Assembly (NCBI RefSeq): GCF_039645585.1
Contig: NZ_CP147915.1
Location: 1,612,001-1,676,000 of the forward strand
Reading direction: 5' to 3'
DNA length: 64,000 bases
From: Sulfurimonas sp. HSL-1656
GTDB lineage: Bacteria > Campylobacterota > Campylobacteria > Campylobacterales > Sulfurimonadaceae
Part shown: in pieces, positions 1 through 64,000 of the stretch
How positions within the stretch are numbered: the first letter of the stretch is position 1
How the letters are laid out: the number at the start of each line of letters is the position of its first letter
The notes under the pieces: generated by a model
The model's input: only the letters and a program-made list of their open reading frames with translations
Told to the model about the DNA's origin: nothing
Databases searched by the model: none
Translations under genes and position numbers: made by a program

Positions 1-507
1 GCCAAGAGCAGCGAAGCGGCTGCCGCCTTTACGGCACTGTTCGAAACCCGCTCTGTCGAGAAGTACTACCTCGCGCTCAGCCTGCGCAAACCGAAAAAGA
101 AGCAGGGGTGGATCAAGGGCGACATGGCCAAAGCGCGCCGCGGCGACTGGAAGCTGCTCAAGACGATGGAGAACCCGGCGGTGACCCGCTTCATCTCCGC
201 CCCCCTGCACGAGGGGGAGCGCGCCTTCCTCGTCAAACCCTACACCGGCAAGACCCACCAGATCCGCGTGGCACTGAAAAGCCTGGGCTCCCCCATCGCC
301 GGGGACATCCGATACGCCGACAAGACAGAAGCGGACAAAGAGGCGCGCGGCTATCTGCACGCCTACGCCCTGCGCTTCACCTACAACGGCGAGCTTTTCA
401 GTTTCACCCTTCCCCCCGACGAAGGGGAGCGTTTTCTGTCACCGGCATTTACCGATCTGCTGCAGACATGGCAGGCCCCCTGGGAACACTTTCCCGAAAA
501 GAAATAG
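1..507 (+). CDS. RluA-family RNA pseudouridine synthase, C-terminal part (5' truncated by window)
   Basis: The frame is open from the first base, so the start and the catalytic-Asp (HRLD) region lie outside the window; 168 codons are visible. The visible part carries the hallmark C-terminal RluA block, LVKPYTGKTHQIRV around codons 77-90, then a GSPIAGDIRY segment and an LHAYALRF strand. The family isomerises uridine to pseudouridine in rRNA or tRNA. Substrate cannot be told from this fragment. The next gene follows in the same direction after about 80 bases. Confidence 0.88.
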   Translation, partial: AKSSEAAAAFTALFETRSVEKYYLALSLRKPKKKQGWIKGDMAKARRGDWKLLKTMENPAVTRFISAPLHEGERAFLVKPYTGKTHQIRVALKSLGSPIAGDIRYADKTEADKEARGYLHAYALRFTYNGELFSFTLPPDEGERFLSPAFTDLLQTWQAPWEHFPEKK

Positions 508-589
508 GCATCCCCGTTACCGCACGAGGTATTTTTTTGCGTTATACTTGAAGCACCACGACCCCTAAGGGTCAGAGCGGAGTGACAAC

Positions 590-1939
590 GTGAACCCCTC
601 AACCTACGACGTCCTTATTATCGGCGGCGGTATCTCCGGTGCGGCGCTGCTCTATGCCCTGGAGCGTTATACCGACCTGGGGACCCTCTGCCTCCTGGAA
701 AAATACGGCGCGCTCGCCACGCTCAATTCCAGCGCCACTTCCAACTCCCAGACCCTGCACTGCGGCGACATCGAGACGAACTACACGCTGGAGAAAGCGG
801 CCAAGGTCAAACGGACCGCCAAGATGGTCGAGAAGTACTGCCTGCAGCACGGCTACGAGAACAACATCATCCATGCCCACCAGAAGATGGCCCTGGGCGT
901 CGGGTACGATGAAGTCAACTTTATGACGAAGCGCCACGAGGAGTTCAGTACCCTCTACCCCTACCTGCGTATCTTTGACCGTGAAACGCTCAAACGGATC
1001 GAACCCGCCGTCGTGTACGACGCCGACGGCAAGGAGCGCCTCGAACCCATCGTCGGTGTCGGCGTACAGGGAGAGTACACCACCGTCGACTTCAAACGCC
1101 TCAGCGACTCCTTCGTCGAGAATGCCATGCAGAGCAGCAGTAAACACACCGACGTTTTTTTCAACCAGCACGTCATGAAGATCGACAAACGCGGAGAGCT
1201 GTACGAGGTCCATACCGGCAGCCGCACCTACTACGCCCGCTTCGTCGTCGTCGACGCCGGTGCCCACAGCCTCTTTCTTGCCCACCGCATGGGGTACGGG
1301 CTCGATTTCGGCATTCTGCCGATGGCCGGCAGCTTCTACCGTTCGACCAGGCATATCCTGAACGGCAAGGTCTACATGGTGCAGAACCCCAAACTGCCCT
1401 TTGCCGCCCTGCACGGCGACCCGGACCTGCTGCTGGGCGGCCTCACCCGTTTCGGCCCCACCGCCCTGATGCTGCCCAAACTGGAACGCTACAAGCGGGG
1501 AACGTATCTCGATTTTCTCCGTACCCTCCGCTTCGACCACAATATCGCGAGCATCTTCTACGATCTGCTCAAAGACCCGGACATCCGCAACTACGTTCTG
1601 CGCAACTTCCTCTTCGAAGTGCCGTGGCTGAACAAACGCCTCTTTGTGAAGGATGCGCGCAAGATCGTCCCCTCGCTGCAGCTCTCCGACATCGAGTACG
1701 CCTCCGGCTTCGGCGGGGTCCGCCCCCAGGTGCTCGATAAAAAGCAGCGCAAACTGCTATTGGGCGAGGAGAGCATCGATACCGGGGAGGGGATCGTCTT
1801 CAACATGACGCCTTCGCCGGGGGCGACGAGCTGCCTGGGCAACGCCCGGCGCGACGTGGAGACGGTCTGCGCCTACCTCGGCCGCCGCTTCGACCACGCC
1901 CGCTTCGACGCGGAACTTACCGAAGGAGACCGGACATGA
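590..1939 (+). CDS. mqo: Malate:quinone oxidoreductase (FAD-dependent)
   Basis: A 449-residue flavoprotein that would oxidise malate to oxaloacetate and pass electrons to the membrane quinone pool, replacing NAD-linked malate dehydrogenase in the TCA cycle. The N terminus has the FAD Rossmann motif VLIIGGGISGAALL (residues 8-21) followed by an acidic residue after the second strand (LLEKYG). Sequence and length resemble the Helicobacter-type Mqo as I remember it, not the E. coli-type enzyme. The start is GTG, preceded by GCGGAG. Its end overlaps the next gene by four bases (ATGA), so the two are probably co-transcribed. Another FAD-dependent 2-hydroxyacid oxidoreductase is the main alternative. 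Confidence 0.82.
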   Translation: MNPSTYDVLIIGGGISGAALLYALERYTDLGTLCLLEKYGALATLNSSATSNSQTLHCGDIETNYTLEKAAKVKRTAKMVEKYCLQHGYENNIIHAHQKMALGVGYDEVNFMTKRHEEFSTLYPYLRIFDRETLKRIEPAVVYDADGKERLEPIVGVGVQGEYTTVDFKRLSDSFVENAMQSSSKHTDVFFNQHVMKIDKRGELYEVHTGSRTYYARFVVVDAGAHSLFLAHRMGYGLDFGILPMAGSFYRSTRHILNGKVYMVQNPKLPFAALHGDPDLLLGGLTRFGPTALMLPKLERYKRGTYLDFLRTLRFDHNIASIFYDLLKDPDIRNYVLRNFLFEVPWLNKRLFVKDARKIVPSLQLSDIEYASGFGGVRPQVLDKKQRKLLLGEESIDTGEGIVFNMTPSPGATSCLGNARRDVETVCAYLGRRFDHARFDAELTEGDRT

Positions 1940-3048
1940 AAAAGCTGCTCTACATCACGGACCAGCAGGAGTACGCCGACCACGGTACCATCGCCCCGCT
2001 GTTCGGGCACTACCTCAAAAAACACCTGCAGGTCACGATCGTCTACTACACGCGATACAAGGACAGCTTCCAGTACAAAGGCGACGACTGCATCGTTCCC
2101 GAGGGCGAACTGCAGAACATTGTCGGCTACCTCGACAAAGAGGGAGTCGACCTCGGCAGCTTTGATTTCATCCTCGTGCGTAACCGCTTCGATATTCTGC
2201 GCACGGTGCTCGCCCACCGCGTCCGCTACGGCTACAGGGTCGGTTTCCGCCTCTCCTTCCCCAAGACCGAAACGGCCTACGCTGCGATGATGGCCAAATA
2301 CAAACGTGCCTTTTTCCCCGCACTGGCCCTGAAGTACAAGCGCGGCCGGGAACGGAAACTCATCGAAGCGTGCGACCTCTTCCTCCCGTCATCTGCCATG
2401 CTGGCCGCGGGGCTCTATCCCGGCCTCGGCCTGCCGACGCTCCCCCTGCCCGCCGGGATCGACCCGGCGCACGTCTCGGCACCGAAAAGCGATTTCACGA
2501 CGCCGCGCCGCTTCATCTACGTCGGCTCCCTCGACCCGCTCCGCCGTTTCGAAACGCTGCTCGACGCTTTCGCCACGCTCACCCGCCTCGAGTGGAGACT
2601 GGATATCTCCACCTTCGACCCGACCTACCTCAAAACAATCCTCAAAGGCTATCCACAGCTCTCCGGGCGCATCCGGATCCTGCAGGCCTCCAACCTCACG
2701 GAGCTGGGACGGCAAATCCGAGACTGTGACGTCGGCCTGGCCCTGATGCCCGCACTGCCCATCTTCGCCATGACTCTCCCGGCCAAGGTGATGGATTACT
2801 ACGCCGCGGGCGTCCCGGCCCTGCTCACCGACACGCCCAAGAACCGCGACCGGCTGCGCGACGGGGACGAAGCCTTCTTCTGCGCCTTTGACGCTGCCGC
2901 CATCGCCGCGACGCTCGAGAGCCTGATCCGGTGCGACGGCAATCAGCTGTCAAAGGTCCGCGAACAGGGGCTGGGGAGGCTGCTCGGGGCGGGAAGAAGC
3001 TACGACATTATGGCCGAACAGCTCCACCGCCGGCTCCTCACGTTGTGA
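1936..3048 (+). CDS. Glycosyltransferase, GT-B fold (GT4-like)
   Basis: A 370-residue protein with GT-B architecture. An N-terminal sugar-acceptor half is followed by a nucleotide-sugar half with RRFIYVGSLDPLRRFETLLDAF around residues 193-214 and the typical donor-site helix LPAKVMDYYAAGVPALLTD around residues 280-298. Acceptor and donor sugars cannot be predicted. No signal peptide or membrane segment is evident, so a cytoplasmic or peripheral membrane enzyme is likely. It overlaps mqo by four bases; the functional link, if any, is not obvious. Confidence 0.78.
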   Translation: MKKLLYITDQQEYADHGTIAPLFGHYLKKHLQVTIVYYTRYKDSFQYKGDDCIVPEGELQNIVGYLDKEGVDLGSFDFILVRNRFDILRTVLAHRVRYGYRVGFRLSFPKTETAYAAMMAKYKRAFFPALALKYKRGRERKLIEACDLFLPSSAMLAAGLYPGLGLPTLPLPAGIDPAHVSAPKSDFTTPRRFIYVGSLDPLRRFETLLDAFATLTRLEWRLDISTFDPTYLKTILKGYPQLSGRIRILQASNLTELGRQIRDCDVGLALMPALPIFAMTLPAKVMDYYAAGVPALLTDTPKNRDRLRDGDEAFFCAFDAAAIAATLESLIRCDGNQLSKVREQGLGRLLGAGRSYDIMAEQLHRRLLTL

Positions 3049-3105
3049 ACGCAGAATTTGCATAGGAATTCTTGGCTACAATGACGCAAAAATGAAGGAG
3101 TATTC

Positions 3106-3423
3106 ATGTCTACATTTGAAAATGTCAGTGTTCAGAAAGAAGCAAATGTCTATTTCGGAGGGAACGTCACGAGCCGTACGCTCACCCTGCCCGACGGCAG
3201 CGTCTTAACCCTCGGCATCATGCTGCCGGGCGAATACGAGTTCGGCACGGGCAAACCGGAACTGATGGAGATCTACGACGGTGAGCTGGATATCCTGCTG
3301 CCGGGCGAAAGCGCTTGGCAGACGATCCACGGCGGTGAGAGTTTCAGCGTCGAAGGCAACGCCAAGTTCCAGGTCCGCGTCAAAAGCATCACGGACTACT
3401 GCTGCACCTACCTCGACGCGTAA
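3106..3423 (+). CDS. ppnP: Pyrimidine/purine nucleoside phosphorylase, cupin fold (PpnP/YaiE family)
   Basis: A 105-residue single-domain cupin whose sequence (PDGSVLTLGIMLPGEYEFGT, then GESFSVEGNAKFQVRV and the YCCTYLDA end) matches the PpnP family, formerly DUF1255. Members phosphorolyse several nucleosides to free base and ribose-1-phosphate. Length equals that of the family. An AAGGAG site sits seven bases before ATG and a TACAAT -10-like hexamer lies at 3077-3082, so it probably has its own promoter. The downstream gene is convergent. Confidence 0.9.
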   Translation: MSTFENVSVQKEANVYFGGNVTSRTLTLPDGSVLTLGIMLPGEYEFGTGKPELMEIYDGELDILLPGESAWQTIHGGESFSVEGNAKFQVRVKSITDYCCTYLDA

Positions 3424-3429
3424 CGCCGC

Positions 3430-3993
3430 TCAGGCGCAGTAATCGGCGAGCAGCCCGCGCTTTACACTCTCATAGGCGGACTCCCCCGCCAGTTTTTTCA
3501 CAATCGCAAGCCCGAAACAGATCGCCGTCCCGGGCCCGCGTGACGTCATGACGTTCGCGTCTTCCACGACCGCGGCGCGATCGCCCTGGAACCCCTCCGT
3601 ACGGATCTCTTTCTCCACACCGGGATAAGCGGTATAGTTCGGTTTGAGCACACCGGCGGCATTGAGCGCGATCGGTGCGGCGCAGATGGCGCCAATCGGT
3701 TTGCCCTTGGCATCCATCGCCGCCAGCAGCGACTGGACGCCGGCATGTTCCGCCAGACGCTTCGTACCGCCGCCCCCGCCGGGCAGCACGATCATATCGA
3801 TATCGTCCGCACCCAGCTCCCCGATCGCCCTCTCCGCCTTGACGATCAGGCCATGCGCCCCTTCCACTTCCAGTTCCATATCCAGCGAACGGACCAGGAC
3901 CTCAAGCCCTCCGCGGCGCAGCACGTCGATCACGGCGACGGCTTCAATCTCTTCAAACCCTTCGGCCAGCGGGACCAATACTTTTTTCGGCAT
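3430..3993 (-). CDS. DJ-1/PfpI family protein (DJ-1/YajL type)
   Basis: A 187-residue protein of the DJ-1 branch. It has the N-terminal VLVPLAEGFEEIEAV strand-turn with a conserved Glu near residue 15, and a nucleophile elbow GAICAAPIAL with the reactive cysteine at residue 104. DJ-1 homologues are described as glyoxalase III, protein deglycase or redox chaperones, and the exact activity is disputed. Conserved GPGTAICFGLAIVKKLAG closes the domain. It is downstream of efp on the same strand but separated from it by a terminator. AGGAGTTTTTT precedes its ATG. Confidence 0.87.
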   Translation of the reverse strand: MPKKVLVPLAEGFEEIEAVAVIDVLRRGGLEVLVRSLDMELEVEGAHGLIVKAERAIGELGADDIDMIVLPGGGGGTKRLAEHAGVQSLLAAMDAKGKPIGAICAAPIALNAAGVLKPNYTAYPGVEKEIRTEGFQGDRAAVVEDANVMTSRGPGTAICFGLAIVKKLAGESAYESVKRGLLADYCA

Positions 3994-4052
3994 AAAAAAC
4001 TCCTCAATCGGCTTAATAGGACAATTGTAGCACGGAAGAAAAAAAGAGGGAG

Positions 4053-4078
4053 GAAAACCCCCGGGCAGGATGCCGGGG
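4053..4078 (-). terminator. Intrinsic terminator after efp
   Basis: On the minus strand, just past the efp stop codon, a GC stem (CCCCGGCA pairing with TGCCCGGGG, with one bulged C and a three-base loop) is followed by TTTT and pyrimidine-rich sequence. This fits an intrinsic terminator that would separate efp from the DJ-1 gene. Confidence 0.65.
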
Positions 4079-4086
4079 AAGCGGGA

Positions 4087-4653
4087 TTATTTTACTTTTT
4101 CGATGTACTCGCCGTCAACAGTGTTGACCTTGATCGTATCGCCTTCGAGAACATGATAGGGGACCTGTACAACGGCACCGGTCTCCAGGGTTGCCGGTTT
4201 TTTGGAACCGCTGGAAGTGTCGCCTTTGAAGTTCGGCGGCGTTTCGGCAACGACCAGTTCCATCGTATCCGGCGCATCGACGGAGATCGCCTGGCCGTTG
4301 TGGAAAACGATCTCCACGTTGGTACCGTCTTTGAGCCACTTCATCGCCTCTTCGCACTGCTCATACAGCAGGCCGAGCTGCTCGTAACTCTCGTTATCCA
4401 TGAACTGGAGCATTTCGCCGTCATCGTAAAGGTACTGCATCGTTTTGTGTGCCATGTTCGGCACTTCGAACTTGTCACCGGCGTGGACCGTCTTCTCGAT
4501 CACTTTCCCGTTGAGGAAACTCTTCACTTTCATACGGACGAACGCCGCGCCCTTACCCGGTTTGACGTGTTGGAATTCCACCACTTTGTAAGGAACGCCC
4601 GCGATTTCGAGGCGCACGTTTTTCTTGATGTCACCCATTCCGATTGTTGCCAT
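4087..4653 (-). CDS. efp: Translation elongation factor P
   Basis: A 188-residue three-domain EF-P, the usual length, which rescues ribosomes stalled at polyproline. The KOW-like N domain carries the loop [10 protein letters not shown] with lysine 34 at the tip, the position modified by EpmA/EpmB in many bacteria; neither modifier gene is in this window. Two ATGs are adjacent (4656 and 4653); the second starts the conserved [19 protein letters not shown] hexamer at 4667-4672 sits only about 14 bases upstream, so the 5' UTR would be very short, though it still includes an AAGGG. Confidence 0.97.
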
Positions 4654-4716
4654 CATATACCCTTAGATTATAATTTTCCGGGATTTTACACTATTTTCGC
4701 TAAAAAGCGGCGCGAG

Positions 4717-5265
4717 TCACTTGTACCAGTGACGGCGGATACGCTGTCCCGCTTCATACTCGTCAACCAAAACGCGCGGAGGGGTTCCGCGGGAGAGGGA
4801 GACGATGATATTGCGCTGTCCGTCGACAATGAGCATCTCGCCGTGTTCCATCGTCGTAAAGTCGCCGCGGCTGACATGGTCGTAGACGATGCTGAGGATA
4901 TGATCGTACTTGGGCAGGGTAAAGCCCTTGATGTCGAGGCCGTCGACGAAATGCTGGTAGAGCAGCCGTTTTGCAAGCTGAAGTGTCGCAAAGAAGGTCG
5001 CCGTACTGCGCAGTGACGGCGTCTTGACCAGGGGACGCTGCAGGTCGCCCAGCGGGTTGATCATATCGCTTTTGGCGCAGGCCATGCCGACCATCGCGGC
5101 GAAGTGGGCTTCGCGGCTGCCGGCATAGTAGGCCGACAGCCCCGATTTGCATGCCTGCCGGAAGTCACCGTCGCGGTAGAGGGCGAGCACCTGCTTCGTA
5201 TCGGCGCCATAGCTTGAGAGCGTCAGGAGCGCCAGGAGTGTCATTAGGGGAAAAAATCGCTTCAT
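4717..5265 (-). CDS. Secreted or periplasmic protein of unknown function
   Basis: Starting at MKRFFPLMTLLALLTL the product is 182 residues with a clear Sec signal peptide (charged start, hydrophobic core, likely cleavage after SSYGA). The mature part is mostly helical, has two cysteines near residues 38 and 57, and ends with a basic RIRRHWYK tail. I recognise no domain; the early helices (LALYRDGDFRQACKSG) resemble a TPR/Sel1-like helical pair. It may be specific to this lineage. It is followed on the same strand by efp. Confidence 0.72.
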   Translation of the reverse strand: MKRFFPLMTLLALLTLSSYGADTKQVLALYRDGDFRQACKSGLSAYYAGSREAHFAAMVGMACAKSDMINPLGDLQRPLVKTPSLRSTATFFATLQLAKRLLYQHFVDGLDIKGFTLPKYDHILSIVYDHVSRGDFTTMEHGEMLIVDGQRNIIVSLSRGTPPRVLVDEYEAGQRIRRHWYK

Positions 5266-5361
5266 GGGGGAATTATAGCACTTCTCCCGGCCGTGCAAAA
5301 AACCCGCGATCCCCCCGCCGCAGGGCGCACCTTCAAGCAAGTTTCGCTAAAATCGTTCCCC

Positions 5362-6012
5362 ATGCAGATAACGATCGATGAATACGCCAACCGCTTCAAA
5401 ATGTCCAAAGAGATGATCCGCGCCAAACTGCGTGCGGGCAGACTGCCGCACACCGTCGTCGACGGCACGACCTACATCAGCGTCGAGGGTGCCGCAACCG
5501 CTGCCCCGGCTGCAGCGGCACCCCAGCGCACAACCGCCGGTGCCGTCATCATGATGTACCAGAAGGAGAATGCGGAACTCAAGCGTAAGATCGGCGAACT
5601 CGAGGCGAAGATCGACCGCCTTATCGGCGACAAGGAGCAGATGCTGCGCGAAGAGCGCGACCGCATCGAGGGGATCTACGTCTCCCGGGACGAGCAGCTC
5701 AAATCCTTTCTCGAGCTGGTCAATGCCAAACTGGTCCAGGAGGGCTTCAAGCTCGCTTCCCAGAGCAGTGCATCCGATATGGCCGACACCCCCGCGTACG
5801 CCGACCACACTGCACAGACACCCGCACCGCTCCCGGAGCAGATCGAGCTTTTCCGTTACCTCGAGGCCAAGCACTTCTCCTCTTCGGAAAAAAAGACGGT
5901 CAAGAAGCGCTTTGCCAAAGCGTACGGGAATGACGTCCGCGTGATCCAGCAAAACGGCGAATTCATCCTCGACTTCTCCAAGTACGACTACAGCGACCTC
6001 CTGGCGCGCTGA
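5362..6012 (+). CDS. Conserved HTH/coiled-coil protein (possible DUF3972)
   Basis: A 216-residue protein. Residues 1-40 look like an excisionase/MerR-type winged helix (ITIDEYANRFKMSKEMIRAK, then GRLPHTVVDGTTYI). A low-complexity Ala/Pro linker follows (45-60), then a strongly heptad-patterned coiled coil from about 65 to 125 (KENAELKRKIGELEAKIDRL). The C-terminal 50 residues are conserved-looking and basic. It resembles Campylobacterota proteins annotated DUF3972, but I cannot confirm that. Start chosen at the ATG beginning the HTH; TAAAAT 10-15 bases upstream suggests a short leader. Confidence 0.75.
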   Translation: MQITIDEYANRFKMSKEMIRAKLRAGRLPHTVVDGTTYISVEGAATAAPAAAAPQRTTAGAVIMMYQKENAELKRKIGELEAKIDRLIGDKEQMLREERDRIEGIYVSRDEQLKSFLELVNAKLVQEGFKLASQSSASDMADTPAYADHTAQTPAPLPEQIELFRYLEAKHFSSSEKKTVKKRFAKAYGNDVRVIQQNGEFILDFSKYDYSDLLAR

Positions 6013-6079
6013 ACGCGCCGCACCGCTCTCCCGCCACCGGCACCCTGTCACTCTATAACCACCCCCACCAGGCACCCTG

Positions 6080-6245
6080 CGGAAATAAACATCATATACA
6101 CTATCCCGTATATATAATCCGCTTTTTCTCTTATAAAATACTATTTTTGTATACTAAATACTGTTTTATTCTATAAATACACTATAAATGTATTTTATAT
6201 ACGGTTTTTTGCTTTATTTAAGAATCCTTCTTCTACAATGGAGCA
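6080..6245 (+). promoter_or_regulatory. AT-rich promoter/operator region with phased repeats
   Basis: About 160 bases of very AT-rich DNA in an otherwise GC-rich neighbourhood. It contains two near-identical 12-mers, AAATACTATTTT (6136-6147) and AAATACTGTTTT (6156-6167), 20 bp apart. A perfect dyad, AAATACA-N7-TGTATTT, follows at 6175-6195, again about 20 bp on. Two-turn spacing suggests cooperative protein binding on one face. A TACAAT hexamer at 6234-6239 lies directly before the XRE gene. Autoregulation by that gene product is an inference. Confidence 0.5.
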
Positions 6246-6491
6246 ATGGAACTCTCCGATCTTTTCAATATTCTGCACAACGCGGTGGAAGCCCAGGGCA
6301 ACGGCAAGAAGATCACCCAAAAAGAGATGGCGTCGCTGCTCGGGGTTTCCATGCGAACCTATCAGGACTGGCGCCTGGGAAACGCGAAGCCGCAGGCGGC
6401 CAAAGCGGTCATGCAGATGCTGGGGAGGCTCGAAGACGACGACATCATCAGGGTCGTACGGAAAATCAACCGGATGGAGGAAGCATCATGA
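6246..6491 (+). CDS. Small XRE-type helix-turn-helix regulator
   Basis: An 81-residue protein that is almost entirely a helix-turn-helix: ITQKEMASLLGVSMRTYQDW (residues 23-42) is a textbook HTH_3/XRE pattern, followed by AKPQAAKAVMQMLGRL. The ATG lies only seven bases after a TACAAT hexamer, so the message may be leaderless or nearly so. It overlaps the following 57-residue gene by four bases. The pair could be a chromosomal regulator module or a remnant of a mobile element, but no integrase or toxin signature is present. Confidence 0.78.
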   Translation: MELSDLFNILHNAVEAQGNGKKITQKEMASLLGVSMRTYQDWRLGNAKPQAAKAVMQMLGRLEDDDIIRVVRKINRMEEAS

Positions 6492-6661
6492 CGACATTGA
6501 CACAAAAAGAGCGTGAAGATCTGCAGAGCGTTTTCAATTCGATCTCCGAACAGGAACCGTCCCGGGCCGCCAAAGTGCTCCATATAAAGAATATTATTTT
6601 TCTTTATATACAGTCGCGCCTCCATCTTCTGCTCAAAAAACGGGTTTCCTACCAGAAATAG
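6488..6661 (+). CDS. Small protein of unknown function, coupled to the XRE regulator
   Basis: A 57-residue basic protein starting in the ATGA overlap with the XRE gene, with the phase and coupling typical of a real operon partner. It begins LTQKEREDLQSVFNSISEQEP and ends in a basic, leucine-rich helix (RLHLLLKKRVSYQK). It has no recognisable domain. The 3' half is more AT-rich than its neighbours. Short G/C runs that could pair (6670-6686) follow the stop codon. Confidence 0.55.
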   Translation: MTTLTQKEREDLQSVFNSISEQEPSRAAKVLHIKNIIFLYIQSRLHLLLKKRVSYQK

Positions 6662-6826
6662 GCACTTTCGGGGGACAAATCCCCCCAATTCCCCCCAAAA
6701 TCAATCACTTGAAGATAAATTTAAGCAAACAGACTATAAAGTAACCGTCAGAACAGCTTTGAGAGCGCCAATCCCCTAAATTGCGTGCTCCAAGAGGTGT
6801 TATATTTCAATGACTTGGAGCGTTTT

Positions 6827-7111
6827 ATGAACAAAGCACAGTTTGTCGAACTGGTTCAGAAGCACGGTGACTACAAAACAAAAGCAGAAGCAGAAGCTGC
6901 AATCAAAGCCTTTACTGATGCGGTAACAGATGCACTCGTAGCGAAAGAAGATGTCACACTTGTTGGCTTCGGTAGCTTTACATCTGCCCTGCAAAAAGGC
7001 AAAAGCGGTACAGTACCGGGTACGGACAAGAGCTATACTACAGCGGACAAAATGGTTCCGAAGTTCAAAGCAGGAAAAGGTCTCAAAGACCGCGTTGCCG
7101 AAGGCAAGTAA
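6827..7111 (+). CDS. HU-family DNA-binding protein
   Basis: A 94-residue HU/IHF-type nucleoid protein: MNKAQFVELV at the start, the dimer-core GFGSFTSALQ (residues about 46-55), the DNA-binding arm with its conserved proline region (TVPGTDKSYTT), and the KFKAGKGLKDRV end. HU homodimers bend and compact DNA. The start is set by TTGGAGCG before ATG at 6827. The gene is visibly poorer in GC-rich third positions than its neighbours, with GAA/AAA/GCA/GTA favoured, as is common for very highly expressed or differently selected genes. A strong hairpin terminator follows. Confidence 0.95.
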   Translation: MNKAQFVELVQKHGDYKTKAEAEAAIKAFTDAVTDALVAKEDVTLVGFGSFTSALQKGKSGTVPGTDKSYTTADKMVPKFKAGKGLKDRVAEGK

Positions 7112-7123
7112 CTCCTCACCCCT

Positions 7124-7146
7124 GGCCGCCGTCCGCGGCCGCTTTT
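7124..7146 (+). terminator. Intrinsic terminator after the HU gene
   Basis: GGCCGC (7124-7129), a five-base loop, then GCGGCC (7135-7140) followed by GCTTTT. A six-bp all-GC stem with a short T-run 12 bases after the HU stop codon is a convincing rho-independent terminator. Confidence 0.8.
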
Positions 7147-7250
7147 CCCCACACCACCATTAACTTCTACGTCTAATCCTCCCATGCCTGATTTCAGACA
7201 GGATTGTTCTGGCACACTCATGCCTGTAATCATTTATGCAAAGGCATCAT

Positions 7251-7649
7251 ATGGAAAAAGTAACCAAAACCGAACAGGAGTGGCGTGCGCAGCTCTCGCC
7301 CGAAGCCTACCACGTCTGCCGCGAACACGGTACGGAAGCCCCCTTCAGCGGGAAATTTTACCAGCATAAAGGCGACGGGGTCTACCGCTGCGTCTGCTGT
7401 GATGCACCGCTGTTTACATCGGATACGAAGTTCGATTCGGGGACGGGATGGCCGAGCTATTTCGAACCCTACAGTGATGATGCGCTGGTGGAGATCAAAG
7501 ATACGAGTTTCGGGATGGTTAGAATAGAAGTGCGGTGTGCGCTCTGCGACGCCCACCTGGGGCATGTCTTTCCCGACGGTCCGGAACCGACGGGGCTGCG
7601 CTACTGCATCAACTCCGTCTGCCTGACCTTCGATGAGGCGGATAGTTAG
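7251..7649 (+). CDS. msrB: Peptide-methionine (R)-S-oxide reductase
   Basis: A 132-residue MsrB that reduces methionine-R-sulfoxide in proteins. It has the family block DSGTGWPSY (62-70), catalytic Cys119 in RYCINS, and two zinc-binding CxxC pairs (Cys47/50 and Cys96/99). No signal peptide, so cytoplasmic. ATG at 7251 is preferred over 7236 because AAAGG lies six bases before it. Its last four bases overlap the convergent outer-membrane protein gene. Confidence 0.96.
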
Positions 7650-8155
7650 AAGTTGACGGCCAGACCGATCATGTAGTTGTTCATAGCTTCGGACGTGTTG
7701 ACATACTCGACGTAGAGGTCCAGCTGGTTGTTCAGCTCGTACATCCCGGCAATACCACCGGAAATCGTGATATCGCCGCGAGTATGGATCTCATCTGCGA
7801 GGTTCGGGAAGATCACGCCGAATTTCGGGCGGACTTTGAATGCGGAACCCGGGATATCGATCGTGTAGGTCGCGTAAAAACCGAGGGTCGTGATGTCAAT
7901 CTTGTTGTTAGTGTTGCTGTATTCCGGTGAGATCAGTGACGTACTCAGTTCCGCTTCAACGCCGAGGTTGTTCAGGACGTTGTCAAGCTCCAGCCCGCCT
8001 TTGATCGCCAGGCCGACGCCGTCATCAACATGTTTCGGCATCGCTTCGAGACCGATACCCGCGCCTACATAAAAGCCGTTGCTTGCCTGCTGCTGGGCAT
8101 ATGCCGAAGATGTGAGCAGCACTGCCGCCGCAATCGATACAATTTTTTTCATCAT
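7646..8155 (-). CDS. Small outer-membrane beta-barrel protein
   Basis: A 169-residue protein with a signal peptide ([20 protein letters not shown], cleavage before QQQ). Alternating-hydrophobicity strands follow ([36 protein letters not shown]), ending in a terminal Phe, the classic BamA recognition residue. Size suggests an eight-stranded OmpA/OmpW-like barrel. Function unknown. Two adjacent ATGs (8155, 8152) follow AAAGGA. Divergent promoter with the cyclophilin gene. Confidence 0.82.
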
Positions 8156-8182
8156 TTTATCCTTTCCGGTGTGATTGGCGGC

Positions 8183-8205
8183 ATTATAGCACCATGAGAT
8201 ATAAT
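8183..8205. promoter_or_regulatory. Divergent -10 elements between omp gene and ppi gene
   Basis: A minus-strand TATAAT (8183-8188) and a plus-strand TATAAT (8200-8205) lie 11 bases apart and face the two divergent genes. The -35 regions would overlap across the pair, so the two transcription units may interfere with or co-regulate each other. No good -35 consensus is visible, as is common in Campylobacterota. Confidence 0.55.
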
Positions 8206-8226
8206 GGCGGAAAAAAAGGAGAGCCC

Positions 8227-8766
8227 ATGCGTAAATTTTTCGGCTTTTTCATCCTCTGTGTTGCGGCGGCCGCCCTCTTCGGTGCGGCGGACAAGCACCC
8301 CCATGTCCTATTGAAAACGACCCAGGGGACGATCGAACTCGAGATCCGCGACGACCTCGCGCCCCTGGCGGCGGAGAACTTCCTGACCCATGTCAAAGAG
8401 GGCTACTACGACGGGATTATCTTTCACCGTATTATCAAGGGCTTTATGATCCAGGGCGGAGACCCGACCGGTACCGGCCGCGGCGGCGAATCCATCTGGC
8501 ACAGACCGTTCAAAAACGAATACGCCCCCAATGTCGTCTTCGACAAACCGGGTATCCTCGCCATGGCCAATGCCGGGCGCAATACCAACGGCAGCCAGTT
8601 CTTCATCACCACGGCGGCGGCCCCCTGGCTCAACGGCGGCTATACCATCTTCGGTTATGTCGTCAAAGGGATGGATGTCGTTTATAAACTGGAAGGGGTT
8701 CGGACAGGCAGACAGGACCGTCCGCTGGAGTCGCAGACAATCCTCAAGGCAAGCGTCGCTAAGTAG
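8227..8766 (+). CDS. Exported cyclophilin-type peptidyl-prolyl cis-trans isomerase
   Basis: A 179-residue cyclophilin with an N-terminal signal peptide (MRKFFGFFILCVAAAALFGA), so a periplasmic folding catalyst. Catalytic-site motifs are intact: FHRIIKGFMIQGGDPTGTG with the key arginine, GILAMANAGRNTNGSQFFIT, and WLNGGYTIFGYV (the position of Trp in cyclosporin-binding forms is Tyr or Phe here, as usual in bacteria). Start at 8227 follows AAGGAG with good spacing; an earlier in-frame ATG at 8194 lies at the -10 element and is rejected. Confidence 0.93.
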   Translation: MRKFFGFFILCVAAAALFGAADKHPHVLLKTTQGTIELEIRDDLAPLAAENFLTHVKEGYYDGIIFHRIIKGFMIQGGDPTGTGRGGESIWHRPFKNEYAPNVVFDKPGILAMANAGRNTNGSQFFITTAAAPWLNGGYTIFGYVVKGMDVVYKLEGVRTGRQDRPLESQTILKASVAK

Positions 8767-8772
8767 CGGCGC

Positions 8773-10359
8773 TTAGAGCATCATACCGCGGATCGTGTAG
8801 AAGATCGCAGCGGCAAGCACGGCGGCGGCGGGAACCGTGATCACCCACGCCGCGATAATCTTCTTGATCGCATCGCGCTTGACATACTTGATCTTCTGGG
8901 CACGCTTGAGCTGCTTTTTGTCGAGACGGATCTTCTCCTCTTCATCCTCGATCATCTGGTACAGCTGAACGATACGTTCATAATCTTCCTGGCTTTTGCC
9001 CTGTTTCGCTTCCAGGGTCTCTTTTTCGGCATTGAGCGCGTGCAGCAGCTTCTCATCCTCGGCCAGCTGGCGGCGTTCGACGCGGATCAGCTCCTCCTCC
9101 TTCGTATGGTAGAGGAACTCGCGCAGGAAACCGACACCGAAGACACCGCCGATGGCGATGTGCGTCGAGCTGACCGGCAGGCCGAGCTGCGAGGCGACGA
9201 TGACGGTAATGGCCGCCGCCATGGCGATGCTGTAGGCGCGGACCTGGTCAAGCTCGGTGATCTCGCTGCCGACGGTGCGGATCAGTTTCGGTCCGTAGAG
9301 CGCCAGCCCCAGTGCGATCCCGACGGCACCGACGAGCATGACCCACATCGGGATGCTCGCCTTGGTACTGATGACACTGTTCTGTACGGCATCGGCGATC
9401 CCCGCCAGCGGACCGACGGCGTTCGCAACGTCGTTGGCCCCGTGGGCGAAACTGAGCAGCGCCGCGGCGAAGATCAGGGGGATGGTAAAGAGTTTGTTGA
9501 CGTCATCCCGGTGGTTGCGCAGGGAAACAGCCGCCTTGGCAACCATCGGCTTGACCACGAGGTAGATGGCGGCGGCAGCGGCAAAACCGATCCCGAGTGC
9601 CGTCAGAAAGTCGACCTTGACGATGTGCTTGACCCCTTTAAGCATCAGGTAGGTGACAAAGGCCCAGCCCATGATCGCGACGTAGAGCGGGACCATCTTC
9701 TTCATCGCACTCAGTTTATCCTCTTTATAGATCATCGTTTTCTTGATCGTGAAGAGGAAGAGCGCGGCGATCACCCCGCCGAGCACCGGCGAGATCACCC
9801 AGCTGGCGGCGATGGTGCCCATCGTCCCCCAGGCGACGGCGCCGAAACCTGATGCGGCAATCCCCGCACCCATGACGCCCCCGACGATGGAGTGCGTCGT
9901 CGAGACCGGTGCACCCATCGTCGTCGCCAGGTTCAGCCAGAGTCCGCCGGCCAGCAGTGCCGCCGTCATCGCCCAGATGAACTGGGAAGCATCCACGAAG
10001 GCCGAAGGATCGATAATCCCCTTCTTGATCGTGCCCACGACATCGCCGCCGGCAATGAGGGCACCGCTCGCTTCAAAGATGGCCGCGATAATGATCGCAC
10101 CGCCCATCGTCAGCGCCCGCGAGCCTACCGCGGGACCGACATTGTTCGCCACGTCGTTCGCACCGATGTTCAGCGCCATATAGGCCCCGAACAGTGCGGC
10201 GATCGCCAGGAAAAGGCTGTTGGTAACGCCCGAATGCGTTACGGAACTGTAAAAGAGTACACCGACCATGAAAAAGAGGGCAAGCCCCAGTTTCGTGAAA
10301 TCGTTTTTCGAGCTTTTGACAGCCTTCTTCTCCATTTTTTTGACGGTTCTAATATCCAT
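8773..10359 (-). CDS. PiT-family inorganic phosphate transporter
   Basis: A 528-residue inner-membrane carrier with the duplicated PiT signature: GANDVANNVGPAVGS near residue 66 and GANDVANAVGPLAG near residue 305. About eleven hydrophobic segments are present. A charged cytoplasmic coiled-coil stretch (about 415-490, rich in Glu/Lys) is inserted before the final membrane segment, which gives the protein a longer C-terminal region than the E. coli Pit carriers. Proton- or sodium-coupled phosphate uptake is expected. GGGGAGAAACG precedes the ATG. It is last in the folP operon direction, 20 bases after folP, so may be co-transcribed. Confidence 0.93.
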   Translation of the reverse strand: MDIRTVKKMEKKAVKSSKNDFTKLGLALFFMVGVLFYSSVTHSGVTNSLFLAIAALFGAYMALNIGANDVANNVGPAVGSRALTMGGAIIIAAIFEASGALIAGGDVVGTIKKGIIDPSAFVDASQFIWAMTAALLAGGLWLNLATTMGAPVSTTHSIVGGVMGAGIAASGFGAVAWGTMGTIAASWVISPVLGGVIAALFLFTIKKTMIYKEDKLSAMKKMVPLYVAIMGWAFVTYLMLKGVKHIVKVDFLTALGIGFAAAAAIYLVVKPMVAKAAVSLRNHRDDVNKLFTIPLIFAAALLSFAHGANDVANAVGPLAGIADAVQNSVISTKASIPMWVMLVGAVGIALGLALYGPKLIRTVGSEITELDQVRAYSIAMAAAITVIVASQLGLPVSSTHIAIGGVFGVGFLREFLYHTKEEELIRVERRQLAEDEKLLHALNAEKETLEAKQGKSQEDYERIVQLYQMIEDEEEKIRLDKKQLKRAQKIKYVKRDAIKKIIAAWVITVPAAAVLAAAIFYTIRGMML

Positions 10360-10379
10360 CGTTTCTCCCCAATTGATAT

Positions 10380-11522
10380 TTATGCGTGGTAAAGTGCCTC
10401 GTAAATTTTCAGCGCCTGTGTATGCGCCTTGACGTCATGCGCCCGGATGATCTCGGCACCGTTACGCACGGCTTCGAGATGCAGGGCCAGCGTTCCCGGT
10501 AACCGCTCAGACGGTTCGGAGGGAACAATTTTAGCAATCATCGACTTACGGCTGGCCCCGACGAGCAGCGGGTACCCGAAGCGTCTGAAATGTTCCAGGT
10601 CGCGGATGAGTTTGAGGTTGTGCTCCAGGGTTTTTCCGAAGCCGATGCCGACGTCCAGAACGATCTGCTCGACCCCGAATGCTTTCGCCTTGGCGATGCG
10701 TGATTCGAAAAAGTCGGTCAGCTCCCCGAAAAGGTCATTGTACTCCGGCTGCGCCTGCATGGTCTGCGGGGTTCCCTGCATGTGCATGATGACGGCCGTG
10801 GCCCCGTATTCGCCGCAGAGCTTCGCCACGGCATCGTCGGCCAGGCCTGTAATGTCATTGACGATACTGAAACCGCGTTCGAGCGCATAGGAGATGACCC
10901 TCGGGGCATAGCTGTCGAGGCTGAACGCCGCACGCTCGTAGAGGCGGTGGGCATAGGCCGCGTCAATGACGGGCTTTACCCGTTCGAGCTCTTCATGTTC
11001 GGGCACCGCCGCCGACCCCGGCCGGGAAGAGACCCCGCCGAGATCGATGATCAGCGCCCCCTCCTCGATCATCGTTTCGATATGCGCCACCGCGGCGCTG
11101 TCTTTGAAGCGGCTCCCCGCGAAGAAGCTGTCCTCGTTGGTATTGACGACCCCCATGACCTTTACCGGTCCGGGCTTTTGCATACCGGCGAAACGCTTGA
11201 GCTCTGCGGCCAGCTCTTTGAGGCCGAAGGGCTGTGCCAGCTCCTTGCGGGAGAGTTCCTGCAGCTGCCTCGAAGTCGCCAGCAGCAGGGCATCGACCCG
11301 CGGTGTTTTTGCGACGATGGTGCCTTTGGGCACGGCCAGGTCCGCGCCGACGGAGAGGGCATCCTGCTTGAGGATATTCGCCGCGCCGACATGGAGGTCA
11401 CGGATGTAGAGGAAGTGGAGTGCCGCCTTGGCAGCAAGGATCTTCCGCCCGCCTGCATCGACGTCGAGGCGTTCCAGAAGCGCCGCGATGTCGCTCCGGG
11501 TTGAGAGCTGTTCAACCCGCAC
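10380..11522 (-). CDS. folP: Dihydropteroate synthase
   Basis: A 380-residue protein. The C-terminal 270 residues are the TIM-barrel synthase that joins p-aminobenzoate to the pterin in folate synthesis: VMGVVNTNEDSFF (121-133), DLGGVSSRPGS, SIVNDITGL, LDVGIGFGKT and VGASRKSMI. The usual NxTPDSFSDGG loop is changed to NTNEDSFFAGS, which I recall as typical of Campylobacterota. The N-terminal 110 residues are the extra domain seen in this lineage. GTG start overlaps the end of holB by 11 bases. It is the target of sulfonamides. Confidence 0.94.
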   Translation of the reverse strand: MRVEQLSTRSDIAALLERLDVDAGGRKILAAKAALHFLYIRDLHVGAANILKQDALSVGADLAVPKGTIVAKTPRVDALLLATSRQLQELSRKELAQPFGLKELAAELKRFAGMQKPGPVKVMGVVNTNEDSFFAGSRFKDSAAVAHIETMIEEGALIIDLGGVSSRPGSAAVPEHEELERVKPVIDAAYAHRLYERAAFSLDSYAPRVISYALERGFSIVNDITGLADDAVAKLCGEYGATAVIMHMQGTPQTMQAQPEYNDLFGELTDFFESRIAKAKAFGVEQIVLDVGIGFGKTLEHNLKLIRDLEHFRRFGYPLLVGASRKSMIAKIVPSEPSERLPGTLALHLEAVRNGAEIIRAHDVKAHTQALKIYEALYHA

Positions 11523-12135
11523 GCCGCTGCTCCGGTAAAAAGGACATCAAGACGCTCAGAAGAACGTTCTGCAGCCGGGCGTTCACTTCCAACAGCCGGA
11601 ACGCCCGGTCGAAGGCGTCGAGCTGCTCTTCGCTCAGCGGCAGTTTCTCGACGACGCTCGCCTGGTAGAAGAGCCGCTCGATCAGGGCCTTGGACTCGTG
11701 GCGGTCCATCCGTCCCACCGAGGTGACGAAACCGTACAGTGCCCCCAGGTCAAGCGCTCCGAGGGTCAGTTCGACCCCCTGCGGCGCTTCGCCGGAAAGC
11801 TCATTGAGGATCGGAAGGCGCGAACGGACCGTCGGCAGCAGGACCGACTTGCTCAAGGCGATGATGACGAGGGCGATATTGGTCGGAGGTTCTTCGAGGA
11901 GTTTGAGCAGGGCGTTCTGGGAGTAGACGTTGAACTGTTTCGCCGCCAGCACAACGTATTTCAGCGACGCCTCGCTGATATAGGCTTCGGCGATGACCGC
12001 CTTGGCGTCTTCGATGAGGAAGTCGTCGCGGACGAATCCGACGACGCGGCTCGGATGGACCGCCTGCCTGAAGGCTTCGAAACGCTCCTCGATCTCTTCG
12101 GCGAGGATGATGTGGCTGCGTTCGAAACTACTCAT
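11512..12135 (-). CDS. holB: DNA polymerase III subunit delta' (short form)
   Basis: A 207-residue clamp-loader protein, shorter than the E. coli 334-residue delta' but normal for Campylobacterota. It keeps the AAA+ sensor block, NALLKLLEEPPTNIALVII and LLPTVRSRLP (the SRC-like motif, here SRL), but has no P-loop. It helps load the beta sliding clamp. Start taken at MSSFERSHI, inside the 3' end of hobA (eight-base overlap), rather than an in-frame codon 30 bases earlier. Confidence 0.87.
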   Translation of the reverse strand: MSSFERSHIILAEEIEERFEAFRQAVHPSRVVGFVRDDFLIEDAKAVIAEAYISEASLKYVVLAAKQFNVYSQNALLKLLEEPPTNIALVIIALSKSVLLPTVRSRLPILNELSGEAPQGVELTLGALDLGALYGFVTSVGRMDRHESKALIERLFYQASVVEKLPLSEEQLDAFDRAFRLLEVNARLQNVLLSVLMSFLPEQRRAG

Positions 12136-12676
12136 CCGTATCGATTTCCCCGAAGAGCACGGCATTGAGCGAAAGATCGAAAAGCCGGTAGAGCTGGATC
12201 AGCTTGATATCCAGGTAGGGGTCGAAGGAGCGCAGTTTCATCGCATGCCCGAACTCCTCGTCAAGGAGCCACAGACAGCTGTTGTCCGCCCGCTTGGCGA
12301 TCTCGGAGCGCGGATCGCTCCCCTTGCCGACGTACCAGAAGAAGTAGTTGCTGTCGAAGGAGAGGTCGAGCATATCCGTCAGCATGTCCATCGCGTCCCC
12401 GCTCGTCATCTCGTCGAACTCCGGGTAGATACGGTCCAGGCTGATCAGCGGGACCATCGGCCGGTCGTTGGAGAGCTGGTTGATCGTCGTGGAGATGTAG
12501 TGCTGGAACCATTTGCGTTTGCGGTCGGTCACCAGGACGATCGTCTTGCCCGAAACGATCTGTGACACGGCCAGCATCGTGGATGCCGTCCATTCGAAAC
12601 GGTTCTCTTCGACCCAGTTGAACGACGTCCCTTCGGCGCGTATGGTCTCGAGCATCCATTTCATGAACGACTGCAT
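12128..12676 (-). CDS. hobA: DnaA-binding initiation regulator HobA
   Basis: A 182-residue protein matching HobA, the Campylobacterota-specific structural homologue of DiaA that tetramerises and organises DnaA at oriC. Recognisable features are the start MQSFMKWMLETIRAEGTSFNW, FEWTASTMLA and the end region RLFDLSLNAVLFGE. HobA is restricted to this phylum, so this gene is the single best taxonomic marker in the window. Its position between lysC and holB matches the order I recall from Helicobacter pylori. Confidence 0.93.
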   Translation of the reverse strand: MQSFMKWMLETIRAEGTSFNWVEENRFEWTASTMLAVSQIVSGKTIVLVTDRKRKWFQHYISTTINQLSNDRPMVPLISLDRIYPEFDEMTSGDAMDMLTDMLDLSFDSNYFFWYVGKGSDPRSEIAKRADNSCLWLLDEEFGHAMKLRSFDPYLDIKLIQLYRLFDLSLNAVLFGEIDTDE

Positions 12677-12682
12677 GGGGGG

Positions 12683-13894
12683 TTACTTCTCCAGTTCGTA
12701 AACGCTGTGAAGCGCGCGTACCGCCAGTTCGGCGTATTTTTCGTCGATGACCATGGAGACCTTGATCTCGGAGGTCGAGATCATCATGATGTTGATGTTT
12801 TCCTGTGCCATCGACTTGAACGCCTTCGCGGCAACGCCCGTGTGCGATTTCATGCCGACACCGACGATGGAGACCTTGCAGATCTTCTCGTCGTAGCTTG
12901 CTTCTTTGATCTCGCCCTTTTCGATAAAGGTTTCGACGACCTTTTTCGCGTCGCCCAGTTCGTTCATCGGGACCGTGAAGTCCATGTTGGTCGAATCGTC
13001 ATGCCCCAGGGTCTGGATGATCATGTCGATGTTGACGTTGCTCGCCGCCAGCTTGCCGAAAATATCGGAAGCGATGCCCGGACGGTCGACAACGCCTCCC
13101 AGTGAGATACGCGCCTGATTACGGTCGAGCGCCACACCGCTAACCAATGGTTTTTCCATAATGTTCTCTTCCTTTGTGATCAATGTCCCTTCGGCATCCG
13201 AAAAGCTCGAACGGGTGACGAGGTTGACGTTAAGTTTCTTGGCCAGTTCGACCGAACGGTTCTGCAGGACTTTCGCCCCGAGCGACGCGAGTTCAAGCAT
13301 CTCGTCATAGGAGATCTGCTCCAGCTTCTTCGCTTTGGGTTCGATGCGCGGATCCGTCGTATAGATCCCGTCAACGTCGGTGTAGATCTCGCAGAGGTCC
13401 GCTTCGAGCGCCCCGGCGATCGCCACGGCGGAGAGGTCGCTTCCGCCGCGTCCGAGGGTCGTGACACGGCCCAGCTCGTTGACACCCTGGAAACCGGCGA
13501 CGACCACCACTTTGCCCTCGCCGAGCGCACGGCGCATCGGCGTCGGGTCGATATGCTCGATCCGCGCTTTCGTATGGACCGTATCGGTCACGATTCCCGC
13601 GCGGCGGCCGCTCATGGACTCTGCCGGGAGGCCCATTTCATTGAGTGCGATGGAGAGCAGCGCCGCCGTCACCCGTTCGCCGGAGCTCAGCAGCATATCC
13701 ACCTCTTCGCGCTTGGGGTTGTCGCTGTAGTGTTCGGCGTAGGCGACCAGTTTGTTGGTCTCGCCGCTCATCGCCGAAACGACGACCACGACGTCGTTCC
13801 CCTCTTTGACTGTTTTGGCAACGCGGTCGGCAACGTTCTGGATGCGTTCCAGATCGCCGACGCTCGTACCACCGTATTTTTGAACAATCAGCAT
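12683..13894 (-). CDS. lysC: Aspartate kinase
   Basis: A 403-residue aspartokinase, first step of the lysine/threonine/methionine and diaminopimelate pathways. It has the N-terminal KYGGTSVGD (6-14) and the GRGGSD catalytic block near 150, and two C-terminal ACT domains from about residue 255 ([36 protein letters not shown]) that sense the end products. An internal ATG at 13159 with a strong Shine-Dalgarno site before it could express the ACT region alone as a beta subunit (see findings). It is translationally adjacent to rppH and hobA. Confidence 0.96.
13159..13175 (-). promoter_or_regulatory. Internal ribosome binding site and start inside lysC
   Basis: On the minus strand AAAGGAAGAG (13175-13166) lies six bases before an in-frame ATG (13159). 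This would start a 158-residue product made only of the two ACT domains, like the beta subunits of the Bacillus and Corynebacterium alpha2beta2 aspartokinases. The site falls at the linker between the kinase and regulatory domains, where it would be expected. Confidence 0.5.
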
Positions 13895-13895
13895 C

Positions 13896-14366
13896 TTACA
13901 GATACCCCTTTGCTTGAAAATAGCCGATCACCTTCTCATAGATCGGTTTTTTGAAGTGTGCAACGTAGTCGTACAGTGCATCGATCTCGATGAACTTGTA
14001 ATCGATAAATTCCGGATGTTTCGTCTCCAGGTTGATCTTCGCCTTGGGTTTGAGACGGACCAGGAAATAGCGCTGCGTCTGCCCGAAATAGGGGCGCATG
14101 CGCTCCGCGACGTGCGCCGGAAAATCGTAGGCCAGCCACTCCGGGTATTCGGCGACGACTTCCACCTTTTTCGTTCCGATCTCCTCTTCGATCTCGCGCA
14201 GCAGCGCCTCTTCGGGAGACTCACCCTTGTCGATCCCACCCTGCGGGAACTGCCAGATGCCGCTGATATCACTGCGCTCGGCAATGAAGATCTGTTTGAC
14301 ATCGGGGTATTCCGGCGACACGATGATGGCCGCAACGTTCGGACGATAGGGTTTGACGGATTCCAT
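13896..14366 (-). CDS. rppH: RNA pyrophosphohydrolase (Nudix)
   Basis: A 156-residue Nudix hydrolase. The Nudix box GGIDKGESPEEALLREIEEEIG occupies about residues 42-63 and has all the Gx5Ex7REUxEExGU residues. RppH removes pyrophosphate from 5' ends of mRNAs to trigger decay; the Campylobacterota homologue is also annotated as an Ap4A hydrolase. The YFLVRLKP and HPEFIDYKFI segments fit RppH rather than other Nudix families. It is the first gene of the rppH-lysC-hobA-holB-folP run. Confidence 0.93.
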   Translation of the reverse strand: MESVKPYRPNVAAIIVSPEYPDVKQIFIAERSDISGIWQFPQGGIDKGESPEEALLREIEEEIGTKKVEVVAEYPEWLAYDFPAHVAERMRPYFGQTQRYFLVRLKPKAKINLETKHPEFIDYKFIEIDALYDYVAHFKKPIYEKVIGYFQAKGYL

Positions 14367-14398
14367 GAGCCTCTTTACTCGTTTTGGAGCACCTCTAA

Positions 14399-14462
14399 TA
14401 ACCCCAGCACAACCCGGGTAGGGTTATGAGAAGTGCCCGCTGTTTTCAATGCGCGTATTATA
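14399..14462 (-). promoter_or_regulatory. Promoter and structured leader of the rppH-lysC-hobA-holB-folP operon
   Basis: A minus-strand TATAAT lies at 14457-14462. The resulting leader of roughly 85 bases contains an inverted repeat TAACCC/GGGTTA (14399-14404 with 14421-14426) around a GC-rich loop. There is no lysine-riboswitch-sized structure. The hairpin could be a simple stability element; its role is unknown. Confidence 0.45.
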
Positions 14463-14538
14463 GGGCAAGCGCGGTTAAATCGTGCTTGTTTTTCGCACAT
14501 CTCAACGACGCCTAACGTCCGAACGATTACAATGCCGT

Positions 14539-15594
14539 ATGCTTTTATACGTCCATATCCCGTTTTGCGACAGCAAGTGCCACTACTGCAGCTTCAACTC
14601 CTATGTCGACAAGTTCGGACTACGGCGCGATTACATGGCGGCGCTCCTCCGGCAGCTGGAGGGTGAACTCGCACGCCTGAACCCGGCGCCGCAGAGCATC
14701 GAGACCCTCTTTTTCGGCGGCGGGACGCCTTCGACCGTCGCACCGGAACTGTATGCCCCGCTCTTTGAACGCCTGTATCCTTTTCTGAAACCCGGTGCGG
14801 AGATCACCAGCGAAGCCAACCCCAACAGTGCCACGCCCGAGTGGCTCGCGGGCATGAAAGCGCTGGGGGTGAACCGTATCAGTTTCGGCGTGCAGAGTTT
14901 CGATCCCGAAAAACTGAAACGCCTGGGGCGCGCCCATACCCCCGACCAGGCACTGGCGGCCGTCACCGCGGCACACAGCGCCGGGTACGAGCACCTCTCC
15001 ATCGACCTCATTTACGGCGTCGCCGGGGACACGAAAGCAGTGCTGGAGCACGACCTGGAACAGGCGTTCACTCTCCCCATCGACCACCTCAGCGCCTACG
15101 CCCTCACCATCGAGGAGGGGACCCCCTTCTCCGCGACGCCGGAGGTCGCCGACGAGAAACTGCCGCTGACCGCATGGCTCTTCGGGCAGATCAAAGCGCA
15201 CGGTTTTGAGCAGTACGAGATCTCGAATTTCGGCCGCTACCGCTCCCGCCACAACCTCGGCTACTGGGAGTACAAGCCCTACATCGGCCTGGGTGCCGGC
15301 GCCGTCGGCTGCATCGACTCCGTCCGCTACTACCCCCACCGCGACGTCGAAGCCTACATCGCCGACCCCCTTTTCCGTACGACCGAACCCCTCGATGCGG
15401 AAGCGGTCAAAACCGAACACCTCTTTCTCGGCCTGCGCTCCGTCGTAGGCGTCCCTGAAACGCTGCTCGAGCCGGAGGAGCTGCAGCGCGCCCGCTGGCT
15501 CGAAGAGGAGGGAAAACTGCGCTTCGAGGGCGGCCGTTTTTACAATACGGACTACCTGCTCAGTGACGAGATCGTCCTCTACCTTCAGGGCTGA
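14539..15594 (+). CDS. hemW: Radical SAM heme chaperone HemW
   Basis: A 351-residue radical SAM protein of the HemN-like HemW group. The cluster motif CDSKCHYCSF (Cys10, Cys14, Cys17) is CxxxCxxC, followed by FFGGGTPS and SFGVQSFDPEKLKRLGR. HemW binds and transfers heme to membrane targets and is usually not itself the coproporphyrinogen dehydrogenase; it lacks the N-terminal extension of HemN. A TACAAT hexamer at 14528-14533 ends five bases before this ATG, so the mRNA may be leaderless. An earlier ATG (14482) would lie upstream of that promoter. Confidence 0.9.
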   Translation: MLLYVHIPFCDSKCHYCSFNSYVDKFGLRRDYMAALLRQLEGELARLNPAPQSIETLFFGGGTPSTVAPELYAPLFERLYPFLKPGAEITSEANPNSATPEWLAGMKALGVNRISFGVQSFDPEKLKRLGRAHTPDQALAAVTAAHSAGYEHLSIDLIYGVAGDTKAVLEHDLEQAFTLPIDHLSAYALTIEEGTPFSATPEVADEKLPLTAWLFGQIKAHGFEQYEISNFGRYRSRHNLGYWEYKPYIGLGAGAVGCIDSVRYYPHRDVEAYIADPLFRTTEPLDAEAVKTEHLFLGLRSVVGVPETLLEPEELQRARWLEEEGKLRFEGGRFYNTDYLLSDEIVLYLQG

Positions 15595-15629
15595 ATGCGC
15601 CTGTTCGCCTCCCCTTAAACCTCCTATGC

Positions 15630-15635
15630 TATAAT
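15630..15635 (+). promoter_or_regulatory. -10 element for tatB-tatC-queA, with structured leader
   Basis: TATAAT at 15630-15635 within GCTATAATCC. The leader of about 65 bases contains a GC-rich stem (CCGCCG pairing with CGGCGG, about 15667-15686) between an early GGGGAG and the real tatB ATG, so a hairpin may sit close to the ribosome binding site. Confidence 0.5.
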
Positions 15636-15704
15636 CCCGGATCATAAATTTAACTAAGGGGAGAACCGCCGTGCAACCGCGGCGGCGCCCTGACGGGAAA
15701 CGCC

Positions 15705-16133
15705 ATGTTCGGAATGGGATTTTCGGAGATCCTTATCATCGCTATTATCGCCATCTTGTTCCTGGGACCGGACAAACTGCCCCAGACCATGGTCGATATC
15801 GCCCGTTTCTTCCGCAGTGCCAAGCGGACACTGGCTTCGGCCAAAGCTTCCATCGAGGAAGAGCTGCACGTTGATGACATCAAACGCGAAGTCAACAGCT
15901 ACAAGGACAACCTGCTCGAGGAGAAAGAGAAACTGAGCAAGGCCAGCGCCTTCACCGAACTGACCGACGAATTCGACGCCGTCATCGATATGGCGGACAC
16001 GACGACCGTGCAGACTCCCGCGCCCCAGAAGCCGAAAGCCGAAGCCGCCCCGGATGCCAAGAAGCCGGAAGTCGTCACCTTCAGCAAAAAGAAAAAAAGT
16101 GCCGACAACGGCAACGATACCGAGGAAGCCTAA
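15705..16133 (+). CDS. tatB: Sec-independent translocase protein TatB
   Basis: A 142-residue TatB: one N-terminal membrane helix (about residues 5-22, FSEILIIAIIAILFLGPDKLP, with the conserved GP hinge), an amphipathic helix, then a charged, partly coiled and Ala/Pro/Lys-rich cytoplasmic tail. TatB with TatC forms the receptor for twin-arginine signal peptides that export folded cofactor proteins. tatC follows after three bases; tatA is not in the window. Confidence 0.93.
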   Translation: MFGMGFSEILIIAIIAILFLGPDKLPQTMVDIARFFRSAKRTLASAKASIEEELHVDDIKREVNSYKDNLLEEKEKLSKASAFTELTDEFDAVIDMADTTTVQTPAPQKPKAEAAPDAKKPEVVTFSKKKKSADNGNDTEEA

Positions 16134-16136
16134 CCT

Positions 16137-16937
16137 ATGTTCGACGAACTGCGTCCCCACCTTGTAGAACTGCGTAAACGCCTGGGCATCTCCGTCCTGA
16201 CACTGATCGGCATGTTCTTCGTCATGTTCTATTTCCACGAGCCGATCCTCGAATGGATGATCCAGCCGCTTAACGATGCCCTGATCGAAGTCGGCAAAAA
16301 GTCCGTCAACGCCGCCAACGGCATGGTGACGACCAACCAGGTCGGCGGGGCCTTCTTCGTCGCCCTGAAGGTCGCCTTCTTCGCGGCACTCCTCGGCGCG
16401 CTACCGGTCATCCTGTGGCAGATCTGGCTCTTCATCGCGCCGGGACTCTACGAGAACGAAAAGAAGATGATCCTCCCCTTCGTTTTCGGCGGAACGACGA
16501 TGTTCGTCGTCGGCGTCGCCTTCGCCTACTATATCGTCACCCCCTTCGGGTTCGACTTCCTCATCACCTTCGGTAGCTTCAAGTTCACCCCGCTGATCAA
16601 CATCGAGGATTACGTCGGCTTCTTTACGAAGATCATGTTCGGCTTCGGCCTGGCGTTCGAACTCCCCGTCTTTGCCTACTTCCTCGCCCTGCTCGGACTC
16701 GTCGACGACCGCCAAATGACCGCGTTCTTCAAATACGCCATCGTTCTGATCTTTATCGTCGCCGCCCTGCTGACCCCTCCGGACGTCCTGACGCAGCTGC
16801 TGATGGCCGGTCCGCTCATCGTGCTCTACGGCTTCTCCATCCTCATCGTCAGAATGGTCAACCCGGCACCGAAAGAGGAAGAAGATGAGGAGGATGACGA
16901 AGACGAGGACGAGGCCGTTGCCCCTCAGAACATCTAG
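16137..16937 (+). CDS. tatC: Sec-independent translocase protein TatC
   Basis: A 266-residue six-helix inner-membrane protein, the core Tat receptor. The N-terminal LRPHLVELRKRL motif, the first periplasmic loop and the PPDVLTQLLMAGPLIVLYGFSI helices are typical. The C-terminal tail is a run of Glu/Asp (about residues 242-260). Its 3' end overlaps the start of queA in another frame, so the acidic tail is coded by the same bases as the first queA codons. Confidence 0.96.
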   Translation: MFDELRPHLVELRKRLGISVLTLIGMFFVMFYFHEPILEWMIQPLNDALIEVGKKSVNAANGMVTTNQVGGAFFVALKVAFFAALLGALPVILWQIWLFIAPGLYENEKKMILPFVFGGTTMFVVGVAFAYYIVTPFGFDFLITFGSFKFTPLINIEDYVGFFTKIMFGFGLAFELPVFAYFLALLGLVDDRQMTAFFKYAIVLIFIVAALLTPPDVLTQLLMAGPLIVLYGFSILIVRMVNPAPKEEEDEEDDEDEDEAVAPQNI

Positions 16938-17934
16938 TTACGACTTCACCCTCCCCGAAGCGCTTATTGCCGTCCACCCGGCGCAGCCCCGTGATCACGC
17001 GCGGCTGCTCGTTTATGACCGCGCGACCGATACCGTCACCCATACGCGCTTCGACAAGATAGAGACCTTCCTGCCTGAAGCGTGCGGCATCATCTTCAAC
17101 GACACCAAGGTCATCAAAGCCCGCCTTTTCGGCAAAAAAGAGAGCGGCGGAAAGGTCGAACTCCTTATCAACCGCCCTCTCGACGCCTACCGGGTCAGCG
17201 TCTATATCCGGGGCAAAATGAAAGCGGGATCCCGTCTGCACTTCGGCCAGGAACTCGAAGCCGTCGTCGAGACGCTCCATGATGACGGCAGCCGTACGGT
17301 CACGTTTGAGCGCGGCGGGGAGAAGCTGCGTTTCGAAGCCCTGCTGCCGATCATCGATATCATCGGGCATATGCCCCTGCCCCCCTACATCCAGCGCGAG
17401 GACAACGACGAGGATGCCGTGGAGTACCAGACGGTCTTTGCGAAAAACGAAGGCGCCGTTGCCGCACCGACAGCCTCCCTGCACTTTACCGACGCACTCT
17501 TCGCCTCGGTCTGTGCGCACCACCCCCACGCCTACGTGACCCTGCACGTCGGCGCCGGGACCTTCAAACCTGTTGAAGCGGAGATTATCACCGACCACCC
17601 GATGCACTCCGAGTACTACGAGATCCCGGACGACGCCAAGGCCCTTATCGACGGCGACCTTCCCCTGCTCTGCGTCGGTACGACCTCTACGCGGACCGTC
17701 GAGTACTATGTCCGCACACACGAGACCGGAGGCGAAGCGAACCTCTTCCTGCACCCCGGCAACCCGCCGCAGCGCGTCAACCACCTGCTGACCAATTTCC
17801 ACCTGCCCAAATCGACCCTGCTGATGCTCGTCGCCTCCTTCGTCGGGCTGGAAAAGACCCACGAACTCTATGCCGAGGCGATCAAGGAGCAGTACCGCTT
17901 CTACAGCTACGGCGACGCGATGCTGATCCTCTAA
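16885..17934 (+). CDS. queA: S-adenosylmethionine:tRNA ribosyltransferase-isomerase
   Basis: QueA makes epoxyqueuosine in tRNA by transferring the ribosyl part of SAM to preQ1. Conserved blocks are SYDFTLPEALIAVHPAQPRDHARLLV, IIFNDTKVIKARL, GAVAAPTASLHFT, HVGAGTF, and NHLLTNFHLPKSTLLMLVASF. The start is uncertain: ATG 16885 (preceded by GAGGAAG; overlaps tatC by 53 bases), ATG 16894, or TTG 16918, which would give an N terminus of the length usual in the family. The tatC-queA overlap implies translational coupling whichever is used. Confidence 0.93.
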   Translation: MRRMTKTRTRPLPLRTSSYDFTLPEALIAVHPAQPRDHARLLVYDRATDTVTHTRFDKIETFLPEACGIIFNDTKVIKARLFGKKESGGKVELLINRPLDAYRVSVYIRGKMKAGSRLHFGQELEAVVETLHDDGSRTVTFERGGEKLRFEALLPIIDIIGHMPLPPYIQREDNDEDAVEYQTVFAKNEGAVAAPTASLHFTDALFASVCAHHPHAYVTLHVGAGTFKPVEAEIITDHPMHSEYYEIPDDAKALIDGDLPLLCVGTTSTRTVEYYVRTHETGGEANLFLHPGNPPQRVNHLLTNFHLPKSTLLMLVASFVGLEKTHELYAEAIKEQYRFYSYGDAMLIL

Positions 17935-17942
17935 GCCCCGCC

Positions 17943-18449
17943 CTACTCCTCGTCATCCTCCATCAGGGCGAATGCCAGCCGTTCCTTGAGCGATGCCAGC
18001 GCCTTCGCCGCACAGGCGGCATCCAGTTTGCCCCCGGGGGCGCCGCTGACACCGACGGCACCGAGCAGGGTATCCCCCGATTTGACCGGCAGGCCGCCTT
18101 CCATCATGATCAGCCCGTCGATGTTGTTCAGTTCGTTGCGGATATCGCTTCGGTTGGCGACGAAGGTCGTCGTATCCGTTCCTGCCATGATCACCGCATT
18201 GGCTTTCTGTTCGGCGATCTGCATCGTGAAACGCGCCGCATAGGTGTCGCGCATCGCCACCTGGACGTTGGCGCTGCGGTCGACCACGACGGCGCTGACC
18301 CAGTATCCCTCCTGACGGCAGGCTTCGACGGTGCGTTTGGCAATCTCGGAGGCAAGCCCCAGGTCCATACGTTCTATCCTGACGACATCGGCGGCGTTCA
18401 GCAGCAGCGGCGTCAGTGTCAATACACCCAAAACAGTTGCAAATTTCAT
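17943..18449 (-). CDS. Exported GlcG/HbpS-like (DUF336) protein
   Basis: A 168-residue protein with a signal peptide (MKFATVLGVLTLTPLLLNA) and one GlcG/HbpS domain: VVVDRSANVQVAMRDTYA, then GLPVKSGDTLLGAVGVSGAPGGKLDAACAAKAL. HbpS relatives bind heme extracellularly; others are of unknown role. The exported form suggests a periplasmic heme- or small-ligand-binding protein. It converges with queA eight bases away, with no visible terminator between them. Confidence 0.85.
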   Translation of the reverse strand: MKFATVLGVLTLTPLLLNAADVVRIERMDLGLASEIAKRTVEACRQEGYWVSAVVVDRSANVQVAMRDTYAARFTMQIAEQKANAVIMAGTDTTTFVANRSDIRNELNNIDGLIMMEGGLPVKSGDTLLGAVGVSGAPGGKLDAACAAKALASLKERLAFALMEDDEE

Positions 18450-18560
18450 AGCGGTTCCTTTGCCTAATCTGCCATCGATTATAGCAGACTCCCCCCCGGG
18501 ACATAGCGGGAGAGTGAAAATGGTAAAATGACGTATACTCCACTATCAAACGGCGATATC

Positions 18561-19100
18561 ATGACGAAACCCCTCGTACCACTCTTATTCGTACTGCTGC
18601 TCACCCTTCTGGACGGCTGCCAGCAAAAAGCACAGCTGCCCCTGCCTACCGTTGAGCATGTGGATCTGGAACGTTACGGGGGACTTTGGCATGAGATTGC
18701 CCGCTATGAAAACCGCTTTGAGGAGGGGTGCGTCGGGGCGACGGCGCGCTATCGCCTCCAGGACGGCCACGTCCGTGTCGTGAACAGCTGTTATGACGAT
18801 GCGGGAAGGCTCAAAGACCAGGCGAAAGGCAAAGCCCATGTGGTCGAAGGCAGCGGCAACGCCAAACTCCGTGTCACGTTCTTCTGGCCCTTTTACGGGG
18901 ATTACTGGATCATCATGCTTGCCGACGACTACCGCTACGCGGTCATCGGCGATCCGGAAAGAAAGTACCTCTGGATTCTGGCACGCGGCACGGTACTCAG
19001 TGACGAAGACCGCGGCATTATCCTCTCAAAACTTCCCGCGTTGGGATACGACCCCTTCAAGCTCTACTGGACAGGGTTCAAGGCGATGTGCAACCACTGA
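18561..19100 (+). CDS. Bacterial lipocalin, lipoprotein (Blc-like)
   Basis: A 179-residue lipocalin with a lipoprotein signal peptide; the lipobox LLDGC puts the lipidated cysteine at residue 20. The lipocalin GxW motif (YGGLWHEIARY) and the second block WIIMLADDYRYAVIGDPERKYLWILAR match Blc-type proteins. Such proteins sit in the outer membrane and bind lipids or lysophospholipids, often under envelope stress. Start at 18561 gives a normal signal-peptide length; an upstream ATG at 18528 would lengthen it. Confidence 0.88.
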   Translation: MTKPLVPLLFVLLLTLLDGCQQKAQLPLPTVEHVDLERYGGLWHEIARYENRFEEGCVGATARYRLQDGHVRVVNSCYDDAGRLKDQAKGKAHVVEGSGNAKLRVTFFWPFYGDYWIIMLADDYRYAVIGDPERKYLWILARGTVLSDEDRGIILSKLPALGYDPFKLYWTGFKAMCNH

Positions 19101-19104
19101 GTAC

Positions 19105-19623
19105 TCAGGTCTCCCGCCGGTCTATGACGATCTCATCAAGTCCCAGACGCGGCGTCATCGTGTGGGATTCTTCCGTATAGCCCAGGGCGAGGACGGCATG
19201 CGGTTCAAGCCCCATGAGCCCGAAATGCTCTTTGGCCCGCTCCGTACTGAACCCTCCCATCGGGTGCACGGCAATACCCCGTTTATACGCTTCAAAGATC
19301 AGAAACGCCATGGCCGTGCCGCTGTCGAAAGCATGCCAGCGGTTCGGTTTCCGGTTGTATGCGAAGGTCTGGGTCGAACAGAGCAGCATCAGCATCGAGG
19401 CGGATGTGGCCCACTCCGCGTTCTTCGTCGAAAGGATCTCCAGGAAATCCTCCTTTTCCCCCAGCACGAAACGCCACGGCTGCTCGTTGAAACAGGAAGG
19501 CGCCGTCATCGCAGCTTCCAGTACCGCACAGAGGTCCTTCTCTCCCAGGGGCTTTTTTACAAACTGTTTAGGGGAGAACCGTTTCAAAAAGAGGTCGTCG
19601 ATACCGTATTCCGTGCTGCGCAT
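19105..19623 (-). CDS. Nitroreductase-family FMN oxidoreductase
   Basis: A 172-residue nitroreductase-fold protein. The RFSPKQF, TAPSCFNEQPWRFVL and GMAFLIFEAYKRGIAVHPMGGF-like segments mark the FMN site. NAD(P)H-dependent reduction of quinones, nitro compounds or flavin-linked substrates is expected, the true substrate unknown. It is one of the short, single-domain members. The start MRSTEYGIDD is preferred because AAAGGAT lies six bases upstream. Confidence 0.85.
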   Translation of the reverse strand: MRSTEYGIDDLFLKRFSPKQFVKKPLGEKDLCAVLEAAMTAPSCFNEQPWRFVLGEKEDFLEILSTKNAEWATSASMLMLLCSTQTFAYNRKPNRWHAFDSGTAMAFLIFEAYKRGIAVHPMGGFSTERAKEHFGLMGLEPHAVLALGYTEESHTMTPRLGLDEIVIDRRET

Positions 19624-19726
19624 CTGCCATCCTTTGGAAAGAAACATCTACACATCATACGCTTATCGCGTTTAAATTTTTCCTTAATGCATCAAAAAAA
19701 CGAGATCCGGATCACCGGCCGGAGGC

Positions 19727-20500
19727 TTAGACAAGAACGCTGATTTTTCCCGCGACCACCGCGATCTTCCCCTCGAGTTCGTAACGGAAAACCTCCTGCG
19801 GATAATCCCGGACGGCGTCCTCGTAACTCGGGGCGGTACGGCAGTAGTCCAGGAAAGCATCGCCGACGCAGCGGGCGGCTTCGCCGTAACCGCTGACAAA
19901 GGCGTCGATATCGTAGATCGCTTCGGCTTTCCCCTCTTTGAGGAGCCGGTTCGTTCCCTCGCTTTCACCGATGCGGTGCGGCAGTACGTAGATCTTCTTT
20001 CCCATACGCAAAGCATGTTCCACGCTGCGCATACTGCCGCTGTTTTCATCGGCCTGGGTGACGATCAGGGCGTCGCCGAGTGCGACGACGATCTCGTTGC
20101 GGACGACAAAACTCCACGGTGTCGCCTGGAAGCCGTCTGCAAAGGGGCTCAGAAGCAGACCGTCATGACCGATCGCATCGAGCAGCGCCCGGTTGGTCGC
20201 CGGGTAGCGGATGTCGATTCCGCTTCCGAGTACGGCGATCGTATTGGAGGCGCCGGCGGCCGCATGGGCGGTCGCATCGATGCCCATGGCACCGCCGCTG
20301 ACGATACAGACGCCCGCCCTGGAGAGTTTGGCCGATAGTTCCGAGGTCATAAAACGGGAGTAGCCGTCGGCGCGGCGGGAACCGACAATGGAGAGTTTGA
20401 CGCGCGACAGCAGTGCAGTGTTGCCGCAGTAATGGAGCTCACCGGGATACTTGCGCATCGCCTCGAGGGCCGGGACTTTCTCGAAGAGAAGCTCACTCAT
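19727..20500 (-). CDS. dprA: DNA-processing protein DprA (short form)
   Basis: A 257-residue DprA, the RecA loader for single-stranded DNA in natural transformation. It consists mainly of the Rossmann-like domain: SIVGSRRADGYSRFMTSELS, VSGGAMGIDATAH, TIAVLGSGIDIRYPATNRAL and the ENSGSMRSVEHALRMGK segment. The N-terminal SAM and C-terminal winged-helix domains of larger DprAs are absent or reduced, as is usual in Campylobacterota. It starts inside the end of the upstream deacetylase gene (eight-base overlap). Natural competence is plausible. Confidence 0.9.
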   Translation of the reverse strand: MSELLFEKVPALEAMRKYPGELHYCGNTALLSRVKLSIVGSRRADGYSRFMTSELSAKLSRAGVCIVSGGAMGIDATAHAAAGASNTIAVLGSGIDIRYPATNRALLDAIGHDGLLLSPFADGFQATPWSFVVRNEIVVALGDALIVTQADENSGSMRSVEHALRMGKKIYVLPHRIGESEGTNRLLKEGKAEAIYDIDAFVSGYGEAARCVGDAFLDYCRTAPSYEDAVRDYPQEVFRYELEGKIAVVAGKISVLV

Positions 20501-21482
20501 GGTTTTCATACGCTGCAAGCGTATCGATACGCACCAGTTTGACCGACTCCAGTACATCCTTCGATTCGGCAAGTCCCTGGAGCGTCTGCTTGTGCGGGTG
20601 GCCTATGACCACGACCGATCCGTACTTTTTGGCGATCTTCACCGCGCGGCGCACCTGTTTTTTCACCGCCTCGACATCGGGATCGTGATCCAGGAAAACA
20701 TCGCGGCTTATGTAGGGACGGTGCAGTGTTTTCATCAGGGCCGGTACCGCCGTTTTACCGGTGGTACGGCTGTCGACAAAGGTGATCCCCTCGCGGTCGA
20801 GTGCGTAAAGCAACTTCTCCATCGCATCACGGTCGGCGGTAAACTTACTTCCCGTATGGTTGTTGACGAAAGCGACTTTCGGGAAAAGGTTCTTGATCTG
20901 GCGGATGCGCTCCTCGATCACAGCCTCGTCATCCCCGACATGCAGTGTCAAAGGCTCTTCGGCCGCAAAAGAGACCGCTTCCATCGGAAGGTGGACCATG
21001 TAGTAGGATTGCTTGGCCGCCAGCGCAGCCGAATCGGGGTGGCGCTTGGAAGGGGGGAGGAAGGACATCGTCACCGGCAGGTTCAATGCTTTGATATTGC
21101 GGACGTCATGGGCAAAGGAGACGTCATCGAAAATGATGGCCATCATCGGTTTCGTCCCCGCGTCAGGCTCGACTTTTTCGGCCCGTACCACCGGTTTCGG
21201 CGGTACTTTTTCATACTCATGGCTGGCCGTTCTCGCTTTCGCCTTTTTAAGTGCCTTTTGCAGTTCGGCACTGTGTTGGCGCTCTGTCAACAGCGCACCG
21301 CGATGCTCCTGTTTCCCTTGCTGATAACCGAAAAAATAGCCCCCCGCCGCCAGGATAAATGCGATAAGCAGGAAAATGAGTCCTTTGAGCAGCGCATAAA
21401 GAAAAGCGCTTTTTCTGCCCTTCGTCCTTGCCCTGCCCGTGGTGCGTTTCCTGGGTGCACTTTTCTTCCGCTGCTGCGCCAT
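20493..21482 (-). CDS. Divergent polysaccharide deacetylase family protein (YibQ-like)
   Basis: A 329-residue membrane-anchored protein: basic cytoplasmic N terminus (residues 1-25), one membrane helix (about 28-50), a linker, then a NodB-fold domain of the divergent type (DUF610). Key blocks are MAIIFDDVSFAHDVRNIKAL with the metal Asp, MVHLPMEA, VNNHTGSKFT and ISRDVFLDHD. The family is often next to murein hydrolase activators or in Campylobacterota beside dprA, as here. The substrate is unproven; a cell-envelope role is likely. Confidence 0.88.
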   Translation of the reverse strand: MAQQRKKSAPRKRTTGRARTKGRKSAFLYALLKGLIFLLIAFILAAGGYFFGYQQGKQEHRGALLTERQHSAELQKALKKAKARTASHEYEKVPPKPVVRAEKVEPDAGTKPMMAIIFDDVSFAHDVRNIKALNLPVTMSFLPPSKRHPDSAALAAKQSYYMVHLPMEAVSFAAEEPLTLHVGDDEAVIEERIRQIKNLFPKVAFVNNHTGSKFTADRDAMEKLLYALDREGITFVDSRTTGKTAVPALMKTLHRPYISRDVFLDHDPDVEAVKKQVRRAVKIAKKYGSVVVIGHPHKQTLQGLAESKDVLESVKLVRIDTLAAYENHE

Positions 21483-21574
21483 TCCGATCCCTCATGATTC
21501 TAATCGGCACATTGTAATCGGAATCGGATAACAGGGCGGTTAACAGGGCATTATGCCATCCGTTCGGGCTTCGT

Positions 21575-21787
21575 TCACTCCTCTTTGCGGCCGATCTGGA
21601 TATCCTGACCGTCCCACTTCGTGTGCAGCCGGAACTCCTCAGCCAGCTCCCTGATGCGCATCACCTCCAGTACCCCCTGAGGGTCCATGGAGATCGCTTT
21701 GAGCACAATCGTCCCCGCGCTTGGTTCTTGAAGCGCATGATAATGCCAGTTGATCGTCGACAGCTTTGCATACAGTTCTTGTATCAT
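21575..21787 (-). CDS. Small protein of unknown function
   Basis: A 70-residue open frame beginning MIQELYAKLSTINWHYHAL. It is supported by a good ribosome site (AAAGGGG five bases before ATG) and by amino-acid use like real proteins here. It seems to be a small alpha/beta protein, with no motif I recognise. It stands alone: the next upstream gene is divergent (the antiporter). A GTG two codons earlier is a possible alternative start. Confidence 0.55.
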   Translation of the reverse strand: MIQELYAKLSTINWHYHALQEPSAGTIVLKAISMDPQGVLEVMRIRELAEEFRLHTKWDGQDIQIGRKEE

Positions 21788-22001
21788 CTGCACCCCTTTC
21801 TCATTTCATATCTATAGTGCATTATAGTTCTATTTGATTAATACATCAAATTATTTTGCAACTAATACTCACCAAAGATATTTTCTTTTAGACTAGTGTT
21901 CCTTTTTTTTACATCTTATTCCACACCATCACCCGAATTAATGCTCCATTTTTATGCATCGCATCCGGAAATATAAAACAAATCCGGCCTATACTTTCAG
22001 C

Positions 22002-23606
22002 ATGGATCAATTACTTTTGGCTATTTTTCTGACCCTCGCCATCGCCGCGGTGCTGAGTATCCTGCTCAAACGTCTCGGCATCTCGCACCTTATCGGCTAC
22101 ATCCTCACGGGGACGATCATCAGCTACCTTTTCGGTTTCAACGGCCTGAGTATTCTCACCCTCGACGTCATCGGCGAATTCGGGATCGTCTTTTTGATGT
22201 TCACCATCGGTCTGGAGCTGAGCCTTGGACGGATCCGGAGTATGAAAGAGATTCTGCTGACAAACGGTCTGCTACAGGTGGGGCTCAGCGTCGTCGTCAT
22301 TTTTGCCCTCGCCTACTTCATCTTCGCGCTGGACTATAAAACAGCGCTTATCGTCGCCCTGGCCTTCTCACTCTCATCGACCGCCATCGTGCTTACCTAT
22401 CTGAAACAGTCCAAGGATATCCTGACCCCTTACGGGCAGATCTCGATGGGGATCCTCATCTTCCAGGACCTCGCCGTGATCCCGATCCTGCTGCTGATCA
22501 GTTTTCTCTCCAACCATGACCTCTCCATCGGCGAGGTGCTTCTCAAAACCGCTTTTTCGGCGGCCGTCGTCATCGCCTTTATGTTCACGGTCGGGGCGAA
22601 GAGCGTCAATGCCCTCCTGAAGTTTTCGGCGCGGACGGAACTGGACGAACTCTTTCTCGGCGCCGTTTTCGCCATTGTCATCGGCACCTCCCTGCTCGCC
22701 CACGGCATGGGCTTTACCTACTCGCTTGGGGCATTCATCGCCGGGATGATCATCGCCGACACCGATTACAGCGTCAAAGTCGAATCGGACATCGCCAGTT
22801 ACCGCGACCTGCTGCTGGGGATCTTTTTTTTCGGGGTCGGAACGAAAATAGACCTGCTCTATTTCCTGCAGCATATCCACCTCATCCTCTTTGTCTTCGT
22901 CCTGGCAATGCTTTTCAAAGCCGCTGTCATCTACGCCATCATCCGCCGCAACAACGATAAGAACACCTCGGCCAAAAGTGCTCTGGCACTGGCCCAGATC
23001 GGTGAGTTCTCCTTTGCCGTCTTTGCCCTGGCCGGCACCGAGGGGCTCATCAGCAGCGAAGCCGCCAGCTTCCTCATCCTCGTGAGCGTCATCTCCATGA
23101 TCCTCACCCCCCTCGTCGTCAACAACATCTACAAACTCTCCTCCTACTTTGAAAAAGAGTTTTACGAATCCGACGTCATCACCCCCATCGGGCGCAGCGG
23201 TCACATCGTCGTCGCCGGCTTTTCGACCCTGGGTAAGATCGTCTGCGCGGACCTCCACGCCAAAGAGGTCTCTTTTATCGTCATCACCGACAACCTCAAA
23301 CAGGTCCTGCATGCGCGCAAACTCGGTTACATGGCCTACTTCGGCCACCTCAACAAACGCCCGGTACTCGAATCGCTGAATGTGGACAGCGCCAAAGCCG
23401 TCATCCTGACGGTCAACAGCGAACACAACAAGCGTCTCATCGGCGAGGCCGTCCGTGCCTTCACCAACTATCCCGACATCATTATGAAGATCGACACCCC
23501 TTTGGAACGGCGCCAACTCCGCAGCATTGAGGGTGCCCATTTCATCGATGCCAGTTTTGAGGTCTCCAGCCTCCTCGTCGAACAGGCGACCGCCGCCAAA
23601 ACGTAA
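22002..23606 (+). CDS. CPA2-family cation/proton antiporter with TrkA-N domain (Kef-like)
   Basis: A 534-residue protein with about 12 membrane helices (residues 1-385) of the CPA2 exchanger fold; the central FQDLAVIPILLLIS and AFSLSSTAIVL segments carry the family residues. A cytosolic Rossmann TrkA-N domain (GHIVVAGFSTLGKIVC from about 402) follows and would gate transport by binding nucleotide. K+/H+ or Na+/H+ exchange is expected; glutathione gating as in KefB/C is not implied. Start at MDQLLLAIF is preferred over an ATG 48 bases upstream, because the extra residues are polar. Confidence 0.88.
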   Translation: MDQLLLAIFLTLAIAAVLSILLKRLGISHLIGYILTGTIISYLFGFNGLSILTLDVIGEFGIVFLMFTIGLELSLGRIRSMKEILLTNGLLQVGLSVVVIFALAYFIFALDYKTALIVALAFSLSSTAIVLTYLKQSKDILTPYGQISMGILIFQDLAVIPILLLISFLSNHDLSIGEVLLKTAFSAAVVIAFMFTVGAKSVNALLKFSARTELDELFLGAVFAIVIGTSLLAHGMGFTYSLGAFIAGMIIADTDYSVKVESDIASYRDLLLGIFFFGVGTKIDLLYFLQHIHLILFVFVLAMLFKAAVIYAIIRRNNDKNTSAKSALALAQIGEFSFAVFALAGTEGLISSEAASFLILVSVISMILTPLVVNNIYKLSSYFEKEFYESDVITPIGRSGHIVVAGFSTLGKIVCADLHAKEVSFIVITDNLKQVLHARKLGYMAYFGHLNKRPVLESLNVDSAKAVILTVNSEHNKRLIGEAVRAFTNYPDIIMKIDTPLERRQLRSIEGAHFIDASFEVSSLLVEQATAAKT

Positions 23607-23617
23607 AGGAGTCTTCT

Positions 23618-24391
23618 ATGCAGACAACCGCTCCGGCAACAACGATCGACGACGTCCTCGAACGTCTGCGTCAAATCATCCGGCACGCCGAAGCCACCGG
23701 GAACACCATGGGATATTTCGCCGCGCTCTACCACCGCGTGACGGCGGAAGTCAAACACAAAATCGCGGAGGGCTATTTTGACGACGGTGCGCGGATGGCG
23801 CGTCTGGACGTCTGTTTCGCGAACCGCTACCTGGAAGCATACGACGCCTACCGGGAGGGCCGGCCGGTCACCCGGGCGTGGCAGTACGCCTTTGACGCCG
23901 CCGGTACGAAACGCTACATCGTTTTGCAGCACCTCTTCCTCGGGATGAACGCCCACATCAATCTCGATCTCGGCATCGCCGCCGCCGAAACCGCGCCCGG
24001 GGAAGCCATCGCCTCGCTCGAAAACGATTTCAAAAAGATCAATACCATTCTGACGGGCATGATCGACGAGGTGCAGAGGCAGCTGGCAGCCATCTGGCCC
24101 CTGCTTCACCTGCTCGACCGCCTGGCCCTCCGTACCGATGAGAAACTGGCCGCCTTCAGTATGGGAAAGGCCCGGGATGCCGCCTGGCACAACGCCCTTG
24201 AGCTCTCCCGCATGAATGGGACGGCCGCGGCTGCGTCTATCGATGCCCTCGATGCAAAGGTGATCGACTACGCCGAACTCGTCGCCCGCCCCGGCCCCCT
24301 CGCCACAACGCTGTTCCTGCTTGTCCGGCTGGGCGAACGCGGCAGCGTCACGCGGAAAATCACCATCCTCGATTCGGCAAACACTCTTTGA
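23618..24391 (+). CDS. DUF5995 family protein
   Basis: A 257-residue all-helical protein. Blocks such as MGYFAALYHRVTAEVK, MARLDVCFANRYLEAY and QHLFLGMNAHINLDLGIA (with a His/Asn/Asp cluster that could bind a metal) match what I know as DUF5995, a family of unknown function mostly reported from actinobacteria and Bacteroidota. It starts 11 bases after the antiporter stop with AAAGGAG, so the two are likely co-transcribed. The phzF promoter overlaps its last codons. Confidence 0.72.
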   Translation: MQTTAPATTIDDVLERLRQIIRHAEATGNTMGYFAALYHRVTAEVKHKIAEGYFDDGARMARLDVCFANRYLEAYDAYREGRPVTRAWQYAFDAAGTKRYIVLQHLFLGMNAHINLDLGIAAAETAPGEAIASLENDFKKINTILTGMIDEVQRQLAAIWPLLHLLDRLALRTDEKLAAFSMGKARDAAWHNALELSRMNGTAAAASIDALDAKVIDYAELVARPGPLATTLFLLVRLGERGSVTRKITILDSANTL

Positions 24392-24416
24392 CAAGCGCTT
24401 CCGTTCGTCTTATAAT
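24388..24416 (+). promoter_or_regulatory. Consensus sigma-70 promoter for phzF-like gene
   Basis: TTGACA (24388-24393), exactly 17 bases, then TATAAT (24411-24416): both hexamers and spacing are perfect consensus. The -35 box overlaps the TGA stop codon of the preceding gene. It should fire strongly unless repressed. Confidence 0.85.
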
Positions 24417-24448
24417 CATGCAGACCACATGCCAAAAGGAATGAGCGC

Positions 24449-25228
24449 GTGACCATCCCCCTGTACCAGATCGATGCTTTTTCCGCCCATATCTTTGCGG
24501 GCAACCCCGCCGCCGTCTGCCCCCTTGAAACATGGCTCGACGATGCGACGATGCAGCAGATCGCAGCCGAGAACAACCTTGCTGAAACGGCTTTTTTCGT
24601 CCGGGAACCTGGGGGATACCGTATCCGATGGTTTACGCCGACGACGGAAGTGGATCTTTGCGGACACGCGACGCTCGCCAGCGCTCACGTGCTTTTTGAA
24701 CACCTCGGATACAAAGGGGGGAAGCTTACTTTCGATTCGCGCAGCGGTCCGCTGCATGTCACACGGACCGATTCGATGCTCTCCCTGGATTTCCCTTCCG
24801 AACCACCCCTCGCCGTTCCCGTACCGCCTGAGATCGTCAAGGCGTTCGGCAAGCCGCCGGTCGAAGTCCTCAAAGCCAGCGACTATATCGTCGTCTTTCC
24901 CGACGGGGAGGATCTAAGCGCACTCTCCCCCGACCTTGATGCGCTCCGCGCCCTGGACCTGCGCGGGGTCTGCATTACGGCGCGCCATGACCGCTATGAC
25001 TTCGTCAGCCGCTTCTTTGCGCCAAACTTCGGCATCGACGAAGATCCCGTCACGGGTTCCGTCCATACCCAACTGACCCCCTATTGGGCCAAACGGCTTG
25101 GCAAAAAAAGACTCTTCGCCAAGCAGGTCTCGCCCCGAGGCGGAGAACTGCGATGCGAGCTGGCCGGTACGAGGGTGATCATTTCCGGGAATGCAACAAC
25201 CTTCCTCGTGGGCAAGATTCATCTCTGA
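24449..25228 (+). CDS. PhzF-family isomerase/epimerase-like protein
   Basis: A 259-residue protein with the duplicated PhzF fold: YQIDAFSAHIFAGNPAAVCPL, NNLAETAFFV with the conserved catalytic Glu, RWFTPTTEVDLCGHATLASAHVLFE and RFFAPNFGIDEDPVTGSVH. No other phenazine genes are near, so the name should not be read as phenazine synthesis; most PhzF homologues (like YddE) have unknown substrates. GTG is the start: the only nearby ATG (24441) hits a stop after three codons. AAAAGGA precedes it. Confidence 0.88.
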   Translation: MTIPLYQIDAFSAHIFAGNPAAVCPLETWLDDATMQQIAAENNLAETAFFVREPGGYRIRWFTPTTEVDLCGHATLASAHVLFEHLGYKGGKLTFDSRSGPLHVTRTDSMLSLDFPSEPPLAVPVPPEIVKAFGKPPVEVLKASDYIVVFPDGEDLSALSPDLDALRALDLRGVCITARHDRYDFVSRFFAPNFGIDEDPVTGSVHTQLTPYWAKRLGKKRLFAKQVSPRGGELRCELAGTRVIISGNATTFLVGKIHL

Positions 25229-25301
25229 CGGGCATGTTGCCATTTTGCCCTGGAAACGCAGCTGACAGCCCTTATGCTACACAGCACTCGCAGATTTCAT
25301 G

Positions 25302-25307
25302 TATAAT
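25302..25307 (+). promoter_or_regulatory. -10 element of the leucine-attenuated leuA operon
   Basis: TATAAT within ATGTATAATGGC, 30 bases before the leader-peptide ATG. No convincing -35 hexamer is visible at 16-18 bases upstream, so an activator or a weak -35 is likely. Confidence 0.6.
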
Positions 25308-25336
25308 GGCATTCATATACAACAAAGGAGAAGACT

Positions 25337-25429
25337 ATGAACTGTAGTTTCGGCCGCTATCGGCACGCATCACCATCCCACACAGCGATGAACCGCACCC
25401 TTCTCCTACGCCTACTTCTTTCTCTATAA
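25337..25429 (+). CDS. Leucine attenuator leader peptide (LeuL-like)
   Basis: A 30-codon open frame with a strong Shine-Dalgarno (AAAGGAG, six bases before ATG). The last ten codons encode TLLLRLLLSL: seven leucines, all CTT, CTC or CTA, and none the CTG that dominates surrounding genes. Ribosomes short of charged leucyl-tRNA would stall here. It ends 29 bases before the terminator hairpin and about 100 bases before a 2-isopropylmalate synthase gene, exactly the arrangement of a leucine leader. An internal ATG (25388) would give a 13-residue version. The first half (MNCSFGRYRHASPSHTA) carries no leucine. Confidence 0.85.
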   Translation: MNCSFGRYRHASPSHTAMNRTLLLRLLLSL

Positions 25430-25458
25430 ACACCCTCTTTTATTTTTGATTTCTGTTT

Positions 25459-25500
25459 TGCCTTCCAGGGCGGCGCACGCCCGTATGTAGGCATTTTTTT
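25459..25500 (+). terminator. Attenuator terminator upstream of leuA fusion
   Basis: A two-part stem: TGCCT (25459-25463) pairs with AGGCA (25489-25493), and inside it GGGCG (25468-25472) pairs with CGCCC (25478-25482) around a five-base loop. Seven T residues follow directly. It lies between the leader peptide and the leuA start, so it would stop transcription when leucine is plentiful. I could not identify a strong alternative antiterminator by eye. Confidence 0.85.
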
Positions 25501-25525
25501 CGTTTTTATTGTCAAGGAAAATGCT

Positions 25526-27574
25526 ATGTATACCAAATACCGGCCCTACCCGGCCGTGGCCATGGAGAAAAGAGCCTGGGCGGACAAAACCGCCGACGTT
25601 GCCCCCGTGTGGGCCAGTACCGATCTGCGCGACGGCAACCAGGCACTCAAAAACCCGATGGACATCCCCCAAAAAGTTGCCTATTTCCAGGCCCTGGTCG
25701 ATTTCGGCTTCAAAGAGATCGAAATCGCCTACCCCAGCGCGTCGCAGACCGAATTCGATTTCTGCCGGACGCTGATCGAGGGAGAGATGATCCCGAAAGA
25801 CGTCACCGTCGGCGTTCTCGTGCCCGCCATCGAACGCCACATCGTGCGCAGTTTCGAAGCACTCCGCGGCGCGAAGCGGATCATCTTTCACCTGTACAAC
25901 CCGACCGCTGCGAACCAGCGTGAAGTCGTCTTCCGACGCACGGAAGAGGCGATCATCGGTCTGGCGGTACAGGGCGTAGCGTGGGTCAGTCGCGAAGCGG
26001 AGCGCTTTGGGGGCGAGGTCGTGTTCGAGTACTCGCCGGAGAGCTTTTCGCAGACCGAACTCCCCTTCGCGCTGGCGGTCTCCAACGCCGTCATCGACGC
26101 CTGGGGGCCGACGCCGCAAAGCCCGATGATTTTGAACCTGCCCAATACGCTGGAAGCCGGTTCGCCCAATATCTACGCCGACCGGATCGAGTGGATGGGG
26201 GAGCGTATCGCGCAGCGCGAGAGCGTCATTATCAGCGTCCACCCGCACAATGACCGCGGCTGCGCCGTCGCCAGCGCCGAACTGGCCGTTTTGGCGGGCG
26301 CACAGCGCGTCGAGGGTACGATGCTGGGCAACGGCGAGCGCGCCGGAAACGTTGACCTCGTTACGATGGCCTTCAACTACTACGCGCAAGGTATCGACCC
26401 GCGGTTGAACGTCGGGAAGATCGACGAAGTCCTCTCGCGGATCACGGCGATCACGGGCACCGAGGTGGCTGAGCGCCATCCCTATGTGGGCTCCATGATC
26501 TACAGCGCCTTTTCGGGCACCCACCAGGATGCGATCAAGAAAGGGATGGAACACCGCCGCGCCAGCAACACGCATGCATGGGAGGTCCCCTACCTCGCCA
26601 TCGACCCGGCCGATATCGGACGCGCCTATAAAGACGCCGTCCGCATCAACTCCCAGTCGGGCAAGGGGGGCGTCGCCTACGTCCTCAAAGAGTGCTACGG
26701 CATCGAGGTCCCCGCCTCAGAGCAGACGGCACTCGCGGATGCCGTGAAAAAGTGCTCCGAGGCGCGCGGCGGCGAGATCGGCGCCGACGAAGTGCGCGAG
26801 CTCTACGAGCAGATGGCGCAGCACGCGGAGAGCAACAGCTGGAATGCGGCGCATTATGCCCCCCATGCCGGTTTCGTCTCGGCGCTGGCGCTCCCCGTCG
26901 TGGAGCTGCTCTCGCCGAAAGCGGGCGAAACAATCCTCGACCTGGGCTGCGGCGAAGGGAGCCTCGCCGTGGAGATCCAAAAGCGCGGCGCCGACGTCGT
27001 GGCGGTCGACCTGAATGCCGACATGGTCGAATGTGCCAGGGCCAAGGGGATCGACGCCTATGTGATGAGCGCGACACTGCTCCCTTTTGAGCGGCGTTTC
27101 GACGCGGTCTTTTCCAATGCCGTACTGCACTGGGTCACGGAAGCCCGTACGGCCGTGCGGCAGGTCCACCGGGCCCTGAAACCCGGCGGCAGGTTTGTCG
27201 CCGAGTTCGGAGGGTACGGCAATGCGGCGCAGGTCGTCGAAGCGATGCGGATGGTCTTTGAACGGCACCCTGAATTCGGCCCCTTTGAAAACCCCTGGTA
27301 CTTCCCGACCGATGCCGAGTACAAGGCGCTGTTGGAATCGGAAGGGTTCAGTGTCGCCTCCGCCGAACTGATCGTGCGGCCGACACCCGTCGACGACATC
27401 GCCCACTGGCTCGACCTCTTTGCCAACGGCATCGTCGCGCACCTGGAGAGTGCACAGCTCTCCCGCTTCAAACAGGAGGTGCGGACGCTGTTGGAACCGA
27501 CACTGTACAATGCTTCGGAAGGGTGGCATGTCGATTACGTTCGGCTGAGGGTCAAGGCGCGCAGGGGAGGCTGA
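25526..27574 (+). CDS. 2-isopropylmalate synthase (type 2) fused to a SAM-dependent methyltransferase
   Basis: A 682-residue two-domain protein. Residues 1 to about 425 are the catalytic TIM barrel and linker of type-2 LeuA, which condenses acetyl-CoA with 2-ketoisovalerate: STDLRDGNQAL (30-40), EIAYPSASQTEFDF, the metal-site HPHNDRG (239-245), GTMLGNGERAGNVDL and SGKGGVAYVL. In place of the usual C-terminal leucine-binding domain, residues about 440-680 form a complete class I methyltransferase: HAGFVSAL, the SAM motif ILDLGCGEGSL (about 470), VVAVDLNADMV, FDAVFSNAVLHWV and ALKPGGRFVAEFGG, most like trans-aconitate-methyltransferase-type enzymes. The frame is continuous with even codon use. 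Feedback inhibition by leucine is probably lost; control would be by the attenuator upstream. What the methyltransferase acts on is unknown. Confidence 0.88.
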   Translation: MYTKYRPYPAVAMEKRAWADKTADVAPVWASTDLRDGNQALKNPMDIPQKVAYFQALVDFGFKEIEIAYPSASQTEFDFCRTLIEGEMIPKDVTVGVLVPAIERHIVRSFEALRGAKRIIFHLYNPTAANQREVVFRRTEEAIIGLAVQGVAWVSREAERFGGEVVFEYSPESFSQTELPFALAVSNAVIDAWGPTPQSPMILNLPNTLEAGSPNIYADRIEWMGERIAQRESVIISVHPHNDRGCAVASAELAVLAGAQRVEGTMLGNGERAGNVDLVTMAFNYYAQGIDPRLNVGKIDEVLSRITAITGTEVAERHPYVGSMIYSAFSGTHQDAIKKGMEHRRASNTHAWEVPYLAIDPADIGRAYKDAVRINSQSGKGGVAYVLKECYGIEVPASEQTALADAVKKCSEARGGEIGADEVRELYEQMAQHAESNSWNAAHYAPHAGFVSALALPVVELLSPKAGETILDLGCGEGSLAVEIQKRGADVVAVDLNADMVECARAKGIDAYVMSATLLPFERRFDAVFSNAVLHWVTEARTAVRQVHRALKPGGRFVAEFGGYGNAAQVVEAMRMVFERHPEFGPFENPWYFPTDAEYKALLESEGFSVASAELIVRPTPVDDIAHWLDLFANGIVAHLESAQLSRFKQEVRTLLEPTLYNASEGWHVDYVRLRVKARRGG

Positions 27575-27640
27575 AGCGATCTTCTCTATACCCAGAGCCT
27601 CTATTTGCCAGTGGGAGTACGCCTTCAAACTCCCTGCCGC

Positions 27641-27669
27641 TTGAATAGAACGCCCTTGCGCTCTATAAT
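27641..27669 (+). promoter_or_regulatory. Sigma-70 promoter for ybaK-like gene
   Basis: TTGAAT (27641-27646), 17-base spacer, TATAAT (27664-27669); eleven of twelve consensus bases. It lies 30 bases before the ATG of the deacylase gene, after a leuA-fusion end with no clear terminator. Confidence 0.75.
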
Positions 27670-27699
27670 ACGGCATATAGACCCGAGGAGCAGAAAGTA

Positions 27700-28173
27700 A
27701 TGACGCCCGCTGTAAACGCCGCCAAGAAGGCGCGTATCGCTTATACGCTCCATGCCTATACCCATGATCCGGCCGCAGCATCGTACGGTATGGAAGCGTC
27801 GGAAAAACTCGGTATAGACGCTGCACGCGTTTTCAAAACCCTCGTCGCGCAAATCGACGCGCACCGTTTCGCCGTCGCGGTCGTTCCCGTCTGCAGCATG
27901 CTTAGCCTCAAACGCCTCGCCGAGGCCGCCAACGCCAAAAAAGCCCGGATGGCCGACGGCCCGGACGTGGAACGCATCAGCGGCTACGTGCTCGGCGGGG
28001 TCAGCCCCCTGGGACAGAAAAAACGGCTCGACACCTTCATCGATTCTGCTGCGCGGGAGTTTCCGACCATCTTTGTCAGCGCCGGGCGGCGCGGACTGGA
28101 GCTGGAGCTCACACCGGATGACCTGCAGACGTTGTCATCCGCCGTTTTCACGCCGTTGACCCAGACACAATAG
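27700..28173 (+). CDS. ybaK: Cys-tRNA(Pro)/Cys-tRNA(Cys) deacylase, YbaK/EbsC type
   Basis: A 157-residue single-domain trans-editing protein of the YbaK/ProX fold that hydrolyses mischarged Cys-tRNA(Pro). Typical segments are AARVFKTLVAQID, with the catalytic lysine, RLAEAANAKKARMADGPDVERISGYVLGGVSPLG, and the C-terminal VSAGRRGLELELTPDDL. Length equals that of the family. It starts behind a GAGGAG site and its own consensus promoter, and is followed by the transglutaminase-like gene in the same direction. Confidence 0.92.
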   Translation: MTPAVNAAKKARIAYTLHAYTHDPAAASYGMEASEKLGIDAARVFKTLVAQIDAHRFAVAVVPVCSMLSLKRLAEAANAKKARMADGPDVERISGYVLGGVSPLGQKKRLDTFIDSAAREFPTIFVSAGRRGLELELTPDDLQTLSSAVFTPLTQTQ

Positions 28174-28206
28174 GATGACAGTAACAATACGACTGAGGAG
28201 TCCGAT

Positions 28207-28779
28207 ATGGAGCAGTTTCTGGCATCGTCGACCTATATCGACTATCACCATCCCGCCGTCATGGCAAAAGCCGAAGCACTTGCAGAGGGGCTAAGCACTA
28301 AAGAAGCCGTCGCACGAAGCTGTTTCGTATATGTCCGCGACGCAATCGCCCATACCGGTGACGCGGGCCGCGGGGTCTCGACGATCAAAGCCAGCGAGGT
28401 CCTGGAGCAGAAAACCGGCTGGTGCTACGCCAAGAGCCACCTCCTGGCCGCCCTGCTTCGTGCCAACGGCATCCCGGCGGCACTCTGTTACCAGCGGCTC
28501 AGCTGCTCGGAGTACACGCCGGACCTCTACTGCCTCCACGGCCTCAACGCCGTCTGGCTGGAGGCGTACGGCTGGTACCGCTGCGATCCCCGCGGCAACA
28601 AAAAGGGGGTCGATGCCCAGTTCACCCCGCCTGTCGAACGGCTGGCCTTTGCGCTCGGTGAAAACGAGTATGACATCGAGGGGCGTTTCGCAGCGCCCCT
28701 GCCCGAAGTTATCGACGCCCTGCGGACCTACACGCGTTACGAAGAGATGGTAGGGCACTTTCCCGATCGCTCTGCCTGA
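28207..28779 (+). CDS. Transglutaminase-like (papain-fold) protein
   Basis: A 190-residue cytoplasmic protein with the transglutaminase-core triad: Cys73 in TGWCYAKSHLLAALLRANGIPA, His111 in LHGLNAVWLE, and Asp127 in YRCDPRGNKKG. In bacteria this fold usually acts as a cysteine protease, peptidase or amidase rather than as a cross-linking enzyme. No signal peptide. Function and substrate unknown. Downstream of ybaK and convergent with sodB. Confidence 0.85.
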   Translation: MEQFLASSTYIDYHHPAVMAKAEALAEGLSTKEAVARSCFVYVRDAIAHTGDAGRGVSTIKASEVLEQKTGWCYAKSHLLAALLRANGIPAALCYQRLSCSEYTPDLYCLHGLNAVWLEAYGWYRCDPRGNKKGVDAQFTPPVERLAFALGENEYDIEGRFAAPLPEVIDALRTYTRYEEMVGHFPDRSA

Positions 28780-28797
28780 GGCTATGACCGACGCCAT

Positions 28798-29403
28798 TCA
28801 GCAGTGATGGCTGACACGGCATTTTTGCTTGTAGTTTTCCGAAACGAAATCCCAGTTGATCAGGTGCCAGAAATTTTCGACGTATGTCGGGCGTGCATTC
28901 CGGCAATCGATGTAATAGGCGTGTTCCCACACGTCACAGGTCAGCAGCGGATGTTTTCCCTCCGTCTGTACCGGGGTGTAGGCGTTGGAACCGTTTTCGA
29001 TCTCCAGTGCACCCTTCTCATTGATGATGAGCCATGTCCACCCCGAACCGAACAGCGACGTCGCCGCCGCGGCAAACGCCTCTTTGAACCCCTCGACAGA
29101 GCCGAATGCCTCCGCCACTGCCGCGGCCAGCGCCTCTGACGGTGCCGTATCGTCCGGCGTGAGACATTTCCAGTAGAAGTCGTGATTAAATGCCTGTGCG
29201 CCGTTGTTGAAAAGCGCCCCTTCCGCCGTTCTCAGGACCTCGAGCAGCGGTTTCCCCTCGAACGTTGAGCCCGTAATCAGCTCGTTGTATTTCTTCACGT
29301 AGGCCGCATGGTGTTTTCCGTGGTGATACGCCAGTGTTTCCGCCGATATGTAGGGTTCGAGCGCATGCTCTTCAAATGGCAGGCTTGGTAGATTCAGATG
29401 CAT
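28798..29403 (-). CDS. sodB: Superoxide dismutase, Fe/Mn family (Fe-type)
   Basis: A 201-residue cytoplasmic SOD that dismutates superoxide. Metal ligands are visible: His27 in AYHHGKHHAAYV, His in FNHDFYWKCL, and the DVWEHAYYID Asp and His. The FGSGWTWLI and FNHDFYWKCL sequences, and a Gln in NNGAQAFNH, point to the iron-type enzyme. ATG 29403 follows AAAGGAG with good spacing; an in-frame ATG 39 bases earlier is less likely. Confidence 0.95.
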   Translation of the reverse strand: MHLNLPSLPFEEHALEPYISAETLAYHHGKHHAAYVKKYNELITGSTFEGKPLLEVLRTAEGALFNNGAQAFNHDFYWKCLTPDDTAPSEALAAAVAEAFGSVEGFKEAFAAAATSLFGSGWTWLIINEKGALEIENGSNAYTPVQTEGKHPLLTCDVWEHAYYIDCRNARPTYVENFWHLINWDFVSENYKQKCRVSHHC

Positions 29404-29565
29404 AGGAGACTCCTTTGGATGCAGTAAATCTCTATTATCCATGATTTTTCAACAAGCGGACATTAAAAAATTAGCGCTGTATTTTTTATAATTTTTGTGA
29501 ATATAACGTCAGGGGATTGGCGCCGATCGGGAACGCCGGGAATCGAGAGATTTCCTCCCATAAGA

Positions 29566-30750
29566 TCATGCGAAGAATGTCCGCTTGACGATCTCGATGT
29601 TGTGCAGGTGCACATGCAGTGCGATGGCCTTGGCGTCAGGCGTTTGGGGCTGGGCTTCGATCCATGCTTCGGGAGTGTAGGCACTGATGGCCTCGAACGT
29701 TTTGAAAATTGCCTCTTCCCAGACCGCCGGTTTCGGGACGTCTGTGATCCGTCCCCGGTCATCTGCGCTTTTGAAGCGCACCAGATCCCACAGCAGAGTC
29801 TTGTCGTTATGGAGGCTTTCAAAGAAATCCGCGATATGGTAGACGCTCATCTCCTGGATTTTGGGCAGTTTGACATGCATCTGGCTGATAAAGAGCACCC
29901 GCTGTTTGAAGTCAAAGGGGATCTGCATATCGATCAACGGTTCGATCTTGTCGGGGTCGCCGTGACGCGTACCGTTGCCGTAGGTGCGGAAACAGCCCGG
30001 TTTGGCGATGTCATGATAGAGTGCCGCCAGCTTCAGGGGGACGGATTCGTTTTTCAGCTCCCGGAGCACCATCATGACATGCGCGAAGAGCGAGGCTTCA
30101 CGGTGATACTTCGTTCCCTCTTTAAAAGTCGTCATCGCAAAGACGGAGGGAAAAACGGCGTCCAAGACACCCAGTTCGAAAAGGGTTTCAAAAAAGAGGT
30201 GGCACTCCGGGAGGGCGAGGACCTTCTCCACCTCCGTCCAGACGCGTTCAGGCCGCAGCTGCTTCAGTGCATCGCGCATCCCGTAAACGACAACCCGCGT
30301 CGAGGCATGAATGTTCCAGCCGGTCCCGTAGGTCGCACGCAGCCGCGCCAGCCGCAGGACCCGCATGGGCTCCTCCGCAAAGGCATCTGACGTATGGCGC
30401 AGCATCCGTTTCTCGATATCTTCTCTGCCGTTAAAAGGGTCGATATAGACCCCTTCTTCCTCATCGTAGGCAACGGCGTCAATGGTCAGGTCCTGCCGCT
30501 TTAAAGCCGCTTCGATGCCCGCCTCGTTCCCGGCGTCCAAGCCTGGGCCCTCCACCAGCGTCAGTCTGCTGCCGTCGTCTCTTACAAAAAACGGATGGGC
30601 ATCTTCCACCTGCTTCAAGTCGGCAAAATCTTCCGGTGCGTACCCTACGGCGACATACTGTTTTTCCGTGACTGCCCTGCCCATGAGCATGTCTCTGACC
30701 GCCGTGCCGACAAGGTAGATCTTCTTTTCGTGCACCTTTTTCTCCTTCAT
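29566..30750 (-). CDS. CCA-adding enzyme homologue with degenerate nucleotidyltransferase site and HD domain
   Basis: A 394-residue protein that follows the bacterial Cca enzyme along its whole length (KIYLVGTAVRDMLMG, RQDLTIDAVAYDEEEGVYIDPFNG, FAEEPMRVLRLARLRA). However, the catalytic signature is ruined. The GG of GGAVRD is GT (15-16). The two metal-binding aspartates of the KDRD motif are replaced by Glu29 and Gln31 (TEKQ). The region that in E. coli Cca reads EYALARTERK is also replaced by unrelated sequence. The HD phosphohydrolase part is kept (FAHVMMVLREL, LAALYHDIAKPG). It may therefore work as a phosphohydrolase or RNA-binding protein rather than as a tRNA nucleotidyltransferase. Confidence 0.8.
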   Translation of the reverse strand: MKEKKVHEKKIYLVGTAVRDMLMGRAVTEKQYVAVGYAPEDFADLKQVEDAHPFFVRDDGSRLTLVEGPGLDAGNEAGIEAALKRQDLTIDAVAYDEEEGVYIDPFNGREDIEKRMLRHTSDAFAEEPMRVLRLARLRATYGTGWNIHASTRVVVYGMRDALKQLRPERVWTEVEKVLALPECHLFFETLFELGVLDAVFPSVFAMTTFKEGTKYHREASLFAHVMMVLRELKNESVPLKLAALYHDIAKPGCFRTYGNGTRHGDPDKIEPLIDMQIPFDFKQRVLFISQMHVKLPKIQEMSVYHIADFFESLHNDKTLLWDLVRFKSADDRGRITDVPKPAVWEEAIFKTFEAISAYTPEAWIEAQPQTPDAKAIALHVHLHNIEIVKRTFFA

Positions 30751-30922
30751 TGGCAGATCATCACCCGATGCCAAATGCCTTCATCCGCCAATGACTTTGC
30801 ACCGATCGAACGGACAATCACTGTAACCCGATACCCGGCGGTGAACAATAGATGCCATTATATAGAAAAGAGAGGATCAAAATTGAAAGTGATGGTGTAA
30901 TTTCAAGGCAGTTGCCCTGAAT

Positions 30923-30938
30923 GCGTACCGAAGTACGC
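30923..30938. repeat. Perfect UUCG-type hairpin downstream of ilvC
   Basis: GCGTAC-CGAA-GTACGC on the plus strand; read in the ilvC (minus) direction it is GCGTAC-TTCG-GTACGC, a six-bp stem capped by a UUCG tetraloop closed by C-G, among the most stable RNA hairpins. A second small dyad, AAGGCA...TGCCCT, lies 13 bases on. No T-run follows, so it is more likely an mRNA 3' stabiliser or a dispersed repeat than a classical terminator. Confidence 0.55.
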
Positions 30939-30973
30939 GGAGGGGGGCGCGGCGCAGGGGATGCGCGGCTGTT

Positions 30974-31999
<1,026 letters not shown>

Positions 32000-32191
32000 T
32001 TAATCCCTTGGATTGTGGACGTTCGCGCCCTCTTTCAGACGGTCCCCGCACCACAAAAAATTTTGCGCATTGTACCAAAAAGTCATGAAAGAGTAGTTTA
32101 GGCTCCGCTTAGGCCTTTGAAAACGGCGATTTCTTAATCGCCCCTCGTCCGCGGCATGCTAAAATTTCCGAAAAATTGCGGAAGAGTACGT

Positions 32192-32872
32192 ATGAAAAAA
32201 TTCAACCTTGTCAAAGAGATCATCTCCATCGACAAACCGGCCATGATGGCTGCAGTCAACGGCGGGAAGCCCTTCGGCATCACGATCAGGGGGGAGATTC
32301 ACCAGCCGCCCTATGATGTGCGCAGCTGCTACATATTCCAGGGCACTATCGAACGCCCGGCACCCTCGGCCCTGATGCCGACCAAACCGAAAAGCCTTGC
32401 CGAACTGCTCGGCGGCAACATGCAGGTCGTCGAAGTCGAAGACCGCATCCTTATCAAAGCCGCGCGCAACTGGCAGGAGATCATCGGCTACAACGTGCGC
32501 CACGCGGACTATGACGATACGACCGGTGACGGCGTCGCCGAATTCACCGACAGCGAACTCGAGGAGATCGGATGGCAGGCCACCGAGTTCGGCATCAACT
32601 ACCGCGAGCTCGTCGAATGCATCGAGGCGCAGTGCGACGGTACCCTCCTCTGCATCGAAAACGAGGGGGAGAACTACCACTTCAGCGGCATGGGGTTTAT
32701 CGACGATCTGCCCTGCGCTCGGAAGCAGTGTTTCGATCTCAGCGTCAAACGGATTACGCAAGTGCTCAATGAGGATGAAAGTTACCGCGGCGCCACGCTC
32801 ACGGACGACGAAGAGGAGGCACTGGTGTTCTTCGGGGTCGTCCTTCCTGCCGAGAGCTCATCTGCGCAATAA
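32192..32872 (+). CDS. Conserved protein of unknown function
   Basis: A 226-residue soluble protein starting MKKFNLVKEIISIDKPAMMAA. No signal peptide or membrane helix. It is rich in acidic residues in its second half (TDSELEEIGW, CIENEGENYHFSGMGF, LTDDEEEALVFFG) and contains four cysteines. I recognise no domain. Start chosen over an ATG 36 bases upstream because the shorter form follows GGAAGAGTACGT. Its 3' end overlaps the convergent zinc-ribbon gene by 15 bases. Confidence 0.75.
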   Translation: MKKFNLVKEIISIDKPAMMAAVNGGKPFGITIRGEIHQPPYDVRSCYIFQGTIERPAPSALMPTKPKSLAELLGGNMQVVEVEDRILIKAARNWQEIIGYNVRHADYDDTTGDGVAEFTDSELEEIGWQATEFGINYRELVECIEAQCDGTLLCIENEGENYHFSGMGFIDDLPCARKQCFDLSVKRITQVLNEDESYRGATLTDDEEEALVFFGVVLPAESSSAQ

Positions 32873-33502
32873 CGCGAATAGCTCTTCCCACATCGCCGGA
32901 GTGTTTTCACGCTCGTGTTCATGGTAATGGCGCGAATGTCCTGACTTTCGGCGTGTCGCGGTATGGCATTCAGTATACGATGAACGGGGCTGTTCCGGCG
33001 CTTCCGCCCGCTTCAGCCCCCCGGCCTTGACCCACTCCATGATCTGCCGCAGTTCTCCCGGATCGAGCCAGATGCCGTGTTCGACGCATTCGTCCATGAT
33101 GACCCCGCTGCGCCGGCCGAAGTTCCTGCGCTGCATGTGCTTCCGGCAGACCGGGCAGCGGCGGTAGACAACAACGTCCACGTAACGCGGATTTTCCGTC
33201 AGCTCCTGCAACAGATTCAGGTTGACGTTCCGCCCCCCTTTTACCGTCATATCGATCATCGACTCCAGCTCCTCCTTGTCAAAAAAGAGGCCCATGCAGC
33301 TTTCGCACCGCTCGATCAGGAAAGGCACCTTTTCTCCGACGTCGATGGTGCTCATATTGGTATGGCAAACGGGACAGGGGCGCTGTTGATGCGGCCGGAC
33401 GTTCATGGGCCTGAAATGGCCGAGATCGACATTGTTCCGGCTGCCGCAGTAGTCGCAGAATATACCGTCAAGCGGTGCCGAACAGCTCTTGCAGCGCTTC
33501 AT
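32858..33502 (-). CDS. TFIIB-type zinc-ribbon protein
   Basis: A 214-residue protein with three or four zinc knuckles. MKRCKSCSAPLDGIFCDYCGS at the start, CPVCHTNMSTIDV paired with CESCMGLFFDKEELESM (the zf-TFIIB signature CxxC...C.xC.G.WFD-like), and CPVCRKHMQRRNFG paired with ECVEHGIWLDPGEL. The tail is basic and His/Arg-rich. It follows the SPFH protein after seven bases, so is likely co-translated. Zinc-ribbon/SPFH pairs are seen elsewhere in bacteria with no settled role. Confidence 0.85.
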   Translation of the reverse strand: MKRCKSCSAPLDGIFCDYCGSRNNVDLGHFRPMNVRPHQQRPCPVCHTNMSTIDVGEKVPFLIERCESCMGLFFDKEELESMIDMTVKGGRNVNLNLLQELTENPRYVDVVVYRRCPVCRKHMQRRNFGRRSGVIMDECVEHGIWLDPGELRQIMEWVKAGGLKRAEAPEQPRSSYTECHTATRRKSGHSRHYHEHERENTPAMWEELFALLRR

Positions 33503-33509
33503 AATACGG

Positions 33510-34490
33510 TTACATTCTCTCCAGGAGTTCCGCTTTTTTGCGGCTGTACTCCTCTTCGGTAATAAGCGCTTCAACGTAAAACTGTTTGAGCTGGCGCAGT
33601 TTGGAGGCGATGTCTTCCGACGGTGCGGCGGTGGTATCGGATGCCAGTTGCATGCCCGTACCCATCCCCATCATGACACCTGCGGCACCGACTTCGTTGG
33701 CTGCGGCGTCACGCATGGCGCTGAGGCGCTGCAGTTCGGCATAGGAGACGCCCGCATGTTTTGCGGCATGGACGTCGGCACCGACATCGGCAATGCGCGC
33801 GATGCGCTCTTTGGTCCCTTCGTCGAAATCGGTCCCCTCGATCCGAAAATCACTGAGAAAGAACCCGAGAGCATCGAACACCGTGTTCAGTTTCCCGTGC
33901 AGGGCCAGTGCGATCTCGTTGCGCTGGGCGTCGATCTGGATATAGGAGTATTGTGACTCGGCCAGGAAATCACTGATGGGCTGAATCATCCGCGACACCA
34001 TTGCTTCGCGAAATGCCTCGACACTGAAGTGTGATTTGCCTCCAACGATATTGACAAAGAAGCGTTTCGGGTCGGTAATACGGAAAGCGCAGTTCCCGAA
34101 TGCCAGCAGCGCCACGGGAAAGTTATACACGGGATCGCTGTATTTGATCGGAGACCTTGTCCCCCATTTCTGATTCAGAATCTCGGTACGTTTATAGAAA
34201 TAGAACCCGGTCTTGTGCTCGCTTTCAAAAGCCTGCAGCACTTTGATGACCGTCGTCCAGAAGGGGATATTTTCCGTTCGCAGCGACGTCATACCCTCGC
34301 GTTCATGAACGGCGACCACACGGCCCTCGTAAACAAATATGCATCCCTGCCCTGGTCCGACAATGAGTTTCGAGGCATTTTTGATCTCGTCGCCGTTGTC
34401 CGACCATCGGTAGAAAAGATCATCTTCCCTGGGATTTTCCCACTCAATGACCGAACGCAGCTGCCGTTTCACACCGTCCCAAAGTCCCAT
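33510..34490 (-). CDS. SPFH/Band-7 protein with C-terminal SHOCT domain (virion-core-like)
   Basis: A 326-residue protein related to YdjI-type SPFH proteins annotated as 'virion core protein'. It has WENPREDDLFYRW near the N terminus, LIVGPGQGCIFVYEGRV, an SPFH region to about residue 215, a Met/Gly/Ala-rich linker (260-285) and a terminal SHOCT helix pair (LRQLKQFYVEALITEEEYSRKKAELLERM region). It has no membrane segment. It may oligomerise on membranes or protein complexes. ATG 34490 follows GGAGTGTGGCA; GTG six bases upstream is the alternative. Confidence 0.85.
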   Translation of the reverse strand: MGLWDGVKRQLRSVIEWENPREDDLFYRWSDNGDEIKNASKLIVGPGQGCIFVYEGRVVAVHEREGMTSLRTENIPFWTTVIKVLQAFESEHKTGFYFYKRTEILNQKWGTRSPIKYSDPVYNFPVALLAFGNCAFRITDPKRFFVNIVGGKSHFSVEAFREAMVSRMIQPISDFLAESQYSYIQIDAQRNEIALALHGKLNTVFDALGFFLSDFRIEGTDFDEGTKERIARIADVGADVHAAKHAGVSYAELQRLSAMRDAAANEVGAAGVMMGMGTGMQLASDTTAAPSEDIASKLRQLKQFYVEALITEEEYSRKKAELLERM

Positions 34491-34620
34491 TGCCACACTC
34501 CGAAATCTTTTGGGCTCACTATAACACAGGAAAAGTGAAAACTTATTGGATCAATAGCGGATTAGGCGATATGCTTTACAGAAAGCGTATCCAGTGCATA
34601 CGCCCTGTATGCCGTCGGGG

Positions 34621-35043
34621 TCAGTACACGCTGGGTGTACCGCTCCCTCCGCCAAGAAAGCGCTGGAGAATTACCATCGCCGAGAGCGAATCGACGCGGC
34701 CGTCGCGCTTGTAGCGGATCTCGCCTTTCATCAACGCTTCGGCTTCGAGGGAGCTGTCGCTCTCATCCTGGTAGGCGACGGGGCCGTCGAAATCGACGAG
34801 GTTCATGAAATGCGCGACGCGGCGCCGCATCTCCTCCTCGCTCGAACCGCCCATCGGGATGCCGATGACGACCTGTTTTATCCCCCACTCCGCGATGACA
34901 TCCCGTACCGCCTGCGACGCCTGGTTGCGGTTTTTGCGCTCGACGGCCGTCAGCGGGGTGACAATGGTGCCGTCCGCGCTGTAGGCCAGTCCGATCCGTT
35001 TGAGCCCAAGGTCGATTGCCAGGATCGGTAAAGCTTTACTCAT
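34621..35043 (-). CDS. ruvX: Putative pre-16S rRNA nuclease / Holliday junction resolvase, YqgF family
   Basis: A 140-residue RNase H-fold protein. ILAIDLGLKRIGLAYS carries the first catalytic Asp, VVIGIPMGG the second strand, and YQDESDSSLEA plus RVDSLSAMVILQRFL the last acidic residues. YqgF/RuvX matures the 5' end of 16S rRNA and is essential in many bacteria. It lies in the same direction as mnmE, 28 bases downstream. Confidence 0.93.
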   Translation of the reverse strand: MSKALPILAIDLGLKRIGLAYSADGTIVTPLTAVERKNRNQASQAVRDVIAEWGIKQVVIGIPMGGSSEEEMRRRVAHFMNLVDFDGPVAYQDESDSSLEAEALMKGEIRYKRDGRVDSLSAMVILQRFLGGGSGTPSVY

Positions 35044-35071
35044 CTTAACTCTTAACGCTTAGCACTGAACG

Positions 35072-36415
35072 CTATTTGCCGAGGCAGAAGCTGCCGAACA
35101 TCTTGTCGAGCATCTCTTCGTTGTCGAAGGGACGGGTAATGGAGGCCAGCGCCTGGATCGCCTCGCCGACATGGAAAGAGAAGAGCTCCAGCTCCTGCTC
35201 CTCCAGCGGCATAAAGGCGTTGTCGATCGCACTCAGCGCCCCCCTCACGGCATCCGTCTGGCGCTGGGAGATGAGCATGGTCTCTTCCGAGACGTTCTGG
35301 TGGTCCATCCGCGACTGCAGCGCCTCTATCAGCGCCGACGTATCCTGCTTGCAGCTCATGTGGATCGGGACGTAACTGCGCAACGGCGTCTCGTCGAAAC
35401 GCTGCGGCAGATCCGTTTTATTGAGGACGGCGATAAACTCGCGTTCCGCCTTATGGCTGTCCATCAGGGAGAGAATCGCGTTGTCCTCCTCATCAAGCGG
35501 GCGGCTGGCGTCAAAGAGCGCGATAACGATATCGCTTTCGCTGACCGCTTCGATGGAGCGTTCGATCCCGATCCGTTCAATCTCGTCCCCGGCTTCGCGG
35601 ATCCCCGCCGTATCGACCATCCGGATGAGATGCGTTCCGATACGCACCTGCTCCTCGATGGTGTCGCGGGTCGTCCCGGCGATGTCGCTGACGATGGCGC
35701 GGTTATAGTCGAGCAGGCTGTTGAGCAGCGAGCTTTTGCCGACATTGGGTTTGCCGATGATGGCGACCTTGAACCCCTGCATCAGCCCCCGCCGCCGTTC
35801 GCTCGAAGCAAGGGTACGGCGCAGCGCCACGGCGATCGCCTCGAGCTTTTTGATGATCTGGTCGACGAGGTCCTGCGGCAGGTCCTCCTCGGCATAGTCG
35901 ATGGAGACCTCCGAATAGGCGAGGATCTCCAGCAGGGCGTCGCGGTTGCCTTCGACGAAGGTCCGCAATGAGCCCTTCATCTGCTTGGCCAGGATCTTGG
36001 CCGCATCTTCGCTGCGTGCCTCGATAAGCCGGGCGATCGCCTCCGCCTCGGTAAGGTCGATACGGCCGTTGTGGAAAGCGCGGCGGCTGAATTCGCCCGG
36101 CGTCGCCAGGCGCGCGCCACTGGCCAGAACGGCCTTCAGGACCTCTTCGGCGACAATCTGCCCGCCGTGGCACTGCAGTTCGACGACATCTTCACCGGTG
36201 AAGCTGCGCGGGCCGCGGAAAAAGAGGACGATTGCTTCGTCGATGAGCTCGTTGCGGGGGTTATAGAGGGGGTAGAGGTGGGCACGCCGGTCTTCGAGCG
36301 GGCGCTGCCCCGTCAGTTTCGAGGCGACCGTCGTCGCCTGTTCGCCGCTGATGCGGATGATGGCGATGGAGCCGATGCCGTGGGCGGTCGCGATGGCGGC
36401 AATCGTATCGTGCAT
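35072..36415 (-). CDS. mnmE: tRNA uridine-5-carboxymethylaminomethyl modification GTPase MnmE
   Basis: A 447-residue GTPase that, with MnmG, modifies U34 of certain tRNAs. The N-terminal tetrahydrofolate-binding domain (DTIAAIATAHGIGSIAIIRISG) is followed by a helical domain and a G domain from about 215: GKPNVGKSSLLN (G1), DIAGTTRDTIEE (G2), DTAGIRE (G3), NKTD (G4). The C-terminal FCLGK has the conserved cysteine. It closes the rpmH-rnpA-yidD-yidC-jag-mnmE run, starting two bases after jag. Confidence 0.97.
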   Translation of the reverse strand: MHDTIAAIATAHGIGSIAIIRISGEQATTVASKLTGQRPLEDRRAHLYPLYNPRNELIDEAIVLFFRGPRSFTGEDVVELQCHGGQIVAEEVLKAVLASGARLATPGEFSRRAFHNGRIDLTEAEAIARLIEARSEDAAKILAKQMKGSLRTFVEGNRDALLEILAYSEVSIDYAEEDLPQDLVDQIIKKLEAIAVALRRTLASSERRRGLMQGFKVAIIGKPNVGKSSLLNSLLDYNRAIVSDIAGTTRDTIEEQVRIGTHLIRMVDTAGIREAGDEIERIGIERSIEAVSESDIVIALFDASRPLDEEDNAILSLMDSHKAEREFIAVLNKTDLPQRFDETPLRSYVPIHMSCKQDTSALIEALQSRMDHQNVSEETMLISQRQTDAVRGALSAIDNAFMPLEEQELELFSFHVGEAIQALASITRPFDNEEMLDKMFGSFCLGK

Positions 36416-36417
36416 GA

Positions 36418-37194
36418 TCAGTAGTTGTGGTAATCGTTGATGATGATGTATTTGCCGCCGTCCCGGGTGGTGCGGATGGCAACGTACTTGTCATGGTAAC
36501 GGTCGCGCAGCTGCTTCAGCGCGATCTGCACGAGAACCCCGTCGAGGACGCGCGTCTGGGCATGGCCGTCACGGTCGATGCTCTCGAAAACGCCGGTCAG
36601 GTAGCGGGCGACGGACTCCTCCTGGTTCTGCAGGAACTCGGCGATCTCGAGGCGCAGCTGCAGCTGGTACTCGGCGTTGATCCAGTTGAAGAGCATGTAG
36701 GAGAGCGCCTTGTAGCGGTACCCCTCCTTGCCGATCAGCAGCGCCGCGTCTTCGCCGTTGAACTCCACCAGGAGCGTATTGTCGTCGTAGACGGAAACGC
36801 GGATCGGTTCGAGCTTGAAGCAGATCGTCTCGAAGAGGGTGTTGAGTTTCATCTCCACCTCTTCGGCGATCAGTTCGAGATCGTCGTTCTCCTCGGTGTA
36901 GTGATCCTCGTCCGCGTAGACCTCGGCGTATTCGCTGTCGTCATCTTCGGGGTAGACGATCGGTTCCGGCGACTCCGGGGCCGCTTCAGTCACGGTGAGC
37001 GCAGCTGCTTCCTCCGTCTCCTCTGCCGCCGCTTTCGGGCGGGCGACAATGACGGCCTGCTTGCGCAGCAGGCCGAGGAACCCTTTGCTCGGGTGCTGGA
37101 CGACGACGATGTCGAGCTCCGTCACCGAACAGCTGAACTGCCTGGAAGCCTCGCTGTACGCCGCTTCAAGCGACGGCGCTTCGATCTTCTTCAT
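36418..37194 (-). CDS. jag: Jag/KhpB-like RNA-binding protein
   Basis: A 258-residue protein. N-terminal Jag domain (KIEAPSLEAAYSEASRQFSCS, PSKGFLGLLRKQA), an acidic linker (about 75-130, rich in Glu/Asp), a KH-like domain (VEFNGEDAALLIGKEGYRYKAL) and a C-terminal R3H-like part (LKQLRDRYHDKYVAIRT). KhpB/Jag proteins bind many RNAs and affect cell elongation. Conserved position between yidC and mnmE. The linker is longer and more acidic than usual. Confidence 0.92.
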   Translation of the reverse strand: MKKIEAPSLEAAYSEASRQFSCSVTELDIVVVQHPSKGFLGLLRKQAVIVARPKAAAEETEEAAALTVTEAAPESPEPIVYPEDDDSEYAEVYADEDHYTEENDDLELIAEEVEMKLNTLFETICFKLEPIRVSVYDDNTLLVEFNGEDAALLIGKEGYRYKALSYMLFNWINAEYQLQLRLEIAEFLQNQEESVARYLTGVFESIDRDGHAQTRVLDGVLVQIALKQLRDRYHDKYVAIRTTRDGGKYIIINDYHNY

Positions 37195-37196
37195 GT

Positions 37197-38804
37197 TCAG
37201 GCCTCGTCCCCGCTATGCTCTTTTTGCGCCTGGTGTGCCGCTTTGATCTGCGCATACTTCTTGTTCACCATATACTGCTGCGCAATGGAGAGCAGGTTGT
37301 TCGTCAGCCAGTAAAGCACCAGGCCTGACGGGAAGGTGACGAAGAAGAACGTAAAGACGACCGGCAGGTATTTGAAGATCTTCTCCTGCATCGGGTCGGT
37401 AAAGTTGTTCGGCGTCATCTTCTGCTGGAAATACATGGAAGCACCCATCAGGACCGGCAGGATAAACGTCGGGTCCATGCGGGAGAGGTCATCGATCCAA
37501 AGCATCCACGCTGCGCCCTGAAGTTCGACGGCGTTCAGCAGAACGCGGTAGATCGCGAAGAAAACCGGGATCTGCAGCAGCAGCGGCAGACAGCCGCCCA
37601 TCGGGTTGGCGCCGTTTTTCTTATAGAGCTCCATCACCGCCGCGTTCATGCGCTGCGGATCGCCCTTGTACTTCTCGCGAAGCTCTTTCATCTTCGGGGC
37701 AAGGTCCTTCATCTTCTGCATGGAGACCATCCCCTTGTAAGTCAGCGGGTAGAGTACGAGACGGATCGCGATTACCAGAACGACGATCGCCCAGCCCCAG
37801 TTGCCGAAGATGCCGTGCAGGAACAGCAGGAAGCCGAACAGCGGTTTCGCCGCCCAGGTGAACCAGCCGTACTCGATCGCGTTGACGAGCACCGGGTTGA
37901 CCGATTCGAGCAGGCGGTAATCCTTCGGTCCGATAAAGCCGTTGAAACTCAGGGAGTCGGAGGCTTCGAGATAGGCGATCGGGTTGTCGCTGCGGTCGCG
38001 GTCGACGTTGACGAGCAGCTCCGCATCGAAGCCGTAGAAGATGGACGCGAAATACTGGTCGAACGCCGACAGCAGTTTCACGTCGCGCAGGGAGGTGCGC
38101 CCCTCGACATCGCCGTCTTCAAAGATATTGGAGACGCCGTCGGCGGTATAGGCCATGACGCCGTGTACGGCCATCATCATCTGCCCTTTGTGCTCCGCGT
38201 GCTGTCCGACGTAGAGGAAGTAGCGCATCGGTTTGGAGAGGGAGACCTCGATGTCATAGTGGCCGTCCGGGTAGAACGTCAGCGTTTTCGTCACCGTGAC
38301 CTGCGGCAGGGTCTGCGTCAGCGTCACGCGCTTCGCATCCGCACCCTCCAGGGAGACCGTATTCGCATCGGCACGGTACGGGACCTTGAGCGCCTCGGCA
38401 TTGACCGCTTCGTCCGCAAAACGGATGAAGAGCGGCTGTGCCCCCTCCTGTGCGACCAGTTCGGTCGGTTTGTCATCCACATAATATTTTTTATCTTTGA
38501 GCACTTTGGAGGCGATACGGCCGAGGGTATCGATCTTGAGGGTAAATTCGGAGGACTCCACCGTCACCAGCTTCGTGGCGTCGGGGTTGGCCACCTTTTC
38601 GCTGGCCGCCACCGCATGGCCAACACCGCCGTCAGTGACCACCGGGGTCGCCGCCTCGGCACCTGAGCGCTCCGTGAGCGTGACGTTCTGCTCTGCGCTC
38701 TCCTGCATCTCCGGCGGGAAGATCGCTGTATAGACAATAAAGAAGACAAATGAAAGGACCACGGCCAGGATCAGCCGCTGGTTGGGACTCATTTTTTCAA
38801 ACAC
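37197..38804 (-). CDS. yidC: Membrane protein insertase YidC
   Basis: A 535-residue gram-negative-type YidC with an N-terminal membrane anchor (LILAVVLSFVFFIVYTAIF), a large periplasmic beta domain (about 40-325) and five C-terminal core helices. Core features are YPLTYKGMVSMQKMKDLAPKMKELREKYKGDPQRMN and NPMGGCLPLLLQIPVFFAIYRVLL with the hydrophilic-groove arginine region. It inserts proteins into the inner membrane with or without Sec. The stop codon is two bases from jag. Confidence 0.97.
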   Translation of the reverse strand: MFEKMSPNQRLILAVVLSFVFFIVYTAIFPPEMQESAEQNVTLTERSGAEAATPVVTDGGVGHAVAASEKVANPDATKLVTVESSEFTLKIDTLGRIASKVLKDKKYYVDDKPTELVAQEGAQPLFIRFADEAVNAEALKVPYRADANTVSLEGADAKRVTLTQTLPQVTVTKTLTFYPDGHYDIEVSLSKPMRYFLYVGQHAEHKGQMMMAVHGVMAYTADGVSNIFEDGDVEGRTSLRDVKLLSAFDQYFASIFYGFDAELLVNVDRDRSDNPIAYLEASDSLSFNGFIGPKDYRLLESVNPVLVNAIEYGWFTWAAKPLFGFLLFLHGIFGNWGWAIVVLVIAIRLVLYPLTYKGMVSMQKMKDLAPKMKELREKYKGDPQRMNAAVMELYKKNGANPMGGCLPLLLQIPVFFAIYRVLLNAVELQGAAWMLWIDDLSRMDPTFILPVLMGASMYFQQKMTPNNFTDPMQEKIFKYLPVVFTFFFVTFPSGLVLYWLTNNLLSIAQQYMVNKKYAQIKAAHQAQKEHSGDEA

Positions 38805-38807
38805 ACG

Positions 38808-39134
38808 TTAGCCTTTATACGAAAAATTTTTGATGAGATAAAAGCGGTTCCCCGCTTTCGGAACGAGCCAGTACTTTATCCTATTAATGGTTAAATCTTG
38901 CGGATTCGGCCGCAATTTCGCCACCTCGACATAGTCGATGCCTCCCGGGAAGAGCTGGTTGCAGGTCAGGATACGTTTCGTTGAATAATAGAAGGCGTGC
39001 AGGAGGGGGTTTTGTTCGAATTGCTGGCGCGTATACTCCGAACAGGTGGGGTAGTAGCGGCAGCTTCCCCGCCCGATCAGCGTAAAGCTGCGCTGATAGA
39101 TCCAGATGAGCCCGAGTACCAGCCGGCGGATCAT
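38808..39134 (-). CDS. yidD: Membrane protein insertion efficiency factor YidD
   Basis: A 108-residue YidD. SCRYYPTCSEYTRQQFEQN contains the family cysteine motif, then CNQLFPGGIDYV. The protein sits at the inner membrane via an amphipathic helix and aids YidC. Overlaps rnpA by four bases, as in most bacteria. Confidence 0.95.
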   Translation of the reverse strand: MIRRLVLGLIWIYQRSFTLIGRGSCRYYPTCSEYTRQQFEQNPLLHAFYYSTKRILTCNQLFPGGIDYVEVAKLRPNPQDLTINRIKYWLVPKAGNRFYLIKNFSYKG

Positions 39135-39448
39135 GCCTGTAGCGCCCCGACCCGCTCCGCCATTTTGCGGAGGGCTTTTTCCATGACGGCGTAGGGGGTG
39201 TCCACCGTCGTCGCCTTGGCGACAAGAATATAGCTGCCGGCGGCAAGCTGCGGCTCCAGGCCGTAAAAGAGTGCACGCATGCGGCGTTTGGCACGGTTAC
39301 GTTTGACGGCGTTGCCGACTTTTTTACTGGCAGTGAAACCGACGGTTACAAAAGGGGTGTTTGGGAGATAGAAGAGGACAAGCGCAGGCGAATGCGCGCT
39401 TTTGCCCTTGCGGTAGACCAGCTGAAACTCGCGGTTGTGTTTCAGCAC
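39131..39448 (-). CDS. rnpA: Ribonuclease P protein component
   Basis: A 105-residue RnpA, the protein subunit that helps the RNase P RNA trim tRNA 5' leaders. The RNR signature is NAVKRNRAKRRMRALF near residues 47-62, preceded by VGFTASKKVG. GTG is the likely start (39448), eleven bases after the rpmH stop; no ATG is available at the right place. Confidence 0.94.
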   Translation of the reverse strand: MLKHNREFQLVYRKGKSAHSPALVLFYLPNTPFVTVGFTASKKVGNAVKRNRAKRRMRALFYGLEPQLAAGSYILVAKATTVDTPYAVMEKALRKMAERVGALQA

Positions 39449-39459
39449 TGCGGACGAAC

Positions 39460-39594
39460 TCAGGCAGCCAGTTTCTTACGGCCCTTAGCACGACGTGCGT
39501 TGATGATCTTGCGGCCGTTTTTTGTCGCCATACGTGCACGGAAACCGTGTGTACGTTTACGAGGCGTGTTATGCGGTTGGTATGTTCTTTTCAT
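39460..39594 (-). CDS. rpmH: 50S ribosomal protein L34
   Basis: A 44-codon gene encoding the basic L34 protein, starting [20 protein letters not shown] and ending GRKKLAA, the expected length and near-universal sequence. GAGAGGAATGGTC gives the ribosome site. It heads the rpmH-rnpA-yidD-yidC-jag-mnmE cluster; dnaA, which neighbours rpmH in many bacteria, is absent here, as is normal for Campylobacterota. Confidence 0.98.
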
Positions 39595-39694
39595 GACCAT
39601 TCCTCTCAGAAAATTTAGTGCGCAATTATGCCCTATTCATACTTAATGCTTATTTAAGAATAAGGGGAACTCTCCCTTTTTCCCGCATCGGGGC

Positions 39695-40093
39695 TCAAAA
39701 ACCGCCGCTGTTATCCGAAGGCGGCACCAGAAGATCTTTGAGCGGCGGCATCACCGACTGGTCCCGCGGCGTCGCGATATCGCTGAGCGCCTCCTTGATC
39801 TGCACATGGCAGTCGCGGCAGCCGCGGATCACCGCATGCTCTTTGACTCCAATGTTCTCAACCTTTTCAACCGGGTGGCAGGTGAAGCACTCGCTGCCGC
39901 ACTCGGCCATGGCGTTGGGGTCGGCGCTGTGGCAGTCGATGCAGCCGAGCATCGGCTTATGGCGCGGATCCGTCTGGATCGTCGGCAGCAGCTTCGGATG
40001 GCAGGTAAGGCAGTCCCCCGTACAGGCGAGGAGCGTCGCAAAAAGCCCCGGTACGATGACCGGGAGAAGGAGTAGACGTTTAAGCATATTCAT
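39695..40093 (-). CDS. Tetraheme c-type cytochrome (small, exported)
   Basis: A 132-residue exported protein with a hydrophobic leader (MNMLKRLLLLPVIVPGLFATLLA) and four CxxCH heme sites: CLTCH, CIDCH, CFTCH and CRDCH. The leader ends LLAC, so the protein might be lipidated or cleaved just before. Extra histidines (HKPMLG, HSADP, HAVIRG) could be sixth ligands. Small multiheme cytochromes of this type pass electrons in the periplasm. Donor and acceptor are unknown, and no oxidoreductase genes adjoin it. Confidence 0.88.
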   Translation of the reverse strand: MNMLKRLLLLPVIVPGLFATLLACTGDCLTCHPKLLPTIQTDPRHKPMLGCIDCHSADPNAMAECGSECFTCHPVEKVENIGVKEHAVIRGCRDCHVQIKEALSDIATPRDQSVMPPLKDLLVPPSDNSGGF

Positions 40094-40116
40094 ACCGGGA
40101 TTGTAGCGTGTCCGGA

Positions 40117-42693
<2,577 letters not shown>

Positions 42694-42735
42694 ATCATGC
42701 TTCCTTTGTTAGGATTGGGCTACTTGACTGGAATG

Positions 42736-42789
42736 ATTATAGCATCTTTAGTCAAACAGTGTCAACTATAGTTGATACAAACTGACTAA
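42736..42789 (-). promoter_or_regulatory. clpB promoter with concentric palindromic operator
   Basis: Minus-strand TTGACA (42765-42760) and TATAAT (42741-42736), 18 bases apart. The -35 box is the edge of a near-perfect palindrome TGTCAAC-TATA-GTTGATA (42760-42777). Around it, with the same centre (42768.5), lie outer arms TTAGTCA (42748-42754) and TGACTAA (42783-42789). A repressor bound here would block RNA polymerase. It does not match CIRCE or the HspR site, so the regulator is unidentified. Confidence 0.7.
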
Positions 42790-42917
42790 GCCTTTGCAAA
42801 TCCCGCCGCTCACCATCTGCACCTTTTCTCCAAACACCACTGCCTGCATGCTTTTATTTTACTATTGTTTGACTATAATAGACGCTCAAAAATCGCGAGA
42901 CTGGAAAGCAGTATAAA

Positions 42918-44246
42918 ATGAAAAAGAAAAAGATGATGGCGATGGGCTTTCTCACGGCAACGGCGGCCGTAGCCCTGACCTATTCCACCGCCCTCCTCGC
43001 CGACGCACCCAAAGAGGGTACACCGACGGTTGAAGCTTCCCGCCTCCAGGCCCTGGCGAAGTTCACGAAGGTGCTCAGCATCGTCGAAAAATACTATGTC
43101 GACGAAGAGAGCATCGAGGCCCTCATGAACAAATCCATCGAGGGGATGATGGGCAAGCTCGACGCCCACTCCTCCTACCTGAACCAGAAGGGCTTCAAAG
43201 ACCTCCAGGTCCAGACCAAAGGGGAGTTCGGCGGACTCGGCATCACCGTCGGCATCAAAGACGGCGCCCTCACCGTCATCGCGCCGATCGAAGGTACCCC
43301 GGCAGACAAAGCCGGTCTGCAGGCCGGGGACATCATTCTCAAGATCGACGACACGCCGACGCTCGACATGGATATCGACGAAGCGGTCAACCTGATGCGC
43401 GGCAAGCCGAAAACGCCGATCGACATCACCATCGTCCGCAAAGGCGAAACGAAACCGTTCGTCGTCAACATCATCCGCGATATCATCAAAATCCAGTCCG
43501 TCTATGCCAAAACGATCGGCGACGACATCGTCTATCTGCGCGTCACCAGTTTCGACCAGAAGGTCGTCGAGGGCATCTCCAAGGCGATCCGCCAGCATAA
43601 CGGCGAAGCCATGGGCTTCATCCTCGACCTCCGCAACAACCCCGGCGGCCTGCTCGACCAGGCCGTCGGCCTCGTCGACCTCTTTGTCGACAAAGGGGTC
43701 ATCGTCTCCCAGAAGGGTCGTGACGAACGCGAAAACAGTGAGTACAGCGCCCATCATTCGGCAACCCTGACAGAAAAGCCTCTTGTCGTTCTCGTCAATG
43801 AGGGAAGCGCCTCCGCCTCCGAGATCGTCAGCGGGGCACTGCAGGACCACAAGCGCGCCGTGCTGGTCGGGAAGAAAACCTTCGGAAAAGGCTCCGTCCA
43901 GGTGATCCTGCCCATCAGCGACACCGAAGCCATCAAGCTGACGGTCGCGCGCTACTACCTGCCGAGCGGCCGTACGATCCAGGCGATCGGCGTCACCCCG
44001 GACATCATCGTCGACCGTGGGCTCGTCCCGAAAACCGACGACGACGAATTCGCCATCAAAGAGGCCGACCTGAAGATGCACCTCAAAAGCGAACTGCAGA
44101 AGATCGACGGCAACACCACCGATCCCGAGGCGGACAACAAAACGGACACCAACATCATTACGGAAAAACAGGTCAACAACGACATCCAACTCAAAGAGGC
44201 GATTGACATCCTCAAAGCACTTATCATCGTGAAAGGAACACATTAA
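42918..44246 (+). CDS. ctpA: C-terminal processing peptidase CtpA/Prc (S41 family)
   Basis: A 442-residue periplasmic serine protease: N-terminal signal ([23 protein letters not shown]), a PDZ domain ([22 protein letters not shown], about 96-180), and the S41 catalytic domain with Ser299 in [13 protein letters not shown] and Lys324 in KTFGKGSVQ. It trims or degrades envelope proteins from their C termini. A TATAAT lies at 42874-42879. It heads an operon with purC-purS-purQ: the purC ATG uses the last base of its stop codon. Confidence 0.95.
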
Positions 44247-44962
44247 TGGAAAAACGCGAATTGCTGTATGAAGGCAAGGCAAAAAAACTCTTTACAACGG
44301 ACGATGTAAATCTGATCATCTCCGAATTCAAAGACGACCTGACCGCTTTCAATGGCGCCAAAAAATCGAGTGAGGCGGGCAAAGGTGCCCTCAACAACAA
44401 GATCTCGACGGAACTCTTCAAACTGATCGAGTCCAAAGGCGTCCCGACACACTTCGTAGGTATGCTCGACGACAACCACATGCTGCACAAGCGTGTCGAC
44501 GTCATTCTCATCGAAGTCATCGTCCGCAACATCGCGACCGGGAGCCTGAGCAAGAACCTCGGGATCGAGGACGGCAAGGTCCTGCCCTTCACCCTCGTCG
44601 AATTCGACTACAAGAATGATGAACTCGGTGATCCGAAGCTCAACGACCAGCACGCCCTGATCCTCGGCCTCGTCGATTACCAGGACGAGCTCGACAAGAT
44701 CCGCCGTATGGCCCGCCAGGTCAACGACATCCTCAAGCCCTACTTCGCGGAGAAAGGCCTCAACCTCGTCGACTTCAAACTCGAGTTCGGCAAGGACAAA
44801 GAGGGCAATATCATCCTTGCTGATGAGATCAGCCCGGACAACTGCCGCTTCTGGGACATGGAAACGGGCGAAAAAATGGACAAAGACCGTTTCCGCCAGG
44901 GCCTCGGCGGGCTTAAAGTGGCCTACGAAGAAGTTCTGAATCGCATTTTGGGAGTAAAGTAA
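44246..44962 (+). CDS. purC: Phosphoribosylaminoimidazole-succinocarboxamide synthase (SAICAR synthetase)
   Basis: A 238-residue PurC, step eight of purine synthesis. [16 protein letters not shown] at the start, [28 protein letters not shown] and [19 protein letters not shown] are family hallmarks. Starts on the stop codon of ctpA and ends on the start codon of purS, each time sharing one base. Confidence 0.97.
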
Positions 44963-45204
44963 TGAAAGCAATCGTCAACGTATTTTTGAAGCAGGGTGTC
45001 CTGGATTCCCAAGGCAAAGCCGTCCACCACGCACTGGACTCACTCAAATTCGACGGTGTCAACGACGTCCGTGTCGGCAAGCAGATCGTCCTTGACATTA
45101 CGGCTGCCGATGAAGCGAGCGCCAAAGCGGAGGTGACCGAAATGTGCGAATCCCTGCTGGCCAACACCGTCATCGAAGATTACGCGATCGAGATCGTCTC
45201 ATGA
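44962..45204 (+). CDS. purS: Phosphoribosylformylglycinamidine synthase subunit PurS
   Basis: An 80-residue PurS, the small bridging subunit of the PurL-PurQ-PurS complex. [28 protein letters not shown] and VRVGKQIVLD are diagnostic. Overlaps purQ by four bases. purL is not in the window. Confidence 0.96.
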   Translation: MKAIVNVFLKQGVLDSQGKAVHHALDSLKFDGVNDVRVGKQIVLDITAADEASAKAEVTEMCESLLANTVIEDYAIEIVS

Positions 45205-45875
45205 AAGTCTCCATCATTCAGTTTCCCGGAACGAACTGCGAGTACGATACGCAGTACGCTTTCGAAAAGCTGGGGGCGACGACGGAGATCGTCTGGCACA
45301 AAGAGACCAGCATCGCCGCTGATACCGACCTCGTCGTCGTTGCGGGCGGTTTCAGCTACGGCGACTACCTGCGCAGCGGTGCCATCGCCCGCTTCAGTCC
45401 CGTCATGCAGGCCGTCGAAGCCCATGCGGCACGCGGCGGAAAAGTCCTCGGCATCTGCAACGGTTTCCAGGTGCTGACCGAATCGCGTCTGCTGCCGGGT
45501 GCGCTTAAACGCAACGAACACCTCCATTTCATCTCCCGCCACCACCACCTCAAAGTCGTCGGCAATGAGAATACCTTCCTGCAGAAGCTGAACAAGGGCG
45601 ACGTCGTGAACATCCCGATCGCCCACCACGACGGGAACTACTACATCGATCCGGAGGGCCTCAAGGCGCTCTACGATAACGACCAGGTCCTGCTGCACTA
45701 CTGTGACAGCGAAGGCAACGTCAGCAACCCGAACGGTTCCGTCGATGCCATCGCCGGTGTCTGCAACGCAGGCAAGAACGTTTTCGGCCTGATGCCGCAC
45801 CCCGAGCGCGCCATGGAAGCGATCCTCGGATCCGCGGACGGCAAAGCGATGCTTGAAGGGTTCTTCGCTTCATAA
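45201..45875 (+). CDS. purQ: Phosphoribosylformylglycinamidine synthase subunit PurQ
   Basis: A 224-residue class I glutamine amidotransferase that supplies ammonia to PurL. The nucleophile Cys is in GICNGFQVLTESRLLPG; GGFSYGDYLRSGAIA and GLMPHPERAME (catalytic His/Glu) complete the triad. Start at 45201 gives the conserved MKVSIIQFPGTNCEYDT and an ATGA overlap with purS. Confidence 0.97.
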   Translation: MKVSIIQFPGTNCEYDTQYAFEKLGATTEIVWHKETSIAADTDLVVVAGGFSYGDYLRSGAIARFSPVMQAVEAHAARGGKVLGICNGFQVLTESRLLPGALKRNEHLHFISRHHHLKVVGNENTFLQKLNKGDVVNIPIAHHDGNYYIDPEGLKALYDNDQVLLHYCDSEGNVSNPNGSVDAIAGVCNAGKNVFGLMPHPERAMEAILGSADGKAMLEGFFAS

Positions 45876-47050
45876 TGCGTTCGTTCCTACTGCTCCTCTG
45901 GCTCGGTACCTTCGGCCTCCTGCAGGCCGCCACATTCGTGACCGACATTCCCGAAACCGTCATGCCTTTCGGCATGCAGGCCCAAGAGGCGGACCAATCG
46001 GCGGAAGTCGAGAGCGATGCGATCTCCGTGGAAGAGGAGACACCGAGCACACGGCATCTCTACGCCACGCTGGTTGAAAAACCCGAGCGCCTCTTCAAAG
46101 GTGAAATCGTCTCCATCCTCATCCGTTCCGTCATCACGACCGACCTGTTCGACGGTCTCAGCTACCGCTTCAGCGGCGGCAGCGGCCTCGAGCTCCTCAG
46201 TGACACCCCCGAACGCGAAGCGAAAGATCATACCTTTTTCGACCGTTTCTATTTCAAGGTGACGGGGAAACGCGCCCTGCTGCCCGACATCACGCCGGTT
46301 CTCGCAATGGGCTATGGGGAAGAGGAGAGCTCCGAACCGCTGCAGGGCGGTGCCGTCGAGGCGACGGTCCTCAACCCTCCGCAAAACTTCTGCGGCATTC
46401 TGGCCGACCGCTTCACCGTGACGCATGTCAAGACCACCGTCTACGACAAGGCGAACAACATCATCGTGATCTCCGCCGATGCCAACCGCAGCGACCTGGG
46501 GGCGTTCCACCTTCCCCAGGCCGGAAAGCAGGATTTCGAATCCTTGCAGAAAGATCCGCACTTCGCATCGATGAGCTACTATGCCGTGCTGCCCAAGACA
46601 ATGGAAGTGCTGCGTTTCCAGTATTTCAACCTGCAGAGCAAACGGTACGAGCGCATGAGCATCCCGATCGAGGTGGATGACGATCTCGTCTCGACGACGA
46701 GTGACATCAACCCGGTCGAGCATGGACACGTCATCCAGAAAACCATCGTATTCCTCGTCGTGTTCGGGCTCTTCTTCGTGCTCGCGCTCTGGAAACGCTC
46801 CTGGACGCTGCTCGCCGTCGCCGTTGCCGCGGGAGGCTATGCCGCATGGCTCAACATCCCGCTGCAGCAGGTCTGTATCAAAGAGGGATCGCCGATCTAC
46901 CTCCTGCCGATGCGCAACGCCACGGTCTTCGAGATCGCCCCGACGCGCTACCAGTTGAACGCCGAAGGGCATATCAAGGGCTATACGAAAGTTCGCCTCC
47001 AAAACGAGCAGATCGGTTGGGTCAAGAATGAAGATACTTGCGCGGATTAA
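45875..47050 (+). CDS. Membrane-anchored periplasmic protein with SH3-like C terminus, function unknown
   Basis: A 391-residue protein: signal peptide (MRSFLLLLWLGTFGLLQA), a large exported beta-rich region (about 50-285), two closely spaced membrane helices (about 290-330, KTIVFLVVFGLFFVLALW and WTLLAVAVAAGGYAAWL), then a bacterial SH3-like segment (IKEGSPIYLLPMRNATVFEIAPTRYQLNAEG...QIGWVKNED). This domain order resembles BatD-type or cell-wall-sensing proteins, but I cannot name it. Starts on the purQ stop and overlaps plsC by 23 bases, so it is firmly in the operon. Confidence 0.75.
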   Translation: MRSFLLLLWLGTFGLLQAATFVTDIPETVMPFGMQAQEADQSAEVESDAISVEEETPSTRHLYATLVEKPERLFKGEIVSILIRSVITTDLFDGLSYRFSGGSGLELLSDTPEREAKDHTFFDRFYFKVTGKRALLPDITPVLAMGYGEEESSEPLQGGAVEATVLNPPQNFCGILADRFTVTHVKTTVYDKANNIIVISADANRSDLGAFHLPQAGKQDFESLQKDPHFASMSYYAVLPKTMEVLRFQYFNLQSKRYERMSIPIEVDDDLVSTTSDINPVEHGHVIQKTIVFLVVFGLFFVLALWKRSWTLLAVAVAAGGYAAWLNIPLQQVCIKEGSPIYLLPMRNATVFEIAPTRYQLNAEGHIKGYTKVRLQNEQIGWVKNEDTCAD

Positions 47051-47720
47051 CTGGGCTTACAGCACCCTCGTCATTTTTACGGGGCTGCTGCTTAAAATCC
47101 TGCTCTACCCTTTCGTCCCCCGCCCCTATGCTTCGAAAATTTCCGCCTGGTTTATCCGGACACTGATCTTCGTCCATGTGCGTGAAATCGGTACCCCCGA
47201 TCCCGAGGCGCAGATGTATGTCATCAACCACCAGAGCGAACTCGACATCGGTGTCATCGAAAGCTCGACAAAACGTGAGCTCGCCTGGGTCGCCAAAAAA
47301 GAGCTCTTCGAAATCCCCTTTTTCTCGCTGGCCGTCCGCCTCTCCCGGGAGATTCCCCTGGAACGCGAAAGCAAAAGCGCCCTTGTCGCCCTGCTCAAAG
47401 CAGCCAAGGAGCGGATCGACGACGGGCGGATCGTCTGCATCTTTCCCGAAGGCACCCGTTCGGAAAGCGGCCGCATGCGGCGCTTCAAACCCGGGGCGAA
47501 ACTGATCGCCGACAAGCTCGGCCTGACGGTACAGCCCGTCGTGCTCATTCATACCGCCCGTTTTTTCAGTACCAAGCGCATGACCGCCGCACCGGGTGTC
47601 ATCACCGCGGTCTACCTGGAGAGCGTCCAGGCGGACAAAAACGACAAGAAATGGCTGGAACAGCTGCAGCAGCGTATGCAGGAAACCTATGACCGCTACG
47701 AACAAAGGAAAGAATCATGA
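47028..47720 (+). CDS. plsC: 1-acyl-sn-glycerol-3-phosphate acyltransferase
   Basis: A 230-residue membrane-bound acyltransferase making phosphatidic acid. The catalytic H(X4)D is in VINHQSELDIGVIE (about residue 66), FPEGTRSESGRMRRFKPGA is the glycerol-phosphate block, and VQPVVLIHTARFF follows. One or two N-terminal hydrophobic segments anchor it. The start lies inside the preceding gene; its end overlaps crcB by four bases. Confidence 0.93.
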   Translation: MKILARINWAYSTLVIFTGLLLKILLYPFVPRPYASKISAWFIRTLIFVHVREIGTPDPEAQMYVINHQSELDIGVIESSTKRELAWVAKKELFEIPFFSLAVRLSREIPLERESKSALVALLKAAKERIDDGRIVCIFPEGTRSESGRMRRFKPGAKLIADKLGLTVQPVVLIHTARFFSTKRMTAAPGVITAVYLESVQADKNDKKWLEQLQQRMQETYDRYEQRKES

Positions 47721-48103
47721 GCCTTGCCACCCTGCTCGCCATCGGAAGCGGCGGTTTTATCGGCGCCGTTCTGCGGGCCTACCTCAACGGTCTCATCTCC
47801 CACCGTGTTCCCCATGACCTCCCGTTCGGTACCCTCGGCGTCAACCTGATCGGCAGTTTCATCATGGGAATCCTGGTCGCCTATTTCATGTACACGACCT
47901 ACTTCTCGCTGCACGTCAAATCCTTCCTCTCGACGGGGATCCTGGGAGCGTTGACGACCTATTCGACCTTCGCGATCGAGAGTGTCATGCTGCTTAACGG
48001 CGGTCACCTCGCCCTGGCGGCCGCCAATATCGGGCTGAATGCCCTGGGAACCGTCTTCATGGCCGGAGCAGGATTCAAACTGGCGTCAACCTTCGTGCGC
48101 TGA
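47717..48103 (+). CDS. crcB: Fluoride ion exporter CrcB/Fluc
   Basis: A 128-residue four-helix membrane protein that forms dual-topology fluoride channels. Conserved elements are GGFIGAVLRAYLNG, FGTLGVNLIGSFIMGIL and GILGALTTYSTFAIE. A single gene, so a homodimer is expected. No fluoride riboswitch precedes it; it is the last gene of the operon that begins at ctpA. Confidence 0.95.
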   Translation: MSLATLLAIGSGGFIGAVLRAYLNGLISHRVPHDLPFGTLGVNLIGSFIMGILVAYFMYTTYFSLHVKSFLSTGILGALTTYSTFAIESVMLLNGGHLALAAANIGLNALGTVFMAGAGFKLASTFVR

Positions 48104-48134
48104 GCACGGGGGTATATTGATTGAAAGGAAGAGT

Positions 48135-49277
48135 ATGCACAGCAATACCGTACGCTATATCCGGAACCTTTTCAGAAGCAGCGGGGCAGTCCCCCTTCAT
48201 GCACCGCGTTTCGTGGGGAACGAAAAGAACTACCTCGGCAGCTGTATCGAAAGTGTAGAGGTCTCTTCCGAAGGCGAATACGTAGAACGCTTCGAAGGGA
48301 TGGTCAGCGAATACTGCGGGGCCCGCCATGCCGTTGCCTTCAACGCTTCCGAGTCGGCGATGCGCGTCGCCCTCGTCCTGGCAGGTACGGGTCCCGACTG
48401 CGAGGTACTGACCCAGCCGCTCGCGCACGCCATGACGGCCAATACCGTCGACAGCCTGGGTGCTGAGCCCATCTTCATCGACGTCGAACGCAAAACAATG
48501 GGCATGGATCCGGACCGGCTGCGCGAGTTCCTTGCCTACAACGCCGAAATCCGTGAAGAGGGGTGTTTCAACCGCCACACGGGACACCGCATCACCGCCT
48601 GCGTTCCGGTCCATATTCTGGGCTTTCCCTGCCGCATCGATGATATCCGGACGGTATGCGACGAGTACGGCATCATGCTCATCGAAGATGCGACCGAAGC
48701 CTTCGGATCGTCGTATAAAGGGACGATGGCCGGGCGTTTCGGCCACTGCGGCATCTATGGTTTCGAGGGGCACAAGATCGCGACATGCGGGGACGGCGCC
48801 GTGCTCGTCTGTGACGACGAGGCCCTGGCGGAATCGGCAAGAAGCACCGGCACGATCCCCTATCTTTCCGATGCGAAGGAAGCAGCCCAGGGGCGTTTCA
48901 GCTGCCGTATGTCGAACCTGAATGCGGCGGTCGGCTGTGCCCAGATGGAGCATATGAAAACGATCGTCACCAAGCAGCGCGATCTTGCCCGCCGCTACCA
49001 GGAGTTCTTCGCCGACTATGAAGAGGAGGAGGAAGTCAAGCTCTTCCGGATGAAAAAACAGAGCGAACCCAACTGCTGGCTCAATGCCCTGCTCTTCGAA
49101 GCGCCTGAAAGCCGCGATGCCTTTTTGGATGCGACGAATGCCGAAGGGGTCGCCACACGCGCCCTCTGGCCGCTGATCAGCGACCTGCCGCGTTTTTGCG
49201 AATGCGCCGGCACCGACGCGGACAATGCGCGCTGGCTCCAGGCGCATATCGCCACCCTGCCCAGCGGGGTACGCTAG
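48135..49277 (+). CDS. DegT/DnrJ-type PLP aminotransferase, LegC-like
   Basis: A 380-residue sugar aminotransferase. Start and early sequence (YIRNLFRSSGAVPLHAPRF, then VGNEKNYLGSCIESVEVSSEG) match LegC, which aminates UDP-sugars for legionaminic acid synthesis. The PLP lysine is Lys214 in GFEGHKIATCGDGA; LIEDATEAFGSSYKG binds the cofactor ring. AAAGGAAG precedes ATG 48135. No other legionaminate or O-antigen genes are adjacent, so the substrate is uncertain. Its 3' end overlaps the convergent esterase gene by four bases. Confidence 0.85.
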   Translation: MHSNTVRYIRNLFRSSGAVPLHAPRFVGNEKNYLGSCIESVEVSSEGEYVERFEGMVSEYCGARHAVAFNASESAMRVALVLAGTGPDCEVLTQPLAHAMTANTVDSLGAEPIFIDVERKTMGMDPDRLREFLAYNAEIREEGCFNRHTGHRITACVPVHILGFPCRIDDIRTVCDEYGIMLIEDATEAFGSSYKGTMAGRFGHCGIYGFEGHKIATCGDGAVLVCDDEALAESARSTGTIPYLSDAKEAAQGRFSCRMSNLNAAVGCAQMEHMKTIVTKQRDLARRYQEFFADYEEEEEVKLFRMKKQSEPNCWLNALLFEAPESRDAFLDATNAEGVATRALWPLISDLPRFCECAGTDADNARWLQAHIATLPSGVR

Positions 49278-49825
49278 GCATCGCGGTAAAACGTTTCGAT
49301 CCGTTCCAGGTACGCCCCCAGATTTTCAAAACGGTGATTTCCGCCCGTTTCCACCACGACCTCATACCCTTCGTAGACGGCCTCGGCCACTTTGTAATCG
49401 AGCAGCTCGTCCCCCGTCTGCAGCAGGACCAGCAGCCGTGCATCCGGCAGCCGCATCGTCTCGGCAATGCGTGCCAACTGCAGCAGGTACTCGCTTTTCC
49501 ATTCAAAAGGTTCCCCGCTGCACCAGAACGTATTGGTGCCCACATACGGCGCCAGGGTTTGGTAGGGATGCACGGAGGGGTTGATCAGTACGGCATCGAG
49601 CCCATACTCGCTGCTTAGCGCCGTCGCATAGAAGCCGCCCAGCGACGAACCGATCAAGAGGGAAATATCATACTGCTCGATCACACGGCGCAGTGCCGCC
49701 ATGGCGGCGTCCGGTTCGACCGGGACATCGGGGGAAAGCAGCTTAGTTTCGCCGAAATGCGCCTTGAGCAGGCGGGTTTTCGTCGAATCGCCGCAGCTGG
49801 CGAAACCGTGGATATAGAGGATCAT
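49274..49825 (-). CDS. YqiA/YcfP-like alpha/beta-hydrolase
   Basis: A 183-residue small esterase: ILYIHGFASCGDSTKT at the N terminus, nucleophile elbow IGSSLGGFYAT (Ser), acid near LLQTGDELLDY and catalytic His in GGNHRFENL. YqiA-type enzymes hydrolyse short acyl or palmitoyl-CoA-like esters; the natural substrate is unknown. Cytoplasmic. Downstream of the Hpt gene on the same strand, nine bases away. Confidence 0.85.
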   Translation of the reverse strand: MILYIHGFASCGDSTKTRLLKAHFGETKLLSPDVPVEPDAAMAALRRVIEQYDISLLIGSSLGGFYATALSSEYGLDAVLINPSVHPYQTLAPYVGTNTFWCSGEPFEWKSEYLLQLARIAETMRLPDARLLVLLQTGDELLDYKVAEAVYEGYEVVVETGGNHRFENLGAYLERIETFYRDA

Positions 49826-49834
49826 ACGCGGTCC

Positions 49835-50149
49835 TCATCCATTGCCCAACAGCGCCCTCACTCCGGAAACCTCTCCGCTGGACCTGAAGGTCTCTTCCAG
49901 GACGGCGAACACCCGGCCGGCGTCGTTGTTGCCCATATTCATCACAAGCCCCTTCAACGCATGCAGCGAGTGCGCCACCCGCTCGGCGTCCGGCGGGACA
50001 ACCGCCACTAACGCCTTGAGCTGCAAGAGTTCCTTCCGCAGGTCCCTCGTGCCCGCCTCAAGCAGCGCATCCACCTGCGCAGCGTCCAGACCGAACGCTG
50101 CGAAATGCGTCCGTGCCGTCGCCAATGTGTCGGTGATCAATTGCTCCAT
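49835..50149 (-). CDS. Stand-alone histidine phosphotransfer (Hpt) domain protein
   Basis: A 104-residue helical protein. AHSLHALKGLVMNMGNNDAG (59-78) is an Hpt motif with His63 in the H-x-LKG position; the gapped helix pattern before and after fits the four-helix bundle. It would relay phosphate between hybrid-kinase receivers and a final regulator. It stands at the edge of the signalling island and diverges from the NarL/FixJ regulator, which suits that role. The first part is Ala/Leu-rich and poorly conserved. Confidence 0.8.
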   Translation of the reverse strand: MEQLITDTLATARTHFAAFGLDAAQVDALLEAGTRDLRKELLQLKALVAVVPPDAERVAHSLHALKGLVMNMGNNDAGRVFAVLEETFRSSGEVSGVRALLGNG

Positions 50150-50246
50150 TTTTCCGTTCCTTCAGATCTGTTGGGGACAGGCTACCCCAGGATGAATTAA
50201 ATCGCGTTAAAGCATGTGCAACAGCTGCTTCCCATCCTCTTTTTAT

Positions 50247-50252
50247 TATAAT
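50247..50252 (+). promoter_or_regulatory. -10 element for the NarL/FixJ regulator
   Basis: TATAAT in TTATTATAATGGC, 28 bases before the ATG. Unlike the other transcription units of the island it has no TGTAGG/CCTACA palindrome 22 bases upstream. A different small dyad (TGGGG...CCCCA, about 50171-50188) lies further upstream between the divergent genes. Confidence 0.55.
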
Positions 50253-50280
50253 GGCGCTCAAAAGTGTCCGGGAAGACGCT

Positions 50281-50934
50281 ATGAAAGAGAGTGCGATGCT
50301 GAACATTATCATTGCCGATGACCATGAAATCGTCCGCAGCGGGCTGATCATGCTGATCGAGCAGCAGGAGGGGATGTCCGTGACGGACAACGCCTCCTCT
50401 TTCGATGAACTGATAGCCTGTCTTGCGCGCAGGGTATATTCCCTGCTGATCCTCGATCTGAACCTCGGGGACAAGAACGGCATGGAATCGATCGAAAGCG
50501 TCAGTTCACGCTACCCCGAACTTCCCATCCTCGTCCTCAGCGCCTACCCCGAGGATCCCTACGCCCTGCAGGCGTTCCGGGCCGGTGCCTCAGGCTACCT
50601 CAATAAAGCCGTCATCGGCGCCGAACTCGTGCGGGCCATCCAGACCGTGGCCAAGGGCAGAAAATACATCAGCCCTACCCTCGAAGAGAGCATGCCCTAC
50701 GGCACCGATCTCGGCAAGCAGGAAAAGGCCATGACCGCCACGCTCTCCAAACGCGAACTGGAGGTGCTCTCCTTTATTGCACGGGGCAGCTCTTACAAGG
50801 AGATCGCCGCGGAACTGGGCGTCAGTCCCAAAACCGTCTCCACCTACCGGACCCGTATCCTGGAGAAGCTGAACCTCTCCAGCACGACGGAACTGCTCCG
50901 TTTCGCGTTCGAACACGATATCGCCGCCTACTGA
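50281..50934 (+). CDS. NarL/FixJ-family response regulator
   Basis: A 217-residue two-domain regulator. The receiver domain has the acidic pocket (ADDHEIVRSG), phospho-acceptor Asp59 in LLILDLNLGDKNG and the lysine in GYLNKAVIG. The C-terminal LuxR/GerE helix-turn-helix is LSKRELEVLSFIARGSSYKEIAAELGVSPKTVSTYRTRI (about 146-184). It is the only DNA-binding regulator of the signalling island, so it is the candidate binder of the TGTAGG-N6-CCTACA sites. Start at ATG 50281 follows GGGAAGACGCT; ATG 50296 is possible. Confidence 0.93.
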   Translation: MKESAMLNIIIADDHEIVRSGLIMLIEQQEGMSVTDNASSFDELIACLARRVYSLLILDLNLGDKNGMESIESVSSRYPELPILVLSAYPEDPYALQAFRAGASGYLNKAVIGAELVRAIQTVAKGRKYISPTLEESMPYGTDLGKQEKAMTATLSKRELEVLSFIARGSSYKEIAAELGVSPKTVSTYRTRILEKLNLSSTTELLRFAFEHDIAAY

Positions 50935-50951
50935 AAACGAGACGGCTGCGC

Positions 50952-51491
50952 TTACCCGTTCCGGTCGAGCACGGCCCGGATCTGGTTCGGCAGATAGTAC
51001 TTGAACTGCTTCGGAAAGATGAAAAAGTCGATGTCGCCCTTTTGCGTTTCCAGCCCCTGCCAGTCGTCGATCTCAAACCGCATCGCCACGACCCCCATCG
51101 ACGGGATCTTTGAGACGTGCTCTTCTGTCAGCATATTCGCAAAGGCGGTCAGCTGGGGGTTGTGGCCGATGACAAAAATCGTGTCGGCGTCATCCTCCTG
51201 CAGCATGACGGTTTCGAGTATCGTCTCCGGCGGCGTCAGGTAAAGCTCGCTCAGGTAGAGCAGCGGCCCGTCAAATCCGACTTTTTTGGCCAGCCTGTCC
51301 GCACTCTCCTGCGCACGCAGCGCACTGCTGGAGAGGATGAGATCGGGCACGATCCCGCGCAGAAGCAGGTACGAACCGATGGTATTGATATCCCGGTATC
51401 CCCTGTCGGTCAATCCGCGCTCAAAATCGCTCGCGCCCGGCTCTTCCCAGTCGGATTTCGCATGATGAATCAGATATAGCGTTTTGATGAT
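50952..51491 (-). CDS. SixA-like histidine phosphatase with no canonical start codon
   Basis: A histidine-phosphatase-fold protein related to SixA, which removes phosphate from Hpt domains. The frame holds the catalytic N terminus only if read from about 51491: KTLYLIHHAKSDWEEPGASDFERGL, where the usual RHA/RHG is HHA. Conserved IFVIGHNPQLTAFA has the second His. The only classical start (TTG, 51413) lies after the active-site motif. Upstream, a strong GGAAGGG sits at the right distance from ATC (51491), so a rare non-AUG start is possible. Without the N terminus the enzyme would be inactive. Confidence 0.7.
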   Translation of the reverse strand: MIKTLYLIHHAKSDWEEPGASDFERGLTDRGYRDINTIGSYLLLRGIVPDLILSSSALRAQESADRLAKKVGFDGPLLYLSELYLTPPETILETVMLQEDDADTIFVIGHNPQLTAFANMLTEEHVSKIPSMGVVAMRFEIDDWQGLETQKGDIDFFIFPKQFKYYLPNQIRAVLDRNG

Positions 51492-51520
51492 ATTGCCCTT
51501 CCGAAGCCCGAGACGTCTGT

Positions 51521-51910
51521 TTAGATGCGCCCCAGCTCCTGTGACATGGTCTTGGCCGCTTTATCCATGATCATTTTTGCCAGCGCGACGTTGCCGTCAT
51601 CACGGAAGATGGCAAAGACGTTGATCTTCGCGAAGTTGTCCTTGCCGAACTCCCCGGCACTGTTGATCAGGAAGACGTGACCGTCGTGGGTCTTGGCCTC
51701 GATGGATGAGGCTTCGCTGAAGCCGACGTCCAGTGAGGACTCCGTCACCATACGGAAGGCGTCATTGAAGATACTGGCCGAATAGGGAATGTCCGTTCCC
51801 GTATGGTCATTGTCGATATAGAGGGTCTCACCGGAGTAGTTCAAAACGGCCGAACCGAGGTAGCCGTTCACCGCGCGGAGTCTCTGCATGGATTTGTCGA
51901 AATCGATCAT
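51521..51910 (-). CDS. Roadblock/LC7-like protein
   Basis: A 129-residue alpha/beta protein with a Roadblock-like order: N-terminal helix, then LGSAVLNYSGETLYID, a helix with IFNDAFRMVTESS, and KINVFAIFRDDGNVALAKMIMDKAAKTM. Roadblock-fold proteins regulate small GTPases or sense stimuli by dimerising. Cytoplasmic; function here unknown. It sits between the PAS gene (17 bases upstream) and the SixA-like gene, probably one operon. Confidence in the fold is moderate. Confidence 0.65.
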   Translation of the reverse strand: MIDFDKSMQRLRAVNGYLGSAVLNYSGETLYIDNDHTGTDIPYSASIFNDAFRMVTESSLDVGFSEASSIEAKTHDGHVFLINSAGEFGKDNFAKINVFAIFRDDGNVALAKMIMDKAAKTMSQELGRI

Positions 51911-51927
51911 TGTCTATCCTTTTTCTC

Positions 51928-52446
51928 TTATTTGTTCAGCGACTGCATGAAGTCGTTGAATGTGTCAGCACTCTGGCCGTTTTCGGCCAGAAAATCCATC
52001 AGCGCTTTTTCGGAAGCTTCCACCCCCTCGCTCTTTTCAATCTCAAGCAGCTTCGCATAGAGCGGGAGGATGACATCCCGGGCCTTCTGCGTCATACGGC
52101 GGCGCGTCGAAACGTAGTTTCTGAAAGAGCCGTCCGGGTTCTTGGCCATTCGGACCTGGGCAAGCACGAGGTAATATCCCCCGTCTTTACAGAGGTTTTT
52201 GACAAATGCATAGACGTCTTTGCCCGCTTTGATGTTCTCCCAGAGGTACTTGAAGATCACTTTCGGCATATCGGGATGGCGCAGGATCGCATGCGGCTGA
52301 TCCAGCAGGTCGCCCTGCGAATAACCGGAGATCTTCATAAAAATCGGGTTGGTATAGGTGATGTTCCCTTCGGCATCCGCTTTGGATACGATCATATCCA
52401 CGTCGGTTACTTCATGTTCCGCATCGGTCGGTGTCGGTCTTTCCAT
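51928..52446 (-). CDS. PAS-domain sensor protein, Aer-like, without a methyl-accepting domain
   Basis: A 172-residue cytoplasmic protein with one PAS domain (about 15-120) of the Aer type: IVSKADAEGNITYTNPIFMKISGYS, HAILRHPDMPKVIFKYLWENIKAGK and VKNLCKDGGYYLVLAQV. Aer PAS domains bind FAD and sense redox. The C-terminal 50 residues are helical and acidic and lack any MCP, kinase or HTH domain. It starts the PAS/Roadblock/SixA operon under one of the island's palindrome promoters. Confidence 0.85.
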   Translation of the reverse strand: MERPTPTDAEHEVTDVDMIVSKADAEGNITYTNPIFMKISGYSQGDLLDQPHAILRHPDMPKVIFKYLWENIKAGKDVYAFVKNLCKDGGYYLVLAQVRMAKNPDGSFRNYVSTRRRMTQKARDVILPLYAKLLEIEKSEGVEASEKALMDFLAENGQSADTFNDFMQSLNK

Positions 52447-52479
52447 TATCTGGCCCCTTCGTTATTTTTTCACGGGGCA

Positions 52480-52525
52480 ATCTTAACGGAAAGGCACGAT
52501 CGGAATATGTAGGAAATATCCTACA
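52480..52525 (-). promoter_or_regulatory. Island operator and promoter of the PAS/Roadblock/SixA operon
   Basis: The perfect palindrome TGTAGGA-AATA-TCCTACA (52508-52525), then exactly 22 bases, then minus-strand TAAGAT (52485-52480) as the -10 hexamer; the PAS start codon is 34 bases further. No -35 box is visible other than the palindrome. An extra half-site TGTAGGA lies at 52539-52545. Confidence 0.75.
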
Positions 52526-52578
52526 GGCGAACCGGGAGTGTAGGAATGCCTCTCAGACGGGGGTGGTTCGGCGGAGGG

Positions 52579-55500
52579 TCAGGAGTATTGCCGGAGCACG
52601 GCCTCGAGCTTTTTCTCTTCGAGCGGCTTGGTGAGGTAGCCGTTCATGCCGCTTTGCAGGAACTTCTCCCTGTCGCCTTCCATGGCGTTCGCCGTCAGCG
52701 CGATAATCGGAACGCTGCTGCCGAGTCTCTCCCGGATGCGGCGGGTCGCATCGAGGCCGTTCATCACGGGCATATTGACGTCCATCAGGATCAGGTCGAA
52801 CGCCTCTTTCTCCATTTTGTCAAGGACCTCCTGCCCGTTCTCGACGAAGACCGCGTCGATGCCGTACTGTGACAGCAGCAGCTGGACCAGCAGCCGGTTC
52901 ATCTCCAGGTCTTCGGCGACCAGTACTTTCATCCCGCTGTTGACCGCATGCTCCGTACCTGTTTCTGCCGCTTCGCTTTCATCCGCCTCCGTCAAAGCGT
53001 TGGATGCGGCATCGTACGATGCCAGCATGAGATCAAAATAGAAGACCGTCCCTTTCCCCTCTTTACTGTAGAGCTTCAGTTCGCTGCCCATGGCCTCGAC
53101 CAGGGAGGCGCAGATACTCAGTCCCAGACCGGTTCCCCCGAACTCCCGCGTCGTCGACTCGTTCGCCTGGGTGAAGGGGCTGAAAATCCGCTCCTGTTTC
53201 TCTTTCTGGATGCCGATCCCGTTGTCTTCGACAACAAAACGAACCAGCTGGCCCTCTTTGGGATGGATTTCGAGGACCTCGGTGCGAAGCTGTACCTCGC
53301 CCGATGCCGGCGTGAATTTGATGGCGTTGGAGAGCAGATTGATGATGATCTGCTTCAGGCGCGTCGGGTCCCCGAGTACGACCGCATCCATCTCCGGGTC
53401 AAACCGGCTGGCGTAGTTCAGCTGCTTCTGAAGCGCGGCGGGCTGCATCAGGGAGAACGCGGTATTGAGCTCCGCGTATAGGTCGACGGGGATATGCTCA
53501 AGCACCATGTGGTGGCTCTTGATTTTTGAAAAATCGAGCACGTCGTTGATGATCTCGAGCAGGGTCGCCGAGGAGCGTTCGATAATATCGAGGTACTCCA
53601 GCTGCTGGGCATTCAGTCCGCTCTTTTTCAGCATGCCTGTAAAGCCGAGGATCCCGTTCATCGGGGTACGGATCTCATGGGACATATTGGCCAGGAACGT
53701 CGCCTGGGCTTCTTCGGCTTTCTCGGCCTGGATACGCGCCTCCTCCAGCTCGGTGACGTCGTTGAAGGAGCAGAAGATGTACTCATCGTTTTCGAACTTC
53801 ACCTGTCTCGCCCTCACCGAAAACGTACGGACGGTCCCCTCCCGGTCCTCCATCAGCGCCTTGTGGATCCGGTTGGGTTCGTCCAGGAGCTTTTGGTACC
53901 ACGACCGCCTTCCCCCCGCGCTGAGGAAACCCTCTTTGGGGATAAAGAGGGAATTGATGCAGCGCTTGGAGTTCATAAGGTCCTCGAGGTCGTCAAAGGG
54001 GAAGAGCCTGAAAAAGGTCTGGTTCACCTTTTCCGTGACGCCGTTGCGGATGATGAGAATGATGCTTTCGTCGTTGTTGAGCAGTTTCTGCGTAAAGGTA
54101 TGCTCGCGTTTGTAGGCCAGCTGCGTCTCGATCAGGTCGGTGATGTCTTCACGGATCGCGAAAAACTCGGAGATCCTGTTGCGTTCATCGTGCAGGGGGA
54201 TAATGGAGCTTTTGACGTAATAGTCGGTGCCGTCTTTGCGGCGGTTCGCAAAACTGCCGTGCCAGATCTGGCCCGCGGTAATCGTATTCCACATCTCCTC
54301 AAAGAGTGAATCGGGGGTATTCGGGCTGCGGACAATATTATGCGACTGCCCAATCAGTTCACCACGTGAGTAGCCGCTGATCCGTTCAAAGTTCGGGTTG
54401 ACGTAGGTGATGATGCCGTTCCTGTCCGTTTTGGAAACGATCAAAACGTCATTGATACCGTCAATATGCTCCTGCAGGCTCCTTTTTGCCGCCGCCAGCG
54501 ACCGGGACTGCTCTTCGAGTGCTTTCGTATTGTAATCGATGAGATGAAAAACGGCCTTTTCGCCGGCATTGACGGCCCGCTGCTGCTTCCGCCCGCCGAG
54601 CGGGCTGTCGAAACGCTGGTTCTGCGTCCCCTTTTCGCGCAGGAAAAGAATCGTTGAAGTGATGTTGAGCAGCTCCGCCCCCGACGCGGAGGAATAAAAC
54701 TCCCCGTAGGTAAAAAATCCGCACGCGGGGGCAAAGGAGTCGATCTTGTCCAGTGCCACCTCAAGCTGCTTGCCCAGGAACTGTTTCCGGCCCGAACAGG
54801 AGTAGATGAATGCCGCCTGCAGCGTCTGTGCTTCGCTGGGGATCGTCTCCCCGGGGATGTAGCTGTTGACAAGATCGGCACTGCCGATGCCGAACTGTAC
54901 ACGGTCCCCTACGCTCAGATTGCCGGCATAGAGGACGCTCCCGTCTTCGAACGCCCCGATCATGGAACGGGCGATCGGGATCCCGCCGCTCTGCTTGATG
55001 AGGGGGAATCCCATTGCCGATGCGGGAAGCTCCCGGACGACGGCCTCTCCGAGTACCTCCCGGTAGAGTTCCGTCGTAGGCTGTCCGTCAATCGTATAGA
55101 CACGGTTCTTCTTGGCGCGGGTGATCGTCATCTCTTTGCCGACCGGGCGCCACCCCATATTCAGATCCTGAAATACCTCCAGAGCCTCCCCGATGAGCGC
55201 GACACCGACCGCCCCGCCTTCAAAAACGCGCTCCTGGTGGATGGTATAGGTGTGCTTGAAGCGCAGCAGGTCGCCGGCCATACCGCCGGCAATCGGGATA
55301 TTGTTGCAATTGGCGGCGCGGAAGGCCTCCAGAAAATCACTGCCGTGCTGAATGCCATCGGCAAAGGTAATGATGCAGCGTACCTCGTCTTTGCAGAGTG
55401 ACTCTCCGAGCTTTTTCCCGAGAGAAAACGACTCCGTATCAACATCAGAGACGGCCAGGATGCGGCTCTTCTCGAAGACGGAAATTCCCAGCACCGTCTG

Positions 55501-55731
55501 CTTTTCCGTCATGACGCCTCCGACGATCTCCCCCACCGTCGATGCGCCGATCAGTGTGGCGCCGGGCAGCAGCGACAGCACCGTCGCCGCGATCCCGCTG
55601 ACAGCCTCCCGCTCTTGAAGGGAAGAGAACATCTGCACGAGAATCGTCTTCGCATCAAAATCGATTCCCGTCTCGGCAAGCGCTAATTCAAGGCCCTTTT
55701 TGTCACTGTAAATATGGTTAAACTGTATCAT
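52579..55731 (-). CDS. FIST-PAS-PAS hybrid sensor histidine kinase
   Basis: A 1050-residue soluble sensor. Order: FIST N and C domains (about 25-370; GATLIGASTVGEIVGG, CGFFTYGEFYSS), a linker helix, PAS with PAC (about 425-540; GIITYVNPNFERISGYSRGEL), a second PAS-like domain (545-665), HisKA with the phospho-His in ANMSHEIRTPMNG (about 684), HATPase (NLLSNAIKFT, DNGIGIQKE, GGTGLGLSI), and a receiver with Asp in LILMDVNMPVMNG (about 982). FIST domains are thought to bind small ligands such as amino acids. With a terminal receiver but no Hpt domain, it would need the island's separate Hpt protein. Confidence 0.95.
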   Translation of the reverse strand: MIQFNHIYSDKKGLELALAETGIDFDAKTILVQMFSSLQEREAVSGIAATVLSLLPGATLIGASTVGEIVGGVMTEKQTVLGISVFEKSRILAVSDVDTESFSLGKKLGESLCKDEVRCIITFADGIQHGSDFLEAFRAANCNNIPIAGGMAGDLLRFKHTYTIHQERVFEGGAVGVALIGEALEVFQDLNMGWRPVGKEMTITRAKKNRVYTIDGQPTTELYREVLGEAVVRELPASAMGFPLIKQSGGIPIARSMIGAFEDGSVLYAGNLSVGDRVQFGIGSADLVNSYIPGETIPSEAQTLQAAFIYSCSGRKQFLGKQLEVALDKIDSFAPACGFFTYGEFYSSASGAELLNITSTILFLREKGTQNQRFDSPLGGRKQQRAVNAGEKAVFHLIDYNTKALEEQSRSLAAAKRSLQEHIDGINDVLIVSKTDRNGIITYVNPNFERISGYSRGELIGQSHNIVRSPNTPDSLFEEMWNTITAGQIWHGSFANRRKDGTDYYVKSSIIPLHDERNRISEFFAIREDITDLIETQLAYKREHTFTQKLLNNDESIILIIRNGVTEKVNQTFFRLFPFDDLEDLMNSKRCINSLFIPKEGFLSAGGRRSWYQKLLDEPNRIHKALMEDREGTVRTFSVRARQVKFENDEYIFCSFNDVTELEEARIQAEKAEEAQATFLANMSHEIRTPMNGILGFTGMLKKSGLNAQQLEYLDIIERSSATLLEIINDVLDFSKIKSHHMVLEHIPVDLYAELNTAFSLMQPAALQKQLNYASRFDPEMDAVVLGDPTRLKQIIINLLSNAIKFTPASGEVQLRTEVLEIHPKEGQLVRFVVEDNGIGIQKEKQERIFSPFTQANESTTREFGGTGLGLSICASLVEAMGSELKLYSKEGKGTVFYFDLMLASYDAASNALTEADESEAAETGTEHAVNSGMKVLVAEDLEMNRLLVQLLLSQYGIDAVFVENGQEVLDKMEKEAFDLILMDVNMPVMNGLDATRRIRERLGSSVPIIALTANAMEGDREKFLQSGMNGYLTKPLEEKKLEAVLRQYS

Positions 55732-55760
55732 TTATTGCGTTGTTTCTCAATGTGTCTTTT

Positions 55761-55834
55761 TATGTAGTGTCTCAATTGTATCACGAAGTGTAGGCATTTT
55801 CCTACAGTTTTCCCTGCTGCCTTTTAACTATAAT
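55761..55834. promoter_or_regulatory. Shared island operator between the divergent FIST and GAF kinase genes
   Basis: TGTAGG-CATTTT-CCTACA (55789-55806) lies between the two divergent kinases. Toward the GAF kinase, exactly 22 bases lead to a perfect TATAAT (55829-55834). Toward the FIST kinase, 22 bases lead to TACATA (55766-55761), a poor -10; a better TACAAT is only eight bases away on that side, so use there is uncertain. One palindrome could control both genes. Confidence 0.75.
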
Positions 55835-55892
55835 CCGTCTCAAAGCTTCCGGGCCGTTCTGCCCGTACACGCCATTGAAGAAGGGGGTACCG

Positions 55893-57953
55893 ATGAAAAA
55901 ATTCAACAGCGGCGAATTCAAAACACTGCTCCAGGAGACGACGCGCCGGATCGAGGCCGCAGAGGACAACCGTCAGATCAATGCGGTCACCGAAACGCTC
56001 GTCACGACGCTGCTGGATTCGGAATTCGCCTCGCTCTGGGTCTTCGACGAGATGGAGGCATCCCTCAAACGCGCCCGTGAAGCGGACCAGGTATGCGAGC
56101 TTTCCATGCTTGACCAGCACGGTGTCCTGGCCAAAAGCTTCCTGACCCTGACCGGGGGGATCTACAACTACCTTGCCAGCGAGAAAGAGTATGCTCCGGA
56201 AACGGACAACCCCGACGAGATCAGGATGAAATCCAAGATCATCCTGCCGCTGATGAACGACGAACGCCTGCTGGGCATCGTCACGGCCTACTCCTCGGTC
56301 CGCCACAAACAGAACTTTGACGAGGACGACATGGAGATGCTCGAAGCGATCGCGCCCTTCCTCGTCAACGTCATCTACCGGATGTACCCGGAAAAGCAGA
56401 CGGAGGAAGCCCCCGAAATCTATCTTAGCGAACGCCTTAAAGAGAGTTCGAATGCGATCAGCCGACAGGTCGAGGCGAATGAACGTGCACAGCCGACGGC
56501 GGCCGCACCGGATGAGACGCTTATGTTCCTGGCCAATACGGTCCACGATATCCGGACCCCGGCCAATGCGCTTTTCGGATTTCTGGAGCTGCTCGAAGGG
56601 CAGGTCGACAACGCCCGGCTGCTGCAGTATGTCCGCAACGCCAAAGAGAGCGCGCGCTTTATCAACGAGCTGACCACCTCCATCCTCGACCGTGTTTCGA
56701 CCCAGCGTGAACGCACGCTCTCCGGGCCCGTTCGGATCACCCCGGCGAAGTTCTTTGCGGATATCGCCGATATCTTTTCGGCGAACATGTCGGACAAGGC
56801 GCTCTGCTACCTCGTCTATATCGATCCCGCACTTCCCAAGGAGATCAGCGTCGATGCCGCAAAGCTCAAACGGGTCGTCATGAACCTCATCGGCAACGCC
56901 TACAAATTCACCCCGACCGGGAAGTCCGTCGAGCTGGCCGTCGTGTACGACCAGAGTGCCGGTACGATGACCCTGGCGGTCACCGATACGGGAATCGGGA
57001 TCGCCGAAGAGCACCAGCAGGCGATCTTTGAAGCCTTCAGACAGGCAACCGATGAAACGGCGTCCGCCTTCGGCGGTACCGGTCTCGGCCTCGCCATCAG
57101 CGCCCAGTACGTCCACGATCTCGGCGGAAAACTGGAACTGGAAAGCGAACCGGACAAAGGGAGCCGTTTCTTCTTCACACTGCCGCTGCAGGCCGTCAAT
57201 ACGCTCCCTTGCTTCGCCCCCGTCCAGAACCCGCAGAGCAAGATCGCCATCCTCATGGACGAGCCCAACCTGCCGACCAGCAAGAACATCATGCGCTACC
57301 TGCTGCGCATGGGGCTCCCGAAATCCAATATTGTCGCGATCCGTTCCGTCATCCAGGCGCCTTCCGACACCACCCACCTCATCGCTTTTCAGAGCAAATT
57401 CGATGAGCAGGTGGTCGATCATGCCAAAACGAACAGCCTGCCTCTGACGGTGATGGAGGAGCGCTTCCTCTCCATGACCAAAACGCAGAAAACGGCGGAG
57501 GTCGACGTCATCTCGCAGTACGGCTACTATGCGAGCAGGCTCCATGCCATGCTTTCAAGCCGCAGTATCCCCAAAGTGCTTGTCGCCGACGACGACCGCA
57601 TCAACATCGAACTGATCAAGGCTATTCTCGAAGAGGAGTTCTGCACGATCGAAACGGCCCAGGACGGCCAGAGCGCCATCGACCTGCTCGCCAAAGGGAT
57701 TCTGGAAAACCAGCCCTATACCCTGCTCCTTCTCGACAACCATATGCCGAAGATTTCGGGCAACGACGTCATCCGGGAGCTGCGGGCCATTGAAAAACAG
57801 CACGCCCTCCCTTCGGCCTATGCCGTCTCCATTTCGGGAGACCCGAAAGCCAGTGCTTCGGACAACCCCCACTTTGACGCCTATGTCGGGAAACCCTTCA
57901 ACAAAAAAGAGATCAAAAAGGTGCTCAAAGCGGCATTGGCCGCGCGGGATTAG
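55893..57953 (+). CDS. GAF-domain hybrid histidine kinase with two receiver-like domains
   Basis: A 686-residue soluble kinase. A GAF domain (about 15-170), HisKA with His218 in NTVHDIRTPANALFG, HATPase (NLIGNAYKFTP, TDTGIGIAEEH, GGTGLGLAIS), a degenerate receiver-like stretch (about 445-540, KIAILMDEPNLPTSKN, lacking the acidic pocket), and a true receiver with VLVADDDRINIELI and Asp near 615 in LLLLDNHMPKISG, ending FDAYVGKPFNKKEI. ATG 55893 follows AAGGGGGTACCG; ATG 55875 is in frame but less likely. No Hpt or DNA-binding domain is present. Confidence 0.93.
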   Translation: MKKFNSGEFKTLLQETTRRIEAAEDNRQINAVTETLVTTLLDSEFASLWVFDEMEASLKRAREADQVCELSMLDQHGVLAKSFLTLTGGIYNYLASEKEYAPETDNPDEIRMKSKIILPLMNDERLLGIVTAYSSVRHKQNFDEDDMEMLEAIAPFLVNVIYRMYPEKQTEEAPEIYLSERLKESSNAISRQVEANERAQPTAAAPDETLMFLANTVHDIRTPANALFGFLELLEGQVDNARLLQYVRNAKESARFINELTTSILDRVSTQRERTLSGPVRITPAKFFADIADIFSANMSDKALCYLVYIDPALPKEISVDAAKLKRVVMNLIGNAYKFTPTGKSVELAVVYDQSAGTMTLAVTDTGIGIAEEHQQAIFEAFRQATDETASAFGGTGLGLAISAQYVHDLGGKLELESEPDKGSRFFFTLPLQAVNTLPCFAPVQNPQSKIAILMDEPNLPTSKNIMRYLLRMGLPKSNIVAIRSVIQAPSDTTHLIAFQSKFDEQVVDHAKTNSLPLTVMEERFLSMTKTQKTAEVDVISQYGYYASRLHAMLSSRSIPKVLVADDDRINIELIKAILEEEFCTIETAQDGQSAIDLLAKGILENQPYTLLLLDNHMPKISGNDVIRELRAIEKQHALPSAYAVSISGDPKASASDNPHFDAYVGKPFNKKEIKKVLKAALAARD

Positions 57954-58018
57954 GATCGGCCGGGAAGAGGATACGTCTGGGGGAATGTCTTTCGCCCCAG
58001 GAACGAAAGCAGCTGCGT

Positions 58019-58390
58019 CTACAGTTGAAGCAGTCGGCGGACATTTTCTTTATAGACGGCCGGCAGGATAGGCTTTTTGAAATACGCATCGAAATAGGTA
58101 TGGTCCTGCTCGAACTTCTGGGGATAGATCGTCAGCGCGGCAATGCGCGTCTGAGCGTTTTTGGCCTGCGCCGCCTTGGCGATCTCGATGCCCGTACCGT
58201 CAGGCAGGTTCATGTCCACGACCATGGCATCGTAATCGTTCTGCGCGATCTTCGCGAGCGCTTCATGGACGGAGTTCGCCGAATCGATCAGAATCTTCTG
58301 CTTGATCTCTTTGGAGAGGGCATCAATGACTGTCGATTCGAATTCGACGATAAATCCGATATCGTCCACGATCAGAATACGTTTGCTCAT
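58019..58390 (-). CDS. Single-domain response regulator
   Basis: A 123-residue stand-alone receiver: ILIVDDIGFIVEFEST, phospho-acceptor Asp59 in AMVVDMNLPDGTGIEIA, Thr in AALTIYP and Lys in AYFKKPI. There is no output domain, so it may act like CheY or Spo0F, moving phosphate in the island's relay or binding a partner. It lies convergent to the GAF kinase and has its own palindrome promoter upstream. Confidence 0.92.
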   Translation of the reverse strand: MSKRILIVDDIGFIVEFESTVIDALSKEIKQKILIDSANSVHEALAKIAQNDYDAMVVDMNLPDGTGIEIAKAAQAKNAQTRIAALTIYPQKFEQDHTYFDAYFKKPILPAVYKENVRRLLQL

Positions 58391-58416
58391 TGGGTATGCC
58401 TTGTAATTTTTTAGGC

Positions 58417-58462
58417 ATTGTAGCGGAGCGGGCCGCTCCATTTCTGTAGGTATTTTCGTACA
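58417..58462 (-). promoter_or_regulatory. Island operator and promoter of the single-domain regulator
   Basis: TGTAGG-TATTTT-CGTACA (58445-58462), one mismatch from the shared palindrome, then exactly 22 bases, then minus-strand TACAAT (58422-58417). The ATG follows after 26 bases. No separate -35 box is present. Confidence 0.72.
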
Positions 58463-58492
58463 AAACGGATAGAGGCCGTCCGGAGAGTGCGT

Positions 58493-59062
58493 TCAGCCTA
58501 TCTGGACGATCTCGTCGGCGCACCAGTTGGCCAGGTCGATCTCGTGGGTGATCAGGAGCATGCCGACCTCGCCCAGGTGGCGCAGCAGCAGCTGCATCAC
58601 GTCGAGCTGGATGACGTTGTCCAGCGCGGAGGTCGGCTCGTCCAGCAGCAGCAGCTTCGGTTTCATCAGCAGTGCACGCAGAATGGAAGCGCGCTGCAGC
58701 TGTCCGCCGGAGAGCTCATGGGGGAGTTTGTGCAGGAGCGCCTCGTCCAGCCCCATATCGTCAAGGTAGCGTGCCATCCCCGCCGTATCGGCCACATCCT
58801 TGATCTGGTTGAGGATGGTATAGGTGGGATGGAAGGAGCTGTAGGGGTCCTGGAAGACCATGGAGGCCGGCAGTGCCTCGATTGTTCCCGACCGGGGACG
58901 GAGGTTGCCGAGGATGAGTTCGAAGAGGGTGCTCTTGCCCGCCCCGCTGGGACCGACGATCGCTTTGATCTCTCCCGTGTCAAGCGAGAGGGAGAAGTCA
59001 TGATAGAGCGGCTTCTCCTGCGTGTAGCCGAAAGAGAGCCCCTCAACCCGTAATACCTGCAT
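58493..59062 (-). CDS. ABC transporter ATP-binding protein, short DppF-like
   Basis: A 189-residue nucleotide-binding domain: Walker A GPSGAGKSTLFEL (about 37), Q-loop VFQDPYSSFHP, signature LSGGQLQRASILRAL, Walker B LLLLDEPTSALD and H-loop LITHEID. The Q-loop resembles peptide/nickel importer ATPases (DppF/NikE), yet the protein ends soon after the H-loop and lacks their C-terminal extension. No permease or binding protein is next to it. Its ATG overlaps the proA stop by one base, so it is expressed with proA. Confidence 0.85.
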   Translation of the reverse strand: MQVLRVEGLSFGYTQEKPLYHDFSLSLDTGEIKAIVGPSGAGKSTLFELILGNLRPRSGTIEALPASMVFQDPYSSFHPTYTILNQIKDVADTAGMARYLDDMGLDEALLHKLPHELSGGQLQRASILRALLMKPKLLLLDEPTSALDNVIQLDVMQLLLRHLGEVGMLLITHEIDLANWCADEIVQIG

Positions 59063-60294
59063 CAGCGGATCTGGCCGTTGCCGTAGATCTTGAACTTGTA
59101 GGTCGTCAGCCCCTCGATGCCCATCGGGCCGCGCGCATGCAGCTTGTTCGTGGAGATGCCGACCTCGGCACCGAAGCCGAAGGCGCCGCCGTCGGTGAAA
59201 CGGGTCGATGCGTTGACGTAAACCGCCGCCGCGTCGACGGCATTGAGGAAATACTCCGCCGTCGTGTAGCTCTCCGTAATGATGGCTTCGGAGTGGCCCG
59301 ACCCGAAACGGACGATATGCGCAACCGCCCCGTCAACCCCGTCAACCGTGCGGATGTTGAGGATGTTCGCCAGGTACTCCGTATCGAAATCCGCCTCCGT
59401 TGCTTCGGCGACGTCGATGATCTCACGGGTATCGCCGCACCCTTTGAGCTCCGTGTGCGCCGCGTCGAAGGCCTCTTTGAGCTTCGGCAGGGCAACGGCG
59501 GCAATGGCTCTGTCGACAAGAAGGGTCTCCATTGCGTTGCAGACGCCGGGACGGTCCACCTTGGCGTTGACGGCGATCTTCACCGCCTTCTCCAGGTCTG
59601 CATCCTTGTCGATGTAGGTATGGCACTGCCCCTTGTCGTGCTTGACGACCGGCACCGTCGCGTTTTCACTGACGTAGCGGATCAGCCCTTCCCCGCCCCG
59701 GGGGACGATCAGGTCGACGTACTTGTCCATCTTGATCAGCTTCGCCACCCCTTCGCGCGAGGCGTCCGGCAGCAGGGAGATCAGAGCTTCGGGCAGGTTG
59801 TTGCGTTTCAGCGTGGCACGCAGCACCTTGGCGATAGCGGCGTTGGAGTGCTCCGCCTCCTTGCCCCCTTTGAGCACGCAGACGTTGTTGCTTTTGAAAC
59901 AGAGTGCCGCCGTGTCGGAGGTAACATTGGGACGGGATTCGTAAATGATGCCGATGACGCCGATAGGGATGCTGACTTTCTCGATCTTGAGCCCGTCGTC
60001 GGTGACCCAGCCGTCGATCACCCGGCCGACGGGGTCTTTGAGCGCCGCGATCTCCTCGACGGCCGTCGCCATCGCCTCGATACGCTTCTCGTCCAGCAGC
60101 AGGCGGTCTTTGAGCGCACTGCTCAGGCTGTTCTCCTCCGCCGCTTTCATGTCCAGTGCGTTGGCTTCGATGATGTCCATCGTCGCGGAGCGCATTGCCC
60201 CCGCCATCTCCCGAAGCAGGCGGTTTTTCTCCGCACCGCTCAGCAACATCAGTTCCCGGCTCGCCGCTTTTGCTTCTTCCAAAAATGCATTCAT
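59062..60294 (-). CDS. proA: Glutamate-5-semialdehyde dehydrogenase (gamma-glutamyl phosphate reductase)
   Basis: A 410-residue ProA, second step of proline synthesis, reducing gamma-glutamyl phosphate with NADPH. Conserved blocks are GVIGIIYESRPNVTSD, GKEAEHSNAAI, VDLIVPRGGEGLI, DKGQCHTYID and the catalytic Cys in RPGVCNAMETLLVD. The FTDGGAFGFGAEVGISTNKLHARGPMG block is near-universal. Start at MNAFLEEAK; TATAAT (minus) at 60332-60327. proB is not in the window. Confidence 0.97.
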   Translation of the reverse strand: MNAFLEEAKAASRELMLLSGAEKNRLLREMAGAMRSATMDIIEANALDMKAAEENSLSSALKDRLLLDEKRIEAMATAVEEIAALKDPVGRVIDGWVTDDGLKIEKVSIPIGVIGIIYESRPNVTSDTAALCFKSNNVCVLKGGKEAEHSNAAIAKVLRATLKRNNLPEALISLLPDASREGVAKLIKMDKYVDLIVPRGGEGLIRYVSENATVPVVKHDKGQCHTYIDKDADLEKAVKIAVNAKVDRPGVCNAMETLLVDRAIAAVALPKLKEAFDAAHTELKGCGDTREIIDVAEATEADFDTEYLANILNIRTVDGVDGAVAHIVRFGSGHSEAIITESYTTAEYFLNAVDAAAVYVNASTRFTDGGAFGFGAEVGISTNKLHARGPMGIEGLTTYKFKIYGNGQIR

Positions 60295-60326
60295 ATCGTC
60301 TCGCTTTCCCGTCACTTTTTACGGCC

Positions 60327-60332
60327 ATTATA
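60327..60332 (-). promoter_or_regulatory. -10 element for proA-ABC ATPase unit
   Basis: Minus-strand TATAAT in GGTATAATGGCC, 33 bases before the proA ATG. No clear -35 hexamer is visible. Confidence 0.55.
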
Positions 60333-60411
60333 CCAAAGGGAGGCTGTACGGCGCGCTTCGGCCGTGAATACGCTACCATTCTTCCGTCAATCTTTCCCGG
60401 AGTATCCTCGC

Positions 60412-61620
60412 GTGAAACACTACATCGCCCTGTTGAAAAACGAACCGCTGCTGCGGCGCATCTCCTTTATCCAGCTCATCGCCTATTTCGGGGCCTGGTT
60501 CAGCAACGTTGCCATCTTTACCCTGCTGCTGGGGCTCGGCGCATCACCCCTCGTCGTCGCTACCGTCGCGGCGCTGCACTTTCTGCCCGGGGTCCTGCAG
60601 GCCCCCTTCTCCGGGGCGCTTATCGACAAGATCGCCCCGAAACGGCTGATGCTGGCCCTGCTGCTGATCGAGATCGTCACGACCCTGCCGCTGATGCTGA
60701 TCGACGACGCCGCGCACCTCTGGCTGCTTTTCGTGCTGGTCTTCGTGCGCATGGGGGCTTCGAGCTTCTACTTTACCCTGGAGATGGCGCTGCTGCCGCG
60801 TTTTCTGAAGGCCTCGGCACTCAAGCACGCCAATGAACTGCACTCCATCATCTGGTCCGTCTCCTACACGGTCGGGATGGCCCTCAGCGGCATAGCCGTC
60901 TACTACCTCGGCGTCAAGACCGCCTTCCTTGCCGACGCCGCCCTCTTCGCCGTCGCGTTCGCGCTGCTGCTGCCCGCCGTTTTTCCCCCGCACAAAGCGC
61001 GCGAAACGGACCGCTATCTTGCGCTGCTCTCGCAGAGCGTCGGTTACCTCAAACGCAACCCCCTGACCCTGCATCTCATCATTCTGCATGCTTTTGTCGG
61101 CTTTACCGCCTTTGACGGCCTGGTCCCGCTCGCCGCGGAGGCCTATTACCTCCCGGCCGTCGCCGCACCGCTGGCCATCGGGCTTACCCACGCTTTCCGC
61201 GCCCTCGGACTGGTGGGCGGCCCGCTGCTGCTGGGGCGCTGGATCACCATCAGGAGGCTCCCGCTGCTGCTGCTGTTCCAGGCCCTCTCCATCCTTATTT
61301 GGGCAATGGCACTGCCCCACTTTTACCTGGCACTCGCCGCCTCGATCCTCGTCGGCCTCAGCACGACGACCATCTGGTCCTTTACCTATACCCTGCTGCA
61401 GCACCATACCGAAGAGGCCTACTACGGCCGTGTCATCGCCTATAACGACATGATCTTCCTGCTGACGGTTTCCGCGGTCTCTTTTCTGATCGGTGTCCTG
61501 GTGGAGTGGGGGATGGGGCTTCAGGGTGTCATGGCCCTGCTCGGACTTGCTTTTGTCGTTTCGGCGCTCTATTTCCGATGGATCAGCAGGCATTATCCGC
61601 TGGAAGATCCGGGCGTGTAA
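60412..61620 (+). CDS. MFS transporter (EntS/multidrug-type)
   Basis: A 402-residue major-facilitator protein with about 12 helices. The start is probably GTG 60412 (VKHYIALLKNEPLLRRISFIQLIAYFGAWFSNV), preceded by CGGAG; this NEPLLRR..F..G.WFSNVA pattern and the ALIDKIAPKRLMLALLL loop resemble the EntS/MFS_3 exporter group. Substrate unknown. It diverges from proA. The frame stays open far upstream antisense to proA, but that part is not coding. Confidence 0.88.
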   Translation: MKHYIALLKNEPLLRRISFIQLIAYFGAWFSNVAIFTLLLGLGASPLVVATVAALHFLPGVLQAPFSGALIDKIAPKRLMLALLLIEIVTTLPLMLIDDAAHLWLLFVLVFVRMGASSFYFTLEMALLPRFLKASALKHANELHSIIWSVSYTVGMALSGIAVYYLGVKTAFLADAALFAVAFALLLPAVFPPHKARETDRYLALLSQSVGYLKRNPLTLHLIILHAFVGFTAFDGLVPLAAEAYYLPAVAAPLAIGLTHAFRALGLVGGPLLLGRWITIRRLPLLLLFQALSILIWAMALPHFYLALAASILVGLSTTTIWSFTYTLLQHHTEEAYYGRVIAYNDMIFLLTVSAVSFLIGVLVEWGMGLQGVMALLGLAFVVSALYFRWISRHYPLEDPGV

Positions 61621-61686
61621 CTGCACCTTCCGCATTCGGCGGTAAAGGGGCAAAATAAGGAGAAAAAAGGAGGAGTATAGATGAAG

Positions 61687-61700
61687 GGGCCCGAAGGCCC
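61687..61700 (-). terminator. Possible dnaK terminator hairpin (UUCG loop)
   Basis: In the dnaK direction GGGCC-TTCG-GGCCC, six bases after the stop codon, within CCCCC...: a strong stem with a stable UUCG loop. The following bases are CTTCATC, so the T-run is poor until a T-rich stretch 25 bases further (CCTTTTTTCTCC). It may act as a terminator or as a 3' end protector. Confidence 0.5.
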
Positions 61701-61705
61701 GGGGG

Positions 61706-63586
61706 TTATTCGATTTCGGCGTCGATGACGTCGTCGTCGGCTTTCTTGGCGCCTTCGGAGGCCGCGGCACCGCCCTGCTCCTGCTTGTACATCTGCTCGG
61801 CCAGTTTGTGGCTTGCTTCCGTCAGCGTTTTGAGCTTTTCTTCGATCTGCTCTTTGGTCGCGTTCTCGTCCTTGAGCGTCTCTTTGAGGGCACTGATCGC
61901 GCTTTCGATCGCCGCTTTGTCGCCGGCGTCGATGTTCTCGCCCGCCTCTTTCATCGCTTTTTCCGTCTGGGCGATCATCGCATCCGCCTGGTTGCGCAGG
62001 TCGACAAGCTCTTTGCGCTTCTCGTCTTCCGCTTTATGCGACTCGGCGTCCTGGACCATCTTGTTGATCTCCTCTTCGGAGAGTCCTGACGAACCGGTGA
62101 TCTTGATCTCCTGGCGTTTGCCCGTACCTTTGTCGGACGCGGAAACGGTCAGGATACCGTTGGCGTCGATATCGAAGGTGACTTCGATCTGCGGCACGCC
62201 GCGTGGAGCCGCCGGGATGTCGGTCAGTTCGAACATACCGAGGGACTTGTTGTCCTTCGCGAACTCGCGCTCACCCTGGACGACGTGGATGGAGACCGCC
62301 GGCTGGTTGTCTTCGGCCGTGGAGAAGACCTGGGACTTCTTGACAGGGATCGTCGTCCCCTTCTCGATGATCTTCGTCGCGACGCCGCCGAGGGTCTCGA
62401 TACCGAGGGAGAGCGGCGTGACGTCGAGCAGCAGGACGTCTTTGACGTCACCGCGCAGGACCCCGCCCTGGATCGCCGCACCGAGGGCGACGACTTCGTC
62501 CGGGTTGACCGATTTGTTCAGCTCTTTGCCGCCGAAGTACTCGGAGACCTTCTGCTGCGCCAGCGGGACGCGGATGGAACCGCCGACCATGATGACCTCT
62601 TTGATCTCGCCTTTGTCGAGGTCCGCATCTTTGAGCGCGACGTTGATGTGCGTCATCGTCTCTTTGATGAGATCGTCGATCATCCCTTCGAACTTCGCAC
62701 GGGTCAGCTTGACGACAAGGTGTTTCGGGCCTGTTGCATCCGCCGTGATGAACGGCAGGTTGATCTCCGTCTCGGAAGCGGAAGAGAGCTCTTTCTTCGC
62801 AGACTCCGCCGCGTCTTTGAGGCGCTGAAGCGCCATCTTGTCCGCTTTGAGGTCGATGCCGTTTTCGGACTTGAACTCACCGGCAAGGAAGTCGACGATA
62901 CGGTTGTCGAAGTCGTCGCCGCCCAGGAAGGCGTTACCGTCGGTGGAGAGAACCTCGAAGGTCCCTTCCGCGATCTCGAGGGTCGTGACGTCGAACGTAC
63001 CGCCGCCGAGGTCGTAGACGAGGACGTTCTCTTCGCCTTTTTTATCCAGACCGTATGCCAGCGCGGACGCCGTCGGTTCGTTGATGATACGCAGGACGTT
63101 CAGGCCCGCGATCGTTCCCGCTTCCTTCGTCGCTTTACGCTGGGCGTCGTTGAAGTAGGCCGGAACGGTGATGACCGCGTCGGTGACCGGCGTACCGAGG
63201 TAGGACTCTGCATCCTCTTTCAGTTTGGCCAGGATCTTCGCGGAGATCTCCTGCGGCGTGTACACTTTGCCGGCAACGTCAACGGCAGCCATACCGTTTT
63301 TGTCGACGATCTTGTAGGTAACTTTGTCGTGCGCCTCTTTGGCCTTCTCTTCGTTCATCATGAGACCCATGATACGCTTGACGGAGTAGATCGTCTTCTC
63401 CGGGTTCGTGATCGCCTGGCGTTTTGCCGGGTCACCGACGAGAACTTCGCCCTTGTCCGTAAAGGCAACGACGGAAGGCGTCGTGTTCTTACCCTCTTTG
63501 TTCGGGATGATTTTCGCTTCGCCGCCCTCATAGACTGCTACTGCGGAGTTTGTTGTACCAAGGTCAATACCGATTACTTTACTCAT
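61706..63586 (-). CDS. dnaK: Hsp70 chaperone DnaK
   Basis: A 626-residue DnaK. ATPase domain with [45 protein letters not shown] and [15 protein letters not shown]; substrate-binding domain from about 385 ([14 protein letters not shown]); lid helices and a C-terminal [10 protein letters not shown] tail that matches the conserved EEV-like acidic end. AAGGAAGATAATT precedes ATG 63586. grpE lies 144 bases upstream on the same strand, the usual order. Confidence 0.98.
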
Positions 63587-63730
63587 AATTATCTTCCTTA
63601 ATTTTATTTCATAAAATGAAGGGACCACCTTCATTATTTTGTACGGCATCCGAACAAAGTCCGGACACCTACGCTAACGCTGAGTTTCCTTCGGCAGAAA
63701 GCCCGCGCGCCTTGCGCTCTTGATCACGAA

Positions 63731-64000
63731 TCAGTTCGCGATCACTACCATTGCATCGCGCAAGGTCCGCTCTTTGTATTTGTACCCCTTCTGGAAGGTA
63801 CTGACGATCTCGCCGCTCTCGTGGTCCGGGCTGTCCACCTGCTGTACCGCGTGGTGGACGTTCGGATCGAACGGTTCGTCTTCGCCTACCGCCGCAATGC
63901 CATGTTTTTCCAGGGCGCTGAGGAACTGCTTCATCGTCAGTTCGACGCCCTCTTTCACCTTGGCCAGAAGCTCGGCAGCTTCCATACCTTCGGCATCGGC
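63731..64000 (-). CDS. grpE: Nucleotide exchange factor GrpE, C-terminal part (5' truncated by window)
   Basis: The frame runs off the window at 64000; 89 residues are visible. They show the end of the long helix (VKEGVELTMKQFLSALEKHGIAAV) and the beta-wing, PFDPNVHHAVQQVDSPDHESGEIVSTFQKGYKYKERTLRDAMVVIAN, which is diagnostic of GrpE. It releases ADP from DnaK, the next gene. Confidence 0.95.
   Translation of the reverse strand, partial: ADAEGMEAAELLAKVKEGVELTMKQFLSALEKHGIAAVGEDEPFDPNVHHAVQQVDSPDHESGEIVSTFQKGYKYKERTLRDAMVVIAN

Follow-up and report, generated by a model that had tools for sequence, protein, structure and literature searches.

The locus considered here raises the question of why a short, leucine-rich reading frame and a terminator stand in front of an accessory leuA gene in Sulfurimonas sp. 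HSL-1656, and of what the leucine codons do there. The window, which is the whole stretch of 64,000 nucleotides that was analysed and to which all positions refer, belongs to a genome of 2.56 Mb in one contig. An earlier note, made from the sequence alone, had listed a TATAAT box, a ribosome site, a leucine-rich 30-codon frame, a two-part stem with seven Ts and the start of leuA, and all of these elements are present in the sequence, as follows.

25302-25307, forward strand: -10 element TATAAT of the leader promoter (extended TGTATAAT, 25300-25307), from the sequence and a consensus scan, with TGTATAATGG also in L010 and L011
25326-25333, forward strand: Shine-Dalgarno (SD) arm AGGAGAAG of the leader ORF, which is also the 5' arm of the SD:leucine-run helix, from pairing with 25400-25407 and covariation
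25337-25429, forward strand: leader peptide ORF of 30 codons, MNCSFGRYRHASPSHTAMNRTLLLRLLLSL, from the sequence and ORF list, homologous leaders (L010-L016 and L245-L280) and a shuffle test
25400-25426, forward strand: leucine run CTT CTC CTA CGC CTA CTT CTT TCT CTA, from the sequence and codon counts
25400-25407, forward strand: anti-SD arm CTTCTCCT inside the leucine codons (Leu22-24: CTT CTC CTA), from pairing and covariation
25430-25459, forward strand: spacer of 30 nt from the leader stop to the terminator, G-poor and U-rich, from the sequence and from relatives, whose 35-nt spacers are 6% G
25460-25500, forward strand: two-part intrinsic terminator, outer GCCT/AGGC and inner GGGCG/CGCCC, then A and T7, from the sequence, pairing in relatives and a covariance model
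25514-25519, forward strand: ribosome-binding site AAGGAA of the leuA paralogue, not antisense to the leucine run, from the sequence and a pairing control
25526-27574, forward strand: leuA paralogue with HMGL-like and IPMS_D2 domains and a C-terminal SAM methyltransferase, LeuA_dimer absent, from the ORF and domain analysis
30974-31996, reverse strand: ilvC, from genome context

The consensus scan places TACACA at 18 nt from the TATAAT at 25302-25307, the leader SD (core AGGAG) lies in the context AAAGGAGAAG, and 96 nt separate the leader stop from the ATG at 25526, which opens a product of 682 aa, in which the methyltransferase takes the place of the allosteric domain. The leader is no chance ORF, because an ORF of 12 to 45 codons behind an SD and with at least seven leucines in its last 12 codons arose in none of 4,000 dinucleotide-shuffled versions of the intergenic region, and because the C terminus of the peptide and the terminator are kept in relatives. 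With at least four leucines in the last 12 codons, an SD-preceded ORF appeared in 40 of these 4,000 shuffles.

A comparable leader is on record in the same phylum. LeuL of Campylobacter jejuni, a 28-aa peptide with five rare leucine codons upstream of leuABCD, was reported in 2013 together with a short RNA whose end lies just behind the LeuL stop and with LeuL-like ORFs in most Epsilonproteobacteria having leucine genes (PMC3847290), and initiation of its translation was detected by TIS profiling in 2025 (PMC11955535). The view in the earlier note that no such leader had been described in Campylobacterota was therefore mistaken. The window leader resembles LeuL in being an ORF of 20 to 35 aa with a ribosome-binding site and several C-terminal leucine codons, some of them rare, directly before a leu gene, and in the attenuation that is proposed for it. 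It differs in the gene that follows, an accessory paralogue in which leuA is joined to a methyltransferase, and in the conserved intrinsic terminator ahead of that gene. Among Rfam leader RNA families, none reaches its gathering score in the window's leader region. Escherichia coli leuL (Rfam Leu_leader) is likewise a leader with a leucine codon run (four CTA) before leuA, followed by an attenuator.

With respect to relatives, the leader and the terminator precede the same paralogue in three genomes of the genus, in other genera of the family and in another family. The C terminus of the peptide and the terminator are retained in two congeners (L010, L011) and in other genera, and across L012-L016, L245-L280 and the congeners nearly every case with a locatable start follows the plan of leucine-run leader plus terminator. 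Comparison among related genomes, which had been proposed as a check on the leader, thus bears out a leucine leader and intrinsic terminator before a leuA-type gene without LeuA_dimer, with the leucine run conserved. The paralogue itself is scattered, with a match in 19 of 228 genomes of the family at the chosen cut-off and in 17 of 24 genomes of one genus of another family; a scan of genome contigs returned mainly the general LeuA family and little for the leader. Its methyltransferase part resembles trans-aconitate 2-methyltransferase or BioC, and is fused to the paralogue in some relatives and encoded by a separate adjoining gene in others. Regulator-less LeuA of the Arcobacter type (L024, L038, L042) has a different short ORF upstream, behind AGGAG and rich in Phe, Ser, Leu and Ile (for example MSINISKQFISFSFLFLLNF in L042).

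The terminator, laid out as GCCT-TCCA-GGGCG-gcgca-CGCCC-gtatgt-AGGC and followed by A and T7, places an intrinsic terminator between the leader and the structural gene. In an alignment of 18 terminators, 93.8% of cells are paired, versus 33-49% for slid-partner controls, and three pairs of the stem show compensatory changes on both sides. A covariance model finds a single match in the genome, the window site, and no second copy of the terminator. A mini-hairpin GCCU..GGGC (-4.9 kcal/mol in the first eight leaders) was considered and set aside; it lies inside the terminator and is, by inspection, weakened in further members. Downstream of the attenuator and before leuA, L012-L014 of one sister genus carry a second palindrome, TTACATGTAA, then GGAT and Ts.

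The last nine leader codons hold seven leucines (three CTT, three CTA, one CTC and no CTG). In the window's 51 long ORFs the shares of leucine codons are 0.43 for CTG, 0.38 for CTC, 0.14 for CTT and 0.01 for CTA (1.1%), and three CTA out of seven are notable for that reason; it is through CTA alone that the run uses rare codons, CTC and CTT not being rare. The genome has one tRNA-Leu gene for each of the anticodons UAG, GAG, CAG, UAA and CAA. In A+T-rich relatives the leucine run is built from CTG and CTC, both uncommon in their genes. The avoidance of CTG had been taken as the mark of a sensor of scarce leucyl-tRNAs; it is only part of the explanation, and CTT CTC CT(A) is also the exact antisense of the leader's own SD. 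The run is shaped both by rare-codon use and by complementarity to the SD. In attenuators the choice of codons is commonly put down to scarce tRNA and nothing else, whereas one run here appears to carry two signals.

In the window, AGGAGAAG and CTTCTCCT form eight Watson-Crick pairs (25326-25333 with 25400-25407), with a duplex energy of -13.2 kcal/mol, as compared with -6.6 kcal/mol for leucine codons and own SD in E. coli leuL, whose leucine codons do not show this complementarity. Taken by itself, the match in the window lacks significance, as a fraction of 0.094 of synonymous redraws do as well, and the case therefore rests on the comparative set. We sampled 133 leuA upstream regions from the order Campylobacterales, of which 106 hold a leucine leader candidate, and used 98 distinct leaders for the pairing test. 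The order is the one that includes Aliarcobacter, as a named Aliarcobacter contig shares 87% DNA identity with a locus of the same order. Permuting SDs among these leaders gives -9.72 kcal/mol versus -11.43 kcal/mol for leaders with their own SD (z -9.7), and the preference for the own SD persists among 36 leaders at less than 55% identity (z -6.4, p<=1/20001), against synonymous codon redraws (z -7.4) and when the order of synonymous codons is shuffled within each tail (z -6.5). The leader SD set against mid-leader codons serves as a control and gives z +1.3. Further SD:run pairs in the order include AGGAGAAGT:ACTTCTCCT, as well as AGGAGTGTAC:GTACACTTCT and AGGAGCGTACC:GGTATGCTCCT, each with one G-U pair.

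That the complementarity is a mere by-product of CTC-CTN codons resembling an anti-SD would explain why swapped pairs already average -9.7 kcal/mol and why the window taken alone is not significant. However, leaders pair better with their own SD than after swapping of SDs, redrawing of synonymous codons or shuffling of codons within the tail; unusual SDs are accompanied by runs that match them (AGGAGGATAGA:TCTATCCTCCT in L127, AGGATAGAAGA:TCTTCTATCCT in L124); and related leader pairs show matched changes in both arms, such that swapping their SDs costs 6-11 kcal/mol in total. We consider the by-product explanation very improbable. On these comparisons of sequence, the complementarity between leader SD and leucine codons is selected across the order. 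We found no literature report of leucine codons antisense to the leader's own SD, nor any mention of pairing between SD and leucine run in the accessible parts of the LeuL accounts (PMC3847290, PMC11955535), and it is this feature that appears to be new.

Within the order, 41 of the 106 leuA leaders (within L119-L227, for example L126, L173 and L186) carry LPKIE[IT][KR]N just before the leucine run. Conservation within the motif is 0.97 at codon positions 1 and 2 but only 0.58 at position 3; what is preserved is therefore the amino-acid sequence, as would suit a nascent-chain function. The pairing signal is weaker in this group (z -2.6), and some of its leaders pair little.

A run of leucine codons that acts as an anti-SD is known from the actinobacterial LEU element, in which the run pairs with the leuA SD and a pseudoknot is present (PMC1262725). 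A translational attenuator of this kind, with the run masking the leuA SD until a stalled ribosome unmasks it, would suit the anti-SD-like run of the window and has its model upstream of actinobacterial leuA. Yet the leuA SD shows no covariation with the run in our set (z +0.9 to +1.4), and its pairing with the run is worth about -5 kcal/mol versus about -11 kcal/mol for the leader SD; masking of the leuA SD was rejected on these grounds, and we regard the translational reading as highly unlikely. The trick would be the same as in actinobacteria but aimed at a different SD, the partner of the window run being the SD of the leader itself instead of that of leuA.

Taken together, we favour, with a probability of roughly 0.7, a LeuL-type leucine-sensing leader with a transcription attenuator before the accessory leuA, in which the leucine codons would also gate translation of the leader. 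With ample leucyl-tRNA, the first ribosome would clear the leucine run, which could then fold back onto the SD and shut off new rounds of initiation on the leader, and RNA polymerase would be halted at the terminator ahead of leuA. With scarce leucyl-tRNA, a ribosome stalled on the run would mask the anti-SD and leave the SD open, and read-through into leuA would rise; that stalled or queued ribosomes lessen termination is conjecture on our part. The two signals of the run would thus be the sensing of tRNA and the shutting of the leader's own start, a reading that has statistical backing across a bacterial order. For a group in which few leader peptides have been described, this gives amino-acid control a design that can be tested. 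Self-limited leader translation has a likeness in E. coli trpL, where leader RNA lying further downstream can mask the SD of the leader.

How a stalled ribosome would act on the terminator is the point on which classical attenuation of the trp/leu type makes a definite prediction, namely that stalling frees a segment to pair with the 5' arm of the terminator as an antiterminator. The required parts occur in the expected order, CACCCCUU behind the leader stop of L010 can pair with AGGGCGGUG, and in the window GCCUAC of the run competes for the 3' arm GUAGGC of the terminator, but neither pairing is conserved and the spacers of the sister genus have no complementary stretch. Folding had also been suggested as a check, in the expectation of an antiterminator. 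When nascent lengths and ribosome-masked states were folded in eight leaders, no conserved antiterminator emerged: with the ribosome placed on different codons, the outer helix of the terminator keeps a probability of about 0.7-0.99 in seven of the eight sequences and falls to 0.5 in one, and the terminator survives constrained folding in almost every state. Thermodynamic folding thus gives no antiterminator that depends on ribosome position, and classical attenuation seems to us rather unlikely.

The ordinary leuA leaders of the order have no intrinsic terminator, which among leuA leaders occurs only in the paralogue clade; the leader must therefore also act, or once have acted, in another way. 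In ordinary leuA operons (for example L202, L190 and L148), 46 of 90 spacers between leader and leuA contain a gnTAnaAT -10 motif versus 9.4 expected, while none was found in eight such spacers of the paralogue clade. The terminator accordingly seems, from these sequence comparisons, to have been added in this clade to a leader design of wider occurrence. In several families the -10 motif of the ordinary spacers falls within a conserved inverted repeat, on its 3' side (TCTAATT...GGTAAAATTAGA, for example), which suggests a second promoter and perhaps an operator.

If the terminator is such an addition, a stalled ribosome might instead protect the transcript or block Rho, with control exerted by decay or by Rho at the G-poor spacer. 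The 6% G of the spacers after the leader stop and the lack of an intrinsic terminator in most leaders of the order speak for this, whereas the conserved intrinsic terminator of the clade needs no Rho, and we hold such control to be unlikely. A wider form of the gating reading seems possible, and we put it forward tentatively: leaders in much of Campylobacterales may be self-gating, with roughly one round of translation per transcript unless a ribosome short of leucyl-tRNA stays on the run and keeps the start open, such that leader occupancy, and not a classical antiterminator, would be the regulatory signal.

The earlier note had further proposed that leucine control by the leader replaces the missing allosteric domain of LeuA. 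As a rule this fails, since leaders in other families front a LeuA that keeps LeuA_dimer (L154, for example), and the leader is therefore no general substitute for the domain. Within this genome the idea does fit: a full-length LeuA with LeuA_dimer is encoded elsewhere, and no leader was found before its gene, nor before leuC. The 5' UTR of this main leuA (L003, L017-L037; G000:C1 near 428450, minus strand) has a short 5'-terminal hairpin right after TATAAT, which has no match in Rfam and is found repeatedly across the family; its stem varies, and GCARGAG is often present in its loop.

Follow-up and report, generated by a model that had tools for sequence, protein, structure and literature searches.

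A short 2-isopropylmalate synthase fused to a TAM-like methyltransferase behind a leucine-rich leader in Sulfurimonas

The genome of Sulfurimonas sp. HSL-1656 (one 2.56 Mb contig) carries an open frame that appears to join a 2-isopropylmalate synthase (LeuA) to a SAM-dependent methyltransferase (MT). We analyzed this gene within a stretch of 64 kb (the window) and asked whether the fusion is genuine, what has become of its leucine control and what the second half might methylate. The answer that we favor, and hold to be somewhat probable, is a bifunctional enzyme induced by leucine starvation, which would make 2-isopropylmalate and methyl-esterify it or a nearby acid of the leucine pathway. 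The features on which the argument draws are the following:

25278-25307, + strand: sigma-70-like promoter (TACACA-18-TATAAT), 10/12 matches in a consensus scan that gave two sites in 2.6 kb with 0.8 expected
25337-25429, + strand: leader peptide ORF of 30 codons, MNCSFGRYRHASPSHTAMNRTLLLRLLLSL and stop, with AAAGGAG ahead
25400-25426, + strand: leucine codons of the leader (CTT CTC CTA. CTA CTT CTT. CTA), 7 Leu among the last 9 codons
25459-25500, + strand: intrinsic-terminator-like hairpin and T run, ~30 nt before the fusion start, -17.6 kcal/mol, z -2.8
25526-27574, + strand: fusion gene, short 2-isopropylmalate synthase plus TAM-like MT, 682 aa, single open frame
25607-26434, + strand: HMGL-like (DRE-TIM) catalytic domain, residues 28-303 (Pfam PF00682, E 2.4e-65), with IPMS pocket and metal residues conserved
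26495-26689, + strand: IPMS_D2 post-catalytic subdomain, residues 324-388 (Pfam PF22615, E 3.9e-32)
26828-27571, + strand: complete class I SAM methyltransferase, residues 435-682 (Pfam Methyltransf_11/25, AF2, Foldseek; its N-terminus coincides with the starts of standalone MTs)

The first-pass annotation had described a single uninterrupted LeuA-MT frame of 682 codons that lacks the leucine-binding domain, and both points were confirmed. The synthase half scored 636.7 bits against the NCBIfam model PRK03739 ('2-isopropylmalate synthase'; cut-off 455) over residues 2-441, and missed the cut-off of TIGR00970 (548 vs 697 bits). Pfam Methyltransf_11/25 matched residues ~470-558, a Pfam search gave no match to LeuA_dimer (PF08502), and the junction between the halves lies at residue ~431-437. 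Among solved structures, the closest to residues 4-433 is M. tuberculosis LeuA 1sr9, and the closest to residues 435-677 is the putative MT 3ccf. A full-length AF2 model (mean pLDDT 74, pTM 0.52; weak at residues 317-377 and in the linker 433-448) was too uncertain for domain packing or channeling to be judged from it.

A search for the same fusion in related genomes recovered an intact frame of 682-683 aa in two more complete Sulfurimonas genomes (94% and 92% identity) and in further genera at 70-73% identity. Because the intact frame recurs in sister species and other genera, the fusion is no artefact, and a frameshift or misassembly was ruled out. The methionine at residue 430 (26813) could serve as an internal MT start. 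We found no clear ribosome-binding site ahead of it and, by consensus scan, no promoter-like sites inside the gene; on these grounds a separate MT product appears disfavored.

Its HMGL-like and IPMS_D2 domains and its PRK03739 match class the N-terminal half as a type-2 2-isopropylmalate synthase, predicted to act on 2-ketoisovalerate and acetyl-CoA to give 2-isopropylmalate. In an alignment to 1sr9, a type-2 enzyme with which it shares the catalytic barrel, IPMS_D2 and active-site residues, the IPMS-type pocket, metal and catalytic residues are conserved (M. tuberculosis numbering R80, D81, L143, H167, E214, S216, E218, N250, P252, T254, H285, H287, N321, and H379). We took the signature residues from PMC12961565. 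The fusion differs from type-2 LeuA in its missing LeuA_dimer domain, its appended MT, its status as an extra paralogue and the attenuator-like sequence upstream. Because the leucine-binding domain is absent, the N-terminal half would be free of leucine feedback.

Eight positions are fixed differently in short and fused LeuAs compared with canonical LeuAs, and several of them adjoin active-site residues in sequence. The oxo-acid substrate could therefore have shifted, which counts against the reading that we favor. In that case the short LeuA subfamily would make another 2-alkylmalate, the MT would esterify it, and both would belong to a small specialized pathway with an exporter. Plant methylthioalkylmalate synthases are IPMS relatives that have lost the same leucine domain (PMC6603273), and transporters of the LysE, TauE or EamA type lie beside short leuA genes. 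The plant enzymes, however, have an altered side-chain pocket and no MT fusion (PMC6603273), whereas all proposed side-chain-reading residues of the fusion are IPMS-type, and the leucine-rich leader ties the gene to leucine. We regard such a shift as decidedly unlikely.

The MT half was modeled well on its own (AF2 mean pLDDT 90). By Foldseek its nearest solved structure is 3ccf, an uncharacterized cyanobacterial MT (40% identity, TM 0.83-0.86); BioC, juvenile-hormone-acid MT (JHAMT) and others come next and are less similar. It has a class I SAM-MT fold with a conserved SAM motif, matches TAM models over its full length and resembles carboxyl-O-MTs (JHAMT, 2p35). Membership in the trans-aconitate type, which acts on small carboxylates, had been proposed at first pass; profiles and fold bear this out as TAM-like, at scores below the family cut-offs. 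The half reached 63 of 320 bits against the trans-aconitate 2-methyltransferase equivalog PRK14103, which is why we call it TAM-like and not TAM, and 65.8 of 184.95 bits against TIGR02072 (BioC malonyl-ACP O-methyltransferase). Assignment to TAM or BioC was rejected on these scores. The likeness to E. coli Tam, yeast Tmt1, JHAMT and BioC thus consists in the class I fold and the full-length profile match; the half differs from Tam, Tmt1 and BioC in falling below the family cut-offs and in being fused to a synthase, Tmt1 being a separate yeast protein that acts on 3-isopropylmalate. Because of the low scores the family does not supply the methyl acceptor, a further point against the favored reading.

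Two precedents bear on the acceptor. Yeast Tmt1 methylates 3-isopropylmalate, isopropylmaleate and trans-aconitate (PMC3197675), and the pantaphos hvr cluster, in the excerpts of PMC7858074 drawn on here, places the IPMS-like HvrC and the TAM-like MT HvrF in one operon. The same excerpts describe separate proteins and a phosphonate substrate and mention no leucine leader; the pairing of synthase and MT that they report would also suit a LeuA of shifted substrate. Because of the IPMS-type residues, the carboxyl-O-MT likeness and these precedents, we favor a synthase joined to a carboxyl MT. The C-terminal half would form a methyl ester by transferring the methyl group of SAM to a carboxylate of 2-isopropylmalate or of a neighboring acid (3-isopropylmalate, isopropylmaleate or its trans isomer).

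A TAM-like enzyme could also serve repair. The LeuA half would then be an inducible, feedback-free leucine booster and the MT half would deal with damage in the way that TAM assists aconitase, by methylating trans-aconitate or a wrong isomer (e.g. trans-isopropylmaleate from LeuCD turnover); the purpose of the fusion would be co-expression, not channeling. In keeping with this, off-pathway trans-aconitate is a substrate of both TAM and Tmt1, isopropylmaleate one of Tmt1 (PMC3197675; PMC7858074), and elsewhere synthase and MT are separate adjacent genes. Against it, the recurrent physical fusion involves the synthase and not the dehydratase, and we found no direct evidence of a trans isomer. 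We consider repair rather unlikely.

The first-pass annotation held that leucine feedback inhibition is simply lost, which the upstream sequence does not support. The leader peptide there ends in RTLLLRLLLSL and a stop codon. Seven leucines in ten codons occurred in 0 of 2000 dinucleotide shuffles, the leader is the only one of its kind in the 64 kb window, and CTA, which it uses repeatedly, makes up 0.9% of the leucine codons of window genes. Upstream of 1172 other genes we found five cases with at least six leucines in ten codons, of which two precede pseudogene members of the fusion/short-LeuA family and one an MT gene of the same clade. The hairpin that follows could be aligned in 13 leaders, with double compensatory changes at 3/10 pairs, a modest signal of covariation. 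A leucine leader precedes all 13 fused genes examined and most short leuA genes, including 13/13 in Sulfurospirillum, where it holds Leu and Val (LVVVLLLKLR and stop). None was found before the Aliarcobacter-type short leuA genes L123, L125, and L138, nor within 450 nt upstream of each of seven canonical Campylobacterota leuA genes; the host's canonical leuA likewise has none.

A leader of this type, LeuL, has been described for the C. jejuni leuABCD genes, and most Epsilonproteobacteria that have leucine genes are predicted to possess one (PMC3847290); its features are 20-35 aa, C-terminal leucines, rare Leu codons and early termination. The fusion gene has the corresponding elements, a short SD-preceded ORF ending in rare Leu codons and then a terminator-like hairpin. 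Unlike C. jejuni LeuL, the leader here is found ahead of the paralogue, whether short or fused, and ahead of some genes of the same MT clade, not ahead of the host's canonical leuA. Sequence and conservation suggest that ribosome-mediated attenuation sets transcription: with ample charged tRNA-Leu the leader would be translated and the terminator would halt transcription; under leucine shortage, stalling of the ribosome on the Leu codons would allow the fusion gene to be read. Leucine control has thus probably moved from protein allostery to RNA attenuation. Against this part of the favored reading, folds of the region gave no consistent antiterminator pairing, and the interval between leader and hairpin is pyrimidine-rich. 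A search of Rfam gave no match at gathering level.

How did synthase and MT come together? Sulfurimonadaceae, Sulfurospirillum and Arcobacteraceae all have short LeuAs of 432-457 aa that lack the leucine domain, and in three families there are short LeuAs without any MT. Related Lachnospiraceae type-2 LeuAs retain the domain, apart from those truncated at a contig end and those in which it went undetected. LeuA and MT meet cleanly: the short LeuAs end in '...GIYEGMxRR', standalone MTs start with 'M-KESNSWNA...', and the fusions read straight through. Given the domain-free short LeuAs and the clean joint, loss of the leucine domain most likely preceded the addition of the MT. Replacement of the leucine domain by the MT, as the gene had originally been interpreted, was rejected; the MT was appended to an already complete short LeuA.

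The Arcobacteraceae genome SMBSF37 has a LeuA-MT fusion of its own. Its halves resemble local proteins, with 77% identity to a standalone MT for the MT half and 86% to short LeuAs for the LeuA half. The trees of both halves rejected a single clade of fusions (p-AU 0.0014 and 6.6e-8; a poorly aligned alignment with mixed MT-only and full rows was left out), and with it a single origin. The trees indicate at least two independent LeuA-MT fusions. In 7/13 Sulfurospirillum genomes the gene immediately after short leuA encodes an MT of a different clade, more like E. coli Tam, and in one Sulfuricurvum short leuA, a separate MT gene and a TauE-type gene follow one another. Among 81 Arcobacteraceae, short LeuA is present in 8/11 MT genomes (Fisher p 0.007, or 0.026 without the fusion, with ancestry ignored), which points weakly to a shared function. 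Our main argument for a shared function is that one synthase lineage has been coupled repeatedly to TAM-like MTs. Many short leuA genes have no nearby MT even in fusion-bearing genera, which counts against the favored reading.

The fusions are patchy, and the same MT clade is also fused to a different O-methyltransferase (L201:493-1809, 438 aa). Both facts would fit a fortuitous read-through, in which the halves catalyze unrelated reactions and nothing depends on their being joined. This is highly improbable in our estimate: fusion occurred at least twice, both halves stayed intact at 70% identity across genera, and the separate-gene neighbors in other families and the modest Arcobacteraceae co-occurrence, which ignores ancestry, also speak against it.

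MT genes of the same clade outside the short-LeuA context offer another view of the second half. In one family (f6) the clade occurs without short LeuA, and only a LeuA of ~520 aa was found. Among six MT genes outside the LeuA-MT fusion, two have leaders. One is a standalone MT of the fused clade (L202, ~6870-7845) with a Leu-rich leader (MRTVNYRHQDTKKYTALLLLPLHCVS and stop) and a terminator-like hairpin and T run; the other is the L201 gene, preceded by a Leu/Phe-rich leader peptide and then a hairpin and T run. The standalone MTs L199, L200, L203, and L063 have none, and the Arcobacteraceae standalone MTs without a leader count against the bifunctional reading. These leaders suggest, though not conclusively, a role in leucine metabolism for the MT itself; their occurrence where short LeuA is missing would also fit a repair enzyme. 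Together with the recurrent independent coupling, they make isopropylmalate or a related acid a more plausible MT substrate.

Downstream of short leuA there is often a membrane transporter gene whose family varies (TauE, EamA, LysE; L045, L046, L085-L096), with a LysE-type exporter in 11/13 Sulfurospirillum genomes. Such neighbors suggest the export of a product. In yeast, secreted 3-isopropylmalate methyl ester is reported to be an amino-acid-starvation signal, in work cited in PMC3197675. By analogy, a leucine-starved cell might make and export isopropylmalate methyl ester as a signaling or protective compound, in a bacterial counterpart of the yeast system that would have evolved by repeated coupling of a feedback-free synthase to TAM-like MTs behind a leucine attenuator. 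We give this more specific proposal a low probability.

Within the family, 19/228 genomes have the short LeuA subfamily, 12 as fusions (including Sulfuricurvum; one is cut by a contig end) and 7 with the LeuA part alone, of which one or two have in-frame stops. Our contig scan used LeuA peptides as queries, so fusions outside Campylobacterota may have escaped it if their LeuA is diverged. Decaying copies are a short LeuA with in-frame stops in Sulfurimonas BM502 (L048) and one with an internal deletion of ~45 residues in Sulfuricurvum (L062:9170-10351). A contig labeled as a Helicobacter pylori PMSS1 MAG (L126) has an Arcobacteraceae-type short LeuA and is probably mislabeled or a mixed assembly.

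In a congener without the fusion gene (G005) the alignment to the window breaks off at 25188 and resumes at 28317; leader, fusion and the downstream YbaK-like gene are therefore missing there together. A PhzF gene precedes the fusion in the window (24449-25228), and in another congener without the fusion (L099:694-1464) an E. coli-Tam-like methyltransferase gene also adjoins a PhzF gene. Copies of the fusion lie on the S. kujiense DSM 16994 plasmid NC_014755.1 and on a Sulfuricurvum contig with a ParA-like gene (L053 and L058). On account of the plasmid location and the ParA-like gene, the fusion gene is probably mobile.

A second leuA, a possibility raised at first pass, is present elsewhere in the host genome: its canonical LeuA (561 aa, C1:427165-428445) shares 52% identity with the fusion. 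All 32 genomes tested (20 + 12), which were picked for fused or short LeuA plus two congeners lacking them, have a LeuA that retains the leucine domain, so the fusion as the only LeuA was rejected. On this sequence evidence the fusion is an extra LeuA paralogue, probably mobile, beside the canonical enzyme.

The architecture had been taken as undescribed, and our literature search found no paper on it, an absence that is no proof. The separate ingredients are all known; their combination, the fact that it arose more than once and the leucine attenuator appear to be new. One polypeptide here joins the committed step of leucine synthesis to a carboxylate methyltransferase, which bears on why cells methyl-esterify leucine intermediates, a reaction known to date from yeast, where a starvation signal has been proposed. 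The fusion further provides a predicted substrate class for an uncharacterized MT clade (PDB 3ccf and relatives). A plain '2-isopropylmalate synthase' annotation, the only one that the S. kujiense plasmid copy carries, can hide a second enzyme. Our analysis suggests that these sulfur-oxidizing bacteria may make a methylated leucine precursor.
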